This document shows, piece by piece, positions 1 to 64,000 of a stretch of 64,000 nucleotides of DNA. The DNA is from Anaerolineales bacterium (GTDB lineage: Bacteria > Chloroflexota > Anaerolineae > Anaerolineales > Villigracilaceae). Within the stretch, counting starts at the first letter, position 1. Every line of letters begins with the position of its first letter. The notes beneath the pieces are model-generated. The model was not told the origin of the DNA and did no database searches. It saw only the letters and a list, made by a program, of their open reading frames with translations. A program made the position numbers and the translations under genes. The stretch covers positions 62,001-126,000 of the forward strand of contig JAFGSI010000018.1 of NCBI GenBank assembly GCA_016934715.1. Direction: 5' to 3'.

Positions 1-45
1 CCCGACCACCAAGAACAATCCAATGTACAGCCAATCACTCTCCAT
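1..45 (-). CDS. Membrane protein N-terminus, NuoA-like (partial)
   Basis: The first 45 bases read on the minus strand as an ATG followed by 14 open codons (MESDWLYIGLFLVVG), cut by the window edge. A GGGAG ribosome-binding site lies five bases upstream of the ATG. The hydrophobic start resembles NADH-quinone oxidoreductase subunit A, a small membrane subunit of complex I, which often begins with a short polar stretch and then a Leu/Val-rich helix. Fifteen residues are too few to prove the family. Sequence to the left of the window would settle it: nuoB should follow if this is nuoA. Confidence 0.4.
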   Translation of the reverse strand, partial: MESDWLYIGLFLVVG

Positions 46-159
46 ACGCGCTCCCAAGCGAATCAGGTTGTCTAACAATATCGATAACGGGCGAATTCTA
101 CCATAAAGGTACTTTATCCCACACCTGATAGGTTCATTGGTTTCAGGTTATTAATGTCA

Positions 160-903
160 TCATCTCGCGCGGCGGCGCAGTCGGTCGAACAACCAGCGAG
201 CGATATCCTCCAGGAATGGCATCCCCAGCACCCCGCCGAAGAAGGCCCCGATTGCCCCCAACCAGCGGGCCGGACCAGCCTTCAGCCCATAGAAGGAGAT
301 AGCCTCGACCTCGATCGGGAGGGCGGCCAAAGCCCGCTCGCTCTCCGGACCCCCATCCAGCGGGATGAAGCGCAGCAAGAACCAGACGGTTCCACGGTAC
401 TGCCCCACCTCGGCTGGGCGGATGCTCCAGTAGAACGTGACGCTCCGTCCCGGGCGAAGCGCCTCACTGACCTGCCCCGGTGGAGCGACCTCCAGCCCGG
501 CCATATCCAGGCGGGCAATGGCGAGCACGGTGTGGGTATCGTACAGGTTGGGAATCTCAACTGCCTGGCCAGTGATCGTGTGGGTCTCGTATTCAGCGGT
601 CGGGGTCAGGTGCCCCCCGGCGTCGACCTCCAGTGTCAGGCGAATGACGTCGGCGTCGCCGGCCCGGACGAACGGTGGCCACTCAAGCGTCAGCCTGCGG
701 GTTTCCAGGATGGCCGGGAGCTGGGTAGGCGGCGTGGGCTGAACGGCGGCCACCGTCGGCGCGGACGGGGCCTCCACCGCAGGCTCGCCCGTGGACGGAG
801 CCTCCATATTGTATCCACCTCCACAGGCCGCCAACAGGCAAAGACTCAAGAGGATCAGAACCATCCGGGGGAATGCGGGTTTTAGAATGATGATCGCCTC
901 CAT
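160..903 (-). CDS. Predicted lipoprotein with C-terminal hydrophobic segment
   Basis: The product is about 247 residues. It opens with a type II signal peptide (hydrophobic run from residue 14, lipobox LAAC, acylated Cys27), then a Thr/Pro-rich spacer, then a domain of beta-rich composition (roughly residues 60-200), and ends in a Gly/Phe-rich hydrophobic segment followed by RRRAR. The start at 903 was chosen over the longer frame (TTG at 948) because a good promoter lies between them, so the longer start would not be transcribed. I do not recognise the globular domain. The last residues may form a second membrane anchor. It is divergent from the ATP-grasp gene and probably sits at the outer face of the membrane. 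Confidence 0.75.
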   Translation of the reverse strand: MEAIIILKPAFPRMVLILLSLCLLAACGGGYNMEAPSTGEPAVEAPSAPTVAAVQPTPPTQLPAILETRRLTLEWPPFVRAGDADVIRLTLEVDAGGHLTPTAEYETHTITGQAVEIPNLYDTHTVLAIARLDMAGLEVAPPGQVSEALRPGRSVTFYWSIRPAEVGQYRGTVWFLLRFIPLDGGPESERALAALPIEVEAISFYGLKAGPARWLGAIGAFFGGVLGMPFLEDIARWLFDRLRRRAR

Positions 904-939
904 CGCTTGCCGGTGCTGGTACCAAAGAACGATATCCTT

Positions 940-968
940 ATTGTACAAAAACCAGCCCCAAAAGTCTA
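940..968 (-). promoter_or_regulatory. Sigma-70-type promoter for the lipoprotein gene
   Basis: On the minus strand TAGACT (963-968) and TACAAT (940-945) are separated by 17 bases. Transcription would begin near 933, about 30 bases before the ATG at 903. Confidence 0.55.
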
Positions 969-1051
969 CACACTCTCGTCAAGGAGGTGTATCATCAAGG
1001 CATCTGGCTGTCAGGCCAGCCCATTCGCTCAAAGGAAAGGACCACAACGAA

Positions 1052-2137
1052 ATGGACGACGAAGATCCGCTAATACTTTTTCTCTATAATGTCGAGTCCG
1101 GAGTCGCGCATGGCGAGGCGACGGACCTGGTCGCTCTGCAGGAGACGGCTGGCGTAGCCATGCAACTCACCGAAGCCCTCCGTTCCCGGGGCGCCCAGGT
1201 ATTTCCCATCCCAGTTCAGGACTCGCTTGACACGTTGCGGACCGCCCTTCAGCCGTTTTCCCCGGAAACGGCTTTTATCTTTAATTACTGCGACGGGTTC
1301 GGCGGCAACAACATGGCCGCCACCCGGATCGTGCGCTTGATCGAAACGCTGGGCTTCAAGCACACCGGTTCGACCGCCGAGGTGATCGCGACCTGTATCG
1401 ACAAAAGTCGTGCCAAGCGTAAACTGATCGCTGCCGGGGTGGCCACCCCGCGCTACCAGGTCTTCAGCCGCCCTGACGACATCTATCGCTTCGACTTCCC
1501 GGCCTTCGTCAAACCGCTCACCGACGACGCCAGCATCGGGATCAACGCCGAATCGGTCGTCAGGACTCCCGAAGCATTGGCCCGCCGGGTCGAATATCTC
1601 CTGGACCACTACCGGCAACGAGCCCTGGTGGAGGAATACATTCACGGGCGGGAACTGGCCGTTTCCTTGTGGGGCAATGATCCGGTCCAGGCCCTGCCGA
1701 TCACCGAAATGGACTACTCGCGCATCCGTGACCCCCTGCGGCACATCCTGACCTATGACGCCAAATGGAACCCGGCTTCGCGCGACTACCGGAACACGCC
1801 CACCCGCTGCCCGGCGATCATGACCCGCACCGACGAGCTGTGCGTCATCGACGCCGCCGTGCGAACCTACCAGACGCTTGGCCTGCGCGACTTCGCCCGG
1901 GTCGACATCCGCTACCATAAAGGAATCCCCTACATCATTGACATCAACGAGATCCCCGATCTTTCCATGGACTCGGGGTTCCCCAACTCGGCCCGGACCG
2001 CCGGTTATTCCTATTCAGAAATGGCTGCCCGGATCCTCACGTTCGCTCTCCTGAGAGAAGGCTGGTTATGCCCACAACCGCTGTACCTGAGATCGACCTC
2101 CCCACGCCTGCAGACGGTCAACCTCTCCTCACCCTAG
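1052..2137 (+). CDS. ATP-grasp ligase, D-Ala-D-Ala ligase-like
   Basis: The 361-residue protein has the ATP-grasp fold in the order seen in D-alanine-D-alanine ligases: an N-terminal Rossmann-like part, the FVKPL lysine strand (about residue 151), the LVEEYIHGREL segment (about 190) and the metal-binding DINEIPDLSMDSGF end (about 295-310). Such enzymes join a carboxylate to an amino group with ATP through an acyl-phosphate. The N-terminal part does not look like a standard Ddl, so the substrate may be another amino acid or peptide. The start at 1052 follows AAAGGAAAGG; a longer open frame upstream is not protein-like. The gene overlaps the following acetyltransferase by 70 bases, suggesting the two work together. 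Confidence 0.75.
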   Translation: MDDEDPLILFLYNVESGVAHGEATDLVALQETAGVAMQLTEALRSRGAQVFPIPVQDSLDTLRTALQPFSPETAFIFNYCDGFGGNNMAATRIVRLIETLGFKHTGSTAEVIATCIDKSRAKRKLIAAGVATPRYQVFSRPDDIYRFDFPAFVKPLTDDASIGINAESVVRTPEALARRVEYLLDHYRQRALVEEYIHGRELAVSLWGNDPVQALPITEMDYSRIRDPLRHILTYDAKWNPASRDYRNTPTRCPAIMTRTDELCVIDAAVRTYQTLGLRDFARVDIRYHKGIPYIIDINEIPDLSMDSGFPNSARTAGYSYSEMAARILTFALLREGWLCPQPLYLRSTSPRLQTVNLSSP

Positions 2138-2559
2138 CCTCCGGGATTGAGCTGTTCACCGCGGACGACGTCAAAGTCATCGAAGAACTGTGGACCGAAT
2201 TCGCCACCCGGGGCGACCTCGATTCCTGGTATCATTTTCTGGTCGCCCGCTGGAATGGAAAGATTACCGGCTTTGCCTGCTACGGTCGGCGGCCGTTGAC
2301 CGAATGCGCCTTTGACCTGTACTGGATCGGGGTCGGCGATGCCCACCAGGGACGGGGGATCGGCAGGGCGCTCCTGAAGCGGGTCGAGTTCCAGGTCCGC
2401 ACCCAGGGCGGGAAACTGCTGATCGTTGAAACGGAAGGCCGGCCGACCTATGAGCCGACCCGGCAGTTCTACCTGGCCAGCGGTTATGACCTGGAGGGCC
2501 GTATCCGCGATTTCTACAGCCCAGGCAACGACCTGTTCATCTTCACCAAACACCTATAG
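2068..2559 (+). CDS. GNAT family N-acetyltransferase
   Basis: The 163-residue protein carries a GNAT core: a substrate-side region, then the beta4/alpha3 acetyl-CoA pyrophosphate loop QGRGIG (residues 94-99), a following basic helix, and a C-terminal TRQFYLASGYDLEGRIRDFY segment typical of the family. It would acetylate an amine using acetyl-CoA in the cytoplasm. It begins inside the end of the ATP-grasp gene in another frame, a 70-base overlap that implies coupled translation and a shared pathway. A plausible role is acylation of the ligase substrate or product; this is inference. Confidence 0.8.
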   Translation: MPTTAVPEIDLPTPADGQPLLTLASGIELFTADDVKVIEELWTEFATRGDLDSWYHFLVARWNGKITGFACYGRRPLTECAFDLYWIGVGDAHQGRGIGRALLKRVEFQVRTQGGKLLIVETEGRPTYEPTRQFYLASGYDLEGRIRDFYSPGNDLFIFTKHL

Positions 2560-2590
2560 CAGGATGCCGCCCCCAAGGGCGGCATCGTGA

Positions 2591-2737
2591 TCAAGGCGCA
2601 GGCAGTCGCATGCTCTCCAGCGGGACAGGCAGTCCGCGCGACAGGTGGGCGATCGGCCAGAGCCCCCAGACGAGCAGGCCCAGCGAAACCAGCAAGATCG
2701 CCAGGCCAAGGAGGATCCTCAATTTTCGTTTTGACAT
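2591..2737 (-). CDS. Small single-pass membrane protein (48 aa)
   Basis: A 48-codon frame encodes a basic start (MSKRKLR), a strong hydrophobic helix of about 20 residues (8-27, ending in LLVWGLWP) and a short polar tail with prolines. It lies between the acetyltransferase end and divergent tryptophanase. On the minus strand TATAAT occupies 2744-2749, so transcription would begin at or next to the ATG, suggesting a leaderless message; no Shine-Dalgarno is visible. The clean charge-helix-tail layout supports a real protein, but I do not recognise the family. Confidence 0.5.
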
Positions 2738-2809
2738 AGAATAATTATATCGCCTTCCAGGAATCATGCTACACTCAAAGTAAGCACAAGCATTCCCCGA
2801 GGAGCGTGC

Positions 2810-4186
2810 ATGCCCCATTATCCCCATGAACCCTTTCGCATCAAGATGGTCGAACCGATCCGCCTGCTGGAGCCACGGCAGCGCCGGACCGCCATGCAGG
2901 AGGCTGGCTACAACGTCTTTGCCCTGCGGGCAGAGGACATCTATGTCGACCTGCTGACCGACTCCGGGACCGGCGCCATGAGCCAGGAACAGTGGGCGGC
3001 AGTGATGCGCGGCGACGAGTCGTATGCCGGTGCCCGATCCTACTTCCGGCTGGAGGCCGCCGTGCAGGAGATCTTCGGTTTCCGCCACTTCGTACCGACC
3101 CACCAGGGGCGAGCGGCGGAGAACATCCTCAGTGCCGTACTGGTCAGACCGGGGCGGCAGGTGCCGTCGAATATGCATTTCGATACGACCGATGCCAATA
3201 TCCGCGCCCGCGGCGGCCTGCCGGTCAACCTGGTCATCGACGAGGCCTTCGACCCTGCCAGCCCCCACCCCTTCAAGGGGAACATGGACATCGGCAAACT
3301 GAAAGCCTTCATCGAGACCACCGGCGTCGAGAACATCCCCTTCGGGATGATGACGGTGACCAACAACGCTGGCGGCGGGCAGCCGATCGCAATGGAGAAT
3401 CTGCGGCAGGTCGCCCAGATCTACCACTCGAACGGCATTCCCTTCTTCATCGATGCCGCCCGGTATGCTGAAAACGCATATTTCATCAAGATCCGGGAAA
3501 ATGGCTACGCGAAAAAGACTGTCCGCGAAATTGCCGCCGAGATGTTCGCCCTGGCCGACGGGATGACGATGAGCGCCAAGAAGGATGCCATCGTCAACAT
3601 CGGCGGGCTGCTCTGCATGAACGACGACAGCCTGCATCAACAGGTTTGCAATGAACTGATCCTGCGAGAGGGCTTCCCAACCTATGGCGGCCTGGCCGGG
3701 CGCGACCTGGATGCCATGGCCGTCGGCCTGCGCGAAGGCCTGGATGAAATCTACCTGGCCTACCGCCTTCAGCAGACCGCCTATCTGGGCGATTGCCTGC
3801 GCCAGCAGGGCATGGCGATCGTCGAGCCGCCCGGCGGGCATGCCATCTACATTGACGCTGGGAACCTGCTCCCGCATATCCCGCACGCCGAATTTCCCGG
3901 CCAGGCCCTGGCAGTCGAACTGTACCTGGAAGGCGCCATCCGCGGCTGCGAGATCGGCTCGGTCATGTTCGCCCACCCCGATCCCCAGACCGGCGAGATG
4001 ATCTTTCCCAGGCTGGAACTCGTCCGGCTGGCGATCCCCCGGCGGGTCTACACCCGCAGCCATTTCGATTATATTGCCGAGGTGGTCGGGGAAATAGCCG
4101 CCCGCAAGGATTCGCTGCGCGGCTATAAATTCACCTACGCACCGGAACTGCTGCGCCACTTCACCGCCCGCTTCGAGCCGCTGTAA
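2810..4186 (+). CDS. tnaA: Tryptophanase (beta-eliminating lyase)
   Basis: At 458 residues this is a full-length member of the tryptophanase/tyrosine phenol-lyase family of PLP enzymes. Visible family blocks are [11 protein letters not shown] near the start, [31 protein letters not shown], the PLP lysine motif MSAKKD (Lys257-Lys258) and [16 protein letters not shown]. The C-terminal block is [11 protein letters not shown], with His where tyrosine phenol-lyases have Phe, and the phenol-contacting Arg of the phenol-lyases is not seen, so tryptophanase is preferred. It would cleave L-tryptophan to indole, pyruvate and ammonia. A GAGGAG site precedes the ATG. There is no room for a TnaC-type leader peptide and no adjacent permease. 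Confidence 0.78.
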
Positions 4187-4196
4187 AATCTCCCAG

Positions 4197-4224
4197 AACA
4201 CCCTGTCTGGGCTGACAGGATGTT
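4197..4224. terminator. Convergent hairpin after tnaA
   Basis: An 11-base stem with one mismatch (AACACCCTGTC with GACAGGATGTT, loop TGGGCT) lies between the convergent ends of tnaA and the glycosidase-like gene. No clear T-run follows on either strand, though TTTTA occurs a few bases beyond it on the minus strand. Confidence 0.45.
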
Positions 4225-4227
4225 CGA

Positions 4228-5094
4228 TCAGGGTACGTACACGCCGATATGGGTTGCCACCGGCCGTTCGCGACCGGGGATGTTGGCGTCGATCGGCGAG
4301 TTCATCACCTGCGGACCGAGCGGACCGCGCACAACCATGGTCGAGGATCCACCCCCATCGAGACTCATGGCGTCGGTGGAGCCGTAGTAGAGCATCAACT
4401 CGGCCAGTTCCGCCAGAGTGGCCCCCTGGCTGTAGAATGCCTGGCGGCCGTCGATGATGATGAAGATCAAACGCGCCCCGCCGGCGTCGATCCCGACCGC
4501 AGTGCGCGGCGCGATGCGTCCATCGTCGAGACCCTCGACCACCGTCCGGCCGACGACCAGCATCCGATCACCGGCAATGGCATTGTAGGGTGAACCATCG
4601 ACCAGGTTGAAGCTGGCAAGATTCCTCTCCGAGAGATAGAGCACCGGCCCACCGGCGGACTGCGAGTAGACGACGCCCTGCGAGGCGACCAGGCCGATCG
4701 GGGTCACCGGGTCGCCAACGTGTGGATAGAAATCGAAGAGACCGTAAGAATACCAGGGCGTAAAACCGCTGCCATTGATCGCCACCGTCGCCCCGAACTC
4801 GTCCAGAAACTGCGAGGTGGTGCGGGCTGTCAGCGGCTGGTCGGCATCCGGGTCGCCGGGCGTGATGATGATCCGCAGGTCGGGGGTCGTTAAATCGACG
4901 GCCAGGATATGGGCGACCATCAAATGCGGCGTGAAGTGGACCCGCCGATAATAAGTGATCCCGGGGAACATCTCTTCGCGCATTTCTCTGGGGATCGGAC
5001 GCCCGGCATAGTACAAGAGCGGCAAACCGCACAAACAGCACACGCTCAACAGGACAAGGATCAGGTTCCTTACCCGTTTGTGTTTCGGTTGCAT
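4228..5094 (-). CDS. Membrane-anchored phosphodiester glycosidase (NAGPA) domain protein
   Basis: The 288-residue protein starts with a basic stretch and one hydrophobic segment (about residues 9-29), so it is exported or membrane-anchored. The rest matches the DUF2233/NAGPA fold: HILAVDLTTPDLRI, the VAINGSGF motif, AVGIDAGGARLIFIIIDGRQ and the hallmark LDGGGSSTMVVRG close to the end, finishing with GRERPVATHIGVYVP. Family members remove N-acetylglucosamine from phosphodiesters or act on exopolysaccharides; the substrate here is unknown. The start at 5094 follows a strong GGAAGGAG site, and the open frame further upstream (to 5421) is not protein-like. Confidence 0.8.
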   Translation of the reverse strand: MQPKHKRVRNLILVLLSVCCLCGLPLLYYAGRPIPREMREEMFPGITYYRRVHFTPHLMVAHILAVDLTTPDLRIIITPGDPDADQPLTARTTSQFLDEFGATVAINGSGFTPWYSYGLFDFYPHVGDPVTPIGLVASQGVVYSQSAGGPVLYLSERNLASFNLVDGSPYNAIAGDRMLVVGRTVVEGLDDGRIAPRTAVGIDAGGARLIFIIIDGRQAFYSQGATLAELAELMLYYGSTDAMSLDGGGSSTMVVRGPLGPQVMNSPIDANIPGRERPVATHIGVYVP

Positions 5095-5516
5095 TGATTC
5101 ATCTCCTTCCCGACGGGCTATTTTACACCATCTCCCCCCGCGGACGAGGTCACGAAAAGGAGTCCAGTGCGCCTGCCCCGGTTGGGGCAACACGGGATCG
5201 CCTGAGGTTGCCCGGACGGGCATGGAGCGGCACTCGTCGACCCACGGCCGCACTGCGGTCAGGGTCCTGAACGCCGCCAGGCTCTGCGACAGCCGTATCC
5301 AGTGCTCGTTGCATGGCTTCGGAAACCTGCGCGAATCGATCTCTGCGAGATTGATGGTGGGTGCCTGTTTCCGCAAGCACTGCCGGGAACCCCCAGACCT
5401 CCACGCTCTCACCAGGTGCACCTTCCCGCGCAGCTCGCGGAAGTCGTCTGACAGGCGCGGAGGTCTATGGGCTTTACGGGATCAATCGTCCTGGCACCCG
5501 CAGGCATGATTTACAG
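5095..5516. other. Gene-poor spacer, about 420 bases
   Basis: No convincing gene was found. Open frames cross it on both strands, but their translations are low-complexity and Arg/Ser/Pro-rich and match nothing I know. Near its left end, TAAAAT lies about 30 bases upstream of the glycosidase start on the minus strand and may be its -10 box. I looked for RNase P, SRP, tmRNA and cobalamin-riboswitch cores and did not find them. It may be a decayed gene. Confidence 0.4.
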
Positions 5517-5542
5517 AACCGGGCAGGTTGCTCTGCCCGGTT
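5517..5542. terminator. Hairpin after the DUF1385 gene
   Basis: Perfect 10-base stem AACCGGGCAG/CTGCCCGGTT with a six-base loop lies eight bases past the stop codon of the DUF1385 gene. The T-rich side (TTTCTTGGTT) is on the plus strand, so it ends the minus-strand gene less ideally. Confidence 0.6.
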
Positions 5543-5549
5543 TCTTGGT

Positions 5550-6434
5550 TCAAGCCGTTTCCGCCTCTTCCTCCGCCTTGCGCATCGCCCGGAAGGAGGC
5601 GATCGCCACCTCCAGCATGCCTGCGTCGGGCTCCCGGGTGGTCAGGGACTGCAGCGCCAGGTTGGGTTTTACGATCGCCCGGATGATCGGGGACTTCAGG
5701 TGATTGGCCGTCCAGCGGATGTACTCATAGGCCAGGCCGGCCAGAACCGGGATCATCAACACCCGTGAAGCCAGCCGCCAGCCGAGCGACAGCGGGCCGA
5801 GCAGGGTGAAGACCAGCAACGAGAGGATCATCAGGGTCAGCAGGAAGGCCGTCCCGCAGCGGGTGTGTTCGCGGGGAAAGCGGGCTACCGAAGCCGGCGT
5901 CAGGTCCGCCTCTGCTTCGTAGGCATTGATCGTCTTATGCTCAGCCCCGTGATAGGCAAACACACGTCGGATATCGGGCATGAAGCCGATCCCCCAGATG
6001 TAGCCGACCAGGAACAGCAGGCGGATGACACCCTCAAGCAGGTTGCTCCACCAGGCGTTCCAGTGCAGGAAATATTCGCTCAACCAGCCCACCCCGGCCG
6101 GGGCCAAGAAGAAGATCCCGATCGCCGTCAGGAAGGTCAGGCCAAGGGTCAGGTAGAGCCCTGGGCCCTCGAGCTTCTCGTCCTCGCCAGTCTGGGTATT
6201 GGCCGAGAGGGTCAGAGCGTGCAGGCCCAGGCCGAGCGAATCCCACAGCAGAACCAGGCCGCGCACGAAGGGAATGCGGGCCAGCCGGGTCTTGTAGATA
6301 CCGCCCAGGGATTCGGTATGGGTGACGATCGTCCCGTCAGGGGCGCGCATGGCGATGGCGCAGGACTTGCGCCCGCGCATCATCACGCCTTCGATGACGG
6401 CCTGTCCGCCGTAGGTGATCAATTTATCTTCCAT
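5550..6434 (-). CDS. DUF1385 (YqhQ-like) polytopic membrane protein
   Basis: The 294-residue protein shows the DUF1385 signature GGQAVIEGVMMRG at residues 8-20, followed by a short soluble region and several hydrophobic segments (around 85-105, 125-145, 185-210 and 215-235). A second conserved block, YHGAEHKTINAYE, sits near residue 165, and HTRCGTAFLL follows. The family is widespread in Firmicutes and Chloroflexi as YqhQ; its biochemical role is not established. ATG at 6434 is preferred to the GTG one codon upstream; no strong ribosome-binding site is visible. It ends the minus-strand run that begins with secG. Confidence 0.85.
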   Translation of the reverse strand: MEDKLITYGGQAVIEGVMMRGRKSCAIAMRAPDGTIVTHTESLGGIYKTRLARIPFVRGLVLLWDSLGLGLHALTLSANTQTGEDEKLEGPGLYLTLGLTFLTAIGIFFLAPAGVGWLSEYFLHWNAWWSNLLEGVIRLLFLVGYIWGIGFMPDIRRVFAYHGAEHKTINAYEAEADLTPASVARFPREHTRCGTAFLLTLMILSLLVFTLLGPLSLGWRLASRVLMIPVLAGLAYEYIRWTANHLKSPIIRAIVKPNLALQSLTTREPDAGMLEVAIASFRAMRKAEEEAETA

Positions 6435-6485
6435 CACGATAATATGCAGGCCCCGGGTGGTTTGCTCTGGGGACCCGATCCTCCA

Positions 6486-7859
6486 TCAGGGTTTCAGATT
6501 CAACAGGAAATGGACCAGGGCTTCGATCCCCCGGTACCAGGTCGGCAGGTGCTGCTTTTCGTTCGGGGCATGGACGTTATCATCGGGTAATCCGAAGCCG
6601 GAGATGACCGACTCGATCCCCAGCAGCCGCTGCATCTGGCTGACGACCGGGATCGAACCGCCCTCGCGACGATAATAGGGTTTGCTTCCCCAGACTGTCT
6701 CCAGGGCCGCAGCCATTGCCCGGACTCCAGGGTTGTCACGGTCAGAGATCGACGGCACACCGCCGTGCAGATCGTCGAGTTCCCAGCGAATGTCCCCGGG
6801 GGCACGCGCTTCCAGGTACTGAACCATCTGCTTGTAGACATCGGCCGGATCCTGGTCGGGGACCAGGCGGGTGGAGATCTTGGCCATTGCCCAGGCGGGG
6901 ATGACGGTCTTGGCCCCTTTCCCGGTGAATCCGGACAGCATGCCGTTCAGGTCCAGGGTCGGGCGGGCGCCGACGCGTTCGTTGGCCGTGAAGCCGGTCT
7001 CGCCGGTCAGGGCCAAGGCCCCGGTCTGCGCCAGATAATGGGCCTCATCGGTGGGCAGACGGGCCAGTTCGGCACGTTCGGCCGCGCTCAGCGGGCGGAC
7101 CTTGTCGTAGAACCCGGGCAGGGTGATGCGGCCCTGTTCGTCGTGCATGCCGGACACCAGTTCGGCCAGGGCGATCGCCGGGTTGTGGACAATGCCACCG
7201 TAAATGCCCGAATGCAGGTCGTGAGCCGGACCGTAGACGCGCAATTCGAAATAAGCCAGACCGCGCAGGGCGTACGTAATGGTGGGCCAATCCTGACCCA
7301 GCATGCCCGAGTCGGGGTTCAGGGCAAAGTCGCAGGCCAGCATCTCCCTCTGCTCAAGCAGGAAGGCCTCCAGGCTGGGAGAACCGATCTCCTCCTCGCC
7401 CTCCAGCAACCACTTGATATTGACCGGCAAGTCACCAGTGCGCAGGATCGCCTCGACCGCCTTGAGCGAGGCAACCACCTGGCCCTTCATGTCAGACGCG
7501 CCGCGAGCGTAGAGATCCTCACCGCGAATTGTCGGCTCGAAAGGCCCGCTCTCCCACTGATCGAGCGGATCAGGCGGCTGGACATCGTAGTGGCCGTAGA
7601 TCAACACGGTCGGCGCGCCCGGCGCCCCGGGCCACTCGCCGTAGACGACCGGGTGACGGGCAGTGGGATACACCTGGACCGCCTGCATGCCCAACTCACG
7701 CAGCCGGGCCGCCATCCATTCCGCAGCCTGCCGAACAGCCTCCACCTGCCCCGGATCGGTGGATACGGATGGAATCCGCAGAATTTCCAGGTAGGTCTCC
7801 AGAAAGGCGTCCTTGTTCGCGCGCACGTATCGCAGGGCAGATTCACGCAGGTCAGTCAT
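6486..7859 (-). CDS. M20 family metallopeptidase (dipeptidase)
   Basis: The 457-residue sequence has the complete M20 dinuclear zinc peptidase set: GHYDVQP (first metal His and Asp), GASDMKG (bridging Asp), EGEEEIGS (general base and metal Glu), ALNPDSG (metal Asp), DLHSG in the dimerisation domain, GGSIPV and the terminal metal His in DDNVHAPNE. It resembles the CNDP-type cytosolic dipeptidases that split dipeptides or C-terminal residues. AAGGAG precedes the ATG. It follows an unknown gene and a peptide-type solute-binding protein with 16-base gaps, a context that suggests use of imported peptides. Confidence 0.9.
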   Translation of the reverse strand: MTDLRESALRYVRANKDAFLETYLEILRIPSVSTDPGQVEAVRQAAEWMAARLRELGMQAVQVYPTARHPVVYGEWPGAPGAPTVLIYGHYDVQPPDPLDQWESGPFEPTIRGEDLYARGASDMKGQVVASLKAVEAILRTGDLPVNIKWLLEGEEEIGSPSLEAFLLEQREMLACDFALNPDSGMLGQDWPTITYALRGLAYFELRVYGPAHDLHSGIYGGIVHNPAIALAELVSGMHDEQGRITLPGFYDKVRPLSAAERAELARLPTDEAHYLAQTGALALTGETGFTANERVGARPTLDLNGMLSGFTGKGAKTVIPAWAMAKISTRLVPDQDPADVYKQMVQYLEARAPGDIRWELDDLHGGVPSISDRDNPGVRAMAAALETVWGSKPYYRREGGSIPVVSQMQRLLGIESVISGFGLPDDNVHAPNEKQHLPTWYRGIEALVHFLLNLKP

Positions 7860-7875
7860 CGGTTTTTCTCCTTGA

Positions 7876-8418
7876 TCACGTCTTCAGAAGTCCATACAAA
7901 TACCAATAAGGGTCGCGGGGGAACGCCGGAACCAGATCAACCTCCCAGACGAAATCGCCAGGAAGAAACCCGGCCTGCAGGACCTGATCCAGCCCGACCA
8001 GGATTTCGGTTTCCGCGATTGGCGCCGGCAACTGCGCCTTCAACAAATGCAGCATGACCCGCCACTGGACCTCATGCTGGTATCGATCGGCGTGCTCTTC
8101 GGGCAAGAGACGGTAATCGGACAGGTAATGCGTCCACAGATCCAGACGGGTGCGGGCCTCGAGACGGGACTTCGCCTCCCAGGCAACCCGCCACTTCACC
8201 CGCGTGGCCTCCAGCTGGAGCTCACAGCGTTCCAGCCGGAACCGCTCCACCCGGGCCCGCAGACGGGCCTGTGCCAGCAGCAGGCCGCCCACCGTCAGAC
8301 GTGGGAGTTCACAACGGCCCGAGGAGAGCGGCCAGAAAAGTTCGTTGGACAGGAGGAAGTCGGCAAGCTCGTCAACACCGGCCTCAAAAAAAGACAGATC
8401 TTGCTCCAGGGCAGGCAT
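7876..8418 (-). CDS. Conserved-type hypothetical protein, 180 aa
   Basis: The protein is acidic with an aromatic C-terminus (DPYWYLYGLLKT). A long charged helix-forming stretch rich in Arg, Glu and Leu spans about residues 45-95, probably a coiled coil or helical hairpin. There is no signal peptide or membrane helix. The start at 8418 lies 16 bases after the solute-binding protein stop, behind a GAGG site; the longer frame overlaps that gene and is rejected. Tight spacing with the binding protein and the dipeptidase points to one transcript. I do not recognise a family. Confidence 0.65.
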   Translation of the reverse strand: MPALEQDLSFFEAGVDELADFLLSNELFWPLSSGRCELPRLTVGGLLLAQARLRARVERFRLERCELQLEATRVKWRVAWEAKSRLEARTRLDLWTHYLSDYRLLPEEHADRYQHEVQWRVMLHLLKAQLPAPIAETEILVGLDQVLQAGFLPGDFVWEVDLVPAFPRDPYWYLYGLLKT

Positions 8419-8434
8419 CGCTGACTGGCTCGCC

Positions 8435-10111
8435 TCAGGGCTGTTCGCCCTCGTCCACTGCCCGTTGGGTGACCAGGTACCATTCATAGATGGTATTGAA
8501 ACGGTCACCTGGCTCGAACAAAGGCGCCACCTGCACACCGTTCACCGCCGCGTCCACGCCGTAGTTGTAGACCGGGTAAAAGAGCGGCAAAGCCGGCATT
8601 TCACGGGCAAAGATCACCTGGAAATTCCGGTATAGGCGGGCGCGTACATCGCGATCGGCGATCACGCGAGCCTGCTCAAGGTATTCGCTCGCTGTCCGGT
8701 TATCCCACTGGGAATAGTTCTGCCCACCGGTGGCCGCGGACTGATGCCAGAAGGGATAGGGGTCCGGGTCGTAAGAGCGGCTCATGTCCAGGTCCACCAG
8801 GGCAGCCTCGTAATTGCGCAGCGCCAGGCTGTCATTGAGCAGGCTCCCGTAACTGACCACTTGCAAGTTGACCTCGACCCCAATCGCAGCCCAATTCTCC
8901 TGGATAACCCCGGCCAACTGGGCATGCAGTTCATCATCAGGAACAAGCATGTTGAAACTGAGCGGAACGCCATCCTTCTCACGCACGGTCCCGTTGGCGG
9001 GGATGACGTAGCCTTCGTCCTTGAGGAGTTCGACAGCACCATCCGGGTCGAAGCTCATCAGGTCAATACCGTCATAGTAAGCCCAGGTCCCGGGCAGGAT
9101 CGGGCTGTCAGCGATGATCGCCTGGCCGTGGAGGTATTGGTTAACCATCCACTGGCGGTTCACGCTCATCAGCAGGGCCAGGCGAACATTCTTCTCCTGG
9201 AAGAAGGCCACCTCATTGTTGTTCAGGTTGAGCAGGACCAGGGTCAGACGCGGCAGGCGGCTGGAGTATAAGTTCAAACCAGGCTCAGCCAGTGCATCCG
9301 CGACCACGTCTGTCGCGATCTGGCCGATCGCCAGCACTTCCCCTGCGCGGTAGGCCTCCAGTGCAGCCGCCGAATCGGGATAATAACGGAAAACGATCTG
9401 CTCGATATAGGGAACCGGACCATAATAACTCGTATTGGCGGCCAGGATCACGCCGGTCACCTGGCCTTGCTCGACGAGCAGCTCCTGGAAACGATATGGG
9501 CCCGTCCCGACCGGCAGCAGGTTAAATGGGGCATTGGCCAATTGGTCAGGCGGGACATTCTGAAGCAGGTGCAGCGGCAGGATCCCGAACGTAAGATAAT
9601 CCAGGAAGGGAGAGAACGGCTCGGGCAGGCGGAACTGCAGGGTCTTATCGTCCAGCCGGACAACCTCGATCTCGATCCACAGGTTCTGGACATCGGCCGG
9701 GAAACTCGAATAGCCGCTGCGCAGAAGGCCAATGGTGAAGAGCACATCATCGGAAGTTACCGGCCGGCCATCATGCCAGTAAGCATTGGTCCGGATCGAG
9801 ACATTGTAGATCGTCCCGTCCGCCGAGACGCCCCACGATTCGGCCAGGTCGGCAAAGGGGGTCCCATACGAGTCGAATCGCAGCAGACCGCTGAAGATCA
9901 GGTGATCTACTTCCCGATCGACACGATTGTTCAGATCGAGCATCGGATTCAGCCGCGAAAAAGAACCGACCAGGGCCTCGGTATAGATCCCTCCGCTCGC
10001 CGGTTCGGGAAGTGTAATCGTCGCTTCCGAACCCTTCTGGGTCAGGAGCAGGACCGCGACCACAACCAGGGTCAGGATGACGATCAGGATTTGCCAGCGC
10101 AGCTTTTTCAT
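8435..10111 (-). CDS. Peptide/nickel-type ABC solute-binding protein (SBP_bac_5)
   Basis: At 558 residues it has the size and order of family 5 substrate-binding proteins: an N-terminal membrane segment (about 6-25) without a lipobox, then PASGGIYTEALVGSFSRLNP, the DLAESWGVSADGTIY strand, the FRLPEPFSPFLDYL region, VGTGPYRF, and the helix carrying LNLNNN and VRLALLMSVNR. It probably binds oligopeptides outside the membrane, held by its uncleaved helix. No permease genes follow, so the transporter is encoded elsewhere. The ATG has no visible Shine-Dalgarno and lies only 12 bases past a terminator-like hairpin that separates it from secG. Confidence 0.87.
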   Translation of the reverse strand: MKKLRWQILIVILTLVVVAVLLLTQKGSEATITLPEPASGGIYTEALVGSFSRLNPMLDLNNRVDREVDHLIFSGLLRFDSYGTPFADLAESWGVSADGTIYNVSIRTNAYWHDGRPVTSDDVLFTIGLLRSGYSSFPADVQNLWIEIEVVRLDDKTLQFRLPEPFSPFLDYLTFGILPLHLLQNVPPDQLANAPFNLLPVGTGPYRFQELLVEQGQVTGVILAANTSYYGPVPYIEQIVFRYYPDSAAALEAYRAGEVLAIGQIATDVVADALAEPGLNLYSSRLPRLTLVLLNLNNNEVAFFQEKNVRLALLMSVNRQWMVNQYLHGQAIIADSPILPGTWAYYDGIDLMSFDPDGAVELLKDEGYVIPANGTVREKDGVPLSFNMLVPDDELHAQLAGVIQENWAAIGVEVNLQVVSYGSLLNDSLALRNYEAALVDLDMSRSYDPDPYPFWHQSAATGGQNYSQWDNRTASEYLEQARVIADRDVRARLYRNFQVIFAREMPALPLFYPVYNYGVDAAVNGVQVAPLFEPGDRFNTIYEWYLVTQRAVDEGEQP

Positions 10112-10123
10112 AGGAGCATTAAA

Positions 10124-10169
10124 AGAAAGGCCTCACCCGAGACGCAAGCGATCCGGAGATGGCCTTTCT
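10124..10169 (-). terminator. Intrinsic terminator after secG
   Basis: On the minus strand AGAAAGGCC and GGCCTTTCT pair across a 28-base loop that can fold further, and the descending side runs into TTTCTTTTAAT. It ends secG transcripts and lies directly before the solute-binding protein start, so it could also limit read-through into that gene. Confidence 0.6.
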
Positions 10170-10184
10170 CGACATGACCGATTA

Positions 10185-10412
10185 TCAACGAGAGACCAGA
10201 ATCACGATGGCAATGGCCAGGATGAAGAAAAGCACGCTGAAGGCGATCGTGATATAGAACAGCACCCTTTCGATGCCCCGGCGGGCGGTAAATACGCCAC
10301 CCGTATCCGAGCCGGTCAAACCACCCAGGCCGGCGCCCTTGCTCTGCAGAATAATACTGGCGACGAGAGCGATCGATGTTACAATCAACGCGATGTTGAG
10401 GATTCTTTCCAT
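10185..10412 (-). CDS. secG: Preprotein translocase subunit SecG
   Basis: The 75-residue protein has the SecG layout: first membrane helix (residues 4-21), the conserved ILQSKGAGLGGL loop, a Gly/Thr stretch with TARRGIERVLFY, and a second helix (50-72). SecG associates with SecYE and assists protein export. The start has an ideal AGGAGG site eight bases upstream and a consensus promoter further up. As usual for secG it is separate from secY and secE. Confidence 0.92.
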   Translation of the reverse strand: MERILNIALIVTSIALVASIILQSKGAGLGGLTGSDTGGVFTARRGIERVLFYITIAFSVLFFILAIAIVILVSR

Positions 10413-10440
10413 TCAGACCTCCTAAGGATTTTGCCGTTGA

Positions 10441-10470
10441 ATTATACCTGCGAAGAGGGAAAACCGTCAA
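10441..10470 (-). promoter_or_regulatory. Strong sigma-70 promoter for secG
   Basis: TTGACG (10465-10470) and TATAAT (10441-10446) are spaced by 18 bases on the minus strand, giving a leader of about 20 bases that holds the AGGAGG site. Confidence 0.75.
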
Positions 10471-10505
10471 CCAGTGACTACCTCACGGGATCAGAGACAG
10501 ATTTC

Positions 10506-11564
10506 ATGCACGAACTGACCGTCAACCTGCATCTCCACACCACCTACTCCGACGGGACCGGCACGCATACCGACCTGGCACGGGCGGCCTTGAAGACCGG
10601 CGTGGATGTACTCCTGGTCAGCGACCACAACGTCTTGGTCCAGGGGGTCGATGCCTACCATCGCGATGAGAGCCGGCGGGTGCTCGTCCTGGCCGGCGAG
10701 GAGGTCCACGACCAGGACCGCCAGCCACAGAAGAATCACCTGCTGGTCTTCGGAGCAGACCGGGAACTGGCTACCCTGGCAGACGATCCACAGGCGCTGA
10801 TCAATGCCGTCCGCCACGCCGGGGGGATCTGTTTCATCGCCCACCCCAACGACCCGGAACTGCCAGCCTTCGGCGAGGGCGATATCTCGTGGGTCGACTG
10901 GGAGGTGCGCGGCTTCACCGGGATCGAGCTGTGGAATGGATTCAGCGAACTCAAGACTCTGGTCAGGAACAAGCTGGACGGCCTGTTTTACGCTTATTTT
11001 CCAGAGACCATCGCCCGCGGCCCGCTCCCGGCCACCCTGGCACTGTGGGATGCACTGATGGCCAAGGGCCAACCCGTGGTTGCCGTCGGCGGCTCGGATG
11101 CCCATGCCCGCCGAATGTCGATGGGGCCGCTGCGGCGGACCATCTTCCCCTACGAATTTCATTTTTCCGCGATCAACACCCACCTGCTGGTCTCCGAGCC
11201 ACTGCTGGGCGACCTGGATCGCGACCGCCGGCTGATCCTGAACGCCCTGGCCGCTGGTCACTGTTTCATCGGCTATGATCTACCCGCTTCGACGGACGGC
11301 TTCCGGTTTTCAGCCCACGGCCTCGAGCAAAACGCCATCTTGGGCGACGAGATCCCGATCGGCAGGGGGGTCACGCTGCAGATCAAGCTGCCCGCACGCG
11401 CCGAGATCCACCTGCTCAAGAACGGCCGGTTGGTCCGCAAGGCAAATGCCGAGGCGCTGGCCTACGTCACCAATGAGCCCGGCGTATACCGCGTCGAGGC
11501 CTACCGATCCTTCCTGGGCCGGCGGCGCGGCTGGATCTTCAGCAACCCGATCTACGTGCGCTGA
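10506..11564 (+). CDS. PHP-domain metal-dependent phosphoesterase-like protein
   Basis: The 352-residue protein opens with the PHP motif NLHLHTTYSDGTG (metal His pair and Asp), continues with VSDHN (about residue 40), a conserved FIAHPND, and ends its catalytic part with VGGSDAHA (about 195-202). PHP proteins are di- or trinuclear metal phosphoesterases related to the DNA polymerase III PHP domain. A C-terminal beta-rich extension (about 265-352) may bind the substrate. The start at 10506 coincides with the motif beginning; the longer open frame upstream crosses the secG promoter and is excluded. An alpha/beta hydrolase follows after five bases. Confidence 0.8.
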   Translation: MHELTVNLHLHTTYSDGTGTHTDLARAALKTGVDVLLVSDHNVLVQGVDAYHRDESRRVLVLAGEEVHDQDRQPQKNHLLVFGADRELATLADDPQALINAVRHAGGICFIAHPNDPELPAFGEGDISWVDWEVRGFTGIELWNGFSELKTLVRNKLDGLFYAYFPETIARGPLPATLALWDALMAKGQPVVAVGGSDAHARRMSMGPLRRTIFPYEFHFSAINTHLLVSEPLLGDLDRDRRLILNALAAGHCFIGYDLPASTDGFRFSAHGLEQNAILGDEIPIGRGVTLQIKLPARAEIHLLKNGRLVRKANAEALAYVTNEPGVYRVEAYRSFLGRRRGWIFSNPIYVR

Positions 11565-11569
11565 GGACT

Positions 11570-12628
11570 ATGAAGGCTCCCCCACTGCGCTCGCCCGTAA
11601 TCATCGGCAACACCCTGATCGGTCTGGTGATCGGCCTGGCAGTCGGATATTCAATTTTCAGCATTCTTCCCGGCATCCTGTGTGGGACCCTGGCCGGGGC
11701 GCTGCTGGGCTGGTTGACGGAAGCACTCTTCGCCCGGCCAGGCGAAGTACCCCGGCGGCGTCCGCGTCGGCTGCTGGTGCTTGTCCTATTAGAAGCCCTG
11801 CTGATCCTCTATGTGATGATCCCGGCCTTCAGCGCCTACCGCTTCGTCCACCCTGGCCGGGCAGCGGTGGGGATGACCCCGGTCGAGGCCGGGTTCGAGG
11901 CCAGTGCCCTGACTCTGACCACCCGCGACGGGATCACGATCAAAGCATGGTACATCCCGCCGCAAAATGGAGCGGTCGTGATCGTCCTGCACGGCCACTC
12001 CGGCAACCGGGTTGGGATGGTACCCTACGCCGAACTGTTGCGCGCCCAGGGCTACGGTGTGCTGCTGCCCGACATGCGCGCCCACGGGGACAGCGGCGGC
12101 GAAATCTACACCCATTGTCTCGCCGGCGCTGACATCGAAGCAGCCGTCGCCTACCTGATCAACCAGGACCCCGACCTCGCCATCGGATTGCTCGGCTTCT
12201 CCTCCGGCGGACACACTTCCCTGTGCGCAATGGCATCCCTGAGCGAGATCCGGGCTGCCTTCGTTGACGGCGTAAGCTGGAACCAGACCGAAGACACCCT
12301 GGGCCCCATGCCGGCTGAGATCCAGCCCTTTTTCTTCATGACCCCCGCCAACTGGCTGACCTTCCGCTTCGCCGACTGGTTCAGCGGTTATCAGGACGAG
12401 TTGTCGGTCCGCGAGATGATTCCGCTGATCGGGGACCGTCCGGTCTACTTCGTCGCCGCAGGCAACGACCGTTACGAGCCGGCCATGAACCGCCGTTTCG
12501 CCGGTTGGCTGGGCCCCGGCGCCTCGCTGTGGGTCATCCCGGGGGCCAACCACTGCCAGGGATACTGGCTGGAACCGGAAGGATACACACGGCGGTTAAT
12601 CACCTTTTTTAATGAAAACCTGCACTAA
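11570..12628 (+). CDS. Membrane-anchored alpha/beta hydrolase
   Basis: The 352-residue protein has three N-terminal hydrophobic segments (about 10-30, 33-52 and 66-85), then an alpha/beta-hydrolase domain. Visible elements are the oxyanion strand VVIVLHGHSGNR, the LLPDMRAHGDSGG loop, the nucleophile elbow GFSSGG, and a late NHCQGY carrying the probable catalytic His. The hydrolase domain is like BAAT/dienelactone-type esterases of the bacterial membrane. Substrate is unknown. It sits five bases behind the PHP gene with a GAGG site in the gap, so the two are probably co-transcribed. Confidence 0.75.
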   Translation: MKAPPLRSPVIIGNTLIGLVIGLAVGYSIFSILPGILCGTLAGALLGWLTEALFARPGEVPRRRPRRLLVLVLLEALLILYVMIPAFSAYRFVHPGRAAVGMTPVEAGFEASALTLTTRDGITIKAWYIPPQNGAVVIVLHGHSGNRVGMVPYAELLRAQGYGVLLPDMRAHGDSGGEIYTHCLAGADIEAAVAYLINQDPDLAIGLLGFSSGGHTSLCAMASLSEIRAAFVDGVSWNQTEDTLGPMPAEIQPFFFMTPANWLTFRFADWFSGYQDELSVREMIPLIGDRPVYFVAAGNDRYEPAMNRRFAGWLGPGASLWVIPGANHCQGYWLEPEGYTRRLITFFNENLH

Positions 12629-12659
12629 GCGGGCCCTCCCCAAAACCCACCTTTTAGCG

Positions 12660-12701
12660 TACAATATCGCCCGTCTTCCGCCGCGCCTTCGCGCGCGGCG
12701 G
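12660..12701 (+). promoter_or_regulatory. Leader of the rpsF operon: candidate -10 box and GC hairpin
   Basis: TACAAT at 12660-12665 could be a -10 box, with a poor -35. The leader then forms a nine-base GC-only stem (CCGCCGCGC 12678-12686 with GCGCGGCGG 12693-12701). Many bacteria carry an S6:S18-binding structure in this leader; whether this hairpin is one cannot be told by eye. Confidence 0.4.
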
Positions 12702-12770
12702 CTTTCCGCCCCTGGCCTGACCCACGGTGAGAGACCAGGAGCATATCCCAAGGAAAGGAGGCTTTTCCGT

Positions 12771-13055
12771 ATGCGCAAGTATGAACTAGTGTGCGTGATC
12801 CATACCGACCAGGATGAAGCTGCTTTCAACGGCATCATCGACAAGGTCAAGAGCTGGGTCAGCGATGCCGGTGGCAATGTGGACAAGGTCGATGTCTGGG
12901 GCCGCAAGCGAATGTCCTATGCCATCCGCAAGCAGCGTGAGGGACAGTATGTCCTGTTCAATATCACCATGCCCCCGACCGCCACGTCGGTCCTGGATCA
13001 GAATCTGCGATTTCTGGAGCCCGTCATTCGCTACATGATCACAGTCGTTGATTAA
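12771..13055 (+). CDS. rpsF: 30S ribosomal protein S6
   Basis: The 94-residue product begins MRKYELVCVIHTDQDE and contains VDVWGRKRMSYAIRKQREGQYVLF, the S6 core that contacts S18 on the platform of the small subunit. Length fits the family. An AAGGAAAGGAGG site lies ten bases upstream of the ATG, and this start is preferred over a longer frame crossing the leader hairpin. ssb and rpsR follow, the classic rpsF-ssb-rpsR order; rplI, often next, is absent. Confidence 0.95.
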   Translation: MRKYELVCVIHTDQDEAAFNGIIDKVKSWVSDAGGNVDKVDVWGRKRMSYAIRKQREGQYVLFNITMPPTATSVLDQNLRFLEPVIRYMITVVD

Positions 13056-13103
13056 TCGATCAGTACCAGGTCGGATGCTTGCCTGTTGTGTGAGGAGGAT
13101 AAC

Positions 13104-13529
13104 ATGAGTCGTGGATTGAACAAGGTCATGATCATTGGCCACCTGGGACGCGATCCGGAAATGCGCTACACACCCTCCGGCCGCCCCGTGACCACCTTCA
13201 CAGTTGCCACCAGTCGGTCCTGGAAGACCGCCGACGGCGAACACCACACGGAGACCGAATGGTTCAATATTGTCACCTGGGGCAACCTGGCTGAAATCTG
13301 CAAGCAGTACCTGACCAAGGGCCAGCAAGTCTACATCGAAGGCCGCCTCCAAACCCGACGCTGGGAAGACAAAGAAGGTGTCAAGCACTCAACCGTTGAG
13401 GTCGTCGCCTCCGAGATGATGATGCTCGGCGAGCGCCGCGAGGCCAACCACGGCCGATCCGGCGAAGAGGTTGGCACCGACGAAGAAATCGAACCTCAGG
13501 CCAAAGAAGAGGACGAATTCCCCTTCTAG
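13104..13529 (+). CDS. ssb: Single-stranded DNA-binding protein
   Basis: The 141-residue protein has the SSB OB-fold: [51 protein letters not shown] and the [20 protein letters not shown] strand. A short acidic linker leads to the tip DEFPF, the docking peptide for repair and replication partners. GAGGAGG lies before the ATG at 13104, which is chosen over an upstream GTG-type extension. It binds single-stranded DNA as a tetramer in replication and repair. Confidence 0.95.
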
Positions 13530-13554
13530 GCTGAAGCATGGAGAAACATTCAAA

Positions 13555-13830
13555 ATGGACCATAATACCAACGGACCAGAACATGGCCAGGAACGCCGCT
13601 ACGTGGCGCGTCCGAAGGTTTGCCAGTTCTGCATCGACAAACACCTGGCGATCGACTACAAACAAACCGACGTCCTGCGCCGCTTCGTCACCGAGGAGGG
13701 CAAGATCCGCCCGCGCCGTCAGACCGGAACCTGCGCCAAACACCAGCGCCAGCTGGCCGGCGCGGTCAAGCGCGCCCGTCACATCGGCCTGCTGCCGTTT
13801 ACCGGCGGCTCGTGGGACGACGAAGGTTGA
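13555..13830 (+). CDS. rpsR: 30S ribosomal protein S18
   Basis: The 91-residue product contains [37 protein letters not shown] and [18 protein letters not shown], the S18 core. Cys pairs in KVCQFC and a third in GTCAKH mark the Cys-containing (zinc-type) paralogue form. The N-terminus ([15 protein letters not shown]) is longer than in E. coli. The start is set by GGAG about 11 bases upstream and the end of ssb only 25 bases away. Confidence 0.94.
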
Positions 13831-13859
13831 CCTGAAAAGACATCCCACGCAATGATTTC

Positions 13860-13886
13860 GGGGCATGGGAATCAACCCCATGCCCC
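13860..13886 (+). other. Hairpin between rpsR and the isomerase gene
   Basis: Ten-base perfect stem GGGGCATGGG/CCCATGCCCC with a seven-base loop, 30 bases after rpsR. No T-run follows, so it is a stability element or a weak terminator at best. Confidence 0.4.
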
Positions 13887-13950
13887 ACATCCTGGCTGCC
13901 CCGTTCGGGAGCATCACGCCCGGCCGGCCGCCAAAACCCGCGAGGTACTC

Positions 13951-15291
13951 ATGGCTGACAAAAAATCCGCCAGAATCGTATCGAAGAAACACCTGGCCCG
14001 CCTGGAACGTGAACGCCGCCAGGCCAGAGCGATCGTCATCGCTGCAATCACCATCATCGCCATCGTGGTCGGCATGATCGGTTACGGCATTCTGGACCAG
14101 ACCGTCCTGCAGGCCCGCAAACCGATTGTCCGCATCAACGATTACACCATCACCGTTGGAGAATTCCAGCTGCGGGCTCGCATGCAGCGCCTGAGCATCA
14201 TCGGCGAATACATGCAGAACTACTCCTTCGCCTTGATGTTCGGCGCCACCGACCCGGCCACCGACAGCTATTGGGGAGAACAACTCTTCGAGATCGAGGC
14301 CCGTCTGCTGCCCAACGCGCTCGCCGACCAAGTGCTCGAACAGGCAATCCATGTTGTTCTGATCCGGCAATTTGCCGAGGCCAATGGCATCCAGGTCACC
14401 GAAGAGGAGATCGACCAGGCCATTCGCGATGCCTTCGGATACTACCCCGACGGCACCCCCACCCCGGCCCCGACCTCAGCATCGGTCGTCTTCCCGACCC
14501 TGTCCGCAACCGAACTGGCGATGGTCTCCCCGACCCCCTCGCCCACCGTCGGCCCGACCGCCACATCCCAGCCCACTCCAACCCCCGACCTGACTGCCAC
14601 CCCGACAGTCGTTCCCACGGCAACCTACACCCCGACCCTCTACACCCAGGAAGGCTTCGCTACGCAATATCAGGATGCCCTGACGTACTACAATTCCGAG
14701 ACCGGAATGACGGAGGCGGAATTCCGCCGCATGTTCTTCGAAGAGACCCTCTACCGCTCGCGGGTCTTTGACCTCGTCACCGCGGATGTCCCCAGCACGC
14801 AGGAACAGGTCTGGGCCCGCCACATTCTGGTTGCCGACGAATCAACTGCCATCGTCGTTATCATGTTGCTCAATAACGGCGTCGACTTTGCCACCCTGGC
14901 CGGCGACTACTCCCAGGACCAGGGCAGCGCGATCAGCGGCGGCGACCTGGGCTGGTTCAGCCGCGGTATGATGATCGAGCCCTTCGAAGAGGCTGCCTTC
15001 ACCCTGCCGGTCGGCGAGATCAGCGAACCGATCCAATCCGAGTTCGGCTACCACATCATCCAGGTCATCGCCCACCAGGACCGGCCGCTGAACGACAGTG
15101 AATTTCAACAGGCCAAGGAACTGGCTTTCCAGGAGTGGCTGGCAGCCCAACTGGAGGCTTCCGAGGTGGACTATTCCATCATCGTGACCGGCAACGCCCA
15201 GGAATTCTGGGCCCTGGTACCGGATGAGCCGAGCCTCGATGCTGCGATCAACGCCTTCCGAATGCAACTCGAGGGACAGGTCGCGCCCTGA
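13951..15291 (+). CDS. Membrane-anchored parvulin-type peptidyl-prolyl isomerase
   Basis: The 446-residue protein has a basic start, one membrane helix (about residues 29-51), a SurA/PrsA-like N-terminal chaperone region, an internal Thr/Pro-rich linker (about 168-230), then a rotamase domain with WARHILVADE, FATLAGDYSQDQGSAI and GGDLGWFSRGMMIEPFE, ending FGYHIIQVI. It would speed folding of exported proteins outside the membrane. The linker inserted between the chaperone halves is unusual. The start at 13951 follows CGAGGT and avoids the hairpin in the spacer. Confidence 0.85.
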   Translation: MADKKSARIVSKKHLARLERERRQARAIVIAAITIIAIVVGMIGYGILDQTVLQARKPIVRINDYTITVGEFQLRARMQRLSIIGEYMQNYSFALMFGATDPATDSYWGEQLFEIEARLLPNALADQVLEQAIHVVLIRQFAEANGIQVTEEEIDQAIRDAFGYYPDGTPTPAPTSASVVFPTLSATELAMVSPTPSPTVGPTATSQPTPTPDLTATPTVVPTATYTPTLYTQEGFATQYQDALTYYNSETGMTEAEFRRMFFEETLYRSRVFDLVTADVPSTQEQVWARHILVADESTAIVVIMLLNNGVDFATLAGDYSQDQGSAISGGDLGWFSRGMMIEPFEEAAFTLPVGEISEPIQSEFGYHIIQVIAHQDRPLNDSEFQQAKELAFQEWLAAQLEASEVDYSIIVTGNAQEFWALVPDEPSLDAAINAFRMQLEGQVAP

Positions 15292-15311
15292 TCCTCCAGG
15301 CCGAGAATTGC

Positions 15312-15346
15312 AACCGGCCAGCCTTTCGGCTGGCCGGTTTGGTCTT
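15312..15346. terminator. Bidirectional terminator between isomerase gene and smc
   Basis: Perfect 12-base stem AACCGGCCAGCC/GGCTGGCCGGTT with a TTTC loop, followed by TTGGTCTT on the plus strand. It separates two convergent genes. Confidence 0.75.
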
Positions 15347-15363
15347 AAAGATGCGGGGCAACT

Positions 15364-18300
15364 CTATTTCAAGTATTCCTCCGAGACCTCGTCCAGGCGC
15401 AGGCTGATCACCTGGCTGGTCGAATCGCGGCCCATTGTCACCCCGTAGATGACATCCGCCGCCTGGACCGTGTTGCGGTTATGGGTGATGATGACGAACT
15501 GGGTCTGCTGGCTCAGTTCGAGCAGCAGGTCACGGAAACGGCCCACATTGGCCTCATCGAGCATCGCATCCACCTCATCCATCACACAGACGGGGGTCGG
15601 CGAGACTTTGAGCAGGGCGAACACCAGGGCGATGGCAGTCAGGCTGCGCTCGCCGCCGGAGAGCAGCGAGAGCCCTTGTTCACGGCGCCCGGGTAGACGG
15701 GCTTCGATGTCGATGCCAGTATCGCTCAGATTATCGGGGTCGGTCAGCACCAGGCGGGCCGAGCCGCCGCCGAACAGGCGGTGAAATATGACGTGGAACT
15801 CGGCAGCCACCTCGTCGAACGTCTTCTGAAATTCGCGACGGGTCAGCTCGTCCAGTTCGGCGATCACCTGGCGCAGGTCTGTTTCAGCCTTGCGCAGGTC
15901 GTCCATCTGGGTACTGAGGAATTCGAAGCGCTCTTTGACCGACGTGTATTCGGCCTGCGCCTCCGGGTTGATCGGCCCCATGCGGCGCAGCAGAGCCTTT
16001 TGCTGGGCCATCTGCGGTTCAAGGTCGGATGGAAGCTCGGTCAGGACAGGCAGCTGGCGCACCATGCCCTCGAGCGGCAGCGGCACCGGTCCCTCCACCG
16101 AGGGTGTGTATTCGAATTCGACCAGCCCAAAATCATCCTCGATCTTCTGGCGCAGGCTTTCCAGGGCCTCCTGCCGACGTCCCAGGTCGAGTTGGATCTG
16201 TGTGTACTGGCGTTCGACCAGTGACAGCTGCTGCTGGTTCTCGGCCTCCTGACCCTGCAAGCCCTGCTCCTGGGCCTCGGCCGACTCGAGCTCCTTCTCG
16301 GCCGGCTCGATCAGGCCGCCCAACTCATCCAGTTGACCATGCAGTTCCCGCTCCTGGCTACGCAGGCTCTCCTTTTCCTTCTCAAGGTCAGTCAGGGCCT
16401 GCTCGAGTTCCGTGAGCCGGACCCCCTGGGCAGAGTGCAGGTCCTGCAAGCGCTGCTGTCTGCCTTTCCGCTCCATCCAGCGTGCCCGGGCATCCGAGTG
16501 GGCCCGTTCGGCCACCGCCAGACGGGTGCTCCAGTAGGTCACCTGGGACTGGAACTCGTCCAGGGTCAGGGCCGTCAGGGCCATGGTCCCGGACTGGATC
16601 TCGTGGAGCAGATCCCCGGTCTCGGTCTCGATCCGGGTCAGGTCGGCGGCAGTCCGTTCGTGCTCATCCCGGGAATCCTTGATCTCGGACTGCAGGCTCT
16701 CCTGCTGGGCAGCCTGCCAGTCTCGCTGCCGCCGGGCCGCTTCCACCCGGACCCCGGCCTGATTCGCCTCCACCTGGGCCTGTTCCTGGGTGACGCGTTT
16801 CTCTTCCAGCGCGGCGCTGGAAGCCGCGACCTGTTCCTCGACCGCGGAAATTTCGTCGAGCGTGGTCCCCAGCTTGCGGTCCAGGGCGGTGGCCTGGCGT
16901 TCGACCTTGGCCAGTGCTTCGCCCAATTCACGCCGCTGGCGCGGCCGGCTGAGGGTTGCGCCAGCGGCGGACCTGCCGGCCAGCACCGGGCCACTGGCAG
17001 AAAAGACCTCGCCCTGCAGGGTCACCGCCCGGAGGTTGCCGCCCTGCCCGGAGAGCAGCCGGCGGGCTGCGGCCCGGTCGCTCACGATCAGCACCTGTCC
17101 AAGCAACAGGTCGAGGGCCGGGCGCAATTCAGCCGCTGCCTGGACCAGATCGGCTGCCACACCCAGACAGTCGGGGTCGGTGGGGGCACGGAGCGCTTCA
17201 GCCGGGACCAGCCAGTCGAGCGGCAGGAGCGACGCCCGGCCCGAGTCCTCCCCCTGAAGCAGGGCCAGGGCCTGTTCGGCATCGGCACCCGATCGCAGCA
17301 GGATCGCATCGGTATATTCGCCCAAGGCCGCGGCAACGGCGACCACCAGTTCTGCCGGGACATCGAGGCTCGACGAGAGGGCGCCCTGCGCGCCCCCCAG
17401 GCGTTCCTGACGGGCAGCCTCGAGCAGCAGCCGGGCGCCGTCGGCATACCCGGCCAGGCTCTGCTCGGCCTGGTCCAGGACCTCGATCTGGGTCTTCAGG
17501 CGGGTCGCTTCCATCTCCAGGGCAGCTCGCTCCGCGGCCTGGGTCTTGCGGGTCGTCTCCAAGGCAATCAGGCGCTTGCGGACCGAATCCAGGGCGCCTT
17601 CAGCCTGCTTCAGGGCGGCCTCGGCCCTGCGGACGGCTTTCACGATGCGCTCAAGGGCGCTCTCGGCGGCATGGACCTCCGCCTGCACATCACCCAGGGC
17701 CTGCTCCCCAGCGGCGAATTTCTCCTGCTGGGCTTCAGCGCGACGCTTCAATTCATCGAGACGGCCCTCCAACTGGGCCTGGTGGGCAGTCAGGCGATTC
17801 AGATCCTTGCGGGCTTCCTGGAGGCGGCTCTCCATTTCAGCCATCTCTGCCTGGCGGTTCTCGAGGGCCTCCTGGGCGGCCGCCATCTGGACCTGGGCCT
17901 CGTCGAATTCTGCCAGCAACCGGGCCGCCTCACTCTCCGACTCGGCCAGGCGCTCCCCGTCTACCCGGTTTTCTTCAGCCAGGCGAGCCTGTTCGCTGCG
18001 GGCTGCCTGCAGGTTATCGAGAATCGAACGACGCCGCTCGTCCAGGACAGCCAGGCTGCGGCTGATCCTCTCGTGCTGGTTGTGCAACTGGGCCGACTGA
18101 CGATGCCAGGAATTCAGCCGGGCCCGCAACCCCTGCAGTCGGTCACGGTAAGAAGAAAACGAGTCGCGCACCCCCTGGTAGGCCTCGCGGGCCTGCTGGA
18201 TCTTAACCTCGAAATCGTGAGCCATGCTGCGCGCATCGGTCAATTCGCGCTGGGCGGCGTGCCAGTGGTAGCCGTACCAGTCGAGCAGCAGGACGCGCAG

Positions 18301-18969
18301 GTCGGCCTGGATCCGGGAAAACTCCTGGGCCCGACGGGCCTGACGCTCCAGGCTCTTCACGCGCGGCTCTAGTTCGGCCATGATGTCAAGGACCCGGTCC
18401 AGGTTGCGCAGAGTCGTTTCCAGACGGCGCAAGGACTCTTCCCGGCGGGTCCGGTACAAACCGATCCCGGCTGCCTCTTCGAACAAGCGGCGGCGCTCGT
18501 CGGCCTTGAGAGCCAGGGAGGCATCCACCAGACCCTGGCCGAGGATGGTGTACGTACGCTCGGACAAACCCGACTGGGCCAGCAGCTCGAAGACATCCCG
18601 CAGGCGCACATGCTGGCCGTTGAGCAGGTACTCGTTGTGGCCATCGCGATAGGCTCGCCGGGTCACGGCAACCTCGCTGAAATCGACCGGCAACCAGCCG
18701 TCGCTGTTGTCGAACAGAACTGTGGCCGAGGCCATCCCGGCCCGCGATCGCTGTTCCGACCCGGCAAAGATCATGTCTTCGGTCTTCTTGGCCCGCAGCA
18801 GGCTGTACGACTGCTCGCCCAGCACCCAGCGCAGGGCATCGGCAATATTCGACTTGCCCGATCCGTTCGGACCAACAATCGCGGTCACCTGGCCGGCAAA
18901 TTCAAAGTCGACCTTGACAGCAAAGGTCTTGTAACCGTGGAGTTCGAGAGACTTGAGACGGATCGGCAT
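15364..18969 (-). CDS. smc: Chromosome partition protein SMC
   Basis: The 1201-residue protein is a full-length SMC. The N-terminal half-ATPase begins MPIRLKSLELHGYKTF with the Walker A motif GPNGSGKS (33-40), then LLAQSGLSERTY. Long coiled coils follow, a hinge with Gly-rich segments lies near residues 510-660, a second coil, and the C-terminal half-ATPase with the signature LSGGERSLTAIAL and Walker B CVMDEVDAMLDEANV. SMC with ScpAB compacts and separates chromosomes. It lies 33 bases behind rnc, a common neighbour; scpA and scpB are not in view. No clear ribosome-binding site precedes the ATG. Confidence 0.96.
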   Translation of the reverse strand: MPIRLKSLELHGYKTFAVKVDFEFAGQVTAIVGPNGSGKSNIADALRWVLGEQSYSLLRAKKTEDMIFAGSEQRSRAGMASATVLFDNSDGWLPVDFSEVAVTRRAYRDGHNEYLLNGQHVRLRDVFELLAQSGLSERTYTILGQGLVDASLALKADERRRLFEEAAGIGLYRTRREESLRRLETTLRNLDRVLDIMAELEPRVKSLERQARRAQEFSRIQADLRVLLLDWYGYHWHAAQRELTDARSMAHDFEVKIQQAREAYQGVRDSFSSYRDRLQGLRARLNSWHRQSAQLHNQHERISRSLAVLDERRRSILDNLQAARSEQARLAEENRVDGERLAESESEAARLLAEFDEAQVQMAAAQEALENRQAEMAEMESRLQEARKDLNRLTAHQAQLEGRLDELKRRAEAQQEKFAAGEQALGDVQAEVHAAESALERIVKAVRRAEAALKQAEGALDSVRKRLIALETTRKTQAAERAALEMEATRLKTQIEVLDQAEQSLAGYADGARLLLEAARQERLGGAQGALSSSLDVPAELVVAVAAALGEYTDAILLRSGADAEQALALLQGEDSGRASLLPLDWLVPAEALRAPTDPDCLGVAADLVQAAAELRPALDLLLGQVLIVSDRAAARRLLSGQGGNLRAVTLQGEVFSASGPVLAGRSAAGATLSRPRQRRELGEALAKVERQATALDRKLGTTLDEISAVEEQVAASSAALEEKRVTQEQAQVEANQAGVRVEAARRQRDWQAAQQESLQSEIKDSRDEHERTAADLTRIETETGDLLHEIQSGTMALTALTLDEFQSQVTYWSTRLAVAERAHSDARARWMERKGRQQRLQDLHSAQGVRLTELEQALTDLEKEKESLRSQERELHGQLDELGGLIEPAEKELESAEAQEQGLQGQEAENQQQLSLVERQYTQIQLDLGRRQEALESLRQKIEDDFGLVEFEYTPSVEGPVPLPLEGMVRQLPVLTELPSDLEPQMAQQKALLRRMGPINPEAQAEYTSVKERFEFLSTQMDDLRKAETDLRQVIAELDELTRREFQKTFDEVAAEFHVIFHRLFGGGSARLVLTDPDNLSDTGIDIEARLPGRREQGLSLLSGGERSLTAIALVFALLKVSPTPVCVMDEVDAMLDEANVGRFRDLLLELSQQTQFVIITHNRNTVQAADVIYGVTMGRDSTSQVISLRLDEVSEEYLK

Positions 18970-19002
18970 GGGCAGGTTTGAGCCTCGCTCTTCGGGAGGG
19001 GT

Positions 19003-19731
19003 TTAGTGCAGCGCACCGGCCTCTTCGATGGAATCAAGAGCGGCCTGGGCGGCATGGCGGGCGGCCTCCTGCTTGCTGCGGCCGCGGCCGAGCCCGTAGG
19101 CTGTATCGCCCAGGCACACCTCGACCTCGAAAACGCGTTCGTGGTCCGGACCGTTGGACCCAACTGTACTGTAATGCGGAATACCCAGCCGGTGCGACTG
19201 GGACCACTCCTGCAGGCGACTCTTCGGGTCCTGCAGCTCGGGCAGCATCAGCAGATCATCGCTGGCGCTGGCCAGCATCGGCTCAACAAAGCGCTGGACC
19301 GCAGCGATGCCCGCCTGCAGGTAAAGCGCCCCGATCAACGCCTCGAAGGTGGCGCACAGCAAGACCGGGCGATCGCGCCCGCCAGCCTGGATCTCGCCCC
19401 GGCCGAGACGCATGGCGGGCCCCAGATCGAGAGCGTGGGCGAACTCGGCCAGCTGCTCGGTGCACACCAGGGCCGAACGCATGCGCGTTAGGTCGCCTTC
19501 CGCCATCTCAGGAAAATGGTTGTAGAGCCAGGCTCCAACCACAAAATCCAGAATAGCATCACCGAGGAATTCGAGGCGCTCATTGTCCTCGAGAACGTCA
19601 GGATGCTCGTTGACGTACGAGCGATGGGTCAGCGCCCGTGTCAGGATGAAAACATCGTGGATTGGAAGCCCCAGCCGTTGGGTCAGAGTAGATGGGGACT
19701 CAACAGGCTCCCCTTCCGGGTGATGGACCAT
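19003..19731 (-). CDS. rnc: Ribonuclease III
   Basis: The 242-residue protein contains the RNase III signature ERLEFLGDA (51-59) with catalytic Glu/Asp, a second conserved stretch ATFEALIGALYLQAG carrying the metal-binding Glu, and a C-terminal double-stranded RNA-binding domain (about 165-238) with DPKSRLQEW and GRGRSKQEAARHAA. It processes rRNA precursors and other duplex RNA. The ATG at 19731 is chosen over a GTG at 19794 because GGGAGG lies six bases before it. Confidence 0.94.
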   Translation of the reverse strand: MVHHPEGEPVESPSTLTQRLGLPIHDVFILTRALTHRSYVNEHPDVLEDNERLEFLGDAILDFVVGAWLYNHFPEMAEGDLTRMRSALVCTEQLAEFAHALDLGPAMRLGRGEIQAGGRDRPVLLCATFEALIGALYLQAGIAAVQRFVEPMLASASDDLLMLPELQDPKSRLQEWSQSHRLGIPHYSTVGSNGPDHERVFEVEVCLGDTAYGLGRGRSKQEAARHAAQAALDSIEEAGALH

Positions 19732-19934
19732 CTCAGCCTCCCGGAACTCAGGGGGCGCCAACCCCACACCGATCGGGGAGAGGCTGGCGGCCACTTCGTT
19801 CCAAATTTGACTTGTGCCGATTGTACTCGTTTTTAAGCCGGATGAACACCCTGCCGGGTAGATTATGATAAAATCGACGGGACGAAATGCCCCTTTCCGC
19901 CCCGGAAGCGGGTATTCAAAGACAGGAGCACAGA

Positions 19935-20870
19935 ATGGCTGAACAGATTCCGGATGAAGTACGGTTCTTGCACGAAATGGAGATCGGGTTGGGGGCCTGG
20001 GCCTGGGGGGACCGTATGCTCTGGAACTACGGCCAGGGGTATGGGGAGGAAGACATTGCCGCAGCCTTCCAGACCTCCCTGGAGGCCGGTGTGCATTTGA
20101 TCGATACAGCCGAAGTCTACGGAGGTGGCCGCTCTGAACGGTATGTTGGCAAATTCATCAAGGCCACCTCCCGGCCCGCGCAGGTAGCCACCAAATTCTT
20201 CCCCTTCCCCTGGCGGATGCGCCCACGGGCGGTGAAACGGGCCCTGCACCGCAGCCTGGAGCGCCTGGGGCTCGAGAAAGTGGACCTTTACCAGATCCAC
20301 TGGCCGTTCCCGCCCGTTCCGATCGAAACCTGGGCCGAAGGGCTGGCCGAGGTCGTCCGGGCCGGGCTGACACGGGCGGTCGGCGTCTCGAACTACGACA
20401 AGAATCAGATGCAGCGAGCATATACACTGCTGGCCAGGTACGAGATCCCGCTGGCTTCGAACCAGGTGGAATACCACCTGCTCAAGCGAGACGTGGAAAA
20501 GAACGGCCTGCTGGCCCGCTGCAAAGAACTGGGCGTACGCGTGATCGCTTACAGCCCACTGGCGAAGGGCCTGCTGACCGGCAAGTATTCGCCCGAAAAC
20601 CCGCCACCGGGCGTGCGCGGCCGGTCCTTCGCTGGCGTGCTCGCACAACTGCCCGACCTGATTGGCCTGCTGACCGAGATCGGCCAGGAGCACGACGGCA
20701 AGATGCCCAACCAGGTGGCCCTGAACTGGACCATCTGCAAGGGAACCCTGCCCATCCCGGGCGCCAAGAACGCCGACCAGGCCGCTCAGAATGCCGGCGC
20801 CGGCGGCTGGCGGCTGACTCCCGCGCAGGTCAAAGCTCTCGACGAGGCCAGCGACAGGATCGCTGCTTGA
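19935..20870 (+). CDS. Aldo/keto reductase
   Basis: The 311-residue protein fits the AKR barrel: GLGAWAWGD, DTAEVYGGGRSE (catalytic Asp and Tyr), VATKFFPF (catalytic Lys), DLYQIHWPF (catalytic His), GVSNYDKNQM, ASNQVEYHLL and YSPLAKGLLTGKY. It would reduce aldehydes or ketones with NADPH; the C-terminal PIPGAKNADQAAQNAGAGGW corresponds to the cofactor 2'-phosphate region. CAGGAG precedes the ATG. It is divergent from rnc and stands alone, so substrate cannot be inferred. Confidence 0.9.
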   Translation: MAEQIPDEVRFLHEMEIGLGAWAWGDRMLWNYGQGYGEEDIAAAFQTSLEAGVHLIDTAEVYGGGRSERYVGKFIKATSRPAQVATKFFPFPWRMRPRAVKRALHRSLERLGLEKVDLYQIHWPFPPVPIETWAEGLAEVVRAGLTRAVGVSNYDKNQMQRAYTLLARYEIPLASNQVEYHLLKRDVEKNGLLARCKELGVRVIAYSPLAKGLLTGKYSPENPPPGVRGRSFAGVLAQLPDLIGLLTEIGQEHDGKMPNQVALNWTICKGTLPIPGAKNADQAAQNAGAGGWRLTPAQVKALDEASDRIAA

Positions 20871-20974
20871 GCCAGATGGGTCAGGTGGCCCGATTAACCC
20901 AGGAGGCGGCATCCCCAACCAGAAGAGTGCTTATCCGAGATTGTCCATGTGGGAGGACACGGATTTGCGCGCCA

Positions 20975-20999
20975 GGAAACCCGTGCAAGATGGGTTTCC
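20975..20999 (+). terminator. Hairpin downstream of the aldo/keto reductase
   Basis: Eight-base stem GGAAACCC/GGGTTTCC with a nine-base loop, about 105 bases past the reductase stop. It lacks a T-run. Confidence 0.35.
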
Positions 21000-21022
21000 C
21001 GGACCGAGACCGGGTTGGCCTT

Positions 21023-21067
21023 CCGGAAATAAAAATGAGCGCATCGATCGCTCATTTTTATTTCCGG
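21023..21067. terminator. Perfect 19-base inverted repeat, bidirectional terminator
   Basis: Arms 21023-21041 and 21049-21067 are perfectly complementary over 19 bases around a seven-base loop. The AAAAA/TTTTT block in the arms gives a U-rich descending side on both strands. It lies five bases past the stop codon of the minus-strand gene and serves both convergent genes. Confidence 0.7.
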
Positions 21068-21072
21068 GCAGC

Positions 21073-23169
21073 TCACTTCAAAATCTGGAACAGGTTGCTG
21101 TAGTCATCTGTCCACAGACGCAGATCGGTCGTGTAGATGTCCATCGGAGCGGCCCGCTCCTGAATGGCCGGAACTGTGAGGCGGGCCGGATCACGGGCCA
21201 GAAGGACCCAGACCGAGCGCGAGATCGCCACACCTTCGGCCGGGTCGTCGATCAAGACGAAGGACAGGTCATAGTAGCCGGCCAGGGTCCAGGCGACCGG
21301 CACCAGATCGAGGTGGCGGTTGGTGATGTGCAAGAGCAGAAGCCCGTCGGGCTTGAGATGCTGCAGATACAGGGCAAACGCCTCGGCATCCAGCAGGTGG
21401 ACCGGGATCGAATCGCTGGAGAAGACGTCCAGGATCAAGATATCATAGTACTGCGATCCAGCAGATGCCAGTTCGGCTTCCAGGGATAAGCGCGCGTCCC
21501 CCGCGACGACTTCGACCTGGGCGGCGCTCTCCTGCAGGAAGGTGAAATAACCGCCCTGGCCCTGCGCCAGGCGGATGACCGCCGGGTTGATCTCGTAGAA
21601 GCGATACACATCTCCTGGCTGGCCATAGGTCGCCAGGGTGCCAATTCCCAGGCCGAGCACCCCGACCCGCCGGCCAGCTTCGGGCCGAGGCACATTACGC
21701 AGAACCACGCCCGCCCCGGAGGTTTCGCTGAAATACATCGTCGCCAAGGCACGCCGGTCCGGATCCTGGAACTGGATCCCGTGGATGGTGATCCCGTGGA
21801 TCAGCGCCAGCTGGTCGGGCGAACTCCCCCTCTCGCCCATCTCGCGCACCCGCACGACGCCGTAGAAATTACGCTCGGAGTAGGGCGCGTCGGTGAAATC
21901 GGCCAGGATGTATTGGACCGCCAGCGCACCGGCGATCAGCAACCCGCACAACATCAGCACATTCCCGACCACGAAGTCCAGACGTGAACGGCGCGCCTCC
22001 CGGCGCACAAAGGTCACTCCCAGAAAGAGCAGCCAACAGACCAGGAATCCGAGCGGCATCTCCCAGTACCCCTGGAACACATAGGGAGCGACGAAAGTGA
22101 TCAGCAGGCCGCCTACCGCCCCGCCCACAGAGACCATCAGGTAGAAACCGGTCAGATAGTCCGGATGTGGCCGCAGGCGGTACAACTCGCCGTGGCAGAC
22201 CATGCAGGCCGCAAACAGGACCAGAGCATTGATCGCGATCTGGGACAAAATGAACAGGGTATCTGAACGCACCAGCGACCAACCATACAGCAGGGTAGCC
22301 ACAAACAGGAGCACCAGGTAGAAGCGCCGTGAATACCAGCGCTCTCCGGCGAAGGCAAGGATAAAGGTCAGCAGATAAATGGTCAGCGGCAGGACCCACA
22401 GGAAGGGGATGACCGCCACTTCCTGGGTGATGCGGCTGGTGACCGCCAGCAACAGCACGGAGGCCGTCGCCGCCAGGGCGATCCACAGGCCATAGTCACG
22501 CCCGCCCGGGGTCGCTCCTTCGTCCCGCGCCTCCTGCTGCGGGCCGTCTTCCCGTTCCTGCCCGACCCTGGCCCGCAGAGTGCGAATGGCCCCGGTAGCC
22601 GCCAGCCCGGCGAATGCGACGAATCCCAGAGACCACAGGCGTCCCTGCCAGGGCAAGCTCAACGCCGGCTCGATCAGCACCGGATAGCTGACCAGGGCCA
22701 GCAGCGAACCGACGTTCGACAGGGCATACAGCCAGTATGGCGACTGCCCCGGCCGCTGGCGGCTGAACCAGGCCTGCATCAGTGGACTGTTGGTCGAAAG
22801 CAAGAAATAGGGCAGCCCGACCGAGACGGCCAACAGTTTGAATATTTGCCAGATGGGATCATCCGGGCTGGAGGGCCTCCAATCCTGGCCGGGCGTGATC
22901 GGTGATTTCCAGACCAGGGCCAGGAAGAACATCGCCAGCAGGGCTACACCCAGAAGCACTAGGTGAACCACTTCCCGCCTCCGGCCGCGCCCGGTCAGCC
23001 AGTTGGCGTAGGCGTACCCGCCGGTCAGCAGGACCTGGAAGAAAAGCATCACCGTCGACCAGACTGCCGGCGTCCCGCCAAACCATGGCAGGATATATTT
23101 GGCTATCATCGGCTGGATCTGGAAGAGTAAGAAAGCCGAGAGAAAAATGCACAGGATAAAATACAGCAC
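21073..23169 (-). CDS. Fused membrane / spermidine synthase-like protein
   Basis: The 698-residue protein has about ten hydrophobic helices in its first 430 residues, opening LYFILCIFLSAFLLFQIQPM, then a spermidine-synthase-like SAM domain. That domain shows GVLGLGIGTLATYG (about 503-516), the acidic YEINPAVI, VVAGDARLSLE, LILDVFSSDSIPVHLL and LLLLHITNRHLDL. Such fusions are common in bacteria and usually named MFS/spermidine synthase, although few have been shown to make polyamines. Start is GTG at 23169, set by AAAGGAG seven bases upstream. It is divergent from the epimerase-like gene. Confidence 0.85.
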   Translation of the reverse strand: MLYFILCIFLSAFLLFQIQPMIAKYILPWFGGTPAVWSTVMLFFQVLLTGGYAYANWLTGRGRRREVVHLVLLGVALLAMFFLALVWKSPITPGQDWRPSSPDDPIWQIFKLLAVSVGLPYFLLSTNSPLMQAWFSRQRPGQSPYWLYALSNVGSLLALVSYPVLIEPALSLPWQGRLWSLGFVAFAGLAATGAIRTLRARVGQEREDGPQQEARDEGATPGGRDYGLWIALAATASVLLLAVTSRITQEVAVIPFLWVLPLTIYLLTFILAFAGERWYSRRFYLVLLFVATLLYGWSLVRSDTLFILSQIAINALVLFAACMVCHGELYRLRPHPDYLTGFYLMVSVGGAVGGLLITFVAPYVFQGYWEMPLGFLVCWLLFLGVTFVRREARRSRLDFVVGNVLMLCGLLIAGALAVQYILADFTDAPYSERNFYGVVRVREMGERGSSPDQLALIHGITIHGIQFQDPDRRALATMYFSETSGAGVVLRNVPRPEAGRRVGVLGLGIGTLATYGQPGDVYRFYEINPAVIRLAQGQGGYFTFLQESAAQVEVVAGDARLSLEAELASAGSQYYDILILDVFSSDSIPVHLLDAEAFALYLQHLKPDGLLLLHITNRHLDLVPVAWTLAGYYDLSFVLIDDPAEGVAISRSVWVLLARDPARLTVPAIQERAAPMDIYTTDLRLWTDDYSNLFQILK

Positions 23170-23315
23170 AATAGCTCCTTTGGTTTGATTCTACACGAAA
23201 TTCACAAACTGGATGTACAATCAGGGAACCTTTCGCCAGGGTATCTTGATGCGCTGTCATTGGCGGAATCGTTCGGGTTTCACCTCCTGAAAAATGGATC
23301 GCAGACAAGGTGCTG

Positions 23316-24284
23316 ATGGGAATTTCCCAACATCTCCTCATCATCGGCGGGACCGGCTTCCTGGGTTACCACGCCGTTCAAGAATGTCTCAACCGGGGCT
23401 GGCAGGTCACCGCCCTGGGCCTGCCGCCTGCCCCACCCCCCGGCCTGTTCCCCGAAACCGTGCAGGTCCTCCTGCAGGACATCGCCCAGACCTCCGACCA
23501 AGACCTGCTGGACCTGCTGGCCGGTCATCAGGCCCTGGTCTTCGCCGCCGGACTTGACGACCGCGCCATCCAGAAACGGCCGGCCTACCCGGCCTTCGAG
23601 AAGGCCAACGTCGAAATGCCCCGCCGCGTCCTGACCCTGGCCCGGCAGGCCGGCGTCCAGCGGGCGGTCGTGCTCGGTTCCTATTTCTGCCACTTTCACC
23701 GCCTGCACCCCGAATGGCGCCTGGCTGAACGGCACCCCTACATCCGCTCGCGTCTCGAGCAGGAGCGCGTAGCAACCTCGATCCCCGGCCTGGAGGTCAG
23801 CGTACTGGAACTGCCCTACATCTTCGGCAGTTACCCGGTCCCAGGCTGGAAGCCGCTCTGGCTGCCGCTGGTCCGCTACCTGCGAAGTTCAAAGATCATC
23901 TTTTTCATGAAGGGCGGCACCGCCTGTATCACCGCCCGGACGGCCGGGCGAGCCATCGCCGCCGCGCTGGAACGCGGCGGATCGAAGTGCTATCCTATCG
24001 GCCAGGAGAACCTGACCTGGTCCGAGATGCTGATCCGCATCGGGCTGGCTGACGGGCGCCGGGTCCGGGTGGTGAACCTGCCATCCCGGCTGGTCAGACT
24101 GGGTACCCATGGATTGTGGCTCCTTCACCATCTGCAGGGCCTGGAACATGGCCTCGACCCGCGCCACTACGCCGCCATCCAGACCAGCGAAACCTTCATC
24201 GATCCCAGCAGGTCCCAGTCCGCTCTGGGCTACGAACTGGACGAGCTGGACGAGGCCTTCGAGGCTACCGTCCGGGTTTGTTGA
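23316..24284 (+). CDS. NAD-dependent epimerase/dehydratase-like (extended SDR)
   Basis: The 322-residue protein begins with the SDR cofactor motif GGTGFLG and continues in extended-SDR style: LVFAAGLDD, NVEMPRRVLTLARQAG, VVLGSYFC and the late FIDPSRSQSALGYE. At the usual YxxxK catalytic site it reads PYIRSR, with Arg in place of Lys, so it may bind nucleotide without normal redox chemistry. ATG 23316 follows AAGGTG; a GTG two codons earlier is possible. It could act in sugar or lipid modification, but neighbours give no clear clue. Confidence 0.75.
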   Translation: MGISQHLLIIGGTGFLGYHAVQECLNRGWQVTALGLPPAPPPGLFPETVQVLLQDIAQTSDQDLLDLLAGHQALVFAAGLDDRAIQKRPAYPAFEKANVEMPRRVLTLARQAGVQRAVVLGSYFCHFHRLHPEWRLAERHPYIRSRLEQERVATSIPGLEVSVLELPYIFGSYPVPGWKPLWLPLVRYLRSSKIIFFMKGGTACITARTAGRAIAAALERGGSKCYPIGQENLTWSEMLIRIGLADGRRVRVVNLPSRLVRLGTHGLWLLHHLQGLEHGLDPRHYAAIQTSETFIDPSRSQSALGYELDELDEAFEATVRVC

Positions 24285-24459
24285 TCGCATGGAACGCCCC
24301 TATGCGAAATCGGCAGATTGTCAGGCTTGTCCAGGAAGGCGACCTTCGGCCAGGCGCTGAGGCCGCCACTTTGACCCGCTCGGCTGTCGCGCCGCTCTTC
24401 CCGGCCCGGATCATGGACCGGCTGCCGGCAAAAACAAGTTGTTCATCGTGGAGTGGTCT

Positions 24460-25872
24460 ATGCGCCTTTTCGAATTTCTGATCGCGCTCCTCCTGGCCGT
24501 CTACCTGCTCTGGCCGCTGGCCAGCGGGCGAGGACGCTCGCGAGCCGTCAACACCCTGCCCCTCCTGGGAATCCCAACGCTCCTGCTGCACCTGCTCATC
24601 GAGGGCTACCGCTGGCAGATGCTGCCCCTGTATGCACTGGTGACCCTGAACTGCCTGGCATCGATGCTCACCCTGCGCAAACCAGCCGGCGGATCATTCC
24701 GGCGCCTCTCCTGGTCTGGCGCCGGATTGGCCCTGGCACTGCTCGTCCTGGTGACGGCCACCGCCCTAGCCACCCTGCTGCCAGTCCCAACCACCGGTCC
24801 GGCGACCGGCCCCTTCCATGTCGGCACCCAGACCCTGGTCCTGGTCGATGAAAGCCGCCGCGAACTCTATTCCGGCAATCCCGAAGAACCGCGCCGCATC
24901 ATGGTGCAGATCTGGTACCCGGCCGACCCGGCCAGCGGGGACGAACGCGCCCCCTGGATCGCCAGCGCCGAAATCTACGCCCCAACCTTCGCCGATTATC
25001 TCGACCTGCCCAGTTTCTTCCTGGACCATATCGCCCTGATCAAGACTCCCGCCTACCAGGATGCCCGGCTGGTCGTTCCCGAGGGCGGCGCCAGTGTGAT
25101 CCTGTTCTCGCATGGCTGGAACGGCTTCGCCGCCCAGTCCAGCAGCCAGTCGATCGCACTGGCCAGCCACGGCTACGTCGTCGTCGCCGTCCAGCACACC
25201 TACGGCGCGATGGTAACCGTCTTCCCCGACGGCGCGGTGGCCTATAACAACCCCGACGGACTGCCCTTCGATGTGCCCGAGGCCGAATACCTGGCCGCCG
25301 CCCGGCGCCTGGTCGACCAGTGGCGCGGCGACATCGCCTTCACCCTCGATACGCTGTCTGCCGCCAACCAGGATCCCGCCAGCCATTTCTATCAGGCTCT
25401 CGACCTGACCCGGATCGGCGTATACGGACACTCGACCGGGGGCGGGGCCGCCCTCCAGTTTTGCGCCACCGACTCACGCTGCCAGGCCGTCCTCGGCCTG
25501 GATCCCTACGTGATACCGGTCGGCCAGGAAGTGCTGGAGGAAGGCATGCGGCAGCCGGCTTTCTTCATTTTCAGCCCGGCCTTCTCCAGCGATGAGAATA
25601 CGGCTCGCTTCGAGCAGATGGCCGCCCACATGCCGGATCTCCTGGCCGTCACTACCCTGACCGGCACCCTCCACCGCGATTTTAGCGACCTCCCCATGAT
25701 CTCGCCGATCGCCCCGCAACTGGGGATGAGCGGCTCGCTGAATGGAGCCCGCCGGACCGAGATCATCGATATCTACCTGCTGGCCTTCTTCGAGTTGGCC
25801 CTGAACGACCGGCCGACCGAACTCTTTGACGGCCCCTCCCCCGATTTTCCCGAACTACGCTTCGAGCGCTGA
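24460..25872 (+). CDS. Membrane-anchored PAF-acetylhydrolase-like alpha/beta hydrolase
   Basis: The 470-residue protein has three N-terminal hydrophobic segments (about 3-22, 30-72 and 84-106), then a hydrolase of the platelet-activating-factor acetylhydrolase/dienelactone type: IMVQIWYPADPA, VILFSHGWNG (oxyanion region), VVAVQHTYG, the nucleophile elbow GHSTGGG and a late TLHRDFSD with the likely catalytic His. It would hydrolyse an ester at the outer membrane face. GGAG before ATG 24460 sets the start. A 175-base spacer precedes it; a short frame there (from 24302) is not convincing. Confidence 0.8.
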   Translation: MRLFEFLIALLLAVYLLWPLASGRGRSRAVNTLPLLGIPTLLLHLLIEGYRWQMLPLYALVTLNCLASMLTLRKPAGGSFRRLSWSGAGLALALLVLVTATALATLLPVPTTGPATGPFHVGTQTLVLVDESRRELYSGNPEEPRRIMVQIWYPADPASGDERAPWIASAEIYAPTFADYLDLPSFFLDHIALIKTPAYQDARLVVPEGGASVILFSHGWNGFAAQSSSQSIALASHGYVVVAVQHTYGAMVTVFPDGAVAYNNPDGLPFDVPEAEYLAAARRLVDQWRGDIAFTLDTLSAANQDPASHFYQALDLTRIGVYGHSTGGGAALQFCATDSRCQAVLGLDPYVIPVGQEVLEEGMRQPAFFIFSPAFSSDENTARFEQMAAHMPDLLAVTTLTGTLHRDFSDLPMISPIAPQLGMSGSLNGARRTEIIDIYLLAFFELALNDRPTELFDGPSPDFPELRFER

Positions 25873-25982
25873 AAGAGACTTCCTGCAAGGGAGCCTTGCC
25901 AATGCGCCGGAACGCGGCCGCCTCGCCTGGGCAGTATTTTCTGGGTCACGCCGGGAATCGCTCATCGCTTCCCACGCATCCC

Positions 25983-26011
25983 TTGACACGCAGGCCTTCC
26001 GAAAGTAAAAT
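25983..26011 (+). promoter_or_regulatory. Consensus promoter for the DtxR-family gene
   Basis: TTGACA (25983-25988) and TAAAAT (26006-26011) with a 17-base spacer. Transcription would begin about 26018, inside the palindrome below, giving a leader of about 20 bases without a Shine-Dalgarno. Confidence 0.75.
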
Positions 26012-26014
26012 TAT

Positions 26015-26028
26015 TTAGGCATTCCTAA
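26015..26028 (+). promoter_or_regulatory. Probable metal-regulator operator
   Basis: The inverted repeat TTAGGCATTCCTAA sits at the transcription start of the DtxR-family gene. Its half-site TTAGG/CCTAA is that of known DtxR/IdeR boxes. Position over the start site fits metal-dependent self-repression. Confidence 0.6.
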
Positions 26029-26038
26029 TTTTTTGCGT

Positions 26039-26719
26039 ATGAACGAGCATCTCACCACCTCAATTCAGGATTACCTGAAAACGATCTACACCCTGACCGC
26101 CGACGGCGGCGAGGCCTCCACGTCCGCCCTGGCATCCCGCCTGGGCGTGGCCCCCGCCTCGGTGACCGGCATGCTACAGAAACTGGCCTCCATCGAGCCC
26201 CCGCTGGTCATCTATCGCAAGCACCAGGGCGCCACCCTGACCCGCGCCGGCGAACGGGCGGCCCTGGAGGTCCTGCGGCACCACCGCCTGCTGGAAACCT
26301 ACCTGGTCGAGAGCCTGGGCTATTCATGGGATGCCGTCCACGAGGAGGCCTGCCGCCTCGAGCATGTCATCTCGGAGGACTTCGAGCAGCGCATCGCCGA
26401 ACAACTCGGTCATCCCGAACGCGACCCGCACGGAAGTCTGATCCCGACATCCACCCTGGTCATGCCGCCCTCCAACGACGTTCTCCTGAGCAGCCTGCGC
26501 GGTGGGGAAAGCGCCGTCGTCCGGAGGATGAGGAGCGAAGATGCGATCACGCTGCGACGCCTGGAAAGCCTGGGGCTGGTACCAGGGGCAGAGGTCACAG
26601 TTCTGGTCAATTCCCAGTTCGACGGGAACCTGACCATTCAGGTCGCCTCCCGCCAGCCGGTTGCCATCGACCCGGCGGTCAGCGATCAGGTCTTTGTAGA
26701 GACCACGGAGGGAACATGA
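26039..26719 (+). CDS. DtxR/MntR-family metal-dependent repressor
   Basis: The 226-residue protein has the family order: N-terminal winged helix (TSIQDYLKTIYTL, then STSALASRLGVAPASVTGML), the metal-binding and dimer region with HHRLLETYLVESLGYSWDAVHEEACRLEHVIS (split here: metal ligands His, Glu, Cys and His in order), GHPERDPHG, and a C-terminal FeoA/SH3-like domain (about 155-220). This full DtxR-type architecture senses iron or manganese and represses uptake genes or activates export. ATG 26039 is used because TTG at 26033 lacks support. ABC and ZIP transporter genes follow. Confidence 0.87.
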   Translation: MNEHLTTSIQDYLKTIYTLTADGGEASTSALASRLGVAPASVTGMLQKLASIEPPLVIYRKHQGATLTRAGERAALEVLRHHRLLETYLVESLGYSWDAVHEEACRLEHVISEDFEQRIAEQLGHPERDPHGSLIPTSTLVMPPSNDVLLSSLRGGESAVVRRMRSEDAITLRRLESLGLVPGAEVTVLVNSQFDGNLTIQVASRQPVAIDPAVSDQVFVETTEGT

Positions 26720-26767
26720 ACCATCCGATCACCCGCAGTTCATGGTCGTTCCCGCCACCGAGGGGAT

Positions 26768-26804
26768 GGGGATCGACAAGGATTTCAGATCCCCTTGCAA
26801 GGGG
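26768..26804 (+). repeat. Two overlapping palindromes before the ABC operon
   Basis: GGGGATC (26768-26774) pairs with GATCCCC (26788-26794), and CCCCTTGCAAGGGG (26791-26804) is a perfect 14-base palindrome sharing the CCCC. The two pairings exclude each other, so the spacer between regulator and transporter could switch folds. No T-run follows. Confidence 0.4.
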
Positions 26805-26867
26805 CATTTCGTGATTGCACCACTCCTGCTGGCAGCCATTCCAATCTGGTTTTTCTAGGAGTTGAAC

Positions 26868-27779
26868 ATGGACCAAAACCCGGCGATCCAGATCAATGCT
26901 TTGCTCAAGAATTATGGTCCGGTGCGCGCCCTGCGCGGCGTCAACCTGCAGGTCCGCCGGGGAGCGATCTTCGGCTTCCTCGGTCCGAACGGAGCCGGGA
27001 AGACCACGGCCATCCGCTGCATGCTGGACCTGATCCGCCCTGACGGTGGAACCCTGCGCGTGCTCGGCCTCGACCCGCAGAAGCGTTCGGTCGAGGTGCG
27101 TGCCCGGACCGGCTACCTGCCTGGCGAACTGGCCTTCGATGGCAACCTGACGGTCGAGGCCGGGCTGCGCGTCCTGGCCAGTCTGCGCGGCAACCATTTG
27201 GACTGGCCCTACGTCCTCCGCCTGGCCAGGCGGATCGACCTGGACCTCAAGCCGCAGTTCAAGAATCTGTCCAAGGGCAACAAGCAGAAGGTTGGCGTGG
27301 TTCAAGCCCTGATGCATCGCCCCGAACTGCTCCTGCTCGACGAACCGACCTCCGGCCTGGACCCGCTGATGCAGCAAGAGGTCCTGCGCATGGTCCGGGA
27401 AGCCAGGGACCAGGGTGCCACGGTCTTCTTCTCCTCGCACATCATCAGCGAGGTGGAAGAACTGGCCGAACGGGTCGGGATCATCCGCCATGGTCAGGTC
27501 GCCGAGACAGTCGAGGTCGACACCCTGAAACGCCGCTCGCTGCGCCGGGCCCGGGTTCGGTTCCAAAAGCCGGTCAAAACCCAGTTCCTGGCCAGGATCC
27601 CGGGCATCACGATTCTCGTCCAGGATGACAGCCAGAGCGTCCTCCTCCAGATCGAAGGCGAGATGGATGCCCTGATCAAGGCCCTGGCCCGGCACCCGGT
27701 CAGCGAATTCGAGACCGAGCGGCCGACGCTGGAAGAAATTTTCATGGCCTATTACACTGAGGAACAGGAGGTACGATGA
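26868..27779 (+). CDS. ABC transporter ATP-binding protein
   Basis: The 303-residue protein has Walker A GPNGAGKTT (40-48), the Q-loop region TGYLPGELAFDGNLT, signature LSKGNKQK (about 133), Walker B LLLLDEPTSGLD and the switch His in FFSSHIISEVEEL. The C-terminal extension (about 215-303) matches DrrA/CcmA-type exporters. It pairs with the permease that overlaps its last four bases. TAGGAG precedes ATG 26868. Its place behind a DtxR-type regulator suggests export or stress protection tied to metal status, which is inference. Confidence 0.9.
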   Translation: MDQNPAIQINALLKNYGPVRALRGVNLQVRRGAIFGFLGPNGAGKTTAIRCMLDLIRPDGGTLRVLGLDPQKRSVEVRARTGYLPGELAFDGNLTVEAGLRVLASLRGNHLDWPYVLRLARRIDLDLKPQFKNLSKGNKQKVGVVQALMHRPELLLLDEPTSGLDPLMQQEVLRMVREARDQGATVFFSSHIISEVEELAERVGIIRHGQVAETVEVDTLKRRSLRRARVRFQKPVKTQFLARIPGITILVQDDSQSVLLQIEGEMDALIKALARHPVSEFETERPTLEEIFMAYYTEEQEVR

Positions 27780-28636
27780 TCACCGTCATCCTGCAGATAC
27801 TGCGCCGCTCGCGCGGGGCGATCCTTGGCTGGGGATTGTCGCTGGGCCTGCTCGGATTCTACATGATGCAGTTTTACGATACGCTGGCCGAGCAGCAGGG
27901 GATCCTTGAGGAATTGATCTCGAATTATCCTCCCCAACTGATGGCTTTCTTCGGCGGAACCGAAAATCTCTTCTCCCCCCAGGGCTTCCTTTCGATGGAG
28001 TTCTTTTCCATCATGCCGGTCATCGTGGGAATCTACGCCATTGTGACCGGCAGCGGCCTGCTGCTCGGCGACGAGGAGAACGGCACCCTCGACCTGCTCC
28101 TGGCCCATCCGGTCAGCCGGACGAAATTCTACTTCGGGCGCGCCATCGCCAGCGCCCTGTCCATCGCGCTCATCCTGATCATCGTCTGGATCGCATTCGC
28201 CGGCGGGGTCGCGATCTCCGAGCAGCTCGACCTGGGCGCGCTGGAGATGCTGCGTCCCTTCATCGTCCTTTTTGCCATGCTTTTCCTCTTCCAGATGTTG
28301 AGCCTTCTGCTGAGCATGGTCCTGCCGTCCCGCAGCACGGCGACCATGGCAGCAGGTCTGCTGCTGGTGGGAAGCTACTTCGTCAACTCCCTGTCCGAAT
28401 TCAACCAGACCTTCGACAAGCTGGCTGATTACCTGCCGCTGCGATACTACCAGAGCGGTTATGCCATCGAAGGCCTGAACGGGGAATGGTTGCTCGGCCT
28501 GTTCGGCTTCGGCCTGCTCTTTGCCCTGCTGGGTTGGATCCTGTTCCTGCGGCGCGACATCCGAGTCAGCGGCGAGGGCTCCTGGCGACTGCCGGGGTGG
28601 CTGATTCCCTGGAAGAGAATCCGGAAGGACTCATGA
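27776..28636 (+). CDS. ABC-2-type transporter permease
   Basis: The 286-residue protein has six hydrophobic segments (about 17-33, 75-100, 118-140, 160-185, 190-208 and 238-260) and an ABC-2 style DEENGTLDLLLAHPVSRTKFYFGR cytoplasmic loop (in two parts: DEENGTLDLLL and PVSRTKFYFGR) that contacts the ATPase. It starts four bases inside the ATPase gene (ATGA overlap) and its own stop overlaps the ZIP gene the same way, so all are translationally coupled. Substrate is unknown. Confidence 0.87.
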   Translation: MITVILQILRRSRGAILGWGLSLGLLGFYMMQFYDTLAEQQGILEELISNYPPQLMAFFGGTENLFSPQGFLSMEFFSIMPVIVGIYAIVTGSGLLLGDEENGTLDLLLAHPVSRTKFYFGRAIASALSIALILIIVWIAFAGGVAISEQLDLGALEMLRPFIVLFAMLFLFQMLSLLLSMVLPSRSTATMAAGLLLVGSYFVNSLSEFNQTFDKLADYLPLRYYQSGYAIEGLNGEWLLGLFGFGLLFALLGWILFLRRDIRVSGEGSWRLPGWLIPWKRIRKDS

Positions 28637-29545
28637 GTCAGGTTCTGAACGTCCTGCTGCTCAGCCTGATCGCCGGGCTGGGCACCGGCCTGGGCGGCCT
28701 GATCGCCGTCTTGCGCCGACCGGGAAGGCGCTCCTTCGGCCTGCTGATGGGCATTACGGCTGGAGTGATGATCTGCCTGTCCTTCATGGAATTGGTCAAC
28801 GAAGCCTGGGAGATGGGTGGCTTCCTGACCGCCACAGTCGGCTTCGCCAGCGGGGCGATCTTCATGTTCGTCATCGACACCCTCATTCCGCACATGCGCT
28901 TTGGCGAGACCGAAGCCGCCCGACAGCTGGACATCCCCGCCACCACTGATTGGGACTTCCGCGTGGCCATGCGGCCGCAGCCAAGACGGCGTGGCTGGAG
29001 ACGCCGGGAACAATCGGACGGTCCAGAACCTCGACCCTCCGGCCGCCTCCGCCGGCACCGCCAATGGCTCCCGCGAACGAGTGGGCCAATAGACCGGTCT
29101 TTGCTCAAGACCGGGGTCCTGATCGCCGTCGGGATCACGATCCACAACATGCCCGAGGGGGTCGCGGTCGGGGCAGGCTACGCCCACCAGCCCCAGTTCG
29201 GCTACTTCATCGCCCTGGCGATTGCCCTGCACAATATCCCGGAGGGCATCGCCACCGCCCTGCCGCTGTGCAAAGGCGGGGTCTGTAAATGGGATGCCTT
29301 CCGCATCGCCCTGCTCTCCGGCCTGACCGAGCCGATCGGGGGCCCTGCTGGCGATCCTCTTCCTGTCCTTCTTCCAGGCCCTGATCCCGGCGGCACTGGC
29401 CTTCGCCGGCGGAGTGATGACCTTCATCACCCTCGACGAACTCATCCCAACTGCCCGCGAGCACGGCCATCAGCACTACACGGCCATCGGGATCATCCTG
29501 GGCTCCATCTTTGTGTTCGTTCTCTCCGGAGTCTTCGGAGTCTAA
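28633..29545 (+). pseudogene. ZIP-family metal transporter, frameshifted
   Basis: From ATG 28633 (overlapping the permease stop) the frame encodes ZIP helices: MSQVLNVLLLSLIAGLGTG, FGLLMGITAGVMICLSFMEL, then GITIHNMPEGVAVG and LAIALHNIPEGIATALP, the His/Glu metal motifs of helices 4 and 5. At a run of five G (29338-29342) the frame changes: the rest of the ZIP helices (ALLAILFLSFFQALIP, VMTFITLDELIP, to GVFGV) is in the next frame and ends at 29545. Dropping one G restores about 300 residues. The middle loop is Arg/Pro-rich and poor. It is a true frameshift, a sequencing error or slippage; the intact sequence would be a divalent metal transporter. Confidence 0.8.
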
Positions 29546-29566
29546 TTTTCCCTTAGAGGTGAAACA

Positions 29567-30385
29567 ATGAATATCGTTGCATGGTTTACCGATCTCAATC
29601 CCATTGTCCAGGCCCTTTTGGGGACCCTGTTCACCTGGGGCCTGACCGCCCTGGGCGCGGCAATGGTGTTTTTCTTTAAAAGCATCAACCGCAAGGTGCT
29701 CGACAGCATGCTCGGCTTCGCCGCCGGCGTGATGATCGCCGCCAGCTTCTGGTCGCTGCTGGCCCCGGCCATCGAAATGGCCGAGGAGGCGGACGTACCC
29801 GGCTGGCTGCCGGCGGTGGTTGGCTTCCTGCTGGGCGGTGCCTTCTTGTGGGCCGTCGACAAACTTCTGCCCCACCTGCATCTGGGCCTGCCAATCAGCG
29901 AAGCCGAAGGCGTCAAGACCACCTGGCAGCGCAGCATCCTGCTGGTGCTGGCCATCACCCTGCACAACATCCCTGAAGGGCTGGCCGTCGGGGTGGCGTT
30001 CGGGGCTGTGGCAGCCGGCATCCCGTCGGCGGCACTGGCCGGGGCGATTGCCCTTGCGATCGGCATCGGCCTGCAGAACTTCCCTGAAGGTGCAGCCGTC
30101 TCGGTCCCCCTGCGGCGGGAAGGGTTTGGCCGGTTCAAGAGTTTCTTTTATGGGCAGGCCTCCGGGATCGTCGAACCGATCGCCGGTGTGCTGGGTGCGG
30201 CAGCCGTGCTGGCCATGCGCCCAATCCTGCCCTATGCCCTGGCCTTCGCTGCGGGGGCTATGATCTACGTCGTGGTCGAGGAGTTGATCCCCGAATCTCA
30301 GTCGGGCAAGGATACCCACTTTTCGACCTTCGGCGCCATGCTCGGCTTTGCAGTGATGATGCTGCTCGACGTGGCGCTGGGATAG
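29567..30385 (+). CDS. ZIP-family (GufA-like) divalent metal transporter
   Basis: The 272-residue protein is an intact ZIP: eight hydrophobic segments, [19 protein letters not shown] in helix 2-3, [18 protein letters not shown] and [18 protein letters not shown] as the two metal-binding helices, and a late [12 protein letters not shown]. The second metal motif has Gln-Asn in place of His-Asn, seen in GufA-type members. It imports or exports zinc, iron or manganese. GAGGTG precedes the ATG, 21 bases after the frameshifted paralogue. Two ZIPs in tandem behind a DtxR-type regulator make a metal-homeostasis cluster. Confidence 0.88.
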
Positions 30386-30397
30386 CCAGACAAACGC

Positions 30398-30436
30398 GCA
30401 TCAGCCGGGAGATCTCTCCCGGCTGATGCTTTAATC
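30398..30436. terminator. Intrinsic terminator after the ZIP cluster
   Basis: Thirteen-base stem GCATCAGCCGGGA/TCCCGGCTGATGC (30398-30410 and 30417-30429) with loop GATCTC, then TTTAATCC on the plus strand. Also ends the converging SBP-like gene. Confidence 0.75.
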
Positions 30437-30444
30437 CTGAAACC

Positions 30445-31635
30445 CTAATAGTTCGACAGCGCCAGGTTCAGGTGTTCGATGGCCGGAACCAGTTCAGCAT
30501 CGAACATGGTGTCGAGCTCCACCCCGGGGTTCTCCTGCAGGCGATCCCACAGCGATGCAATGATCTTCACCAGCCGATCTTCGATCATGCCCCACAAGGG
30601 GACGTTCGGCAGGGCCCGGCCTCTCTGGAGCGCATCAAGAAGCGTCAGGCGCACCTCCGGCGTGTCCACCGCCAGTTCGAACTGCCCAAACGCCTCCAGC
30701 CTTCCCGGCAACATCCCGGCGGCGCGCGGCAGCAGGAGTTGCTGCCTGCGGCTGATCAGGGTGGTGATCCATTCGAGGGCCTCGCGCTCCTGAAGCGCAT
30801 TGTCCCAGATCACCAGGCTGGAGCCGCCGAGATAGGGACAGCCCAAGGGGATCGCCAGACCCAGATGGGCGACAACTTCAGGGCTGCAGAACTGCATCAG
30901 CCAGGGCCCGCTGATGGTCACGGCGGCGTTGCCCTGCGCAAACAGGTTGTCGGACTGGTTCTCGCTCAAGTGCTGCGCCTCGGGAGCCAGATAGGCCGCC
31001 AGACCGAAATAAGCCCGCAGGGCCGCCCGTTCCTTCTTGCCGTTCAAGGAGACCTGCTTGCCGGAGCGGTCGACAAAGTCCGCCTTGTGGTACCACAACC
31101 ACATGGCCAGGTTGTGCAGGCTGATGTGCGAACGGCAGGTCGGCACCACCCATGGACAGGGGATTTCCGCCTGGTGCAACTTGCCCAACGTGCGGCCAAA
31201 CTGATCGGGACCGTTGAAGGCAGTTGCCTCATCAATATCCGCCTCGGCCAGCAGATCCCGGCGGTAGTAGACCAGGCTGACGTCCGTCATCCAGGGGATT
31301 CCGTACACGAAACCATCGGCGGTCACTCCGCTGGCCCACAGACCCGCCGGGAAAGCGCCGGCCCCCCCCAGGGCATTCACCTCCGCCAGGGAGAATGGTC
31401 GCAGGGCATTCATCGAGGCAAAGTCGGCGACCCAGGTCGACCCCATCTCCGACAGATCCAGGCCGCCCCCGTAGATTGCCGTGCGGACGAACTCCTCCCA
31501 ACCGCTCTCGTAATCGACCTCGTGCCAGTTTGCTCGAATGCCGCGCTCGCTATCCACCCGGCCGATCAGGTCCTGCAGAGCCGTGATCATCTCCCGGTTG
31601 TGGTTCATGGTGGTGAAGGCAAGAGGAATTGACAT
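30445..31635 (-). CDS. Solute-binding-protein-like protein without signal peptide
   Basis: The 396-residue protein has the fold pattern of family 1 sugar-binding proteins: IPLAFTTMNHNREMITALQDL, the early GWEEFVRTAIYGGGLDL, GIPWMTDVSLVYYRRDLL, NGPDQFGRTLGKL, then NAAVTISGPWLMQ and IPLGCPYLGGSSLVI. The fold begins at residue 2, and the sequence just upstream has an in-frame stop (only a TTG start four codons earlier is possible), so there is no signal peptide or membrane helix. It must act in the cytoplasm or be a decayed exported protein. No permease genes are adjacent. It follows purN by 172 bases. Confidence 0.75.
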   Translation of the reverse strand: MSIPLAFTTMNHNREMITALQDLIGRVDSERGIRANWHEVDYESGWEEFVRTAIYGGGLDLSEMGSTWVADFASMNALRPFSLAEVNALGGAGAFPAGLWASGVTADGFVYGIPWMTDVSLVYYRRDLLAEADIDEATAFNGPDQFGRTLGKLHQAEIPCPWVVPTCRSHISLHNLAMWLWYHKADFVDRSGKQVSLNGKKERAALRAYFGLAAYLAPEAQHLSENQSDNLFAQGNAAVTISGPWLMQFCSPEVVAHLGLAIPLGCPYLGGSSLVIWDNALQEREALEWITTLISRRQQLLLPRAAGMLPGRLEAFGQFELAVDTPEVRLTLLDALQRGRALPNVPLWGMIEDRLVKIIASLWDRLQENPGVELDTMFDAELVPAIEHLNLALSNY

Positions 31636-31807
31636 CCTGGGTTTCAATCCAACGCGATTTCGTTACGACAAGGATTGCCGTCGAAAAACAACTTCTCTCC
31701 ATCCGCAGATCTCGAGATCATGGTTTTCGCCAGCCTCGCTGCCGGCAGACGAGGTCCAGGCGCACGAACGCGCCTCTCGGAGGCCTCGAACAAATCATAT
31801 AATTTAA

Positions 31808-32419
31808 TCATTCGCCTGGCAGAACAATCTCTCCCCTGACGATCCTCGCAAGCGTCTCTACGAGGAAGGTATGCTCACGCGCCAGCACGCGCGCCGCCAG
31901 CGTGACCGCCGTATCTGTCGCCAGCACCGGCAGCCGGCATTGAGCCAATATTCTACCATGGTCATACTCTTCATCCACGAGGTGGATCGTCACACCGGTT
32001 TCCGAATCCCCGGCAGCGATGACTGCCGCGTGGACATGGGCCCCGTACATCCCCTCGCCGCCATATTTCGGCAGGAGCGCCGGGTGAATGTTGATCACCC
32101 GTCCCTGGTATGCCGAGAGGGTTTTCGCTCCCAGCTTCTTCATGTACCCGGCCAGAACACACAGGTCGACCTGCTGCCGACGCAAGGCCGACAGGATCGC
32201 CTTGTCCAGTTGGACCGGATCGGGATGGGTCCTGCTGCTCAGATGCAAAGCCGGGATCCCTTCCCGTTCTGCTCTGGCCAGCGCTTCTGATTCGCTGTTA
32301 TTACTGATCACCAGGCACGGCCTGGCAGCCAGATCCCCGGCACCGCAGGCATCGAGCACCGCCTGCATGTTGCTGCCACGATGGGAGGCGAAAAAGCCAA
32401 GATTCAAACGCTTGTCCAT
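31808..32419 (-). CDS. purN: Phosphoribosylglycinamide formyltransferase
   Basis: The 203-residue protein has GART features: FFASHRGSNMQAVLDAC, VISNNSESEALARAE, AGYMKKLG, the catalytic NIHPALLPKYGGEGMYG (Asn and His) and VDEEYDHGRILAQ with the catalytic Asp. It adds the first formyl group from 10-formyl-THF in purine synthesis (step 3). It is the last gene of the minus-strand purine run, 15 bases past the AICAR formyltransferase gene. Confidence 0.94.
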   Translation of the reverse strand: MDKRLNLGFFASHRGSNMQAVLDACGAGDLAARPCLVISNNSESEALARAEREGIPALHLSSRTHPDPVQLDKAILSALRRQQVDLCVLAGYMKKLGAKTLSAYQGRVINIHPALLPKYGGEGMYGAHVHAAVIAAGDSETGVTIHLVDEEYDHGRILAQCRLPVLATDTAVTLAARVLAREHTFLVETLARIVRGEIVLPGE

Positions 32420-32434
32420 CGCAAACCATCCTGC

Positions 32435-33607
32435 TCAATGATGGAACAACCGCACGCTCGAGAAGACCATTGTCATGCCGTATTCGTCGCAGGCCCGGAT
32501 GACGTCCTGGTCACGGTTGGAGCCACCCGGCTGCAGGACATATCGGACGCCGCTCATGGCGGCCCGATCGATCGAGTCGCGGAACGGGAAGAAAGCATCC
32601 GAGCCGAGCACGACCCCGGTCAGGCCGTCCAGCCAGGCACGCCGCTCGGCTGGGGTCAGCGTTGCAGGGATCTCGCTGAAGACCTGGTCCCAACCGGCCT
32701 TCTCGGCCTGGGTGACATCGGGCTGCAGGAACTGGTCGATGGCATTGTCCCGCTCCGGGCGTCGGACCTCGGCCTTGAACGACAGCCCGAGAACCTGCGG
32801 ATGCTGGCGCAGCCGCCACAGGTCGGCTTTCAGACCGGCCAGCCGGGTGCAGTGGACGCGCGACTGCTGCCCCGCCCCGACCCCGATCACCTGCCCATCG
32901 ACGGCATAGCAGACCGAATTGGACTGGGTGTACTGGAGCGTGATCCAGGCGACGATCATATCCCGCACCGCGCTTTCAGGCAGGTCCTTCCCAGCCGTGA
33001 CGATATTCCTGAAGTCCTCCCGGGTCACCGGGCGGTCGTTGCGGCACTGCTCGAGGGTCACGCCGAAGACATCGCGGGCTTCCTGCCGGGCGGGTTGATA
33101 GGCCGGGTCGATCCGCACCACAACGAACTTGCCGCCCTTCTTGCCCTTCAAGATCCCGAGCGCCCCTGGCTCGTAGTCCGGAGCGATGACCCCGTCCGAG
33201 ACCTCGCGGGACAGCAGCTCGGCGGTCGGGACATCGACCGGGTCCGAGAGGGCCACGAAGTCCCCGAAGGACGACATGCGGTCGACGCCGCGGGCCCGGG
33301 CATAGGCGGTCGCCAGGGGGGAAAGGTCCATGTCGGCGACGAAGTAGGCCTTGCGCAGTACCTCCGCCAGCGGGGTTCCGACCGCCGCGCCCGACGGGCT
33401 GACATGCTTGAAGGAGGCGGCCGCCGGCAGATCCAGGGCGACCCGGAGGTCACGAACCAGCTGCCAGGCATTGAGGGCGTCAAGAAGGTTAATGTAACCG
33501 GGCGAGCCGTTCAGAGCGGCAATCGGTAGTTCGCCCTGTTTCATGTAGACCCGGGCCGGGGTCTGGTGCGGGTTGGCGCCGTAGCGCAGAGGGAGTTCTT
33601 GGGGCAT
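32435..33607 (-). CDS. purH: AICAR formyltransferase, standalone PurH C-terminal domain
   Basis: The 390-residue protein matches only the formyltransferase half of PurH: LRYGANPHQTPARVY, LNGSPGYINLLDALNAWQLV, the catalytic SFKHVSPSGAA (Lys-His) and SDGVIAPDYEPGA, LGSDAFFPFRDSID and GGSNRDQDVI. The N-terminal IMP cyclohydrolase (MGS-fold) domain is missing; full PurH is about 510-530 residues. A separate PurO-type cyclohydrolase gene lies at 44203, which can supply that step. The start is ATG 33607, and no PurH-like MGS sequence precedes it. It adds the second formyl group in purine synthesis (step 9). Confidence 0.92.
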   Translation of the reverse strand: MPQELPLRYGANPHQTPARVYMKQGELPIAALNGSPGYINLLDALNAWQLVRDLRVALDLPAAASFKHVSPSGAAVGTPLAEVLRKAYFVADMDLSPLATAYARARGVDRMSSFGDFVALSDPVDVPTAELLSREVSDGVIAPDYEPGALGILKGKKGGKFVVVRIDPAYQPARQEARDVFGVTLEQCRNDRPVTREDFRNIVTAGKDLPESAVRDMIVAWITLQYTQSNSVCYAVDGQVIGVGAGQQSRVHCTRLAGLKADLWRLRQHPQVLGLSFKAEVRRPERDNAIDQFLQPDVTQAEKAGWDQVFSEIPATLTPAERRAWLDGLTGVVLGSDAFFPFRDSIDRAAMSGVRYVLQPGGSNRDQDVIRACDEYGMTMVFSSVRLFHH

Positions 33608-33798
33608 GAGAGCATCCTTTCTTGCAGTGCAGGTAGGGTCCGGGAACGGATCCCCTTTCCACGGTTTCGACGTTCAGAGAATGATCGCGCGGTGGGGTCG
33701 AATAATCCACCACGGAGAGGGGGAGCTCGTCGATCCGGCCCCGCGGGCCGCCAGTAAAAATGCCGCAACCAGATCCCGTATGCCTCTTCCCCTCCGGA

Positions 33799-34809
33799 CT
33801 ACCCCAGCGCCACTTTCTTCTCCCCGGCGACCAGTTCCCCGATCACCCAGGTCTCCTCGCCGATGGCCTCCTGCAGCGCCTGGACCTCCTCCTGCGCCAC
33901 GACGACGACCATCCCGATGCCCATGTTGAAGACCCGGTGCATCTCGAGCGGGTCGACCTCGCCGCGAGCCTGGATCAGGTCGAAGAGCGGCGGGACCGGC
34001 CAGGAACCGCGGCGCACGACCGCCCCGATCCCCTCGGGCAGGACGCGCGGGATATTCTCGATGAAGCTCCCGCCAGTGAGATGGGCAAGGGCCTTGATAC
34101 GAGCGAGAAGAGGATGGAGAAGGGGATAATACGATCGGTGCGGAGCCAGCAGGGCCTCGCCCAGAGGAACCTCCAGCTCGGGATAGACCGTCTCAAGCGG
34201 CACGCCCTCGAAGATCCGGCGGATCAGCGAGAAGCCATTGGTGTGCGGACCGCTCGAGCGGATTCCGACCAGCATGTCACCGGGGGCCAGGTTCGGGCGG
34301 GGCAGGATCGACGCCCGATCCAGGACACCGACGATCGTCCCGGCCACGTCGAATTCGCCCGCCATGTAAACGCCGGGCATCTCGGCCGTCTCGCCGCCGA
34401 TCAAGGCCACCCCGGCCTCCCGGCAGGCCTCGGCCGCCCCACGGACCACTTCGGCCACGACCTGCGGGTCAAGCCTGGAGGTGGCAAAGTAGTCCAGGAA
34501 GAACAACGGCCGGGCGCCCTGGACCAGGATGTCGTCGATGCAGTGGTTGACGATGTCACACCCGACCGGGCGATAGCGCCCGGCCTGGGCGGCCAGCTTG
34601 ACCTTGGTCCCGACCCCATCGGTCGAAGCGACCAGCACCGGGGACTCCATTTCCTTGATGAGCGAAGCATCGTAGAGACCGCCGAAGGAACCGATCCCGG
34701 CCAAGACCTGCGGCCCATAGGTCGACCTGACGGCGTCCTTCATTAACTCGACGGCCCGATTGCCGGCGTCAATACTGACGCCCGAAGCAGCGTAATCCGA
34801 TTTCGTCAT
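33799..34809 (-). CDS. purM: Phosphoribosylformylglycinamidine cyclo-ligase (AIR synthase)
   Basis: The 336-residue protein shows the PurM sequence: YAASGVSIDAGNRAVELMK, GGLYDASLIKEMESPVLV, STDGVGTKVKLA, DIVNHCIDDILVQGARPLFFLDY, GGETAEMPGVY and GPHTNGFSLIR. It closes the imidazole ring with ATP (step 5). Its start overlaps the purD stop by four bases (ATGA), showing translational coupling. A 191-base spacer separates it from the downstream formyltransferase gene. Confidence 0.95.
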   Translation of the reverse strand: MTKSDYAASGVSIDAGNRAVELMKDAVRSTYGPQVLAGIGSFGGLYDASLIKEMESPVLVASTDGVGTKVKLAAQAGRYRPVGCDIVNHCIDDILVQGARPLFFLDYFATSRLDPQVVAEVVRGAAEACREAGVALIGGETAEMPGVYMAGEFDVAGTIVGVLDRASILPRPNLAPGDMLVGIRSSGPHTNGFSLIRRIFEGVPLETVYPELEVPLGEALLAPHRSYYPLLHPLLARIKALAHLTGGSFIENIPRVLPEGIGAVVRRGSWPVPPLFDLIQARGEVDPLEMHRVFNMGIGMVVVVAQEEVQALQEAIGEETWVIGELVAGEKKVALG

Positions 34810-36077
34810 GGGTGCTCTCCCAAAGCGCGCCAGCCGATGTCCCGGCGGTAATGCATCCCTTCAAAGCGGATCGATTCGATCCGGGCGTACGCCGCGGCCA
34901 GGGCGGCGCGAATGTCCGCCCCCAGGCCGGTGATTCCCAGGACGCGCCCCCCGGCTGTGACCACCTGCCCGCCGACGACCCGCGTCCCGGCGTGGAAGAC
35001 GACCGAATTTTCGTTTTCGGCATCCAGCCCAGAGATCGGAAAACCGCTGGCGTACGGACCCGGATAGCCGCCCGAAGCCAGCACGATGCAGGCCGCGGCA
35101 GCATTCCTCCAGCGCACCGCGACCTGGTCCAAGCGGCCTTCGACGCAGGCCAGGGCGATCTCCAGAAAATCCGAATCGAGCAGCGGCAGGACGACCTGCG
35201 TCTCAGGATCGCCGAAGCGGCAGTTGAACTCGATCACCTTCGGGCCGTCGTCCGTCAGCATGAAACCGCCGTACAGCACCCCGACGAAGGGCGAGCCCTC
35301 CGCCCGCAGCCCGTCTACCGCCGGCTGCAGGGCGACCCGCACCAGTTCGGCGGCCACGTCGGGTGGGCAGACCGGCACCGGGCTGTAAGCGCCCATCCCA
35401 CCGGTGTTGAGGCCCAGATCGCCATCGAGGGCCCGCTTGTGGTCCTGCGAGGGAACCATCGCCCGGACGGTCATCCCGTCGCTGAAGGCCAGCAGGGTCA
35501 GCTCGGGTCCTTCCAACCGCTCCTCGATGACCACCTCGTCACCCGCTGCGCCAAACTCGCCAGCGAGCATCACCTGCCGCAGGGCTTCCTCGGCCCGGGG
35601 TTTGTCCTCCGGGATGAGCACGCCTTTGCCGGCCGCCAGCCCGGAGGCCTTGATCACCACCGGATAATCGACCCGGCGCAGGTGCTCCAGGGCAGCGGAG
35701 TAGTCCGAAAAGGCCCCGAAGCGGGCCGTCGGGATGGCATGCCGGCCCATGAACTGCTTGGAGAAGGTCTTGGAGGCTTCGATCCGGGCAGCGGCCTTCC
35801 CTGGCCCAAAGACCTTGAAACCGGCGGCGCGCAGGTCATCCGCCAGACCGGCAGCCAGGGGCGCCTCGGGCCCGACGATCACCAGGTCGATCTGCCGCTG
35901 CTCACTGACCCGGACGACAGCTCCATGGTCATCGACCTTGAGGGGTAGGTTCTCACCCAGCGCGGCCGTACCGGGGTTGCCGGGCAGGGCGTGGAGCTTG
36001 GTCAACAGCGGTGACAGGGCAACCTTCCATGCCAGGCTATGTTCGCGCCCGCCCGAACCGATGATCAATACTTTCAT
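34806..36077 (-). CDS. purD: Phosphoribosylamine-glycine ligase
   Basis: The 423-residue protein is an ATP-grasp enzyme with KVLIIGSGGREHSLAWK, VIVGPEAPLAAGLAD, FGPGKAAARIEASKTFSK, YPVVIKASGLAAGKGV, PSQDHKRALDGDLGLNTGG and VIEFNCRFGDPETQ. It joins glycine to phosphoribosylamine (step 2). ATG 36077 with AAGGAG eight bases upstream is chosen; the extra residues in the longer frame (from 36101) lack support. It is 88 bases behind purF. Confidence 0.95.
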   Translation of the reverse strand: MKVLIIGSGGREHSLAWKVALSPLLTKLHALPGNPGTAALGENLPLKVDDHGAVVRVSEQRQIDLVIVGPEAPLAAGLADDLRAAGFKVFGPGKAAARIEASKTFSKQFMGRHAIPTARFGAFSDYSAALEHLRRVDYPVVIKASGLAAGKGVLIPEDKPRAEEALRQVMLAGEFGAAGDEVVIEERLEGPELTLLAFSDGMTVRAMVPSQDHKRALDGDLGLNTGGMGAYSPVPVCPPDVAAELVRVALQPAVDGLRAEGSPFVGVLYGGFMLTDDGPKVIEFNCRFGDPETQVVLPLLDSDFLEIALACVEGRLDQVAVRWRNAAAACIVLASGGYPGPYASGFPISGLDAENENSVVFHAGTRVVGGQVVTAGGRVLGITGLGADIRAALAAAYARIESIRFEGMHYRRDIGWRALGEHP

Positions 36078-36165
36078 AAAACAACTCCTTGGTTGGCCCA
36101 CAGCCTAGAGAGGGCGCAGGGAGTCAGGGGGTCTGCCAAAGGGGATGTGCTCTCGGCGGCGGCTC

Positions 36166-37584
36166 TCATGCGATTCCCTTCTCGAACCCGGTCTTGGCCG
36201 AGTTCAAATCCACCTCCAGCGGGTACCGTCCGGTGAAACAGGCCTGGCAGTATCCATCCTGCCTGCCGACAGCATGCATCATCCCCTCCAGCGATAGATA
36301 GTGCAGCGAGTCGGCCCCGATATGGTTGCGGATCTCCTCGACCGACCGCTTGTGGGCGATCAGGTCATCGTAGGTGCCCATATCGACGCCCATGAAACAG
36401 GGATGGGCGATCGGCGGGCAGGTTACCCGCAGGTGGACCTGCTCCGCTCCGGCCTCGCGCAGCAGCCTGACGATCGGGCCGGTGGTGTTGCCGCGCACGA
36501 TCGAGTCGTCGATCATGACCACCCGCTTGCCGAGCACATTCTCGTTGATCACGTTGAACTTCAACGCCACGCCGCGCGTGCGCAGCGAGTCGGTCGGCTC
36601 GATGAATGTTCGCCCGACATAGCGATTTTTAATGAAGCCGTCGTTGTAAGGGATGCCAGATTCCATGGCATAGCCGATTGCGGCGGGAATGCCCGAGTCG
36701 GGGGTCGGGATGACCACGTCGGCCTCGGTCGGAAGCTCACGCGCCAGTTCGCGGCCCAGGTTCTGGCGCACCTGGTGGACGCTGCGCCCGTCCCAGACCG
36801 CGTCGGGACGCGAGAAATAGATCATCTCGAAAACACAGCGGGCCAGGTTCTCGGCTGGCTTGACCGCCTGGGTCACGATCAGGGCCTTGTCGGACAGGGT
36901 CACGATCTCGCCTGGGTTGACCTCCCGAATGGCCTGACAGCCCAGGGTGTGCAATGCCCCGGTCTCGGAAGCGGCCGCATAGCCTCCATGGGGCAGAAGC
37001 CCCACGCTCAGCGGGCGCACCCCCCACGGGTCGCGCGCCGCATAGACGCAGTCACGCGTGAGCATGACCAGCGAGTAAGCCCCTTTCCACAGGGTCATGG
37101 CATGCTTCAGGCGCTCGACCCAGGTGTCGCCGCCGTTGCGGGCCAGCATCATCGTCATCACTTCGCTGTCTGATGAGGACGAGAAGCCGACCCCGCTGTG
37201 CAGTAATTCGTCGCGCAGAGCGGTCGAGTTGACCAGGTTGCCATTGTGGGCCAAGGCGACTGGCCCGTTCATCGTCTCGATCATGAACGGCTGGGCATTG
37301 CGGATCGACGACGAGCCGGTCGTCGAATAGCGGGTGTGGGCAATGGCGTAATGCCCCTGCAGGTCAACCAGGGTCCGGGGATGGAAGATCTGCGAGATCA
37401 GCCCAGTATCCTTGTGCATGCGCATCAGGTTGCCGTCCGAGACCGCGATGCCAGCTGCCTCCTGGCCCCGGTGTTGCAGGGCGAACAGGCCAAAGAAAGC
37501 CATCCGGGCGACGTCTTCGTTCGGGGCAAAGATGCCGACGATGCCGCATTCCTCGCGGGGGGATTCATCAAGGAAATAGCTCAT
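36166..37584 (-). CDS. purF: Amidophosphoribosyltransferase
   Basis: The 472-residue protein has a short propeptide (MSYFLDESPREE) before the N-terminal nucleophile Cys13, then GIVGIFAPNEDVA, HTRYSTTG and AHNGNLVN of the glutaminase domain. The PRTase domain has VMIDDSIVRGNTTG for PRPP. Cysteines in ENLARCVFEM, HPCFMGVD and DGYCQACFTG match the iron-sulfur cluster ligands of the B. subtilis-type enzyme. It commits PRPP to purine synthesis (step 1). purE overlaps it by four bases. Confidence 0.95.
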   Translation of the reverse strand: MSYFLDESPREECGIVGIFAPNEDVARMAFFGLFALQHRGQEAAGIAVSDGNLMRMHKDTGLISQIFHPRTLVDLQGHYAIAHTRYSTTGSSSIRNAQPFMIETMNGPVALAHNGNLVNSTALRDELLHSGVGFSSSSDSEVMTMMLARNGGDTWVERLKHAMTLWKGAYSLVMLTRDCVYAARDPWGVRPLSVGLLPHGGYAAASETGALHTLGCQAIREVNPGEIVTLSDKALIVTQAVKPAENLARCVFEMIYFSRPDAVWDGRSVHQVRQNLGRELARELPTEADVVIPTPDSGIPAAIGYAMESGIPYNDGFIKNRYVGRTFIEPTDSLRTRGVALKFNVINENVLGKRVVMIDDSIVRGNTTGPIVRLLREAGAEQVHLRVTCPPIAHPCFMGVDMGTYDDLIAHKRSVEEIRNHIGADSLHYLSLEGMMHAVGRQDGYCQACFTGRYPLEVDLNSAKTGFEKGIA

Positions 37585-38057
37585 TGGATGGACCGGTCGT
37601 CCTCCAGGATCTTGTCCGCTGCCCGCCTGCGAGACTTGGCGACCGCCTCCCGCACCTGAGCGTTGACCAGCCCGAGGATCTTCGCCGCCAGCAGGGCGGC
37701 GTTGGCTGGCTCAAGCACGACGGCCGGGGCGATCCCCGACGGCATGCGCAGCGACGAGTAGACATCCGTTCCTCCCAGGGATTCTGACATCGGCGGACAA
37801 GCGATCACCGGGGCGTCCACCGCCCCGTCGGTGAAACCGCTCAGGGCATTGCTACGCCCGGCGACGGTGATGTAGACCTTGGGGCGCGGATCGGCCTCGT
37901 ACTTCGCCAGCAATTGCTTGACATGCTCGGGCGTCTTGTGGGCCGAACCGATCCTCAGGACGGTCTCCAGGTGATAGCCCTTGCAGACTTCGGCGATCTT
38001 CTGGCAGTGGGCCAGATCGGCCCGGGAGCCCATCAGGATAATAACAAGAGGGTTCAT
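37581..38057 (-). CDS. purE: Class II N5-independent AIR carboxylase PurE
   Basis: The 158-residue protein has PurE form: MGSRADLAHCQKIAEVC, GSAHKTPEHVKQLL, VAGRSNALSGF, ACPPMSESLGGTDVYSSLRM and IAPAVVLEPANAALLAAKIL. HKTPE and the RSNALSG/SSLRMPSG pair resemble class II enzymes (as in animal PAICS and spirochaetes), which carboxylate AIR directly with CO2, rather than class I GSDSD/SAHRTP. No purK is present in the cluster, which agrees. It overlaps purF by four bases (ATGA). Confidence 0.9.
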   Translation of the reverse strand: MNPLVIILMGSRADLAHCQKIAEVCKGYHLETVLRIGSAHKTPEHVKQLLAKYEADPRPKVYITVAGRSNALSGFTDGAVDAPVIACPPMSESLGGTDVYSSLRMPSGIAPAVVLEPANAALLAAKILGLVNAQVREAVAKSRRRAADKILEDDRSIQ

Positions 38058-38223
38058 TCTGAAAGTCCTTCGCTCTAGGATTCACGCTGCTTCCGCCAGC
38101 GGAAGTGCAGGCTGCGGGTCGGCATCCAGATTTTCGCCATACCCCTATCCAAAATCAGCGATTCGGCAAGGATAACCAGGGCTGCATGATCCCTTTCATC
38201 AACAAGCAGCTGTCCTGGCAGGG

Positions 38224-39288
38224 TCAGGGGATCCCGGCCGACCCATACGCACTCCAGGACTGCGACATGTACTTCGCCCCGCAGCGGTGACAGACCGCCA
38301 ATGGCCGCTCCCGGCGGTAGCGGCGGAAGCGCTCGGCGCGCTCCCCGTTCCAGAGCGTCTCGATCGTGGCATCCTTGATATTTCCGAAAGAGTAGTCGAC
38401 GAAATCGACACAGAAGTTGGCCGCGCCATCCGGTTGGATGTCGATCAGTTTCTCGACGTTCAGGCAGTGCGGATACCCGACCGGCGTCCAGGCGTCCGCA
38501 AACCAGTCCCGGTACTGATCCTCGTCGAGGGGCATGTATGGATAGCTGTAGATCTCGCCAAGCGTCGCCAGGTACTGGCGATACTGCTGCTGGAATTCTT
38601 CGAAGTCGACACCCGAGTCCTCGTGGTGGAAGCCGGCCCACGAGTAGGCCTGGCAGCCCAGGCCGCCCAGTTCCGCCTCGTACTGCCGACCGACCTTCTC
38701 GGGAAAGTAGTAGTACGGCACAATAGCAATCGCTCCCAGGCCGAGCGTACGGGCCACTTCAGGCATGACACCCAGGTACCGGTAATTGTACTGGCTGATG
38801 GTGAAGCAGATCGAGCGGCTGATCTGGTCGTCGCCTCGGGCTTCCAGTTCGGCGATTCGGGCCACGCCGGCCTTCAGGCGCTGGAAGGTCCCCGGGACGC
38901 CGCGCACGGCGTCATGGACCTGCTCGGGGCCATCGACCGAGATCGTCAGGTGCATCCTGCCGATACGGACGATATCCTCGGCGTACCGGGCCAGCATGGT
39001 CCCATTGGTATCGATCGAGATGAAAATGCCCCTGGCGTGGATGTACTCAAGCAGTTCGACAATCTGCGGGAAGAGGAAGACCTCTCCGCCGCGCAACAGC
39101 AGCGACGGGATGTCATGATCGGCCAGTTCGTCCACGACCCGCTGCCAGTCGGCCAGGGTCAATTCGTACTGGAGACCCTCCGGATTACAACGAATGTAGC
39201 CTTCCAGGCCCCATTGCCCACACATCCGGCAGCGCAGGTTGCAGTGATTGGTGATGGTCAGAGAGATGGATTGAGGAAAGCTCATCAT
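38224..39288 (-). CDS. Radical SAM / SPASM-domain protein in the purine operon
   Basis: The 354-residue protein starts with the radical SAM cluster motif NHCNLRCRMCGQW (CxxxCxxC), followed by LLRGGEVFLFPQI (SAM-contact GGE), ISIDTNGTMLA and LTISVDGPEQVHDAVRG. The C-terminal region has SPASM-like cysteines: YPHCLNVEKLIDIQPDG, NFCVDFVDYSFGNIKDA and VCHRCGAKY, so one or two extra Fe-S clusters are likely. Such enzymes modify peptides or proteins or act in cofactor synthesis. It lies between purC and purE with gaps of 49 and 166 bases on the same strand. No small precursor peptide is evident nearby. A second ATG three bases on fits the AGG site slightly better. Confidence 0.87.
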   Translation of the reverse strand: MMSFPQSISLTITNHCNLRCRMCGQWGLEGYIRCNPEGLQYELTLADWQRVVDELADHDIPSLLLRGGEVFLFPQIVELLEYIHARGIFISIDTNGTMLARYAEDIVRIGRMHLTISVDGPEQVHDAVRGVPGTFQRLKAGVARIAELEARGDDQISRSICFTISQYNYRYLGVMPEVARTLGLGAIAIVPYYYFPEKVGRQYEAELGGLGCQAYSWAGFHHEDSGVDFEEFQQQYRQYLATLGEIYSYPYMPLDEDQYRDWFADAWTPVGYPHCLNVEKLIDIQPDGAANFCVDFVDYSFGNIKDATIETLWNGERAERFRRYRRERPLAVCHRCGAKYMSQSWSAYGSAGIP

Positions 39289-39337
39289 CCTACCGGGTAC
39301 GGGGGGTGACAGGGGCTGTTCACGACGGTGGCTAACC

Positions 39338-40312
39338 CTAGTTCAATATATTGGCTATACGCAAGTTGTCAATTAATCGCTCTTCGACCGGGTAGGCCCC
39401 CGGCGCAAAGGTCCGGCCGGTGAGCATCTCGTAGATGGCGACATAACGCTCGCAGGCCGCCGCCCACAACGCAACCGGCATGACGGGAATCTGGCCGTCG
39501 CCGTGGTAACCTTTCGCCGCATACGCCAGGCGGACGAATTCCTTATCAAAGTTCTCAGGCTCCTCCCCGGCCGCATGGCGAGATTCGTACGAGGCGGCCT
39601 TCCAGAAACGCGACGAATCGGGGGTGTTGACCTCATCGATCAGGACGACCCGCCCATCAGCGGCCCGGCCGAATTCGTACTTGGTGTCGACCAGGATCAG
39701 GCCGGCCCGGCTGGCAACTGCCTGGCCGCGCTGGAAGACTGCCAGCGCCGCCGCCTGGATTTGATCCCAGGTGGCAGAGTCGAGCAGGCCCCTCGCGACC
39801 ACCTCAGCACAGGTCAGGCGCTCGTCATGCGCCCCGCCGACCCCCTTGGTGGTGGGGGTGATGATCGGCTCGGGTAGGGCCGAATTCTTCTGCAGGCCTT
39901 CCGGGAAGGTGTAGCCGTAGATCTGGCGCTCCCCGAGCGAGTAGCGATACCACAGCGCGGTGGTGGTCACACCGGTGATGTAGCCGCGCACGACGACCTC
40001 GACCAGGAACGGCTCGGCCAGCTCGGCCACCACCGCGTTCGGGTCCGGGACGGAGACCAGGTGATTGTCGATGAGATCGGCGGTCTGGGCGAACCAGAAG
40101 TTGGTCAACTGGTTGAGCACCTGGCCCTTGTAAGGGACGCACGCCAGGACGCGGTCGAAAGCCGACAGCCGGTCAGTGACGACCAGCAGGCGCCGGCCTT
40201 CGGGCAGTTCGTACCAGTCGCGCACCTTGCCGGAGGTCCGGCCGGGAAGCGGCAGATGGGTCTCTCGCACAGCGCGAGGCAGAAGTTCCAAGATGGATTC
40301 CTGTGTCAGCAT
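39338..40312 (-). CDS. purC: SAICAR synthase
   Basis: The 324-residue protein contains RTSGKVRDWYELPEG, VVTDRLSAFDRVLAC, YKGQVLNQLTNFWF, VVRGYITGVTTTALWYRY, ILVDTKYEFGRAADG and IDEVNTPDSSRFW, the SAICAR synthase set. Its length is that of the longer PurC type rather than the 235-residue form. It joins aspartate to CAIR with ATP (step 7). The ATG at 40312 is preferred since GGAG is then seven bases away; an ATG one codon earlier and a longer frame to 40390 are possible. Confidence 0.94.
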   Translation of the reverse strand: MLTQESILELLPRAVRETHLPLPGRTSGKVRDWYELPEGRRLLVVTDRLSAFDRVLACVPYKGQVLNQLTNFWFAQTADLIDNHLVSVPDPNAVVAELAEPFLVEVVVRGYITGVTTTALWYRYSLGERQIYGYTFPEGLQKNSALPEPIITPTTKGVGGAHDERLTCAEVVARGLLDSATWDQIQAAALAVFQRGQAVASRAGLILVDTKYEFGRAADGRVVLIDEVNTPDSSRFWKAASYESRHAAGEEPENFDKEFVRLAYAAKGYHGDGQIPVMPVALWAAACERYVAIYEMLTGRTFAPGAYPVEERLIDNLRIANILN

Positions 40313-40355
40313 CATTCTCCTAACGTTCAACAAGACAGCGAGGCCTTCGATGTGC

Positions 40356-41144
40356 TCAAAGCTGGGAAGCAACCATGACGCCGCGTTCAAAAAGAGATAA
40401 CCCGCGCATCCCCTCCAGGCCGCGCGTCCGCTGGGGAGATTGCCAGGAGTGAATGTGGTTTTCCGGATGCGGCATCAGGCCCAGAACGTTGCCGCCCGGA
40501 TTGGTGATCCCGGCAATGTCGAGCAGCGAGCCGTTGGGGTTTGCAGGATAGGCGCCCTGCGCAGGCGAGCCGCCGGGGTGGACATAGGTGAGAACGATCT
40601 GCTCCTGGGGAAAAGTAGCGTCGCTGGTTTGAAAGTTGCCTTCACCATGGGCCACCGGACAGGCGATGAGCTCGGTCAGGCTGTTCGTCCACAGGCAGGC
40701 CTGCGAGACCGGCTTGAGGATCACCCAGCGGCACTCAAAGCGGCCGTTGGCGTTGAAGGTGAGGGTGGCCTTCCTTTTTTGATCGGCGGTCGCCGATCGA
40801 CGACCGGCGAGCGGCACGCCCGGTAGAATGCCCGCTTTGACCAGTGCCTGAAAGCCGTTGCAGATGCCGATCACCGGCTTGCCGGACTCGACAAAAGCGC
40901 CGACCTGGTCGCCGAAGTAGGCGTTCAGGTCAATGGCCAGCAGGCGTCCCGCGCCCAGGGCATCCGCATACGAGAATCCGCCCGGCAGGACCAGCATCTG
41001 GTATGCATCGAAGCGCTTGCGACCGTCCCGCAGGATGTTGAGCGGAACAATCTCAGGTTGGGCGCCGGCCAGGGTCAGGGCTTCAGCGGCATCCTGGTCA
41101 CGGTTGGTGCCGTGGGCAAGCAGGACAAGGGCTCTAGGTTTCAT
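40356..41144 (-). CDS. purQ: FGAM synthase glutaminase subunit
   Basis: The 262-residue protein is a class I glutaminase: LLAHGTNRDQDAAEAL, MLVLPGGFSYADALGAG, the nucleophile loop GICNGFQALVKAG (Cys) and the catalytic His-Glu in LGLMPHPENHI. It hands ammonia to PurL for step 4. It begins at MKPRALVLL; a GTG at 41159 overlapping the purL stop and an ATG at 41150 are alternatives. Length is that of the long PurQ form of clostridia and archaea. Confidence 0.92.
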   Translation of the reverse strand: MKPRALVLLAHGTNRDQDAAEALTLAGAQPEIVPLNILRDGRKRFDAYQMLVLPGGFSYADALGAGRLLAIDLNAYFGDQVGAFVESGKPVIGICNGFQALVKAGILPGVPLAGRRSATADQKRKATLTFNANGRFECRWVILKPVSQACLWTNSLTELIACPVAHGEGNFQTSDATFPQEQIVLTYVHPGGSPAQGAYPANPNGSLLDIAGITNPGGNVLGLMPHPENHIHSWQSPQRTRGLEGMRGLSLFERGVMVASQL

Positions 41145-41155
41145 CAGCATCGCAT

Positions 41156-44044
41156 TCACTGCAGCGGGGTGCGCCAGGCGCCGGCCAGGTCCGAAATGGG
41201 AACAGAAAACAGGGATTGGTTCGACGCCGCAACAGCCAGGACAGGCTCGTCCGCAACCAGACCGATCCGGACAACTGGCAGGTCGGCGAGGGCGGACTCG
41301 AAGGTCACTCTCTGCTCCGGCTGGACCTCAACCAGCAGGCAGCCGGTCGTCTCGCCGAACAGGGTCCGGGTCGGGTCAGCGAGCGGCAGGTCGAGGCGCA
41401 GCCCCAGGCGTCCGGCCAGGGCCATTTCGGCTGCCGCCACTGCCAGACCGCCCTCGGAGAGATCATGCGCCGCGCGGACCAGGCCGTCGTGGATGAGCTT
41501 GTGTAGTGCCCGATAAACGGCCGGCGTCGAGGCGCAGACGGAAGGCACGGGCTCCTCGACCACAGATGATGGGTCATCGCCGTGCACAAGATCGAAGTGG
41601 CTGCCACCGAAGGTCGGGGCGAACGCGCCGACCAGATAGACCAGGTCGCCAGGCGCCTTCAGGTCCATGGTCACGCTGTGGGCCACATCCTCCACCACGC
41701 CAACGGCCGAGATCAGCAAGGTCGGCGGAATGGCATGGCGCTGACCGTCGGTGCCAAGGTACTCGTTGTTGAGCGAGTCCTTGCCTGAAATGAACGGCGT
41801 CCCGTAGCGCAGGGCACCATCGTGACAGCCGCGCGCCGCCTCGAACAGTGTGCCGAGGGTCTCAGGACGCAGCGGGTCCCCCCAGCAGAAGTTGTCCAGC
41901 ACGGCGATGCGCTCCGGGTTGGTGCCGACCGCCACCGCGTTGCGGACAGCCTCATCGATGACTGCCAGGGCCATGCGGTAGGCGTCGCGCTTGCCGTACT
42001 CGGGATTGATCCCGTGGGAAATGGCAATTCCGGTCCGGCCGCGGACCCCCGGCGGCTTGAGAACACAGGCATCCGAGGGCCCGTCATCCCGGACCCCGGT
42101 CAACGGCTTGACCACCGTACCGCCCTGGACCTCATGGTCGTAGATGCGGATCACGCTGGCCCTGGAGGCGATGTTGGGATGGGCTAACAAACGCAAAAGA
42201 ATGTCCTGAAAATCAGGGGGAGGCACAACGTCGCGGAGATGCTCTTTCTTATCCGTGCTCTCTGCGGCCGTATTCGGCAGCACGGCCTGCAGTCGGCGTT
42301 GAGGAATGCCTTCATGCAGGAACTCGTTCTCCAGATCCAGGACCGCCCGCCCAGCGTAGCGCACCACCAGCCGCCCCGAGCCGGTGAACTCACCAATGTC
42401 GGTCAGGTCGACATTGAAAGTATCGCACAGGTCCTGCAAGCGGGCCAGGTGGATCGGCGGCACCGCCAGGACCATGCGCTCCTGGGCTTCTGAAAGCCAG
42501 ATCTCCCAGGGTGCCAGGCCAGGGTACTTCAGGCGCACGTCAGTCAGGTCCACCTCGGCGCCGACCTGCGACGACATCTCGCCGACCGCCGAAGACAGCC
42601 CGCCTGCGCCGCAGTCAGTGATGGCAGTATACAGGTGCTCGTCCCGGGCCGGCAGGATCGCGTCGATCAGGCCCTTCTCGACGATTGGATTGCCGATCTG
42701 GACCGACGAACCGGAGACCTCGCCAGTCTGGGCATCCATGGTCATCGAGGAGAAGGTGGCCCCGCGCAGCCCATCGCGCCCGGTGCCTCCACCCAGAACG
42801 ATCACGCGATCGCCCACCTGCGGGCTGCGGGCATGCCACCCCTTTGGCGCGATGCCAACCGTCCCGCAGAAGACCAGCGGGTTGGCGGCGTAGCCCGGGT
42901 CAAAGAGGATCGCCCCACCGACGGTCGGAATGCCAATCTTGTTGCCGTAGTCCTGGACCCCGGCCACCACCCCCGCCATGATCCGGCGCGGGTGCAGAAC
43001 GCCGGACGGCAGGTCGTCGAAGCTGGCCTCCTGCAGGCCGAAGCACAGCACGTCGGTGTTGGCGATCGGCTTGTGCGAGACACCCAGCACGTCGCGGATC
43101 ACCCCCCCCACACCAGTGTTGGCCCCGCCGAAAGGCTCGATGGCCGAGGGATGGTTGTGGGTCTCGACCTTGAACGAGACCTCGTGCTCGCCGTCCAGGT
43201 CAATGATCCCGGCGTTGTCGACGAAGGCCGAAATGACCCAGGGGGCGGCGATCTTCTCGGTGGCAGTCTTCAAGTAGGTCTTGAGAAGGCTGTCGACCAC
43301 CCGCCCATCGTCGAGAGTGATCCTGGCCTTGAATGTCTTGTGGCCGCAGTGCTCGGACCAGGTCTGGGCGATTGCCTCGAACTCGACGTCGGTCAGGTCG
43401 CGGCCCTCGCGTTCGCAGTAGGAGCGAATGGCCTGCATCTCAGCCAGGTCGAGGGCTGCCCGGCGTTCCTTCGAAATGGCCAGCAGGCGCTTGTCATCGA
43501 CCATTACATCGATCCGCTCGACCGCGCCGCTCGACTCGGCCGCCAGCGGAAAGAACGGCTCGATCTCACCGATCGTCCAGCGGTGGATGACGGCATTGGC
43601 CAGCAGGCGCTCGACAACAGACTTCGTCATGGAATCACGGATAGCAACGGACGTTCCAAAGTGGAGCAGGTAACGCCAGCCGGTCGAGGCTTGCCTGACA
43701 CCGTCGAGGCCCATCTCGTGGGCGGCGCGCACGATCTCGTCGGCCACCGGGTCGGTGACGCCGTGGCGCAGGGCCACTTCGACCAGGGCGATGCCGGGCC
43801 CAGGGTCCGGGCAGGCGGCAGGCAGCGCGTCCCAGTCGGCAGACTGAGTCACCGGGTCGGCAAAAAGACCGAGGGCCAACTGGCGACACTGCTCCGCGGT
43901 CATTTGGCCCTCGACGAAGTACAGGTCCTGGCAGGCGATGTGCGTCAGGTCATTGAACCCCAATGCCCGGGCATCGGCGATCAGGCCCTTCGAGCGCGGG
44001 TCGTTTTGCTCCTGGAAGCGAATGACAAATCGATAGATCGGCAT
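41156..44044 (-). CDS. purL: FGAM synthase, PurL with N-terminal PurS-like domains
   Basis: The 962-residue protein is longer than the usual 730-residue small PurL. Residues 1 to about 80 (MPIYRFVIRFQEQNDPRSKG, GQMTAEQCRQLALGLF) and about 85-160 (IALVEVALRHGVTDPVADEI) both read as PurS-like units fused to the enzyme. The PurL core then follows: AIAQTWSEHCGHKTFKARI, VETHNHPSAIEPFGG (catalytic His), GGGTGRDGLRGATFSS, LTDCGAGGLSSAVGEM-type segment and the second half ending in RAAHDLSEGGLAVAAAEM. It makes FGAM from FGAR with PurQ ammonia (step 4). A good promoter precedes it. Confidence 0.92.
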   Translation of the reverse strand: MPIYRFVIRFQEQNDPRSKGLIADARALGFNDLTHIACQDLYFVEGQMTAEQCRQLALGLFADPVTQSADWDALPAACPDPGPGIALVEVALRHGVTDPVADEIVRAAHEMGLDGVRQASTGWRYLLHFGTSVAIRDSMTKSVVERLLANAVIHRWTIGEIEPFFPLAAESSGAVERIDVMVDDKRLLAISKERRAALDLAEMQAIRSYCEREGRDLTDVEFEAIAQTWSEHCGHKTFKARITLDDGRVVDSLLKTYLKTATEKIAAPWVISAFVDNAGIIDLDGEHEVSFKVETHNHPSAIEPFGGANTGVGGVIRDVLGVSHKPIANTDVLCFGLQEASFDDLPSGVLHPRRIMAGVVAGVQDYGNKIGIPTVGGAILFDPGYAANPLVFCGTVGIAPKGWHARSPQVGDRVIVLGGGTGRDGLRGATFSSMTMDAQTGEVSGSSVQIGNPIVEKGLIDAILPARDEHLYTAITDCGAGGLSSAVGEMSSQVGAEVDLTDVRLKYPGLAPWEIWLSEAQERMVLAVPPIHLARLQDLCDTFNVDLTDIGEFTGSGRLVVRYAGRAVLDLENEFLHEGIPQRRLQAVLPNTAAESTDKKEHLRDVVPPPDFQDILLRLLAHPNIASRASVIRIYDHEVQGGTVVKPLTGVRDDGPSDACVLKPPGVRGRTGIAISHGINPEYGKRDAYRMALAVIDEAVRNAVAVGTNPERIAVLDNFCWGDPLRPETLGTLFEAARGCHDGALRYGTPFISGKDSLNNEYLGTDGQRHAIPPTLLISAVGVVEDVAHSVTMDLKAPGDLVYLVGAFAPTFGGSHFDLVHGDDPSSVVEEPVPSVCASTPAVYRALHKLIHDGLVRAAHDLSEGGLAVAAAEMALAGRLGLRLDLPLADPTRTLFGETTGCLLVEVQPEQRVTFESALADLPVVRIGLVADEPVLAVAASNQSLFSVPISDLAGAWRTPLQ

Positions 44045-44073
44045 GGTTTGTCCTGTCTGGGGAATACGGGGGG

Positions 44074-44102
44074 ATTGTACTATCAGGGTTTTGTCTAGTC
44101 AA
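44074..44102 (-). promoter_or_regulatory. Promoter of the purine operon
   Basis: TTGACT (44097-44102) and TACAAT (44074-44079) with a 17-base spacer on the minus strand, about 30 bases ahead of the purL ATG. No PurR box or purine riboswitch core was seen between promoter and gene. Confidence 0.7.
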
Positions 44103-44202
44103 GAAGCCCGCCAGAAAAGGTCCCTTTTGCAGGCAACCCTCTTCCCCGGGTGGTATTCTTCTGGTAAAACAGGAGGAACAACTTCTCCGAGGAGTTTTTC
44201 CA

Positions 44203-44925
44203 ATGGACTTCCGCCAACTTGCCGAACAGAACTTCACCCGACTCAAAGCCAACCCCTACCCCGGCCGCGGGCTGGTCATTGGCCGTGACACCGACCCGCA
44301 ACAGTGGCTGCTCGTCTACTGGATCATGGGCCGCAGCACCAACAGCCGCAACCGGCGCTTCGTCGCCGAGAGCGGGGTCCTGCGCACCGAGCCGGTCGAC
44401 CCGAGCAAGGTCAGCGATCCCCGCCTGATCATCTACGAGGCGATGCTCGAACTGCCCGGCCTGCACATGGTCAGCAACGGCGACCAGACCCGCACGTTGT
44501 TCGAACACCTGCAGGCAGGCCGGACCCTCGAAGCAGCCCTGGCAACCCGTGAGCGCGAGCCCGACGCGCCCAACTTCACCCCGCGCATCAGCGGCCTGCT
44601 CGACCTGCGCGGCCCGGACCCCGAGCCCGTGCTGAGCATCCTGAAGGCCAGCCCGCTTGACCCGTCCCGCACCGACCGCTTCCACTACCGCCCGGCGCTG
44701 CCCGTCCCCGGCTGCGGCTACGGCCTGACGACCTACCTCGGCGATGGCGATCCCTTGCCCAGCTTCCGTGGCGACCCGACTCTGCTGCCCCTGGCCGGCG
44801 GCGGAACACAGGTCCTGGAGACCTACTGGCAGGCGCTTAACCCCGACTACCGTGTCTCGCTGGCTGTCAAGCAAGTCGATGCCGCCAGCGGCGCGAGCAC
44901 GCTCCTGATCAGGAACCAGTATTAA
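44203..44925 (+). CDS. purO: PurO-type IMP cyclohydrolase
   Basis: The 240-residue protein matches the IMP_cyclohyd family: NPYPGRGLVIGRDTD, YWIMGRSTNSRNRRFV, IIYEAMLELPG, VSNGDQTRTL and NFTPRISGLL. This family, known from archaeal PurO and clostridial homologues, closes FAICAR to IMP (last de novo step), replacing the missing N-terminal domain of PurH. It is divergent from the purine operon, 158 bases away. A CCGAGGAG site lies before the ATG. Family assignment is from motifs only, with no comparison run. Confidence 0.8.
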   Translation: MDFRQLAEQNFTRLKANPYPGRGLVIGRDTDPQQWLLVYWIMGRSTNSRNRRFVAESGVLRTEPVDPSKVSDPRLIIYEAMLELPGLHMVSNGDQTRTLFEHLQAGRTLEAALATREREPDAPNFTPRISGLLDLRGPDPEPVLSILKASPLDPSRTDRFHYRPALPVPGCGYGLTTYLGDGDPLPSFRGDPTLLPLAGGGTQVLETYWQALNPDYRVSLAVKQVDAASGASTLLIRNQY

Positions 44926-44967
44926 AAGGAGATTGGGCGCACAAAAGCGTGCACCCAATCTCCTTTT
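44924..44967. terminator. Bidirectional terminator after purO
   Basis: Nineteen-base stem with one mismatch (44924-44942 and 44949-44967), AAAAGGAG...CTCCTTTT arms. The purO stop codon lies inside the first arm. Serves both convergent genes. Confidence 0.75.
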
Positions 44968-44982
44968 CAGTAGAGAGACCGA

Positions 44983-45489
44983 TTACGGATTGGTCTGCTG
45001 CCAACGTCCACCCTGGGGCAAGCCGGTACCGACAGGTATTCCGGTCCCACCGCAGGGGGTTGCGCCCCGGGCGCCACTGCCGCCGCGACCCATGCCGCGC
45101 CCGCCACCGGCGCCGCCCTGGCCCTGCATGCGCAGCTGCATCCAGTCGGCCTGTTCCTGGGTAATGACGCCGTCGGCGACCGCGTTGTTCAGGGCGGTTT
45201 CATGAACACCCTGCATGAAGGCCGTGACATTCTCGGCGGCCACGCCGTTGGCAACGGCGATGTCGTACATCGTCTGACCGGCGTCGAGGGCCGCCTCGAC
45301 CTCATCCACGTCCAGGTTCAGTTCAGCCGCGAAGGCTGCGACCATGTACTCGTGCAGCAGTCCACCACCGCTGTTCAGCAGGTAACCACCGGTGGAAGGC
45401 GGCTGTTCGCCCTGGGCTGCAACAGAACCGATGCCGACAGTAAGCAGGGCGGCCGCGAGCAAAGCAGTAATGACAAGTGTTTTCTTCAT
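44983..45489 (-). CDS. Exported small protein with Gly-rich tail
   Basis: The 168-residue product has a signal peptide (MKKTLVITALLAAALLTVGI, cleavage near SVAAQG), a helical middle with LHEYMVAAFAAELNLDVDEVEAALDAG, DIAVANGVAAENVTAF and AVADGVITQEQADWMQLRM, and a Gly/Arg-rich tail (from about 126). The middle resembles the YckD/DUF2680 type of extracytoplasmic domain seen in many Gram-positive-like bacteria. Function is unknown. AAAGGAG precedes the ATG. It lies convergent to purO across a shared terminator. Confidence 0.75.
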   Translation of the reverse strand: MKKTLVITALLAAALLTVGIGSVAAQGEQPPSTGGYLLNSGGGLLHEYMVAAFAAELNLDVDEVEAALDAGQTMYDIAVANGVAAENVTAFMQGVHETALNNAVADGVITQEQADWMQLRMQGQGGAGGGRGMGRGGSGARGATPCGGTGIPVGTGLPQGGRWQQTNP

Positions 45490-45569
45490 AAGGTATACTC
45501 CTTTGGTTGAATTTCTTAGTCATAGGATACCGCACGAATGTAAAGGTTCGCTAAAGGAGGTGTCAGGAA

Positions 45570-45671
45570 ATGCTAAAGAAATCGGATCGGAGAAAGCACT
45601 TGACTCGCCTCCTGAAACGCAATAGGATAGTAGAGACGGCTACCATTCCTCACCCGGAGGCAGGCACATGA
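45570..45671 (+). CDS. Possible 33-residue basic protein
   Basis: ATG 45570 follows an unusually strong AAAGGAGG site nine bases upstream and opens a 33-codon frame (starts MLKKSDRRKHLTRLLKRNR) whose TGA overlaps the next gene's ATG by three bases, a coupling arrangement. Eleven of the first 21 residues are Lys, Arg or His. The promoter at 45601-45629 lies within it. It could be a real small regulator or a leader peptide that sets translation of the membrane protein gene; I do not recognise it. Confidence 0.4.
   Translation: MLKKSDRRKHLTRLLKRNRIVETATIPHPEAGT
45601..45629 (+). promoter_or_regulatory. Promoter for the membrane protein gene
   Basis: TTGACT (45601-45606) and TAGGAT (45624-45629) are 17 bases apart, with the start of the membrane protein gene 38 bases past the -10 box. 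Confidence 0.55.
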
Positions 45672-46747
45672 ACACGAACGAAAAATACATCTACCGCGAG
45701 TATCCGACCGCCCTGTGGTTTTTCAGCGGGGTCGTCCTGGCAACAGGCGGCTACCTGTACGTAAAAAATCCCGATCAATGGGTCATCCTGGTCGTCTCCG
45801 TCACGATCGGCCTGCTGATCCTCCTGCTGGCCTCCATCCTGATCGTACAGGCCGACAAGAGCACCGGCCTGCTGACCATCACCAGTCGGTCGCTCCTGCG
45901 CCGCAAGGTCACGGAGATCCCCATCCGGGAGATCACCGCCGTGCGGGTCGAACAGAGCCGCGGCCAGGATGACGACGGCAGGCGGCAGACCAGCTACCGG
46001 ATCGCGGTCGACCTGGCCAGCGGGGAGAGCGTACCCTTCCGTTCCTATTATTCAAGCGGGTTCAGCGCCAAGGCCGAAGAAGCCCAGGAGTTACGCACGT
46101 TTCTCGGGGTAAGCGGCGAGGACCAGGGTGCCGGCAACGTGCTGGATGCCCTATCCAGCATGGCCGTCCAGGCCCAGGAGCGCGCCCGCCAGGAACTGGA
46201 GAGCACTCCGACCGAGGAAAGGCTTATCAAGGGAATCCGGTTCAAGGTCCAGCGGGCAAACATCGGCTCAGCCGAAATCACCCGCCTGTTCACAACCGAG
46301 GTCACCTATCCACAGGGCTTCCTGTACCTGGCCCAGACCGCCAAGGGGCAGTCCACCGGAAAAGGCCTGCTGGCCTCCGTGTCCAAAACCCTCTTTCAGC
46401 AAAGCATCGGGATCTATGGATTTGGGGAGGCAGACACCCCCAACCGCGAGTTTGGCGAGGTGCTGAGTCCGCTGGAACCATCCCTTGAGACGCACTTCAT
46501 GGCATACTGCAGTGATCCAGAGATCGCCCGCGGTTACCTGACCCCCTCGGTAAGCAGGCCCCTGGCTGCATGGGGCGAAGGACACCCGCTGAAGACCGTC
46601 AACTTCGTATCGAACGCCAACCAGTTGATCGTGCTCTTCTCCCCGCGCGGGCTCTACCTGGCTGTCATGGGTTCGCCAGCCAGCCAAGCTCTGGACCAGA
46701 TCGCCGCCCTGGGTGCCGACCTGGTCCAGGCGACGCGGATGAGGTAG
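45668..46747 (+). CDS. Membrane protein of unknown function, PH-like N-terminal part
   Basis: The 359-residue protein has two hydrophobic segments close together (about 15-32 and 38-60), then a beta-rich stretch (ITSRSLLRRKVTEIPIREIT) like the bacterial PH domains that follow paired helices, a charged helical region (about 148-190), and a second domain (about 195-359). GGAG lies before the ATG. Composition points to an inner-membrane protein with a cytoplasmic domain. I do not recognise the second domain; FGEADTPNREFGEV is its most distinctive stretch. Confidence 0.6.
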   Translation: MNTNEKYIYREYPTALWFFSGVVLATGGYLYVKNPDQWVILVVSVTIGLLILLLASILIVQADKSTGLLTITSRSLLRRKVTEIPIREITAVRVEQSRGQDDDGRRQTSYRIAVDLASGESVPFRSYYSSGFSAKAEEAQELRTFLGVSGEDQGAGNVLDALSSMAVQAQERARQELESTPTEERLIKGIRFKVQRANIGSAEITRLFTTEVTYPQGFLYLAQTAKGQSTGKGLLASVSKTLFQQSIGIYGFGEADTPNREFGEVLSPLEPSLETHFMAYCSDPEIARGYLTPSVSRPLAAWGEGHPLKTVNFVSNANQLIVLFSPRGLYLAVMGSPASQALDQIAALGADLVQATRMR

Positions 46748-46765
46748 TCCTTTCAGGGGCGCATA

Positions 46766-46796
46766 AAAATGCCGCCAGATCTGGCGGCATTTTGTA
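46766..46796 (+). terminator. Palindromic terminator
   Basis: AAAATGCCGCCAGA pairs with TCTGGCGGCATTTT (46766-46793) as a 14-base perfect stem, U-rich end TTTTGTA. It is 18 bases past the membrane-protein stop and also serves uvrB on the other strand. Confidence 0.75.
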
Positions 46797-46852
46797 TTTC
46801 TCTTGACGGCGCTTTCGGGTTGAAAGCAGGCAAGCAGCAGGAGAAGGCCGTA

Positions 46853-48898
46853 CTATTCTTCGCGACCAGCCAACAACTGGATCTTTTCCCAGGGCCTGAG
46901 CGAGTCGTCGGAGGCCAGGATCGCCTTCAATTCGAACAGCTCGTCACGCAGGGCTGCGGCGCGTTCGAACTGCAGATCCCGAGCCGCCTCCTTCATCTGC
47001 TTCTCCAATTCATTGACGATCCGCTCCAAGTCGCGCCGCGAGGTGACATCGGCGCGCTTCTCGGCTTTATGATCTGCCCGTTCATCGGCCGCCCCGCGAG
47101 TCAGCTGGTCGGTCAGGTCGTGGATCGCCTTGCTGATCGAGACCGGGGTGATCCCGTGGTCCTGGTTGAACCTGACCTGCTTGGCCCGCCGGCGGTTGGT
47201 CTCATCGATGGCAAACTTCATTGAGTCGGTGATCCGGTCGGCGTACATGATCACCCTGCCCCGGACGTGGCGGGCAGCCCGGCCGATGGTCTGGATCAGG
47301 GCCGTGCCCGAACGCAAGAAGCCCTCCTTGTCAGCATCCAGAATCGCCACCAGCGAAACCTCGGGCAGGTCGAGGCCCTCGCGCAGCAGGTTGATGCCCA
47401 CGACCACGTCAAAAACACCCAGGCGCAGGTCGCGCAGAATGCCGATCCGTTCGAGAGTATCGACCTCCGAGTGCAGATAGTGAACCTTAATGCCGAGCTC
47501 TTCCAGGTACTGGGCCAGGTCCTCAGACATGCGCTTGGTCAGGGTGGTGACCAGAATGCGCTCGCCGTGTTCGGTCCGGACACGGATCTCCTTGACCAGA
47601 TCGTCAACCTGGCCCTTGGTCGGGCGGACCTCGACCTCAGGGTCAACCAGCCCTGTCGGGCGGATGATCTGTTCGACGACCTGATCGGCACGTTTCAGTT
47701 CGTAGGGACCAGGCGTGGCCGAGGTGTAGATGGTGTAGCCCATCACATCTTCAAATTCCTCGAACTTGAGCGGGCGGTTGTCAAGTGCCGAGGGCAGACG
47801 GAAGCCGAACTCCACCAGAGTCTCCTTGCGCGAACGGTCACCGTTGTACATGCCGCGCACCTGCGGCACAGTCATATGCGACTCGTCCATGATGAGCAGA
47901 TAATCGCTGGGTAGGAAGTCGATCAGGGTCCAGGGATGGGTTCCAGAGGCCCGCTGGTCGAGGTGGCGCGAATAGTTCTCGATCCCCGAGCAGTAACCAA
48001 CCTCGTGCAGCATCTCCAGATCGTAGCGAGTGCGTTGTTCGATGCGCTGGGCCTCGAGTAGTTTGCCCTGCTCCCGGAAGAGCCGGATGCTTTCCTCGAG
48101 TTCGGCCTCCACGTCAGCAATGGCCTGTTTGAATTTATCCTCCTGGGCCAAGTAGTGCTTGGCCGGGTAGATCTCGACCTTGTCGAGTTCGGCCAGCACC
48201 TCGCCGGTCAGCGGATCGAATTTCATGATCCGCTCGATCTCGTCGCCAAAGAAAGCGATCCGAAAGCCGGTCTTGGCGACGTAGGCCGGGATGACCTCGA
48301 GTGTGTCGCCGCGCACCCGAAAGGTCCCCGAATGCAGGTCGATGTCATTGCGCTGGTACTGGCCATCGACCAGCTGACGCAGCAGGGCGTTGCGCCGGTA
48401 AAGCGTGCCGACCTCCAGCGTGACCACGCCCTTGAGGTACTCCTCCGGGCTGCCCAGGCCGTAGATGCACGAGACCGAGGCGACAATGATGACGTCCTTG
48501 CGTGACATCAGCGAAGTGGTGGCTTTCAAGCGCAGGCGCTCGATCTCCTCGTTGATCTCGGTCTCCTTCTCGATGTACAGGTCATGGCGCGGGATGTACG
48601 ATTCCGGCATATAGTAGTCATAATAAGACACAAAGTATTCCACTGCGTTTTCCGGAAAGAATTCGCGAAATTCCGCGTACAACTGGGCGGCCAGGGTTTT
48701 ATTGTGGGCCATGACCAAAGCCGGCAGCTGCAGCTGCTGGATGACTGAAGCCATGGTGAAGGTTTTGCCCGAGCCGGTTGCGCCGAGAAGGACCTGATTC
48801 CTCTTGCCGGCGCGGACCCCCTCCACCAACTGACGAATTGCTTCCGGCTGATCGCCGGTGGGTTTGAACGGTGAAGCCAACTTGAACAATGCTGACAT
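46853..48898 (-). CDS. uvrB: Excinuclease ABC subunit B
   Basis: The 681-residue protein carries all UvrB blocks: GATGSGKT (39-46), [14 protein letters not shown] (damage-verifying beta hairpin), [58 protein letters not shown], and a UVR motif at the C-terminus ([16 protein letters not shown]) that contacts UvrC. It loads damaged sites for nucleotide excision with UvrA and UvrC. GGGAG is the binding site. A strong hairpin ends 11 bases before the ATG. mfd is present 9 kb away; uvrA and uvrC are not in the window. Confidence 0.96.
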
Positions 48899-48909
48899 GA
48901 CATTCTCCC

Positions 48910-48951
48910 TGTGATGTTCTCCGTCGCCTTTTGGCGACGGAGAACATCACA
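48910..48951 (-). other. Perfect 19-base hairpin immediately upstream of uvrB
   Basis: Arms 48910-48928 and 48933-48951 pair completely around a four-base loop, starting 11 bases before the uvrB ATG and 71 bases after the upstream lipoprotein stop. On the minus strand the loop is AAAA and GGGAG, the ribosome-binding site, follows directly after the stem. It lacks a T-run, so it is unlikely to be a terminator. It may control uvrB translation or RNA stability. Confidence 0.6.
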
Positions 48952-49022
48952 AAACGGCGAGTGGCGGAGGAGGGGGCCTCCGGCCGTTCCTCGTCCTTCG
49001 CCGCCTGTGTTTTCTCGCCTGG

Positions 49023-49808
49023 CTACGGATTGGGCATCGCCGGGAAGGATCCTTCCGGCGCATACCAGTCGCCGGGGTTGATGTTTTCGATCGTCAACCC
49101 GGCAGTCACGATCACCTCGACCAGGGAATGGTCGGTGCAGGTCGCCAGCAGCCCGCAAGGGACCGCCTGGCTGTAGCCGCCGCCGAGCGCGAAGTTCGGG
49201 TTAAGGTTGTAGGCCACCACATGATAGACCCCGGTCGGGAGATCCTCGATCAGGTAGGTTCCCTGGTTGGGAACCGTATCCACGTAGAAATACACATTCG
49301 GATCGGCCGCGCTGAAAGCCACCACCCGCAAGGCAGGGATCCCTTCGGCTGGATAGGACAGCATCCCGCTGATCGCACCCGTCTGCTGCCGGGTGATGGT
49401 CGGGGCCGGTGTGGGAATCGTGCCGCTGAAGCGTGTCAGGGCCAGGAGACCCGCCTGGTTTGTTGAGCTGGCCCAGTTCACGTACAGCAGATCGGCGCTG
49501 ACGGAAACCGTCTGGTATCTGGCCGTGACTTCGCTGAGCGGGAAAGAGACCGTCCAGGTCAGAATACCCATGTCCCAGACCTGGTTTACGACTTCACAGG
49601 CGCCCTGGGTCGGGCTGGCACACCCGGTCACAACGAAATCGCTGCCATTCCAGACGATCGTGGTGATGGTCAGCGTCTGCGGATTCTGCCAGGCACCCTC
49701 CATCCCGGCCATCGGAAGGGGGGTTGGGGTCGCAGCCTCGGGCAGGTTACAGGCAACGGTCAACACGACCAGAAACGGCACCACCAAAATCAGCTTGAGA
49801 GAACGCAT
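49023..49808 (-). CDS. Lipoprotein with CARDB/PEGA-like C-terminal domain
   Basis: The 261-residue protein begins with a lipoprotein signal (lipobox LTVAC, Cys20), then TPTPLP linker, a variable beta-rich part and a C-terminal domain with ISGMLSYPAEGIPALRVVAF, YLIEDLPTGVYHVVAY and an end of NPGDWYAPEGSFPAMPNP. This resembles carboxypeptidase-regulatory/PEGA-type beta-sandwich units. The next gene upstream encodes a relative with the same C-terminal pattern. AGGAG before ATG 49808 fixes the start. Located outside the cell membrane; function unknown. Confidence 0.75.
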   Translation of the reverse strand: MRSLKLILVVPFLVVLTVACNLPEAATPTPLPMAGMEGAWQNPQTLTITTIVWNGSDFVVTGCASPTQGACEVVNQVWDMGILTWTVSFPLSEVTARYQTVSVSADLLYVNWASSTNQAGLLALTRFSGTIPTPAPTITRQQTGAISGMLSYPAEGIPALRVVAFSAADPNVYFYVDTVPNQGTYLIEDLPTGVYHVVAYNLNPNFALGGGYSQAVPCGLLATCTDHSLVEVIVTAGLTIENINPGDWYAPEGSFPAMPNP

Positions 49809-49825
49809 ATTCTCCTGCTCCAGGA

Positions 49826-50650
49826 TCAGGGGATTCCACTCGGCATGGCAGGATATCCACCTGCCCAGTCGTTGCAATCACAGGTGGCCTGTGAGCCACC
49901 AGAGATGAACACGATCGTCATGCAGCCGCCCGCGTTGCCGGAAGCATCATAGGCCACAATCTGATAATGCCCGGCCGGCAACTCGTCGAAAGAGAACCAG
50001 GCCTGCCCGATCGCCGTCCCCACCCAACGCCACTGACCGGTGTCCTGGTTGAAGGCGACAACATACATATTGGGCAGCCCGCCGTAGGGATAACCATAGA
50101 TCCCCCCGGAGATGGATCCGCTGCCTGTCGCAGGCGCGTAACCGGGCGGGTAGGGAACTTCGTTCGGGCCGTAACGCCACTCACAGACATCGATGCCGGG
50201 GGTTTCCTGCCCGGCCAGCACCTGAAAGGTTCCCCCAGCGTGAACCACGCCGACCGTGTAATCCGGCGGCCAGCCGAAGACTTCATAGGTTCCGGGATCA
50301 AGCAGGATATCGTATTCGCTCTGCGGGCGGGAAACCGGGATATCGATCACAGCGCCAGTACTGATATTCTTAAAATAGAGCGTCAGCGTGCTCATAGCGG
50401 CCGTGCGATAGCAGACCCGCCCACGAACTTGCCCCTGCGAGGGAGTCGGTGTGGCAGGCAATGTCGTGATCGGCATCACCGATGGGGCCAGGGTGAAAGC
50501 CGGCTGCGAGGAGGCAAGCGCCTCCATGGTCTGGGCGACCATGGTCGATACAGCCTGCGGGTCTGGAGGTGCGGCCTGGGGCAGGTTGCAGCCGGCAATC
50601 AGAACGCTGGCGATCCAAAGCAAACCGGACAAACGAGATCTACTGTTCAT
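49826..50650 (-). CDS. Lipoprotein, paralogue of its neighbour
   Basis: The 274-residue protein has a lipoprotein signal (lipobox LIAGC, Cys21), a Thr/Pro linker, a first beta-rich part with VRGRVCYRTAAM and GTYEVFGWPPDYTVGV, and a C-terminal domain like that of the neighbour: SISGGIYGYPYGGLPNMYVV, FSFDELPAGHYQIVAYD and an end with DWAGGYPAMPSGIP. ATG 50650 is used. It starts 17 bases upstream of the other lipoprotein, so both likely share a transcript with the zinc-ribbon gene behind it. Confidence 0.75.
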   Translation of the reverse strand: MNSRSRLSGLLWIASVLIAGCNLPQAAPPDPQAVSTMVAQTMEALASSQPAFTLAPSVMPITTLPATPTPSQGQVRGRVCYRTAAMSTLTLYFKNISTGAVIDIPVSRPQSEYDILLDPGTYEVFGWPPDYTVGVVHAGGTFQVLAGQETPGIDVCEWRYGPNEVPYPPGYAPATGSGSISGGIYGYPYGGLPNMYVVAFNQDTGQWRWVGTAIGQAWFSFDELPAGHYQIVAYDASGNAGGCMTIVFISGGSQATCDCNDWAGGYPAMPSGIP

Positions 50651-50672
50651 GCGATTCGGGCCCAAACGAACA

Positions 50673-51527
50673 CTAACTGGGCGGCGGGATGGGATCAGGC
50701 GAGAGCAGGTAAGATTTCATCCGGCTGACCGGTGCCCAGGTGTTCTTGCCGGGGATGAAAACGCAGTCATCGCGAGTGCAGTAATAGAGCTGATCCCAGC
50801 GATCCATGGTCTGTGCATAGGATTGGCGGATGCGTTTATGTTCCTGCTGAACAGCCAGGACCTGTTGTTGATAACGGACCCGAGCTTCCGGGTTGGGCTT
50901 GCCCGCCCGGATTGTCATGAAAATACCCAGGCCGACCAGACCGCCCCCCACCAGGAAGAGGATCGCCCCCGTTACCACGGAGGCCATTCCAAGAATCAGA
51001 GGTGAACTGTCGTAGTAATATTCCAGGGAGGCCGCAAAGGATGGGATGGACGCCAGAATGCAGCAAACAGAAGAGAGGAGCAGCACAATCCCAATCACCA
51101 GAACGGCAACTCCACCCCCGCGCGAAGGCGGCGATGGAGGACGCGGGAGAGGCGGGAATCGCCTCGGATCAGGAGGGGCAGGAGGCACCAGCTGCTGTCC
51201 CAGCCGGGTAACTTGCTTGCGCGAGAAGGGCACATCATGAACGACGACCTTCTGCCGTCCGTCCGGGGCGGTCACGATCTGCTGTTTCTGTTCGACCCCG
51301 GAGATCTCCTGGGTCTGGATGGCCAGGATGGCCGAGACCTTCTCCGACTTATCGTTGCGCCCGCAGACCGGACAACGGGCATAGGCCTCGAGCATGACGC
51401 CTCCGTCAGCCTCCCGCTTGACCAGGTGATCGTTGCCACAATGCTGGCAGGTCAACGAACTTGCATTCTTCGATACCTTGAGCTTTCCTCCACAGGATGG
51501 ACAGGTAAGAGAGATCAGATCGGGCAC
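50673..51527 (-). CDS. Zinc-ribbon membrane protein
   Basis: The 284-residue protein has a zinc ribbon at its start (CPSCGGKL ... CQHCGNDH), another Cys pair in ARCPVCGRNDK, a Pro-rich stretch (about 112-135), and two hydrophobic segments (about 138-162 and 175-202). A helical region follows with RYQQQVLAVQQEHKRIRQSY, and the C-terminus has CTRDDCVFIPG, a further Cys pair. It opens with GTG, set by GAGGAG. This layout suggests a membrane protein with cytoplasmic zinc domains; no function known to me. It sits 22 bases ahead of the lipoprotein pair. Confidence 0.7.
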   Translation of the reverse strand: MPDLISLTCPSCGGKLKVSKNASSLTCQHCGNDHLVKREADGGVMLEAYARCPVCGRNDKSEKVSAILAIQTQEISGVEQKQQIVTAPDGRQKVVVHDVPFSRKQVTRLGQQLVPPAPPDPRRFPPLPRPPSPPSRGGGVAVLVIGIVLLLSSVCCILASIPSFAASLEYYYDSSPLILGMASVVTGAILFLVGGGLVGLGIFMTIRAGKPNPEARVRYQQQVLAVQQEHKRIRQSYAQTMDRWDQLYYCTRDDCVFIPGKNTWAPVSRMKSYLLSPDPIPPPS

Positions 51528-51562
51528 AATGCGCTCCTCTACGATGAATTAGTGTACACCAC

Positions 51563-52537
51563 CTACAGCGGCAGCCTGATACCGACGTCCCGGGCGCACG
51601 CCCGGCGGTAGATCTCGGGCGCCACGGCCATGTCGTCCATCGCCAGGCCCAGATTGATGGCCAGCGTGCGCTCGGTCTCAGACTGGCGTCCCGGCTTGAG
51701 GCCGGCGACCAGTTCGCCCAGGTCAGCGTGCGGCTCGGGGGCGTGCTGAAAATAACCAGCTGAGCGATAATAGCGGAACTGAGCGTGGTCGTCGGTGACG
51801 ATCCGATCCATCTGGGCCATGGCCGCCCCGGTCCAATACGAATCGAAGTCCACAGCTGATCCGAAGGCGCCGAGGCGCAGCCATTCGCGATCAATCGTCG
51901 GGTCCGGGTTCCGCAGGATCGGCCCGGAGGTGACCACAATATCGGCATCAACAACCGCCGAGCGCGGGTCCGGGACGCCAACGATCTCAAGCTCGTAACT
52001 GGCCTGCATTTCGGCGATGTAACGATCGCGGGCCTCCGGCAGGATATCGTAAGCATAGACTCGCGTGATCGGGAACAGGCACATCAAGGCCTCCAGGTTG
52101 GTGCGGCCCTGGACGCCGCAGGCCAGGATACCCACCGTGCTCGAGTCCGGTCGGGCCAGGTATTTTGCCGACAGGGCCGTGGCCGCGCCTGTGCGCTTGG
52201 CCGTGATCCAGGTGCAGTCCATGACCGCATAGGGAATACCGGTCTCGATGTCATTCAGGATCAAAAGGCCTGAGATATAAGGCAGCCCACGCCTGGCATT
52301 CTCCGGGTAACCGCTGACCCATTTGATCCCGGCCGATCCCATCCCGGAGATGTAGGCCGGCATGGCATGGATGAAGGCATCTGGACGGGTGTGGATCCCG
52401 GGCTTCGGCGGCATCTCGACCTTCCCCTGGCCCTTCTCTCTGAAGGCCTGCTCGAGTAGGTCGATGACCGTTTGCATCTCAAGATCGACAGCCTCCACAT
52501 CGCTGCGTGAAAGATACAAAAATTGATTTTCTTCCAT
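51563..52537 (-). CDS. Ornithine cyclodeaminase / mu-crystallin family protein
   Basis: The 324-residue protein shows the OCD family pattern: YLSRSDVEAVDL, PGIHTRPDAFIHAMPAYISG, GIKWVSGYPENARRGLPYI, LTAKRTGA-like region as ITAKRTGAATALSAKYLARP, and the NAD-binding GILACGVQGRTN. The family includes ornithine cyclodeaminase, alanine dehydrogenase and ketimine reductase. The Gly-Ala-Gly usual at the NAD site is ACGVQG here. Start ATG 52537 follows GGGGAG. Substrate is unclear from motifs alone. Confidence 0.85.
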   Translation of the reverse strand: MEENQFLYLSRSDVEAVDLEMQTVIDLLEQAFREKGQGKVEMPPKPGIHTRPDAFIHAMPAYISGMGSAGIKWVSGYPENARRGLPYISGLLILNDIETGIPYAVMDCTWITAKRTGAATALSAKYLARPDSSTVGILACGVQGRTNLEALMCLFPITRVYAYDILPEARDRYIAEMQASYELEIVGVPDPRSAVVDADIVVTSGPILRNPDPTIDREWLRLGAFGSAVDFDSYWTGAAMAQMDRIVTDDHAQFRYYRSAGYFQHAPEPHADLGELVAGLKPGRQSETERTLAINLGLAMDDMAVAPEIYRRACARDVGIRLPL

Positions 52538-52711
52538 CAGGAACTCCCCTTCCATAGTAGAATGTGACCAGCGACGATGGGCTGCAGCACACCGCAAGGC
52601 GACCGGTGCTGGATCCTGTGATCTCCATGTTCAAGCGAGAAAGAACCTGGCGTTTCCTGTATTATACAATTAGACGCAAAGAGATGCTTGACAAATACGA
52701 AAGGAGTTCCA

Positions 52712-53275
52712 TTGAAAACCAAACTGCTCGTCACGCCGTCGGCCCTATGGATCGGCTTCCTCATCATGGCCGTCCTGAACATTTTCATGCTGATCGGGCT
52801 GCTCGTCGCCTATGGAGAACTGCTGTCCCTGCGCCGGCAGGCGGCCGATACGATCAGCAGCATGTCCACGGCACTGGAAGAGGTGAGATCCGGCACGTTT
52901 GAGTATGCCGTTCAGATCGACCAGGAGATCCCGATCAACGACGAGATCCCGATCGAGTTCGTCGTTCAGGTGCCAATCCATGCGACCATCCCGGTCAACA
53001 CCACCGTCAGCGTGCCGGTCGAGATCCCGCTCGTCGGGACGACGTACATTTCCATACCGATCATCGCCGACATCCCGATCAACCTGACCGTCGACGTTCC
53101 AGTTCGCCAGACGATCCCGATCGCTCTGCGCGTCCCGATCCAGATGGATGTGCCGATCAGCATCCAGATCGCCGACACCCCTCTGGCCCAGAGCCTGGCT
53201 CACCTGCAGGCGGTGCTCGATGAACTGGCAGCCGGGTTGCATGGATCCGCCGCTCGGGACCAGACCACCCCCTAA
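52712..53275 (+). CDS. Membrane protein with 14-residue Ile/Val-Pro repeats
   Basis: The 187-residue product has one membrane helix (about 12-34), a short coil (36-60) and then a run in which Pro occurs between Ile/Val/Leu residues at 74, 80, 88, 94, 102, 106, 116, 122, 130, 136, 142 and 148. The spacing is mostly 6 then 8, a 14-residue unit, ending near 150. The tail (155-187) is helical. The start is TTG at 52712, with AAGGAG seven bases upstream; a longer start is not supported. It may form a regular rod or solenoid outside the membrane. No known family recognised. Confidence 0.7.
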   Translation: MKTKLLVTPSALWIGFLIMAVLNIFMLIGLLVAYGELLSLRRQAADTISSMSTALEEVRSGTFEYAVQIDQEIPINDEIPIEFVVQVPIHATIPVNTTVSVPVEIPLVGTTYISIPIIADIPINLTVDVPVRQTIPIALRVPIQMDVPISIQIADTPLAQSLAHLQAVLDELAAGLHGSAARDQTTP

Positions 53276-53584
53276 CACGCCATGCTGACACTCCCCGCTC
53301 CCCAAGAGCCCGGCTGCGACCCAGGCGGCAGAAATGCATCCTGTCCACTCTACGACACAGCCCGGCAGTTCGTCAAACCGCCTGCGCTATGGATCCGGAA
53401 AAGTTATCAAATATAATTTATATTATCATGTAATCGGAGGGAGGCTTCCCCCCGGGACCGGCAGTCGCATCTTCCCGGATGATCGAGAGGAACCAGATTG
53501 CTGAACCCGTGCTATACTACTTTCGACTTCCATTTTCCACCACACCAGAAGAACATCGGCCGCTATCGCCATGGATGGTTGCGA
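53276..53584 (+). promoter_or_regulatory. Spacer with AT-rich island and promoter
   Basis: About 310 bases with no supported gene. An AT-rich island (53404-53430) contains TATAAT at 53412 with a poor -35. An extended -10 (TG followed by one base, then TATACT at 53513-53518) lies 67 bases before the next gene and is the better start candidate. Confidence 0.4.
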
Positions 53585-54676
53585 ATGAACAATCCGGTAC
53601 TCCAGAAGGCCATCGAGTTCATCAAAACCGGGAAGAAAGAGGCTGCCCAGGTCCTGCTCAAGGACCTGATCAAAGGTGACCCGCACAATATTCCTGCCTG
53701 GTTCTGGTATATAGAAACGCTCTCCACCACAGAAAAGCGTTTGCAAGTCCTGGATGCCTGCCTGCGCAACAACCCCGAACATCCCCAGGTAGCACTCGCC
53801 ATCCAAAACCTGCGCACCAGGCAAGCGACGGGCGGTGCCCCACCGCCCTCGCTCCAGCCTCAAGAAGCCGGACCACAGATCAGGAAGACAGTCCCTCCAG
53901 AAAGGCCACCGGCCCCCCCGCCCATCGCGGCCAGATCCAGCCACTCGCATGAACCGCAAATGCAGAAGAAGAAAGCCGGCTGGCTGATACCGGCGATTGC
54001 CCTGACCGTGGTCTTGGGAATCATGGGAGCCGGCGCATGGACGGTACTGAGGTCACCCCCGGATCCGGCCGGTTTTCGACACACAGAACCCTATGAATTT
54101 TTTTTGTATGTGCCCAAGGATTACTCCCCTGAACGGGCATGGCCGGTTTTCGTTGGCATTCATGGGCAGGGAGGCAGCGGCCTCGACTGTTGGACCCTGT
54201 GGCAGTCGTATGCCGAACAGGAAGGATTCATCTTGGTCTGTCCATCGATTGCCGACCAGCATGGCGGCTGGTACCAGGACGATGGCGAGAGGATCGTCCT
54301 GCAAGTCTTAAGCCAGGTCCGGACCGACTATCATCTGGAACCAAGAATATTCCTGGTTGGTTTCTCGGCCGGGGCCCAGTTCGTGCAGGGATTTGCTTTC
54401 GGTTACCCGCAACTGGTCGCGGGGGTGGCCGTCCTATCGGCGGGGAATTATTATGCCCCCACAGGGAACGCCCGCAATATCCCGTTCCTGGTCGTGATCG
54501 GCACACTGGATGACAGCACTTCGATCGCCTACTGCGAGGAATTCGTCGCTTCCTTGCAGAGAAATGGATACACGGTAGCGTATCATCCGCTTCCTTTCTT
54601 GGGGCATGCTGTGAATGGATCCGGCCGGCGTTTGACGATCGAGTTCTTCGCGAATCTCAACGCGATTGCGCCATAA
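53585..54676 (+). CDS. TPR-like / esterase fusion membrane protein
   Basis: The 363-residue protein has a short N-terminal TPR-like part (QKAIEFIKTGKKEAAQVLLK, NPEHPQVALAIQNLR), a Pro-rich linker (about 83-115), a membrane helix (about 126-149) and a C-terminal alpha/beta-hydrolase of the PHB-depolymerase/esterase type: VFVGIHGQGGSG, ILVCPSIADQHGGWY, the nucleophile elbow VGFSAGAQF and a late FLGHAVNGSG with the likely His. The hydrolase faces outward and the TPR part is cytoplasmic if the helix is inserted positively inside. ATG 53585 is chosen over a longer frame. Confidence 0.7.
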   Translation: MNNPVLQKAIEFIKTGKKEAAQVLLKDLIKGDPHNIPAWFWYIETLSTTEKRLQVLDACLRNNPEHPQVALAIQNLRTRQATGGAPPPSLQPQEAGPQIRKTVPPERPPAPPPIAARSSHSHEPQMQKKKAGWLIPAIALTVVLGIMGAGAWTVLRSPPDPAGFRHTEPYEFFLYVPKDYSPERAWPVFVGIHGQGGSGLDCWTLWQSYAEQEGFILVCPSIADQHGGWYQDDGERIVLQVLSQVRTDYHLEPRIFLVGFSAGAQFVQGFAFGYPQLVAGVAVLSAGNYYAPTGNARNIPFLVVIGTLDDSTSIAYCEEFVASLQRNGYTVAYHPLPFLGHAVNGSGRRLTIEFFANLNAIAP

Positions 54677-54750
54677 TCTAGATCATGATCCGTTCCTGCC
54701 CAATCATGGATGGGAGTCGAGATGGATTAACTTTTCACTTGGAGGAGAAA

Positions 54751-55434
54751 ATGCAAACGCACGATCCGTTCGAAACCGATCAGATCCCCACCTCCGCCGG
54801 TGATCTGGTGATCACCGCACTTGGTCACGGCAGCCTGCTGCTGGTCTTCAACGGGAAGAACATCTACATCGACCCCTTCAGCCGGGTGGCGGATTATACG
54901 ACCCTGCCCAAAGCCGACCTGGTCTTGATCACCCACGAGCACCGCGACCACCTGGACCCCGAAGCCCTGGCCGCCATCCGGACCGAGGCCACCACCCTGG
55001 TGGTGACTGAACGATGCACCGGACAGGTCGAAGGCGGGATCGTGATGAGAAACGGGGACAGCCAGACCCTGGTGGGGATCGAGATCGAGGCGGTGCCGGC
55101 GTACAATCGCAAGCACAAGCGCGAGAATGGCGAACCCTTCCATCCCCAGGGGATCGGAAACGGTTACATCCTGACCCTGGGCGCGGTACGCCTCTACATC
55201 GCCGGTGACACGGAAAATATCCCCGAGATGAAAGGTCTGAAGGATATCACGATCGCCTTCCTGCCGATGAATCTGCCCTACACGATGACGCCGGCGATGG
55301 CCGCCGAAGCGGCAAAGACCTTCCAGCCGCGCATCCTGTATCCGTATCACTATGGAAATACGGATCCTGCAGAATTAATCGAACTGCTTGAGGACGAGAA
55401 AGAGATCGAGGTCCGCATCCGCAGGCTGGCCTGA
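54751..55434 (+). CDS. UlaG-like metal-dependent hydrolase (MBL fold)
   Basis: The 227-residue protein has metallo-beta-lactamase features: ITALGHGSLLLVFNGKNIYI, LVLITHEHRDHLDP (HxHxDH metal motif), VPAYNRKHKRENGEPFHPQG, LYIAGDTENIPEM and a late LYPYHYGNTDPAE. It groups with the UlaG/RomA-type MBL proteins that act on L-ascorbate-6-phosphate lactone, phospholipids or cyclic nucleotides. ATG 54751 follows GGAGGAG and is preferred to a longer frame. Substrate unknown. Confidence 0.85.
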   Translation: MQTHDPFETDQIPTSAGDLVITALGHGSLLLVFNGKNIYIDPFSRVADYTTLPKADLVLITHEHRDHLDPEALAAIRTEATTLVVTERCTGQVEGGIVMRNGDSQTLVGIEIEAVPAYNRKHKRENGEPFHPQGIGNGYILTLGAVRLYIAGDTENIPEMKGLKDITIAFLPMNLPYTMTPAMAAEAAKTFQPRILYPYHYGNTDPAELIELLEDEKEIEVRIRRLA

Positions 55435-55435
55435 A

Positions 55436-55475
55436 AAATGATGACGGTCACCCTGCAGGATGACCGTCATCATTT
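55436..55475. terminator. Bidirectional terminator between MBL gene and mfd
   Basis: Fifteen-base perfect stem AAATGATGACGGTCA/TGACCGTCATCATTT (55436-55450 and 55461-55475). The mfd stop codon lies in the second arm. Confidence 0.7.
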
Positions 55476-58400
55476 CCTTAGTCTCGCGAGCGTCTCCAGC
55501 AGCCTCTTGGGCCAATCTTCTTCCTTCCCGAACGTGCACCAGTAGGCATCCTTTCCACCGCGCACACCTGGATCCAGATCCGGTAGGCGTTTGCCGTTCC
55601 TCAATTCCGGATCGGACGGGTAACGCAGGATGATCTGCCCACTCTCCCAGGCAACGCCGACCAGCCCGGCCTTCTCGGCCCGCATTTTGACCCTCATCTG
55701 GAAGAACAAATTCTCGGCCATCTCGGGCAACGGTCCGAAGCGGTCAACGAACTCGACCCTCAGCGCGTCCAGGGTCGCCTCGTCGGTCAGGTCGGCCAGG
55801 CGACGGTAGAGACGCAGGCGCAGGGCCTGGTCGGGGACGTAGTCCTCAGGAATGCCGGAGGCCAACGGCAGGTCGACATTGACCGGCAGGCCAATCGCGG
55901 GGGTCAGCAGGGTCCCGGCAGCGGCCGCCTCCGGCAGGCCGCGCGCATGGCGCAGGTTCCGGACAGCGGCAGCCAGCAGGCGGGTGTACAGGTGGAAGCC
56001 GACCGCAGCAATGTGCCCCGACTGGCGTGTCCCGAGCAGGTCCCCTGCCCCGCGCATCTCCAGGTCGCGCATGGCGATCGAATAGCCGGCCCCCAGCTGG
56101 GTGTTCTCTGCGATGACATCCAACCGCTCAGCGCCCTCGGGCGTCGGCAGCAGTTTGCGATGGCGGAAGAAGTAGGCATAGGCCCGCATTGCTCCCCGCC
56201 CGACCCGGCCGCGCAGCTGGTAGAGCTGGGCCAGCCCGAAGGCATCCGCCCGGTCGACGATCAGAGTGTTGGCGTTGGGGATGTCCAAGCCCGACTCGAT
56301 GATCGAGGTCGCCAGCAGGACATCGATCTGGCCGGCGGTGAAGCGGCGCATGACCAAGGCCAGTTCCGCCTCGTTCATCTGGCCGTGCCCGACGGCGACG
56401 CGCGCCTCGGGGATCAGTTTCTCGAGGTGCATCTTCATGGCATCTATGGTCTGGACCCGGTTGTGGACGAAGAAGACCTGCCCGCCACGTTCAAGCTCGC
56501 GCAGGATCGCCTGGCGGGCCAGTTTCGGGTCGTATGGCCCAACGTGGGTCACGATCGGCAGGCGCTCCTCGGGCGGAGTGCTCAGGCTGGAAATGTCGCG
56601 CACGCCGGTCAGGGCCATGTAGAGCGTGCGCGGGATCGGGGTGGCGGTCAGGGTCAGCACGTCGACCTCGGTCCGCAGCCGCTTGAGGCGCTCCTTGTGG
56701 GTCACGCCAAAGCGCTGTTCCTCGTCGATGATCACCAGGCCGAGGTCCTTGAGCTGCACATCGGACGAGATCAGGCGGTGGGTCCCGATGACGATGTCGA
56801 TCGCCCCGGTGGTCAAGCCGTAGATGATCTGGTCCTGTTCGCGCGGGGTGCGGAAGCGCGAGAGCATTTCGACCGTCACCGGGAAGGTCGCCAACCGCTG
56901 GCGGAAGGTCTCGAAGTGCTGCTGGGCCAGGACGGTGGTCGGGACCAGCAGGACGACCTGCTTGCCATCCATGACCGCTTTAAAAGCCGCCCGCAGGGCC
57001 AGCTCGGTCTTGCCGTAACCGACGTCGCCGCACAGCAGGCGGTCCATCGGTCGGACGGCTTCCATGTCACACTTGATATCCACCAGGGCCCGGACCTGGT
57101 CTTCGGTCTCGACGTAGGGGAAGGACGACTCGAGTTCGGCCTGCCAGGGGGTGTCCTCGCGGAAGGCGTAGCCCTCGGCAAGCTGGCGGCGGGCGTACAG
57201 GTCCAGCAGATCCTGTGCGACCTCCCGGACCGCTTCCCTGACCCGGCGCTTGGCTTCCGACCACTCCTGCCCCCCCAGGTGCCCGGGAGAGGGCGGATTC
57301 CCGTCCGGACCGATGTAGCGGGTCAGGCGGTCGGCCTGGTGGATCGGAACAAAGACCTGGTCGCCTTTCTGGTACTCGACACACAGGAACTCGCGCTCCA
57401 GGCCTTCCAGCGTGCGCTGGACCAGGCCGGCGTAACGCCCGACGCCATAGTCGACATGGACGATCCAGTCGCCGGGATTGAAATCGGCATAGACCATCTC
57501 GGGAGTCTCGGCCGAAGGACGCGGGCGAGTGCGCGGCTGGGGACGCTCCCAACCGAAGATCTCTGAGTCGGTGACGAGATGGATGCCATCCAGGGAGAAG
57601 CCCGCCGAGAGAGAGGCCTCAATGAATTCGGGATTGTCGGAGCCCGACTCCGGCACAGGCTGCTCGGTCCACAGTTCCTCCAAGCGGCCGGCCTGGCGTG
57701 AGACCACCAGGACCCGTTGACCGGAGGAGACCAGGCCGCGCAGGTGCTCGGCGAACGGCTTGAGCCGTCCGGCAAAACGTTCCAGCTGCCCGAAATGATC
57801 GGCCAGCGAAACGGCCCCCCCCGCTGGCTGCTGACCGCCGACCACTTCCACTGTCGAACGGCCAAGCTCGGTCATGGGGAACCCGCCAAGGGCGTCGTTC
57901 AACTCCGACCAGGAGAAGTATGGCACCGGGAAGTCCTCCGCCAGGATGCCTTCAGAAATCGATTCGGCCCGCAGCTTGACCGCCTGCTCCTCAATCTCTG
58001 AGACCGCACTCTCGAGCATACCCAGGTCGTCGATCAACAGCGGCGTGTCCCTGGGAAGGTAGTCGAGCAGGCTGGACGTGAAGGGGTGCAGCAGGGGGAT
58101 GTGAAATTCGGAGAGCCCCCCATCGGGTCGATGATCCTCCGGCTCACCCTCGGGGAGAATGAACTCGCGGGCCGGCGTAACCAAGACCAGATCCAGAGTA
58201 TCAATCGTGCGTTGCGTGGCCGGGTCAAAGCGCCGGATCGTGTCCACTTCGTCGCCGAAGAAATCCAGGCGGACCGGGTGCGGCTCCGCCGGGGTCCACA
58301 GGTCGAGCAGGCCGCCGCGTCGTGAGAACTGGCCGGGCTCGAGGACCGTATCAGCGGCCTGGTATCCCATCGCCACCCAGGCCCGGACGAGTTTCTCGGG

Positions 58401-58871
58401 CTGGTAGGTCTCGCCGAGCCTGATCTGCTTCGAATTAGCCAGGTAGTCGCGCCGCGGCAGGGTGCGGGTCATCAAGCCCCGGGGTGAGGTCACGATGACC
58501 GGCGGAACGGACGGCTTGTCGGCAAATGGCAGGTGGTAGGCTGCCAGGGCGGTCAGGGTCTGCAGCCGCTCACGGCGGGTGGTTGCCCCCCAGGCGGCAT
58601 TTTCATAGAAGAGCGGGTTCGGTTCGGCAAAGAGATGGCGCCGGACGGACCCCACCCAGAAAGCCAGTTCGTCGTACTGCGCCAATGCGAGGTCGGCCCG
58701 GGCGGCGACCAGAATCAGCGGCCGGCCGAGGTCGGCCTGCAGGGCAGACAGGACCGGCAGGCGGGCGGCGCGCGGCAGCCCCAATCCGGAGCTGGTCTGG
58801 CCGGCAGACAGACTGGCCAGCAGGGACTGGTAGGGGTCAAGGGAGCGGATTCGGTCGAGGATGAAATCCAT
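55470..58871 (-). CDS. mfd: Transcription-repair coupling factor
   Basis: The 1133-residue protein has the Mfd order: UvrB-like N-terminal domains, an RNA-polymerase interaction part ([20 protein letters not shown]), and a RecG-type translocase with [14 protein letters not shown] (about 617), the DEEQRFGV box (about 713), [16 protein letters not shown] and [15 protein letters not shown], followed by the TRG-like region and a C-terminal domain with [11 protein letters not shown]. It removes stalled polymerase and recruits UvrA. No Shine-Dalgarno is visible; the preceding lipoprotein stop is three bases upstream, so reinitiation is likely. Its hairpin end is shared with the MBL gene. Confidence 0.96.
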
Positions 58872-58874
58872 GTT

Positions 58875-59405
58875 TTATGGGATCGGGTAAGAACCCGCGC
58901 CGGGTGCATCCGAAACCGGATGGCTGGTGGTCATCTCCTGCCTGAACACATCGACCTCGAAATACCACCCGTAGTGAGGATTGGATGAGATGATAAAAGC
59001 AATGACCTCATCTGATATCCATGCTTGCCGGACCACGGGCCGGTTGGGCAGGAAGCATTCCGAGTCGAGCCGATAATTTCTCTGGGATAGCATGTCCGAA
59101 ACAAAGATGCCGGAAACCACCGGTTGACCGGTGTAGGGCGGGCATGTTTCGATGCAATCTGCATAGAAACGATATCTTCCCGACGGGCTGGTGACTCCTG
59201 TCCAGCATCTGCAGAATTTGGCGTCGCTTTCAACGAATGCGACCGTGCAGGGTGGCAGGGTCGGAAATACAAACGTTGCGGTCGGCGCGACAGGCGTCGC
59301 GGCCGGGGCCTCAGGCATGGCCACAGAAGCGCATCCCGCCAGAAGCAAGAAGAGCAGACCCACGAAAGAAGACAGACTTCGCTGGCATATGTAGGTTTCG
59401 TGCAC
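58875..59405 (-). CDS. Lipoprotein with Cys-rich extracellular part
   Basis: The protein (about 176 residues from GTG 59405) has a lipoprotein signal (lipobox LLAGC, Cys25) and a Thr/Pro spacer, then a domain with FCRCWTGVTSPSGRYRFYAD, CIETCPPYTGQ and SECFLPNRPVV. A TTG at 59417 with a weak site is the alternative start; the AGGAGG before GTG is rather close. The stop is three bases before mfd, yet the two proteins have no obvious shared role. I do not recognise the family. Confidence 0.55.
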   Translation of the reverse strand: MHETYICQRSLSSFVGLLFLLLAGCASVAMPEAPAATPVAPTATFVFPTLPPCTVAFVESDAKFCRCWTGVTSPSGRYRFYADCIETCPPYTGQPVVSGIFVSDMLSQRNYRLDSECFLPNRPVVRQAWISDEVIAFIISSNPHYGWYFEVDVFRQEMTTSHPVSDAPGAGSYPIP

Positions 59406-59453
59406 AGCCTCCTGCAATTCTCTACAGGATCATACAGGCGTGTTTGTGACAGG

Positions 59454-59936
59454 TCAGGCGTGTATGCCGCCCCCGGAAGAACCGGGATCCGACCCCATGT
59501 ACCTGTTGAGCGCCTCCGCAAGACGAACGATCAGGTCCCCATCACGCTCAGCATCGAACGGCCTGGAATCCATGAACGACTGCGGATACGACCATGGCAG
59601 GTGGCGGCGGACAGCCTCCGGCTCGGACGCATACCGCGGCACAATGTGAGCATGCAGGAATGGGTCCGAGTTGCCCAGGATGGCATAGTTGACCCGCAAC
59701 GTGTCGGTGACCTCAAGCAGTGCGTCGCCGATCGACGCCATGTCAGATAGAAAGGCAGCGCGTTGCGGCCGGTCCAGGTCGTTAATACTGGCCACGACCG
59801 GATCGGGGAGCAAGACGGTATACCCCGGCAGGTACTGTATATCACACAGCACCGCCCAGCCGGATGCCATGCGGCAGATGACAGCCGGATTCGTCCCCGC
59901 CCGGGCTCTTTCGACGCCTTCACGCACCGAGGTCAT
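59454..59936 (-). CDS. HIT-family hydrolase-like protein
   Basis: The 160-residue protein shows a HIT fold: VLCDIQYLPGYTVLLPD, NDLDRPQRAAFLSDM, NYAILGNSDPFLHAHIVPRY. Two His are in place in LHAHIV, but the third His usual in the HxHxH triad is replaced by Val, then Pro-Arg-Tyr follows as in the diadenosine-polyphosphate group. It would cut nucleotide phosphoanhydrides. The gene begins four bases inside the end of pth (ATGA overlap). Confidence 0.75.
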   Translation of the reverse strand: MTSVREGVERARAGTNPAVICRMASGWAVLCDIQYLPGYTVLLPDPVVASINDLDRPQRAAFLSDMASIGDALLEVTDTLRVNYAILGNSDPFLHAHIVPRYASEPEAVRRHLPWSYPQSFMDSRPFDAERDGDLIVRLAEALNRYMGSDPGSSGGGIHA

Positions 59937-60511
59937 TCCACGACCCCGTTAAATCTGTTCATGGCAGCCTCAAGCCCATCCTTGATCCAGGCCAGGACGG
60001 CCTCGGCAGCCCAATTGAGAGTCTCGGAAAGGATCGTCATGTCTGCTTGTGAGAAATTCTGGAGCACGTAGTCAGCCGGGTCCATCCGTCCGGGCGGCCT
60101 TCCAATGCCTATACGCAGTCTGGCGAAATCGTCACGGCCCAGGCGCTCGAGGATCGACTCCATACCACGCTGGCCCCCCGCCCCCCCGTCCGGACGGATG
60201 CGAATCGTTCCCGGTGGCAGGTCGAGGTGATCGTGTACCACCAGCAGTTTTTCGATCGGAAGCTTATAAAAGCGCATCAGCCCCTGGACGGACTGGCCAG
60301 ACAGGTTCATAAAGGTCTGCGGCTTCGCCAGGATAACCTTGCTCCCCTCATAATTCCCGCTGGCGACCAATGCCCTGGACTGCAGGCGCGTGAAGCGGGC
60401 ATCCAATTTGACGGCCAGCCGGTCGAGCAGCATAAACCCAACGTTGTGCCGGTTCTCGCGGTATTGACGGCCCGGGTTGCCCAGGCCGGCAATCAGGAAG
60501 GTCTCTGCCAT
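59933..60511 (-). CDS. pth: Peptidyl-tRNA hydrolase
   Basis: The 192-residue protein matches Pth: IAGLGNPGRQYRENRHNVGF with the catalytic His, LAKPQTFMNLSGQSV (Asn and Met), and VHDHLDLPPGTIRIR. The GGHNG motif, which holds an Asn used for substrate binding, is replaced by GAGGQRGMESI. It recycles peptidyl-tRNA released from ribosomes. GAGG precedes the ATG. The HIT protein gene follows with a four-base overlap. Confidence 0.93.
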   Translation of the reverse strand: MAETFLIAGLGNPGRQYRENRHNVGFMLLDRLAVKLDARFTRLQSRALVASGNYEGSKVILAKPQTFMNLSGQSVQGLMRFYKLPIEKLLVVHDHLDLPPGTIRIRPDGGAGGQRGMESILERLGRDDFARLRIGIGRPPGRMDPADYVLQNFSQADMTILSETLNWAAEAVLAWIKDGLEAAMNRFNGVVE

Positions 60512-61167
60512 CGCCTCACCAAAAATCGATCAAAGATTGAGTCTAACATGAAGGCAGTTCAAGGTCAACCAGGCAGATCAGTCTTGCAGTTGATCACGCG
60601 CGCGGCGACAACGGATTGCGATGAGAATCTCTCTCCACAGCTGCGCTTTCAGCCGTCCCTTCGATGACCTCCACTGCAATGTGGAATGCAGGCGCTGCGA
60701 CAGCCTGCTGATCGACTGACACGCGCCCGGTCAACCCGGATGCCGATGACGATCCTGTCCACGCCGGCCTTCTTGATGGGTACTTCCAGGGCTTTCTTCA
60801 GGGCCGCGCCGAAGCACCTGGCGGCCACTGAAGCGCCATCGGCCATCTCGCCGTGGGCAGGGTTGAGCTGTCCGAATTCAGTGCCATCAGACCAAGAATT
60901 GGATGCCTTCGATCAAGGGATCAAGCTTCTCGACGCCCGGCTTCATATGCCAAAGAGGAATCGATCTGCTCTTGTAGAGCCAACCACTATCGACCAGAGG
61001 TCGGGAACTTGCAGTTGGGCTGTTCGGCAACAGCCCCGCAGACCACAAATCAGCCCATCCTTCCAGGGGAGGTTACCCTCGACGCTGCGTGGATAGCGCC
61101 GGCACCGATTCCTGCCGGCAACCGCCTCCCCTCAGTTGGTGAAGAACAAACCATGATGCATCAGCAC
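60512..61167. other. Gene-poor spacer, about 650 bases, with a possible gene remnant
   Basis: No intact gene is supported. On the minus strand one stretch from ATG 60946 gives a protein-like frame (MKPGVEKLDPLIEGIQFLV) that stops and continues in another frame (DGTEFGQLNPAHGEMADGAS, then VAARCFGAALKKALEVPIKK, ending near 60649). This looks like a decayed gene with a frame change, family unknown. Confidence 0.4.
60649..60946 (-). pseudogene. Possible decayed gene fragment
   Basis: The frame from 60946 stops at a TGA after 19 codons; the following bases in the next frame read as a continuous helical sequence of about 80 residues with GAALKKALEVPIKKAGVDRI before turning to low-complexity. The protein-like composition on both sides of one frame shift is the only evidence. 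No family is recognised and no promoter or binding site is seen. Confidence 0.3.
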
Positions 61168-61821
61168 CTACCCCTTGCGCCTGATCCACAGGTAGATGCC
61201 GAACAGGAGAAAAGCTCCCAGAATGACCGCCGCCCCGTAGCCCAGACTGGTGAAGACCGTGGCCGGGGCGACCACGGCCGGGTTGGTCGGCAGGGGCGTC
61301 GGTGTCGGGAATGGGATCGGGGGGCGGGTCTCGGTCGGGACCGGGGTCTCGGTGTCGACGAGGACGATCAGGGTCGGGGTCAGGGTCTGGGTCGGGATCG
61401 GGGTCTCGGTAGGGGTATAATTCCGAACCAAGAGGGCGGTGACCAGGGCGTCGAGGAAGGTCCCGTCTGCCAGATAGGCGCGCAGGCGCAGGCTGTAGAA
61501 TCCGTCGCTGACGGTCGTCGTATCCCAGACGGCCAGGGTGGCCTCGGTCAGTGGTTCCGTGAAAACCGCTAGCTGGAACCAGGAGCCAGTTGGGTTGTCG
61601 GCATAGGCAAAGGCCAGTTCTGCAGAGAGAAAACCCTCCACGGCGCTCGTCCCGATGATCGGGACCAGGCCGTTCACTTCGCTGTTGGACTGCGGCGAGG
61701 CGATCTGCGGGGCGGTCTCCTGGGCCGCGGCCGGACCCGGGACCAGCAGTCCCAGGGCCAGGAGACACAGTGCCAGGAGACCAACCACCGATCGACCGGT
61801 GGAACAGGATTCAGGCCGCAT
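61168..61821 (-). CDS. Exported Ig-like protein with C-terminal membrane anchor
   Basis: The 217-residue protein starts with a signal peptide (hydrophobic to about residue 33, ending PGPAAAQ), then a domain with APQIASPQSNSEVNGLVPI, GTSAVEGFLSAELAFAYAD and DGFYSLRLRAYLADGTFLD that has the pattern of an Ig-like/fibronectin unit. A long Thr/Pro repeat linker (about 138-175) leads to a hydrophobic segment (about 188-211) and a basic RRKG end. It is a surface protein held by its C-terminal helix. Start taken at 61821; an ATG two codons earlier is possible. It follows a small membrane protein by 11 bases. Confidence 0.75.
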   Translation of the reverse strand: MRPESCSTGRSVVGLLALCLLALGLLVPGPAAAQETAPQIASPQSNSEVNGLVPIIGTSAVEGFLSAELAFAYADNPTGSWFQLAVFTEPLTEATLAVWDTTTVSDGFYSLRLRAYLADGTFLDALVTALLVRNYTPTETPIPTQTLTPTLIVLVDTETPVPTETRPPIPFPTPTPLPTNPAVVAPATVFTSLGYGAAVILGAFLLFGIYLWIRRKG

Positions 61822-61832
61822 CCGCATCCAGG

Positions 61833-62033
61833 CTAGAACAGATCGAACCAGTCGGTACCGAAGACCACCGAACAGACCAGGATGGTCGAAAGGATCAACA
61901 GGATGACTCCACAACCAATCCCGCCGCAGGTCCCCTTGCCGAAACCGAAGCGGCCCTGCAGCCAGTCAAACAACTTGTCCAGCAGGAACAATTTCAACAA
62001 CCCCACCAGACATCCAGGACGATCGTTTCCCAT
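61833..62033 (-). CDS. Small membrane protein, 66 aa
   Basis: The product has an amphipathic start (MGNDRPGCLVGLLKLFLLDKL), a Gly/Cys-rich middle (GTCGGIGCG) and one hydrophobic helix (about 45-60) ending in an acidic aromatic tail DWFDLF. GAGGT before ATG 62033 supports it. It is 11 bases upstream of the Ig-like membrane protein, so the two are probably co-transcribed. Family unknown to me. Confidence 0.6.
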   Translation of the reverse strand: MGNDRPGCLVGLLKLFLLDKLFDWLQGRFGFGKGTCGGIGCGVILLILSTILVCSVVFGTDWFDLF

Positions 62034-62310
62034 GGCACCTCGCAATCTTTTTCAGAGTTCTGCGTGAATACCGAATCAAAATCGCTGCTTCCACCTGCTT
62101 CACGGCAACTTCAATTCAGTTCTTCCTGCCAGAAGAAGTAAGCGAAGTCTATCACGGAGACCGAGGGGGGTCAACGGCAGGCGACCACCGGGAAAAGCTG
62201 CCCCCTGACATCCGATCAGCGACGAATGTGACCTTTGACAGTTACCTGTCCAGACAAAGTTTGATAGAATCGATGAAATTTCTCCCGTCCTGATCCTGGA
62301 AGGAAACCCA

Positions 62311-63792
62311 ATGAATGATGAACTGTTCCATTCTTCCGAGGCCCTGACCTTCGACGACGTACTGGTGATACCCGGTTTCAGTGAGATCCTGCCTGCCGAG
62401 ACCGACGTGGCGACCCGCCTGACCCCGAAGATCGCCCTCAAGATCCCGCTGCTCTCGGCTGCGATGGACACGGTCACCGAGGCCCCCCTGGCAATCGCCC
62501 TGGCGCGCGAGGGTGGGATCGGCATCCTGCACCGCAACATGTCGCCCGAACAGCAGGCCGGCGAAGTGAACAAGGTCAAACGTTCACAATCAGGAATGAT
62601 CAGCGATCCGATCACCCTGCCGCCGGAGGCCTCCCTGCAGGATGCCGAAAACATCATGTCGACTTACAAGATCAGCGGCGTGCCGATCGTCGACGACGGC
62701 GGTATGCTGGTCGGCATCCTGACCAATCGCGACATCCGTTTTGTTGAGCTGAAAGATTATATCCTGCCGGTCAGCCAGTTCATGACCCACCAGCCGCTGG
62801 TCACCGCTCCGGTGGGGATCTCCCGCGAGGACGCCAAGAAACTGCTCCAGGAACACCGCATCGAGAAGCTGCTGCTGGTCGACGAGAACGGACGCCTGAA
62901 GGGCCTGCTGACGGTCAAGGACATCCAGAAGGATATCGAATACCCGTACGCCTCGCTCGACTCACGCGACCGGCTGCTGGTCGGGGGCGCCATCGGTGTT
63001 GGCGCGGACATGGAGAAGCGCGCCGGGCTGCTGGTCGATGCCGGTGTGGACGTGGTGGTGATCGACACCGCCCACGGTCACACCCGCGGTGTGCTCGAGA
63101 CCGTTCGCCGCCTGCACCAGTCCTTCCCCAAGCTGCCGGTCATCGCCGGGAACGTGGTCACTGCCGATGGGACCCGGGCACTGATCGAGGCGGGCGCCGC
63201 CGCCGTCAAGGTCGGCGTTGGGGCGGGTTCGATCTGCACGACGCGCATTGTGGCCGGGTCGGGCATGCCTCAGTTGAGTGCCGTCCACGCCTGCGCCCAG
63301 GTCGCCCATCCGCTGGGGGTGCCGATCATCGCCGACGGCGGGGTCAAGTACAGCGGCGACATCGTCAAGGCGATCGTGGCCGGCGCTGACACGGTCATGC
63401 TGGGCAGCCTGCTGGCCGGGCTGGAGGAATCGCCGGGCGAAGAGGTCCTGTTCGAAGGCCGGCGATTCAAGGAGTATCGCGGCATGGGCAGCATGGGCGC
63501 CATGCATGGATACGGGCGCGACCGCTACGGCAGCGGCCAGAGTGGATCCGGAAAAGCGGTCCCGGAAGGCATCGAAGGCCGGGTGCCTTACAAAGGCTCG
63601 CTGCACGACTACGTCTACCAGTTGATCGGCGGCCTGCGCTCGGGCATGGGGTATGCTGGGGCCAGGACCCTCGAAGACCTGCGCACGAAGACCAGGCTGG
63701 TGCGCATCACCAATGCGGGTCTGATCGAGAGCCACCCCCACGACGTGATCATCACCAAGGAAGCGCCCAATTACCAGTTAACCCAGGACTAG
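62311..63792 (+). CDS. guaB: IMP dehydrogenase
   Basis: The 493-residue protein has [38 protein letters not shown], a CBS pair (about 95-210) and the catalytic loop [12 protein letters not shown] with Cys309 (usual GPGS is GAGS here). [13 protein letters not shown] and [15 protein letters not shown] follow. It oxidises IMP to XMP, the first step to GMP, and so follows the purine operon in function. GGAAGGA precedes the ATG. A weak -10 TAGAAT (62265-62270) lies 40 bases upstream, and GACAG-TTAC-CTGTC (62237-62250) may be an operator. Confidence 0.95.
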
Positions 63793-63796
63793 ACGC

Positions 63797-63824
63797 ACGG
63801 GGCGGAAATTGCACCCCGTTTTCC
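63797..63824 (+). terminator. Intrinsic terminator after guaB
   Basis: Six-base stem ACGGGG/CCCCGT (63797-63802 and 63814-63819) with TTTTCC after it, four bases past the guaB stop. Confidence 0.6.
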
Positions 63825-63892
63825 TGGGAAGAATAGCCCCGAGGCATCGAATTCTATGCTGTCATGGCAGGGGCAGCCTGAAAGGCTGGCAA

Positions 63893-64000
63893 ATGACGAT
63901 GCGCAACCCTTGGCGCGTTTTCGATAGATTGGCCGATCGCGAGCAGCTCGACCCAGAACTGCAGCGCAGCTGCCTGGGGCGCCTGGCCAGCATGCTCACC
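63893..64000 (+). CDS. Unknown protein, 5' end (partial)
   Basis: An open frame from ATG 63893 runs to the window end (36 codons), starting MTMRNPWRVFDRLADREQL. GAAAGG lies eight bases upstream. The length in the window is too short to name a family. Confidence 0.5.
   Translation, partial: MTMRNPWRVFDRLADREQLDPELQRSCLGRLASMLT

Follow-up and report, generated by a model that had tools for sequence, protein, structure and literature searches.

Is the open reading frame at 52712..53275 (+ strand) a real gene, and if so what fold do its regularly placed prolines describe? The frame lies in the window, as we call the whole stretch of 64,000 nucleotides of Anaerolineales DNA analysed here, and would encode a protein of 187 aa with a TTG start, in which an N-terminal helix is followed by a proline-rich region; these features are present in the sequence as an earlier note had described them. 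That note had read the prolines as a 14-residue unit belonging to no known family and had suggested a rod or solenoid outside the membrane. The best overall explanation, to which we assign a probability of about 40%, is a membrane-anchored hairpin that oligomerises face to face into a rod and serves as an envelope spacer or tether.

The gene and its family

Judged from its sequence, the ORF is genuine: the TTG codon is preceded at a distance of 5 nt by the Shine-Dalgarno-like sequence AAAGGAG (52700..52706, + strand), which includes GGAG, comparable sites lie ahead of the starts of orthologues, and relatives are under strong purifying selection, with dN/dS values of ~0.03-0.1 among Herpetosiphon-type orthologues and synonymous changes far outnumbering nonsynonymous ones. 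The TTG start itself is ordinary and adds nothing to the novelty that had been attached to it. In the flanks of the ORF no sigma-70 promoter scored above chance and no terminator was found.

Homologues were detected in 40 of 61 close genomes, in 66 of 400 genomes of the phylum using a close-family profile and in 99 of 298 genomes of the class using a long-form profile. They comprise two homologous forms: the window protein represents the short one, while the long one usually has in addition a Pro-rich tail in the cytoplasm and further strands at its tip. The short form aligned with the long-form family (A2) by hhalign with a probability of 98.9 and an E value of 1.6e-17 over 163 columns, and its profile score of 47.4 bits lay far above parity-keeping shuffles, none of which exceeded 18.8 bits. 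These profile comparisons indicate that the window protein is homologous to the long-form Chloroflexota hairpin family across the transmembrane (TM) segment, the arms and the C-terminal helix. The window genome carries both forms, the long one at G000:C38. Within its own family only 2 genomes out of 150 had a clear short form, the remaining matches there scoring like the long form; short forms also occur across other families and classes. Together the two forms are an uncharacterised membrane protein family that is Chloroflexota-wide.

The claim that no known family covers the region stands as far as Pfam, NCBIfam and PDB sequences are concerned: in these the window protein has no significant match and the family members none above cut-off; PRIMA1, BimA and PstC reached E values of 0.002-0.01 in single homologues and look like matches of composition. 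Literature searches found no described protein of this long-hairpin kind. A phage tail or collar beta fibre was rejected as no relatives were found in phage genomes: tblastn against 50,697 phage records gave no match, nor did plasmids, and among the BFVD viral structures matches were weak throughout (best E 2.2e-3). One unnamed PHROG gave E values of 3e-4 to 0.006; in the member that was inspected the match fell on the helix region.

No conserved gene neighbour or operon partner was common to the lineages examined, and the protein contains no enzyme motif. Around the long form several local arrangements were seen. In the window genome (C38; L190:7494-11174) the long-form paralogue is followed by two M16-type peptidase ORFs, an order repeated in members of the same family or order (L079, L080, L081, L091, L094 and L095). 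Elsewhere (L042, L043, L044 and L096) the next gene is either methyltransferase-like, its product starting with a CDYEGSDYQ-type N-terminus, or, in genomes of the Herpetosiphon/Roseiflexus type, encodes a HAD-type phosphatase. Only a few kb separate the long-form gene from the tuf-nusG-rplK-rplA-rplJ cluster in two distant Chloroflexota lineages (L079, L080, L092 and L093); the window genome's own long form is not near it. Linkage to an rRNA operon, suspected since many long forms sit at contig ends, was discarded, complete genomes showing tuf/nusG/rpl proximity in several lineages.

Proline pattern and predicted structure

The region of residues 65-152 holds exactly the twelve prolines previously counted (residues 74, 80, 88, 94, 102, 106, 116, 122, 130, 136, 142 and 148), each in a [VIL]P[VIL] context, with successive spacings of 6, 8, 6, 8, 4, 10, 6, 8, 6, 6 and 6. 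Compared with 20,000 shuffles, proline pairs are in excess both at lag 14 (6 against a mean of 1.25, p = 1e-4) and at lag 6 (6 against a mean of 1.39, p = 6e-4), whilst pairs at odd lags number 0. The proposed regularity is therefore borne out in these excesses but not as a uniform 14-residue unit, since the spacings are uneven and such a unit fits the first half of the region better than the second. The strict period is 2 rather than 14, because all twelve prolines fall on even residues and V/I/L/F/M occupy 36 of 45 odd positions against 3 of 45 even ones; this is the alternation of a beta-strand, with proline every 6 or 8 residues on the polar face. Among homologues a proline spacing of 6 is the commonest and 8 the second, and the arms of the long form lengthen by 6. 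The pattern is not lost in homologues: throughout the phylum the alternation persists and the arms retain their lengths.

AlphaFold2, run on the window protein with an alignment of 18 homologues, predicted helix at residues 9-59, strands at 62-105 and 109-152 and helix at 158-182 with a mean pLDDT of 83.7, a value to be read beside a pTM of only 0.39 and the shallowness of the alignments (18 and 33 sequences). The TM part of the first helix, approximately residues 9-34 (52736..52813, + strand), is marked by a hydrophobic segment and a charge bias as well as by the model, and the helix is predicted to continue outside the membrane over residues 35-59 (52814..52888, + strand). The N arm, a predicted strand of 44 residues (62-105; 52895..53026, + strand), agrees with the alternation and the proline parity. 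It leads through a turn at residues 106-108 (53027..53035, + strand), a region in which G109 is conserved in close orthologues, to a C arm likewise of 44 residues (109-152; 53036..53167, + strand), which the arm-length covariation of the long form also favours. A predicted C-terminal amphipathic helix (158-182; 53183..53257, + strand) closes the chain and equals the 35-59 helix in length.

The strand ends of the model imply a pairing of the arms in which residue numbers sum to 214, and because this sum is even the aliphatic residues of both arms would share one face. If straight, at the standard 0.33 nm per residue, a hairpin with 44-residue arms would be ~14 nm long. In the AlphaFold2 model of L160, the homologue with the longest arms, residues 67-75 pair with 194-202 at the base of the stem and 106-117 with 152-163 in the head, both in one register (i+j=269); the intervening stem has low confidence. 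A solenoid of 14-residue coils is rejected on the AlphaFold2 model together with the arm covariation, as the halves pair antiparallel in one register, that is, as a hairpin.

Covariation of arm lengths

Paired arms must change length together, and this was examined in 104 long-form homologues (L151-L153 were left out of the count) by measuring both arms between conserved anchors. N and C arm lengths were (23,28) in 80 proteins, (29,34) in 8, (35,40) in 8, (41,46) in 1 and (47,52) in 2, the 5 others differing from these pairs by 1-3 residues. The two lengths correlate with a Pearson r of 0.998 and a contrast r of 0.998, turn length is uncorrelated with the arms, and the number of extra hexapeptides (0, 1, 2, 3 or 4) is equal in both arms in 104 of 104 cases. 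None of 10,000 shuffles matched more than 6 of the 19 extended cases. Parsimony places ~7 joint changes on the tree, a number that is an estimate as the tree comes from the same alignment. Extended short forms, counted on their sequences, also lengthen on both sides (L009 by +20/+21, L015 by +18/+18). This covariation, an evolutionary signal read from alignments, is the best support for the hairpin. The length of the rod would have been tuned in evolution by gain or loss of matched hexapeptides in both arms.

Taken as a whole, a TM/coil helix, a single antiparallel hairpin and a C-terminal helix form a well-supported and very probable structure, and the architecture is unusually simple. The opposing view, that the region has no fold and its low complexity arose by accident, draws on its simple, repetitive composition, yet is highly improbable given that dN is well below dS, that the arms match exactly, that the short/long profile score far exceeds that of the parity-keeping shuffles and that the AlphaFold2 model is confident.

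Other features of the long form lie beyond the hairpin. Many members (L010-L029) have two conserved cysteines after the C-terminal helix (roughly C..L.P.A......P.C), which could possibly form a disulfide outside the membrane, and several (L125, L129, L132, L133, L134, L143 and L144) are extended at the C-terminus by ~100-150 residues in which a PWPGYS.TAG-like motif is conserved.

Topology and proposed role

Over the 20 positions that precede the TM segment, K/R average 3.7 in the short form and 4.6 in the long form, against 2.3 and 1.6 respectively after it. Because K/R are richer before the segment, the positive-inside rule would put the hairpin outside the membrane and leave the N-terminus in the cytoplasm. 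The suggestion of a rod outside the membrane is supported by these charges, from the predicted 44-residue hairpin and from the arm-length covariation.

We envisage a single-pass protein with a short cytoplasmic N-terminus and one helix that would cross the membrane and extend ~25 residues beyond it, from which the chain would run out and back as one antiparallel beta-hairpin before the C-terminal helix returns along the first. One face of this ribbon would be almost all Val/Ile/Leu and the other polar with proline, and the prolines, having no N-H groups, may spoil the outer edges against further sheet growth. Since a long one-sided aliphatic ribbon needs covering, we propose that copies pack face to face, burying their greasy sides and giving a stiff oligomeric rod, which could space or tether the cytoplasmic membrane relative to the outer envelope layers.

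Chloroflexota envelopes appear layered by cryo-ET without classical outer-membrane markers, LPS and Bam genes being absent (PMC7332563, PMC13319060), and their septal channels are of unknown composition, with no sepJ/fraC/fraD homologues found (PMC7332563). Such an envelope leaves room for structural parts not yet known. A spacer or tether rod in it is a tentative role, less likely than not, and the way in which the two strands lengthen jointly in six-residue steps suggests a rod or spacer of adjustable length. The patchiness of the short form within its own family ill suits an essential envelope part, for which the paralogue may cover. As a long shot, copies might build a straight envelope-spanning tube or scaffold whose length is set by hexapeptide number, a beta-hairpin molecular ruler, for example as part of the septal channel.

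Several of the Chloroflexota that have been studied grow as multicellular filaments whose outer layers are shared (PMC7332563, PMC13319060), which would accord with a cohesive or adhesive surface fibre, in which rods from adjacent cells, or adjacent copies, adhere through their aliphatic faces and aid filament or sheath formation. The protein looks too short to pass the outer layers, however, and we consider this improbable.

With the anchored spacer rod as the preferred reading, an uncharacterised phylum-wide membrane protein family is added to a disputed and poorly catalogued envelope. It comes with testable numbers: residues summing to 214 should touch, and the rod should measure ~14 nm, with the longest relatives up to ~8 nm longer. 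The exact hexapeptide matching is in addition a clean natural case of beta-hairpin length covariation, useful for work on repeat-protein evolution and for the design of stiff beta rods.

Comparison with known systems

Foldseek gave no confident match to solved structures; the loose matches are no evidence of a new fold, and novelty of fold is not claimed. The left-handed beta-helix (LbH) of hexapeptide proteins shares the six-residue rhythm with aliphatic positions, but it is built of parallel coils of three hexapeptides, whereas the model here is one antiparallel pair whose arms covary in length one to one. Pfam Hexapep matched neither the window protein (E <= 5) nor 26 + 18 homologues (E <= 0.01).

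In Acinetobacter, tandem TM-anchored beta-rich proteins likewise have a TM helix followed by IPI/VPL-rich alternating segments, and a profile match at 8e-11 in its genome stands above parity-keeping shuffles; they differ in their longer arms and in being two adjacent paralogues. Their sequences make them possibly related to the Chloroflexota family, common ancestry not being proven. The adjacent genes (L189:7108-8513 in Acinetobacter sp. ANC 3813, and L196) encode ~240 and 226 aa and adjoin a glyceraldehyde-3-phosphate dehydrogenase gene. The first was found in 21 of 41 sampled genomes of the genus and the second in all 21 of those; one relative is annotated 'MFS transporter', which looks wrong.

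Bridge proteins of the YdbH-YnbE and AsmA-like kind also set amphipathic beta structure on a membrane anchor reaching into the envelope. By analogy with such bridge-like lipid carriers, the continuous one-sided aliphatic face of 44 residues might let copies align as a groove or tube that moves lipids or greasy molecules from the membrane to the outer layers, and the Acinetobacter analogue does match a YnbE-like lipoprotein family at E 3e-4 (20.8 bits, under the curated cut-off of 25.8 bits). This is unlikely, if less so than the adhesive fibre: Chloroflexota members lack a YnbE-like match, the curated AsmA, YdbH and YnbE profiles have no match in the family, and no transport genes were found next door. 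Known carriers, moreover, lay many short strands across their long axis, unlike one hairpin along it, and the Chloroflexota protein, modelled as a monomer, is predicted to be a single hairpin, not a folded groove.

The closest solved folds are the pore stem hairpins of lysenin and aerolysin (Foldseek E 0.018-0.03, probability 0.15-0.47, TM 0.16, weak and not above background; structural alignment with lysenin Z 3.4 over 81 residues, rmsd 11.0). These top matches would fit an amphipathic hairpin that inserts into the membrane as a pore, like a beta-pore stem, or lies flat on it as a ribbon. We regard this as improbable, the matches being weak, the aliphatic face much longer than a bilayer, the edges that a barrel would need broken by proline, and the soluble binding domain absent; the 187 aa comprise only the N-terminal TM helix, the hairpin and the C-terminal helix, whereas pore formers of this type are secreted in soluble form and carry a binding domain. 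The anchored rod would share with these stems a very long antiparallel beta-hairpin of alternating aliphatic and polar residues, and would differ from them in being permanently helix-anchored, in having no soluble domain and in bearing a proline-marked aliphatic face of ~14 nm.
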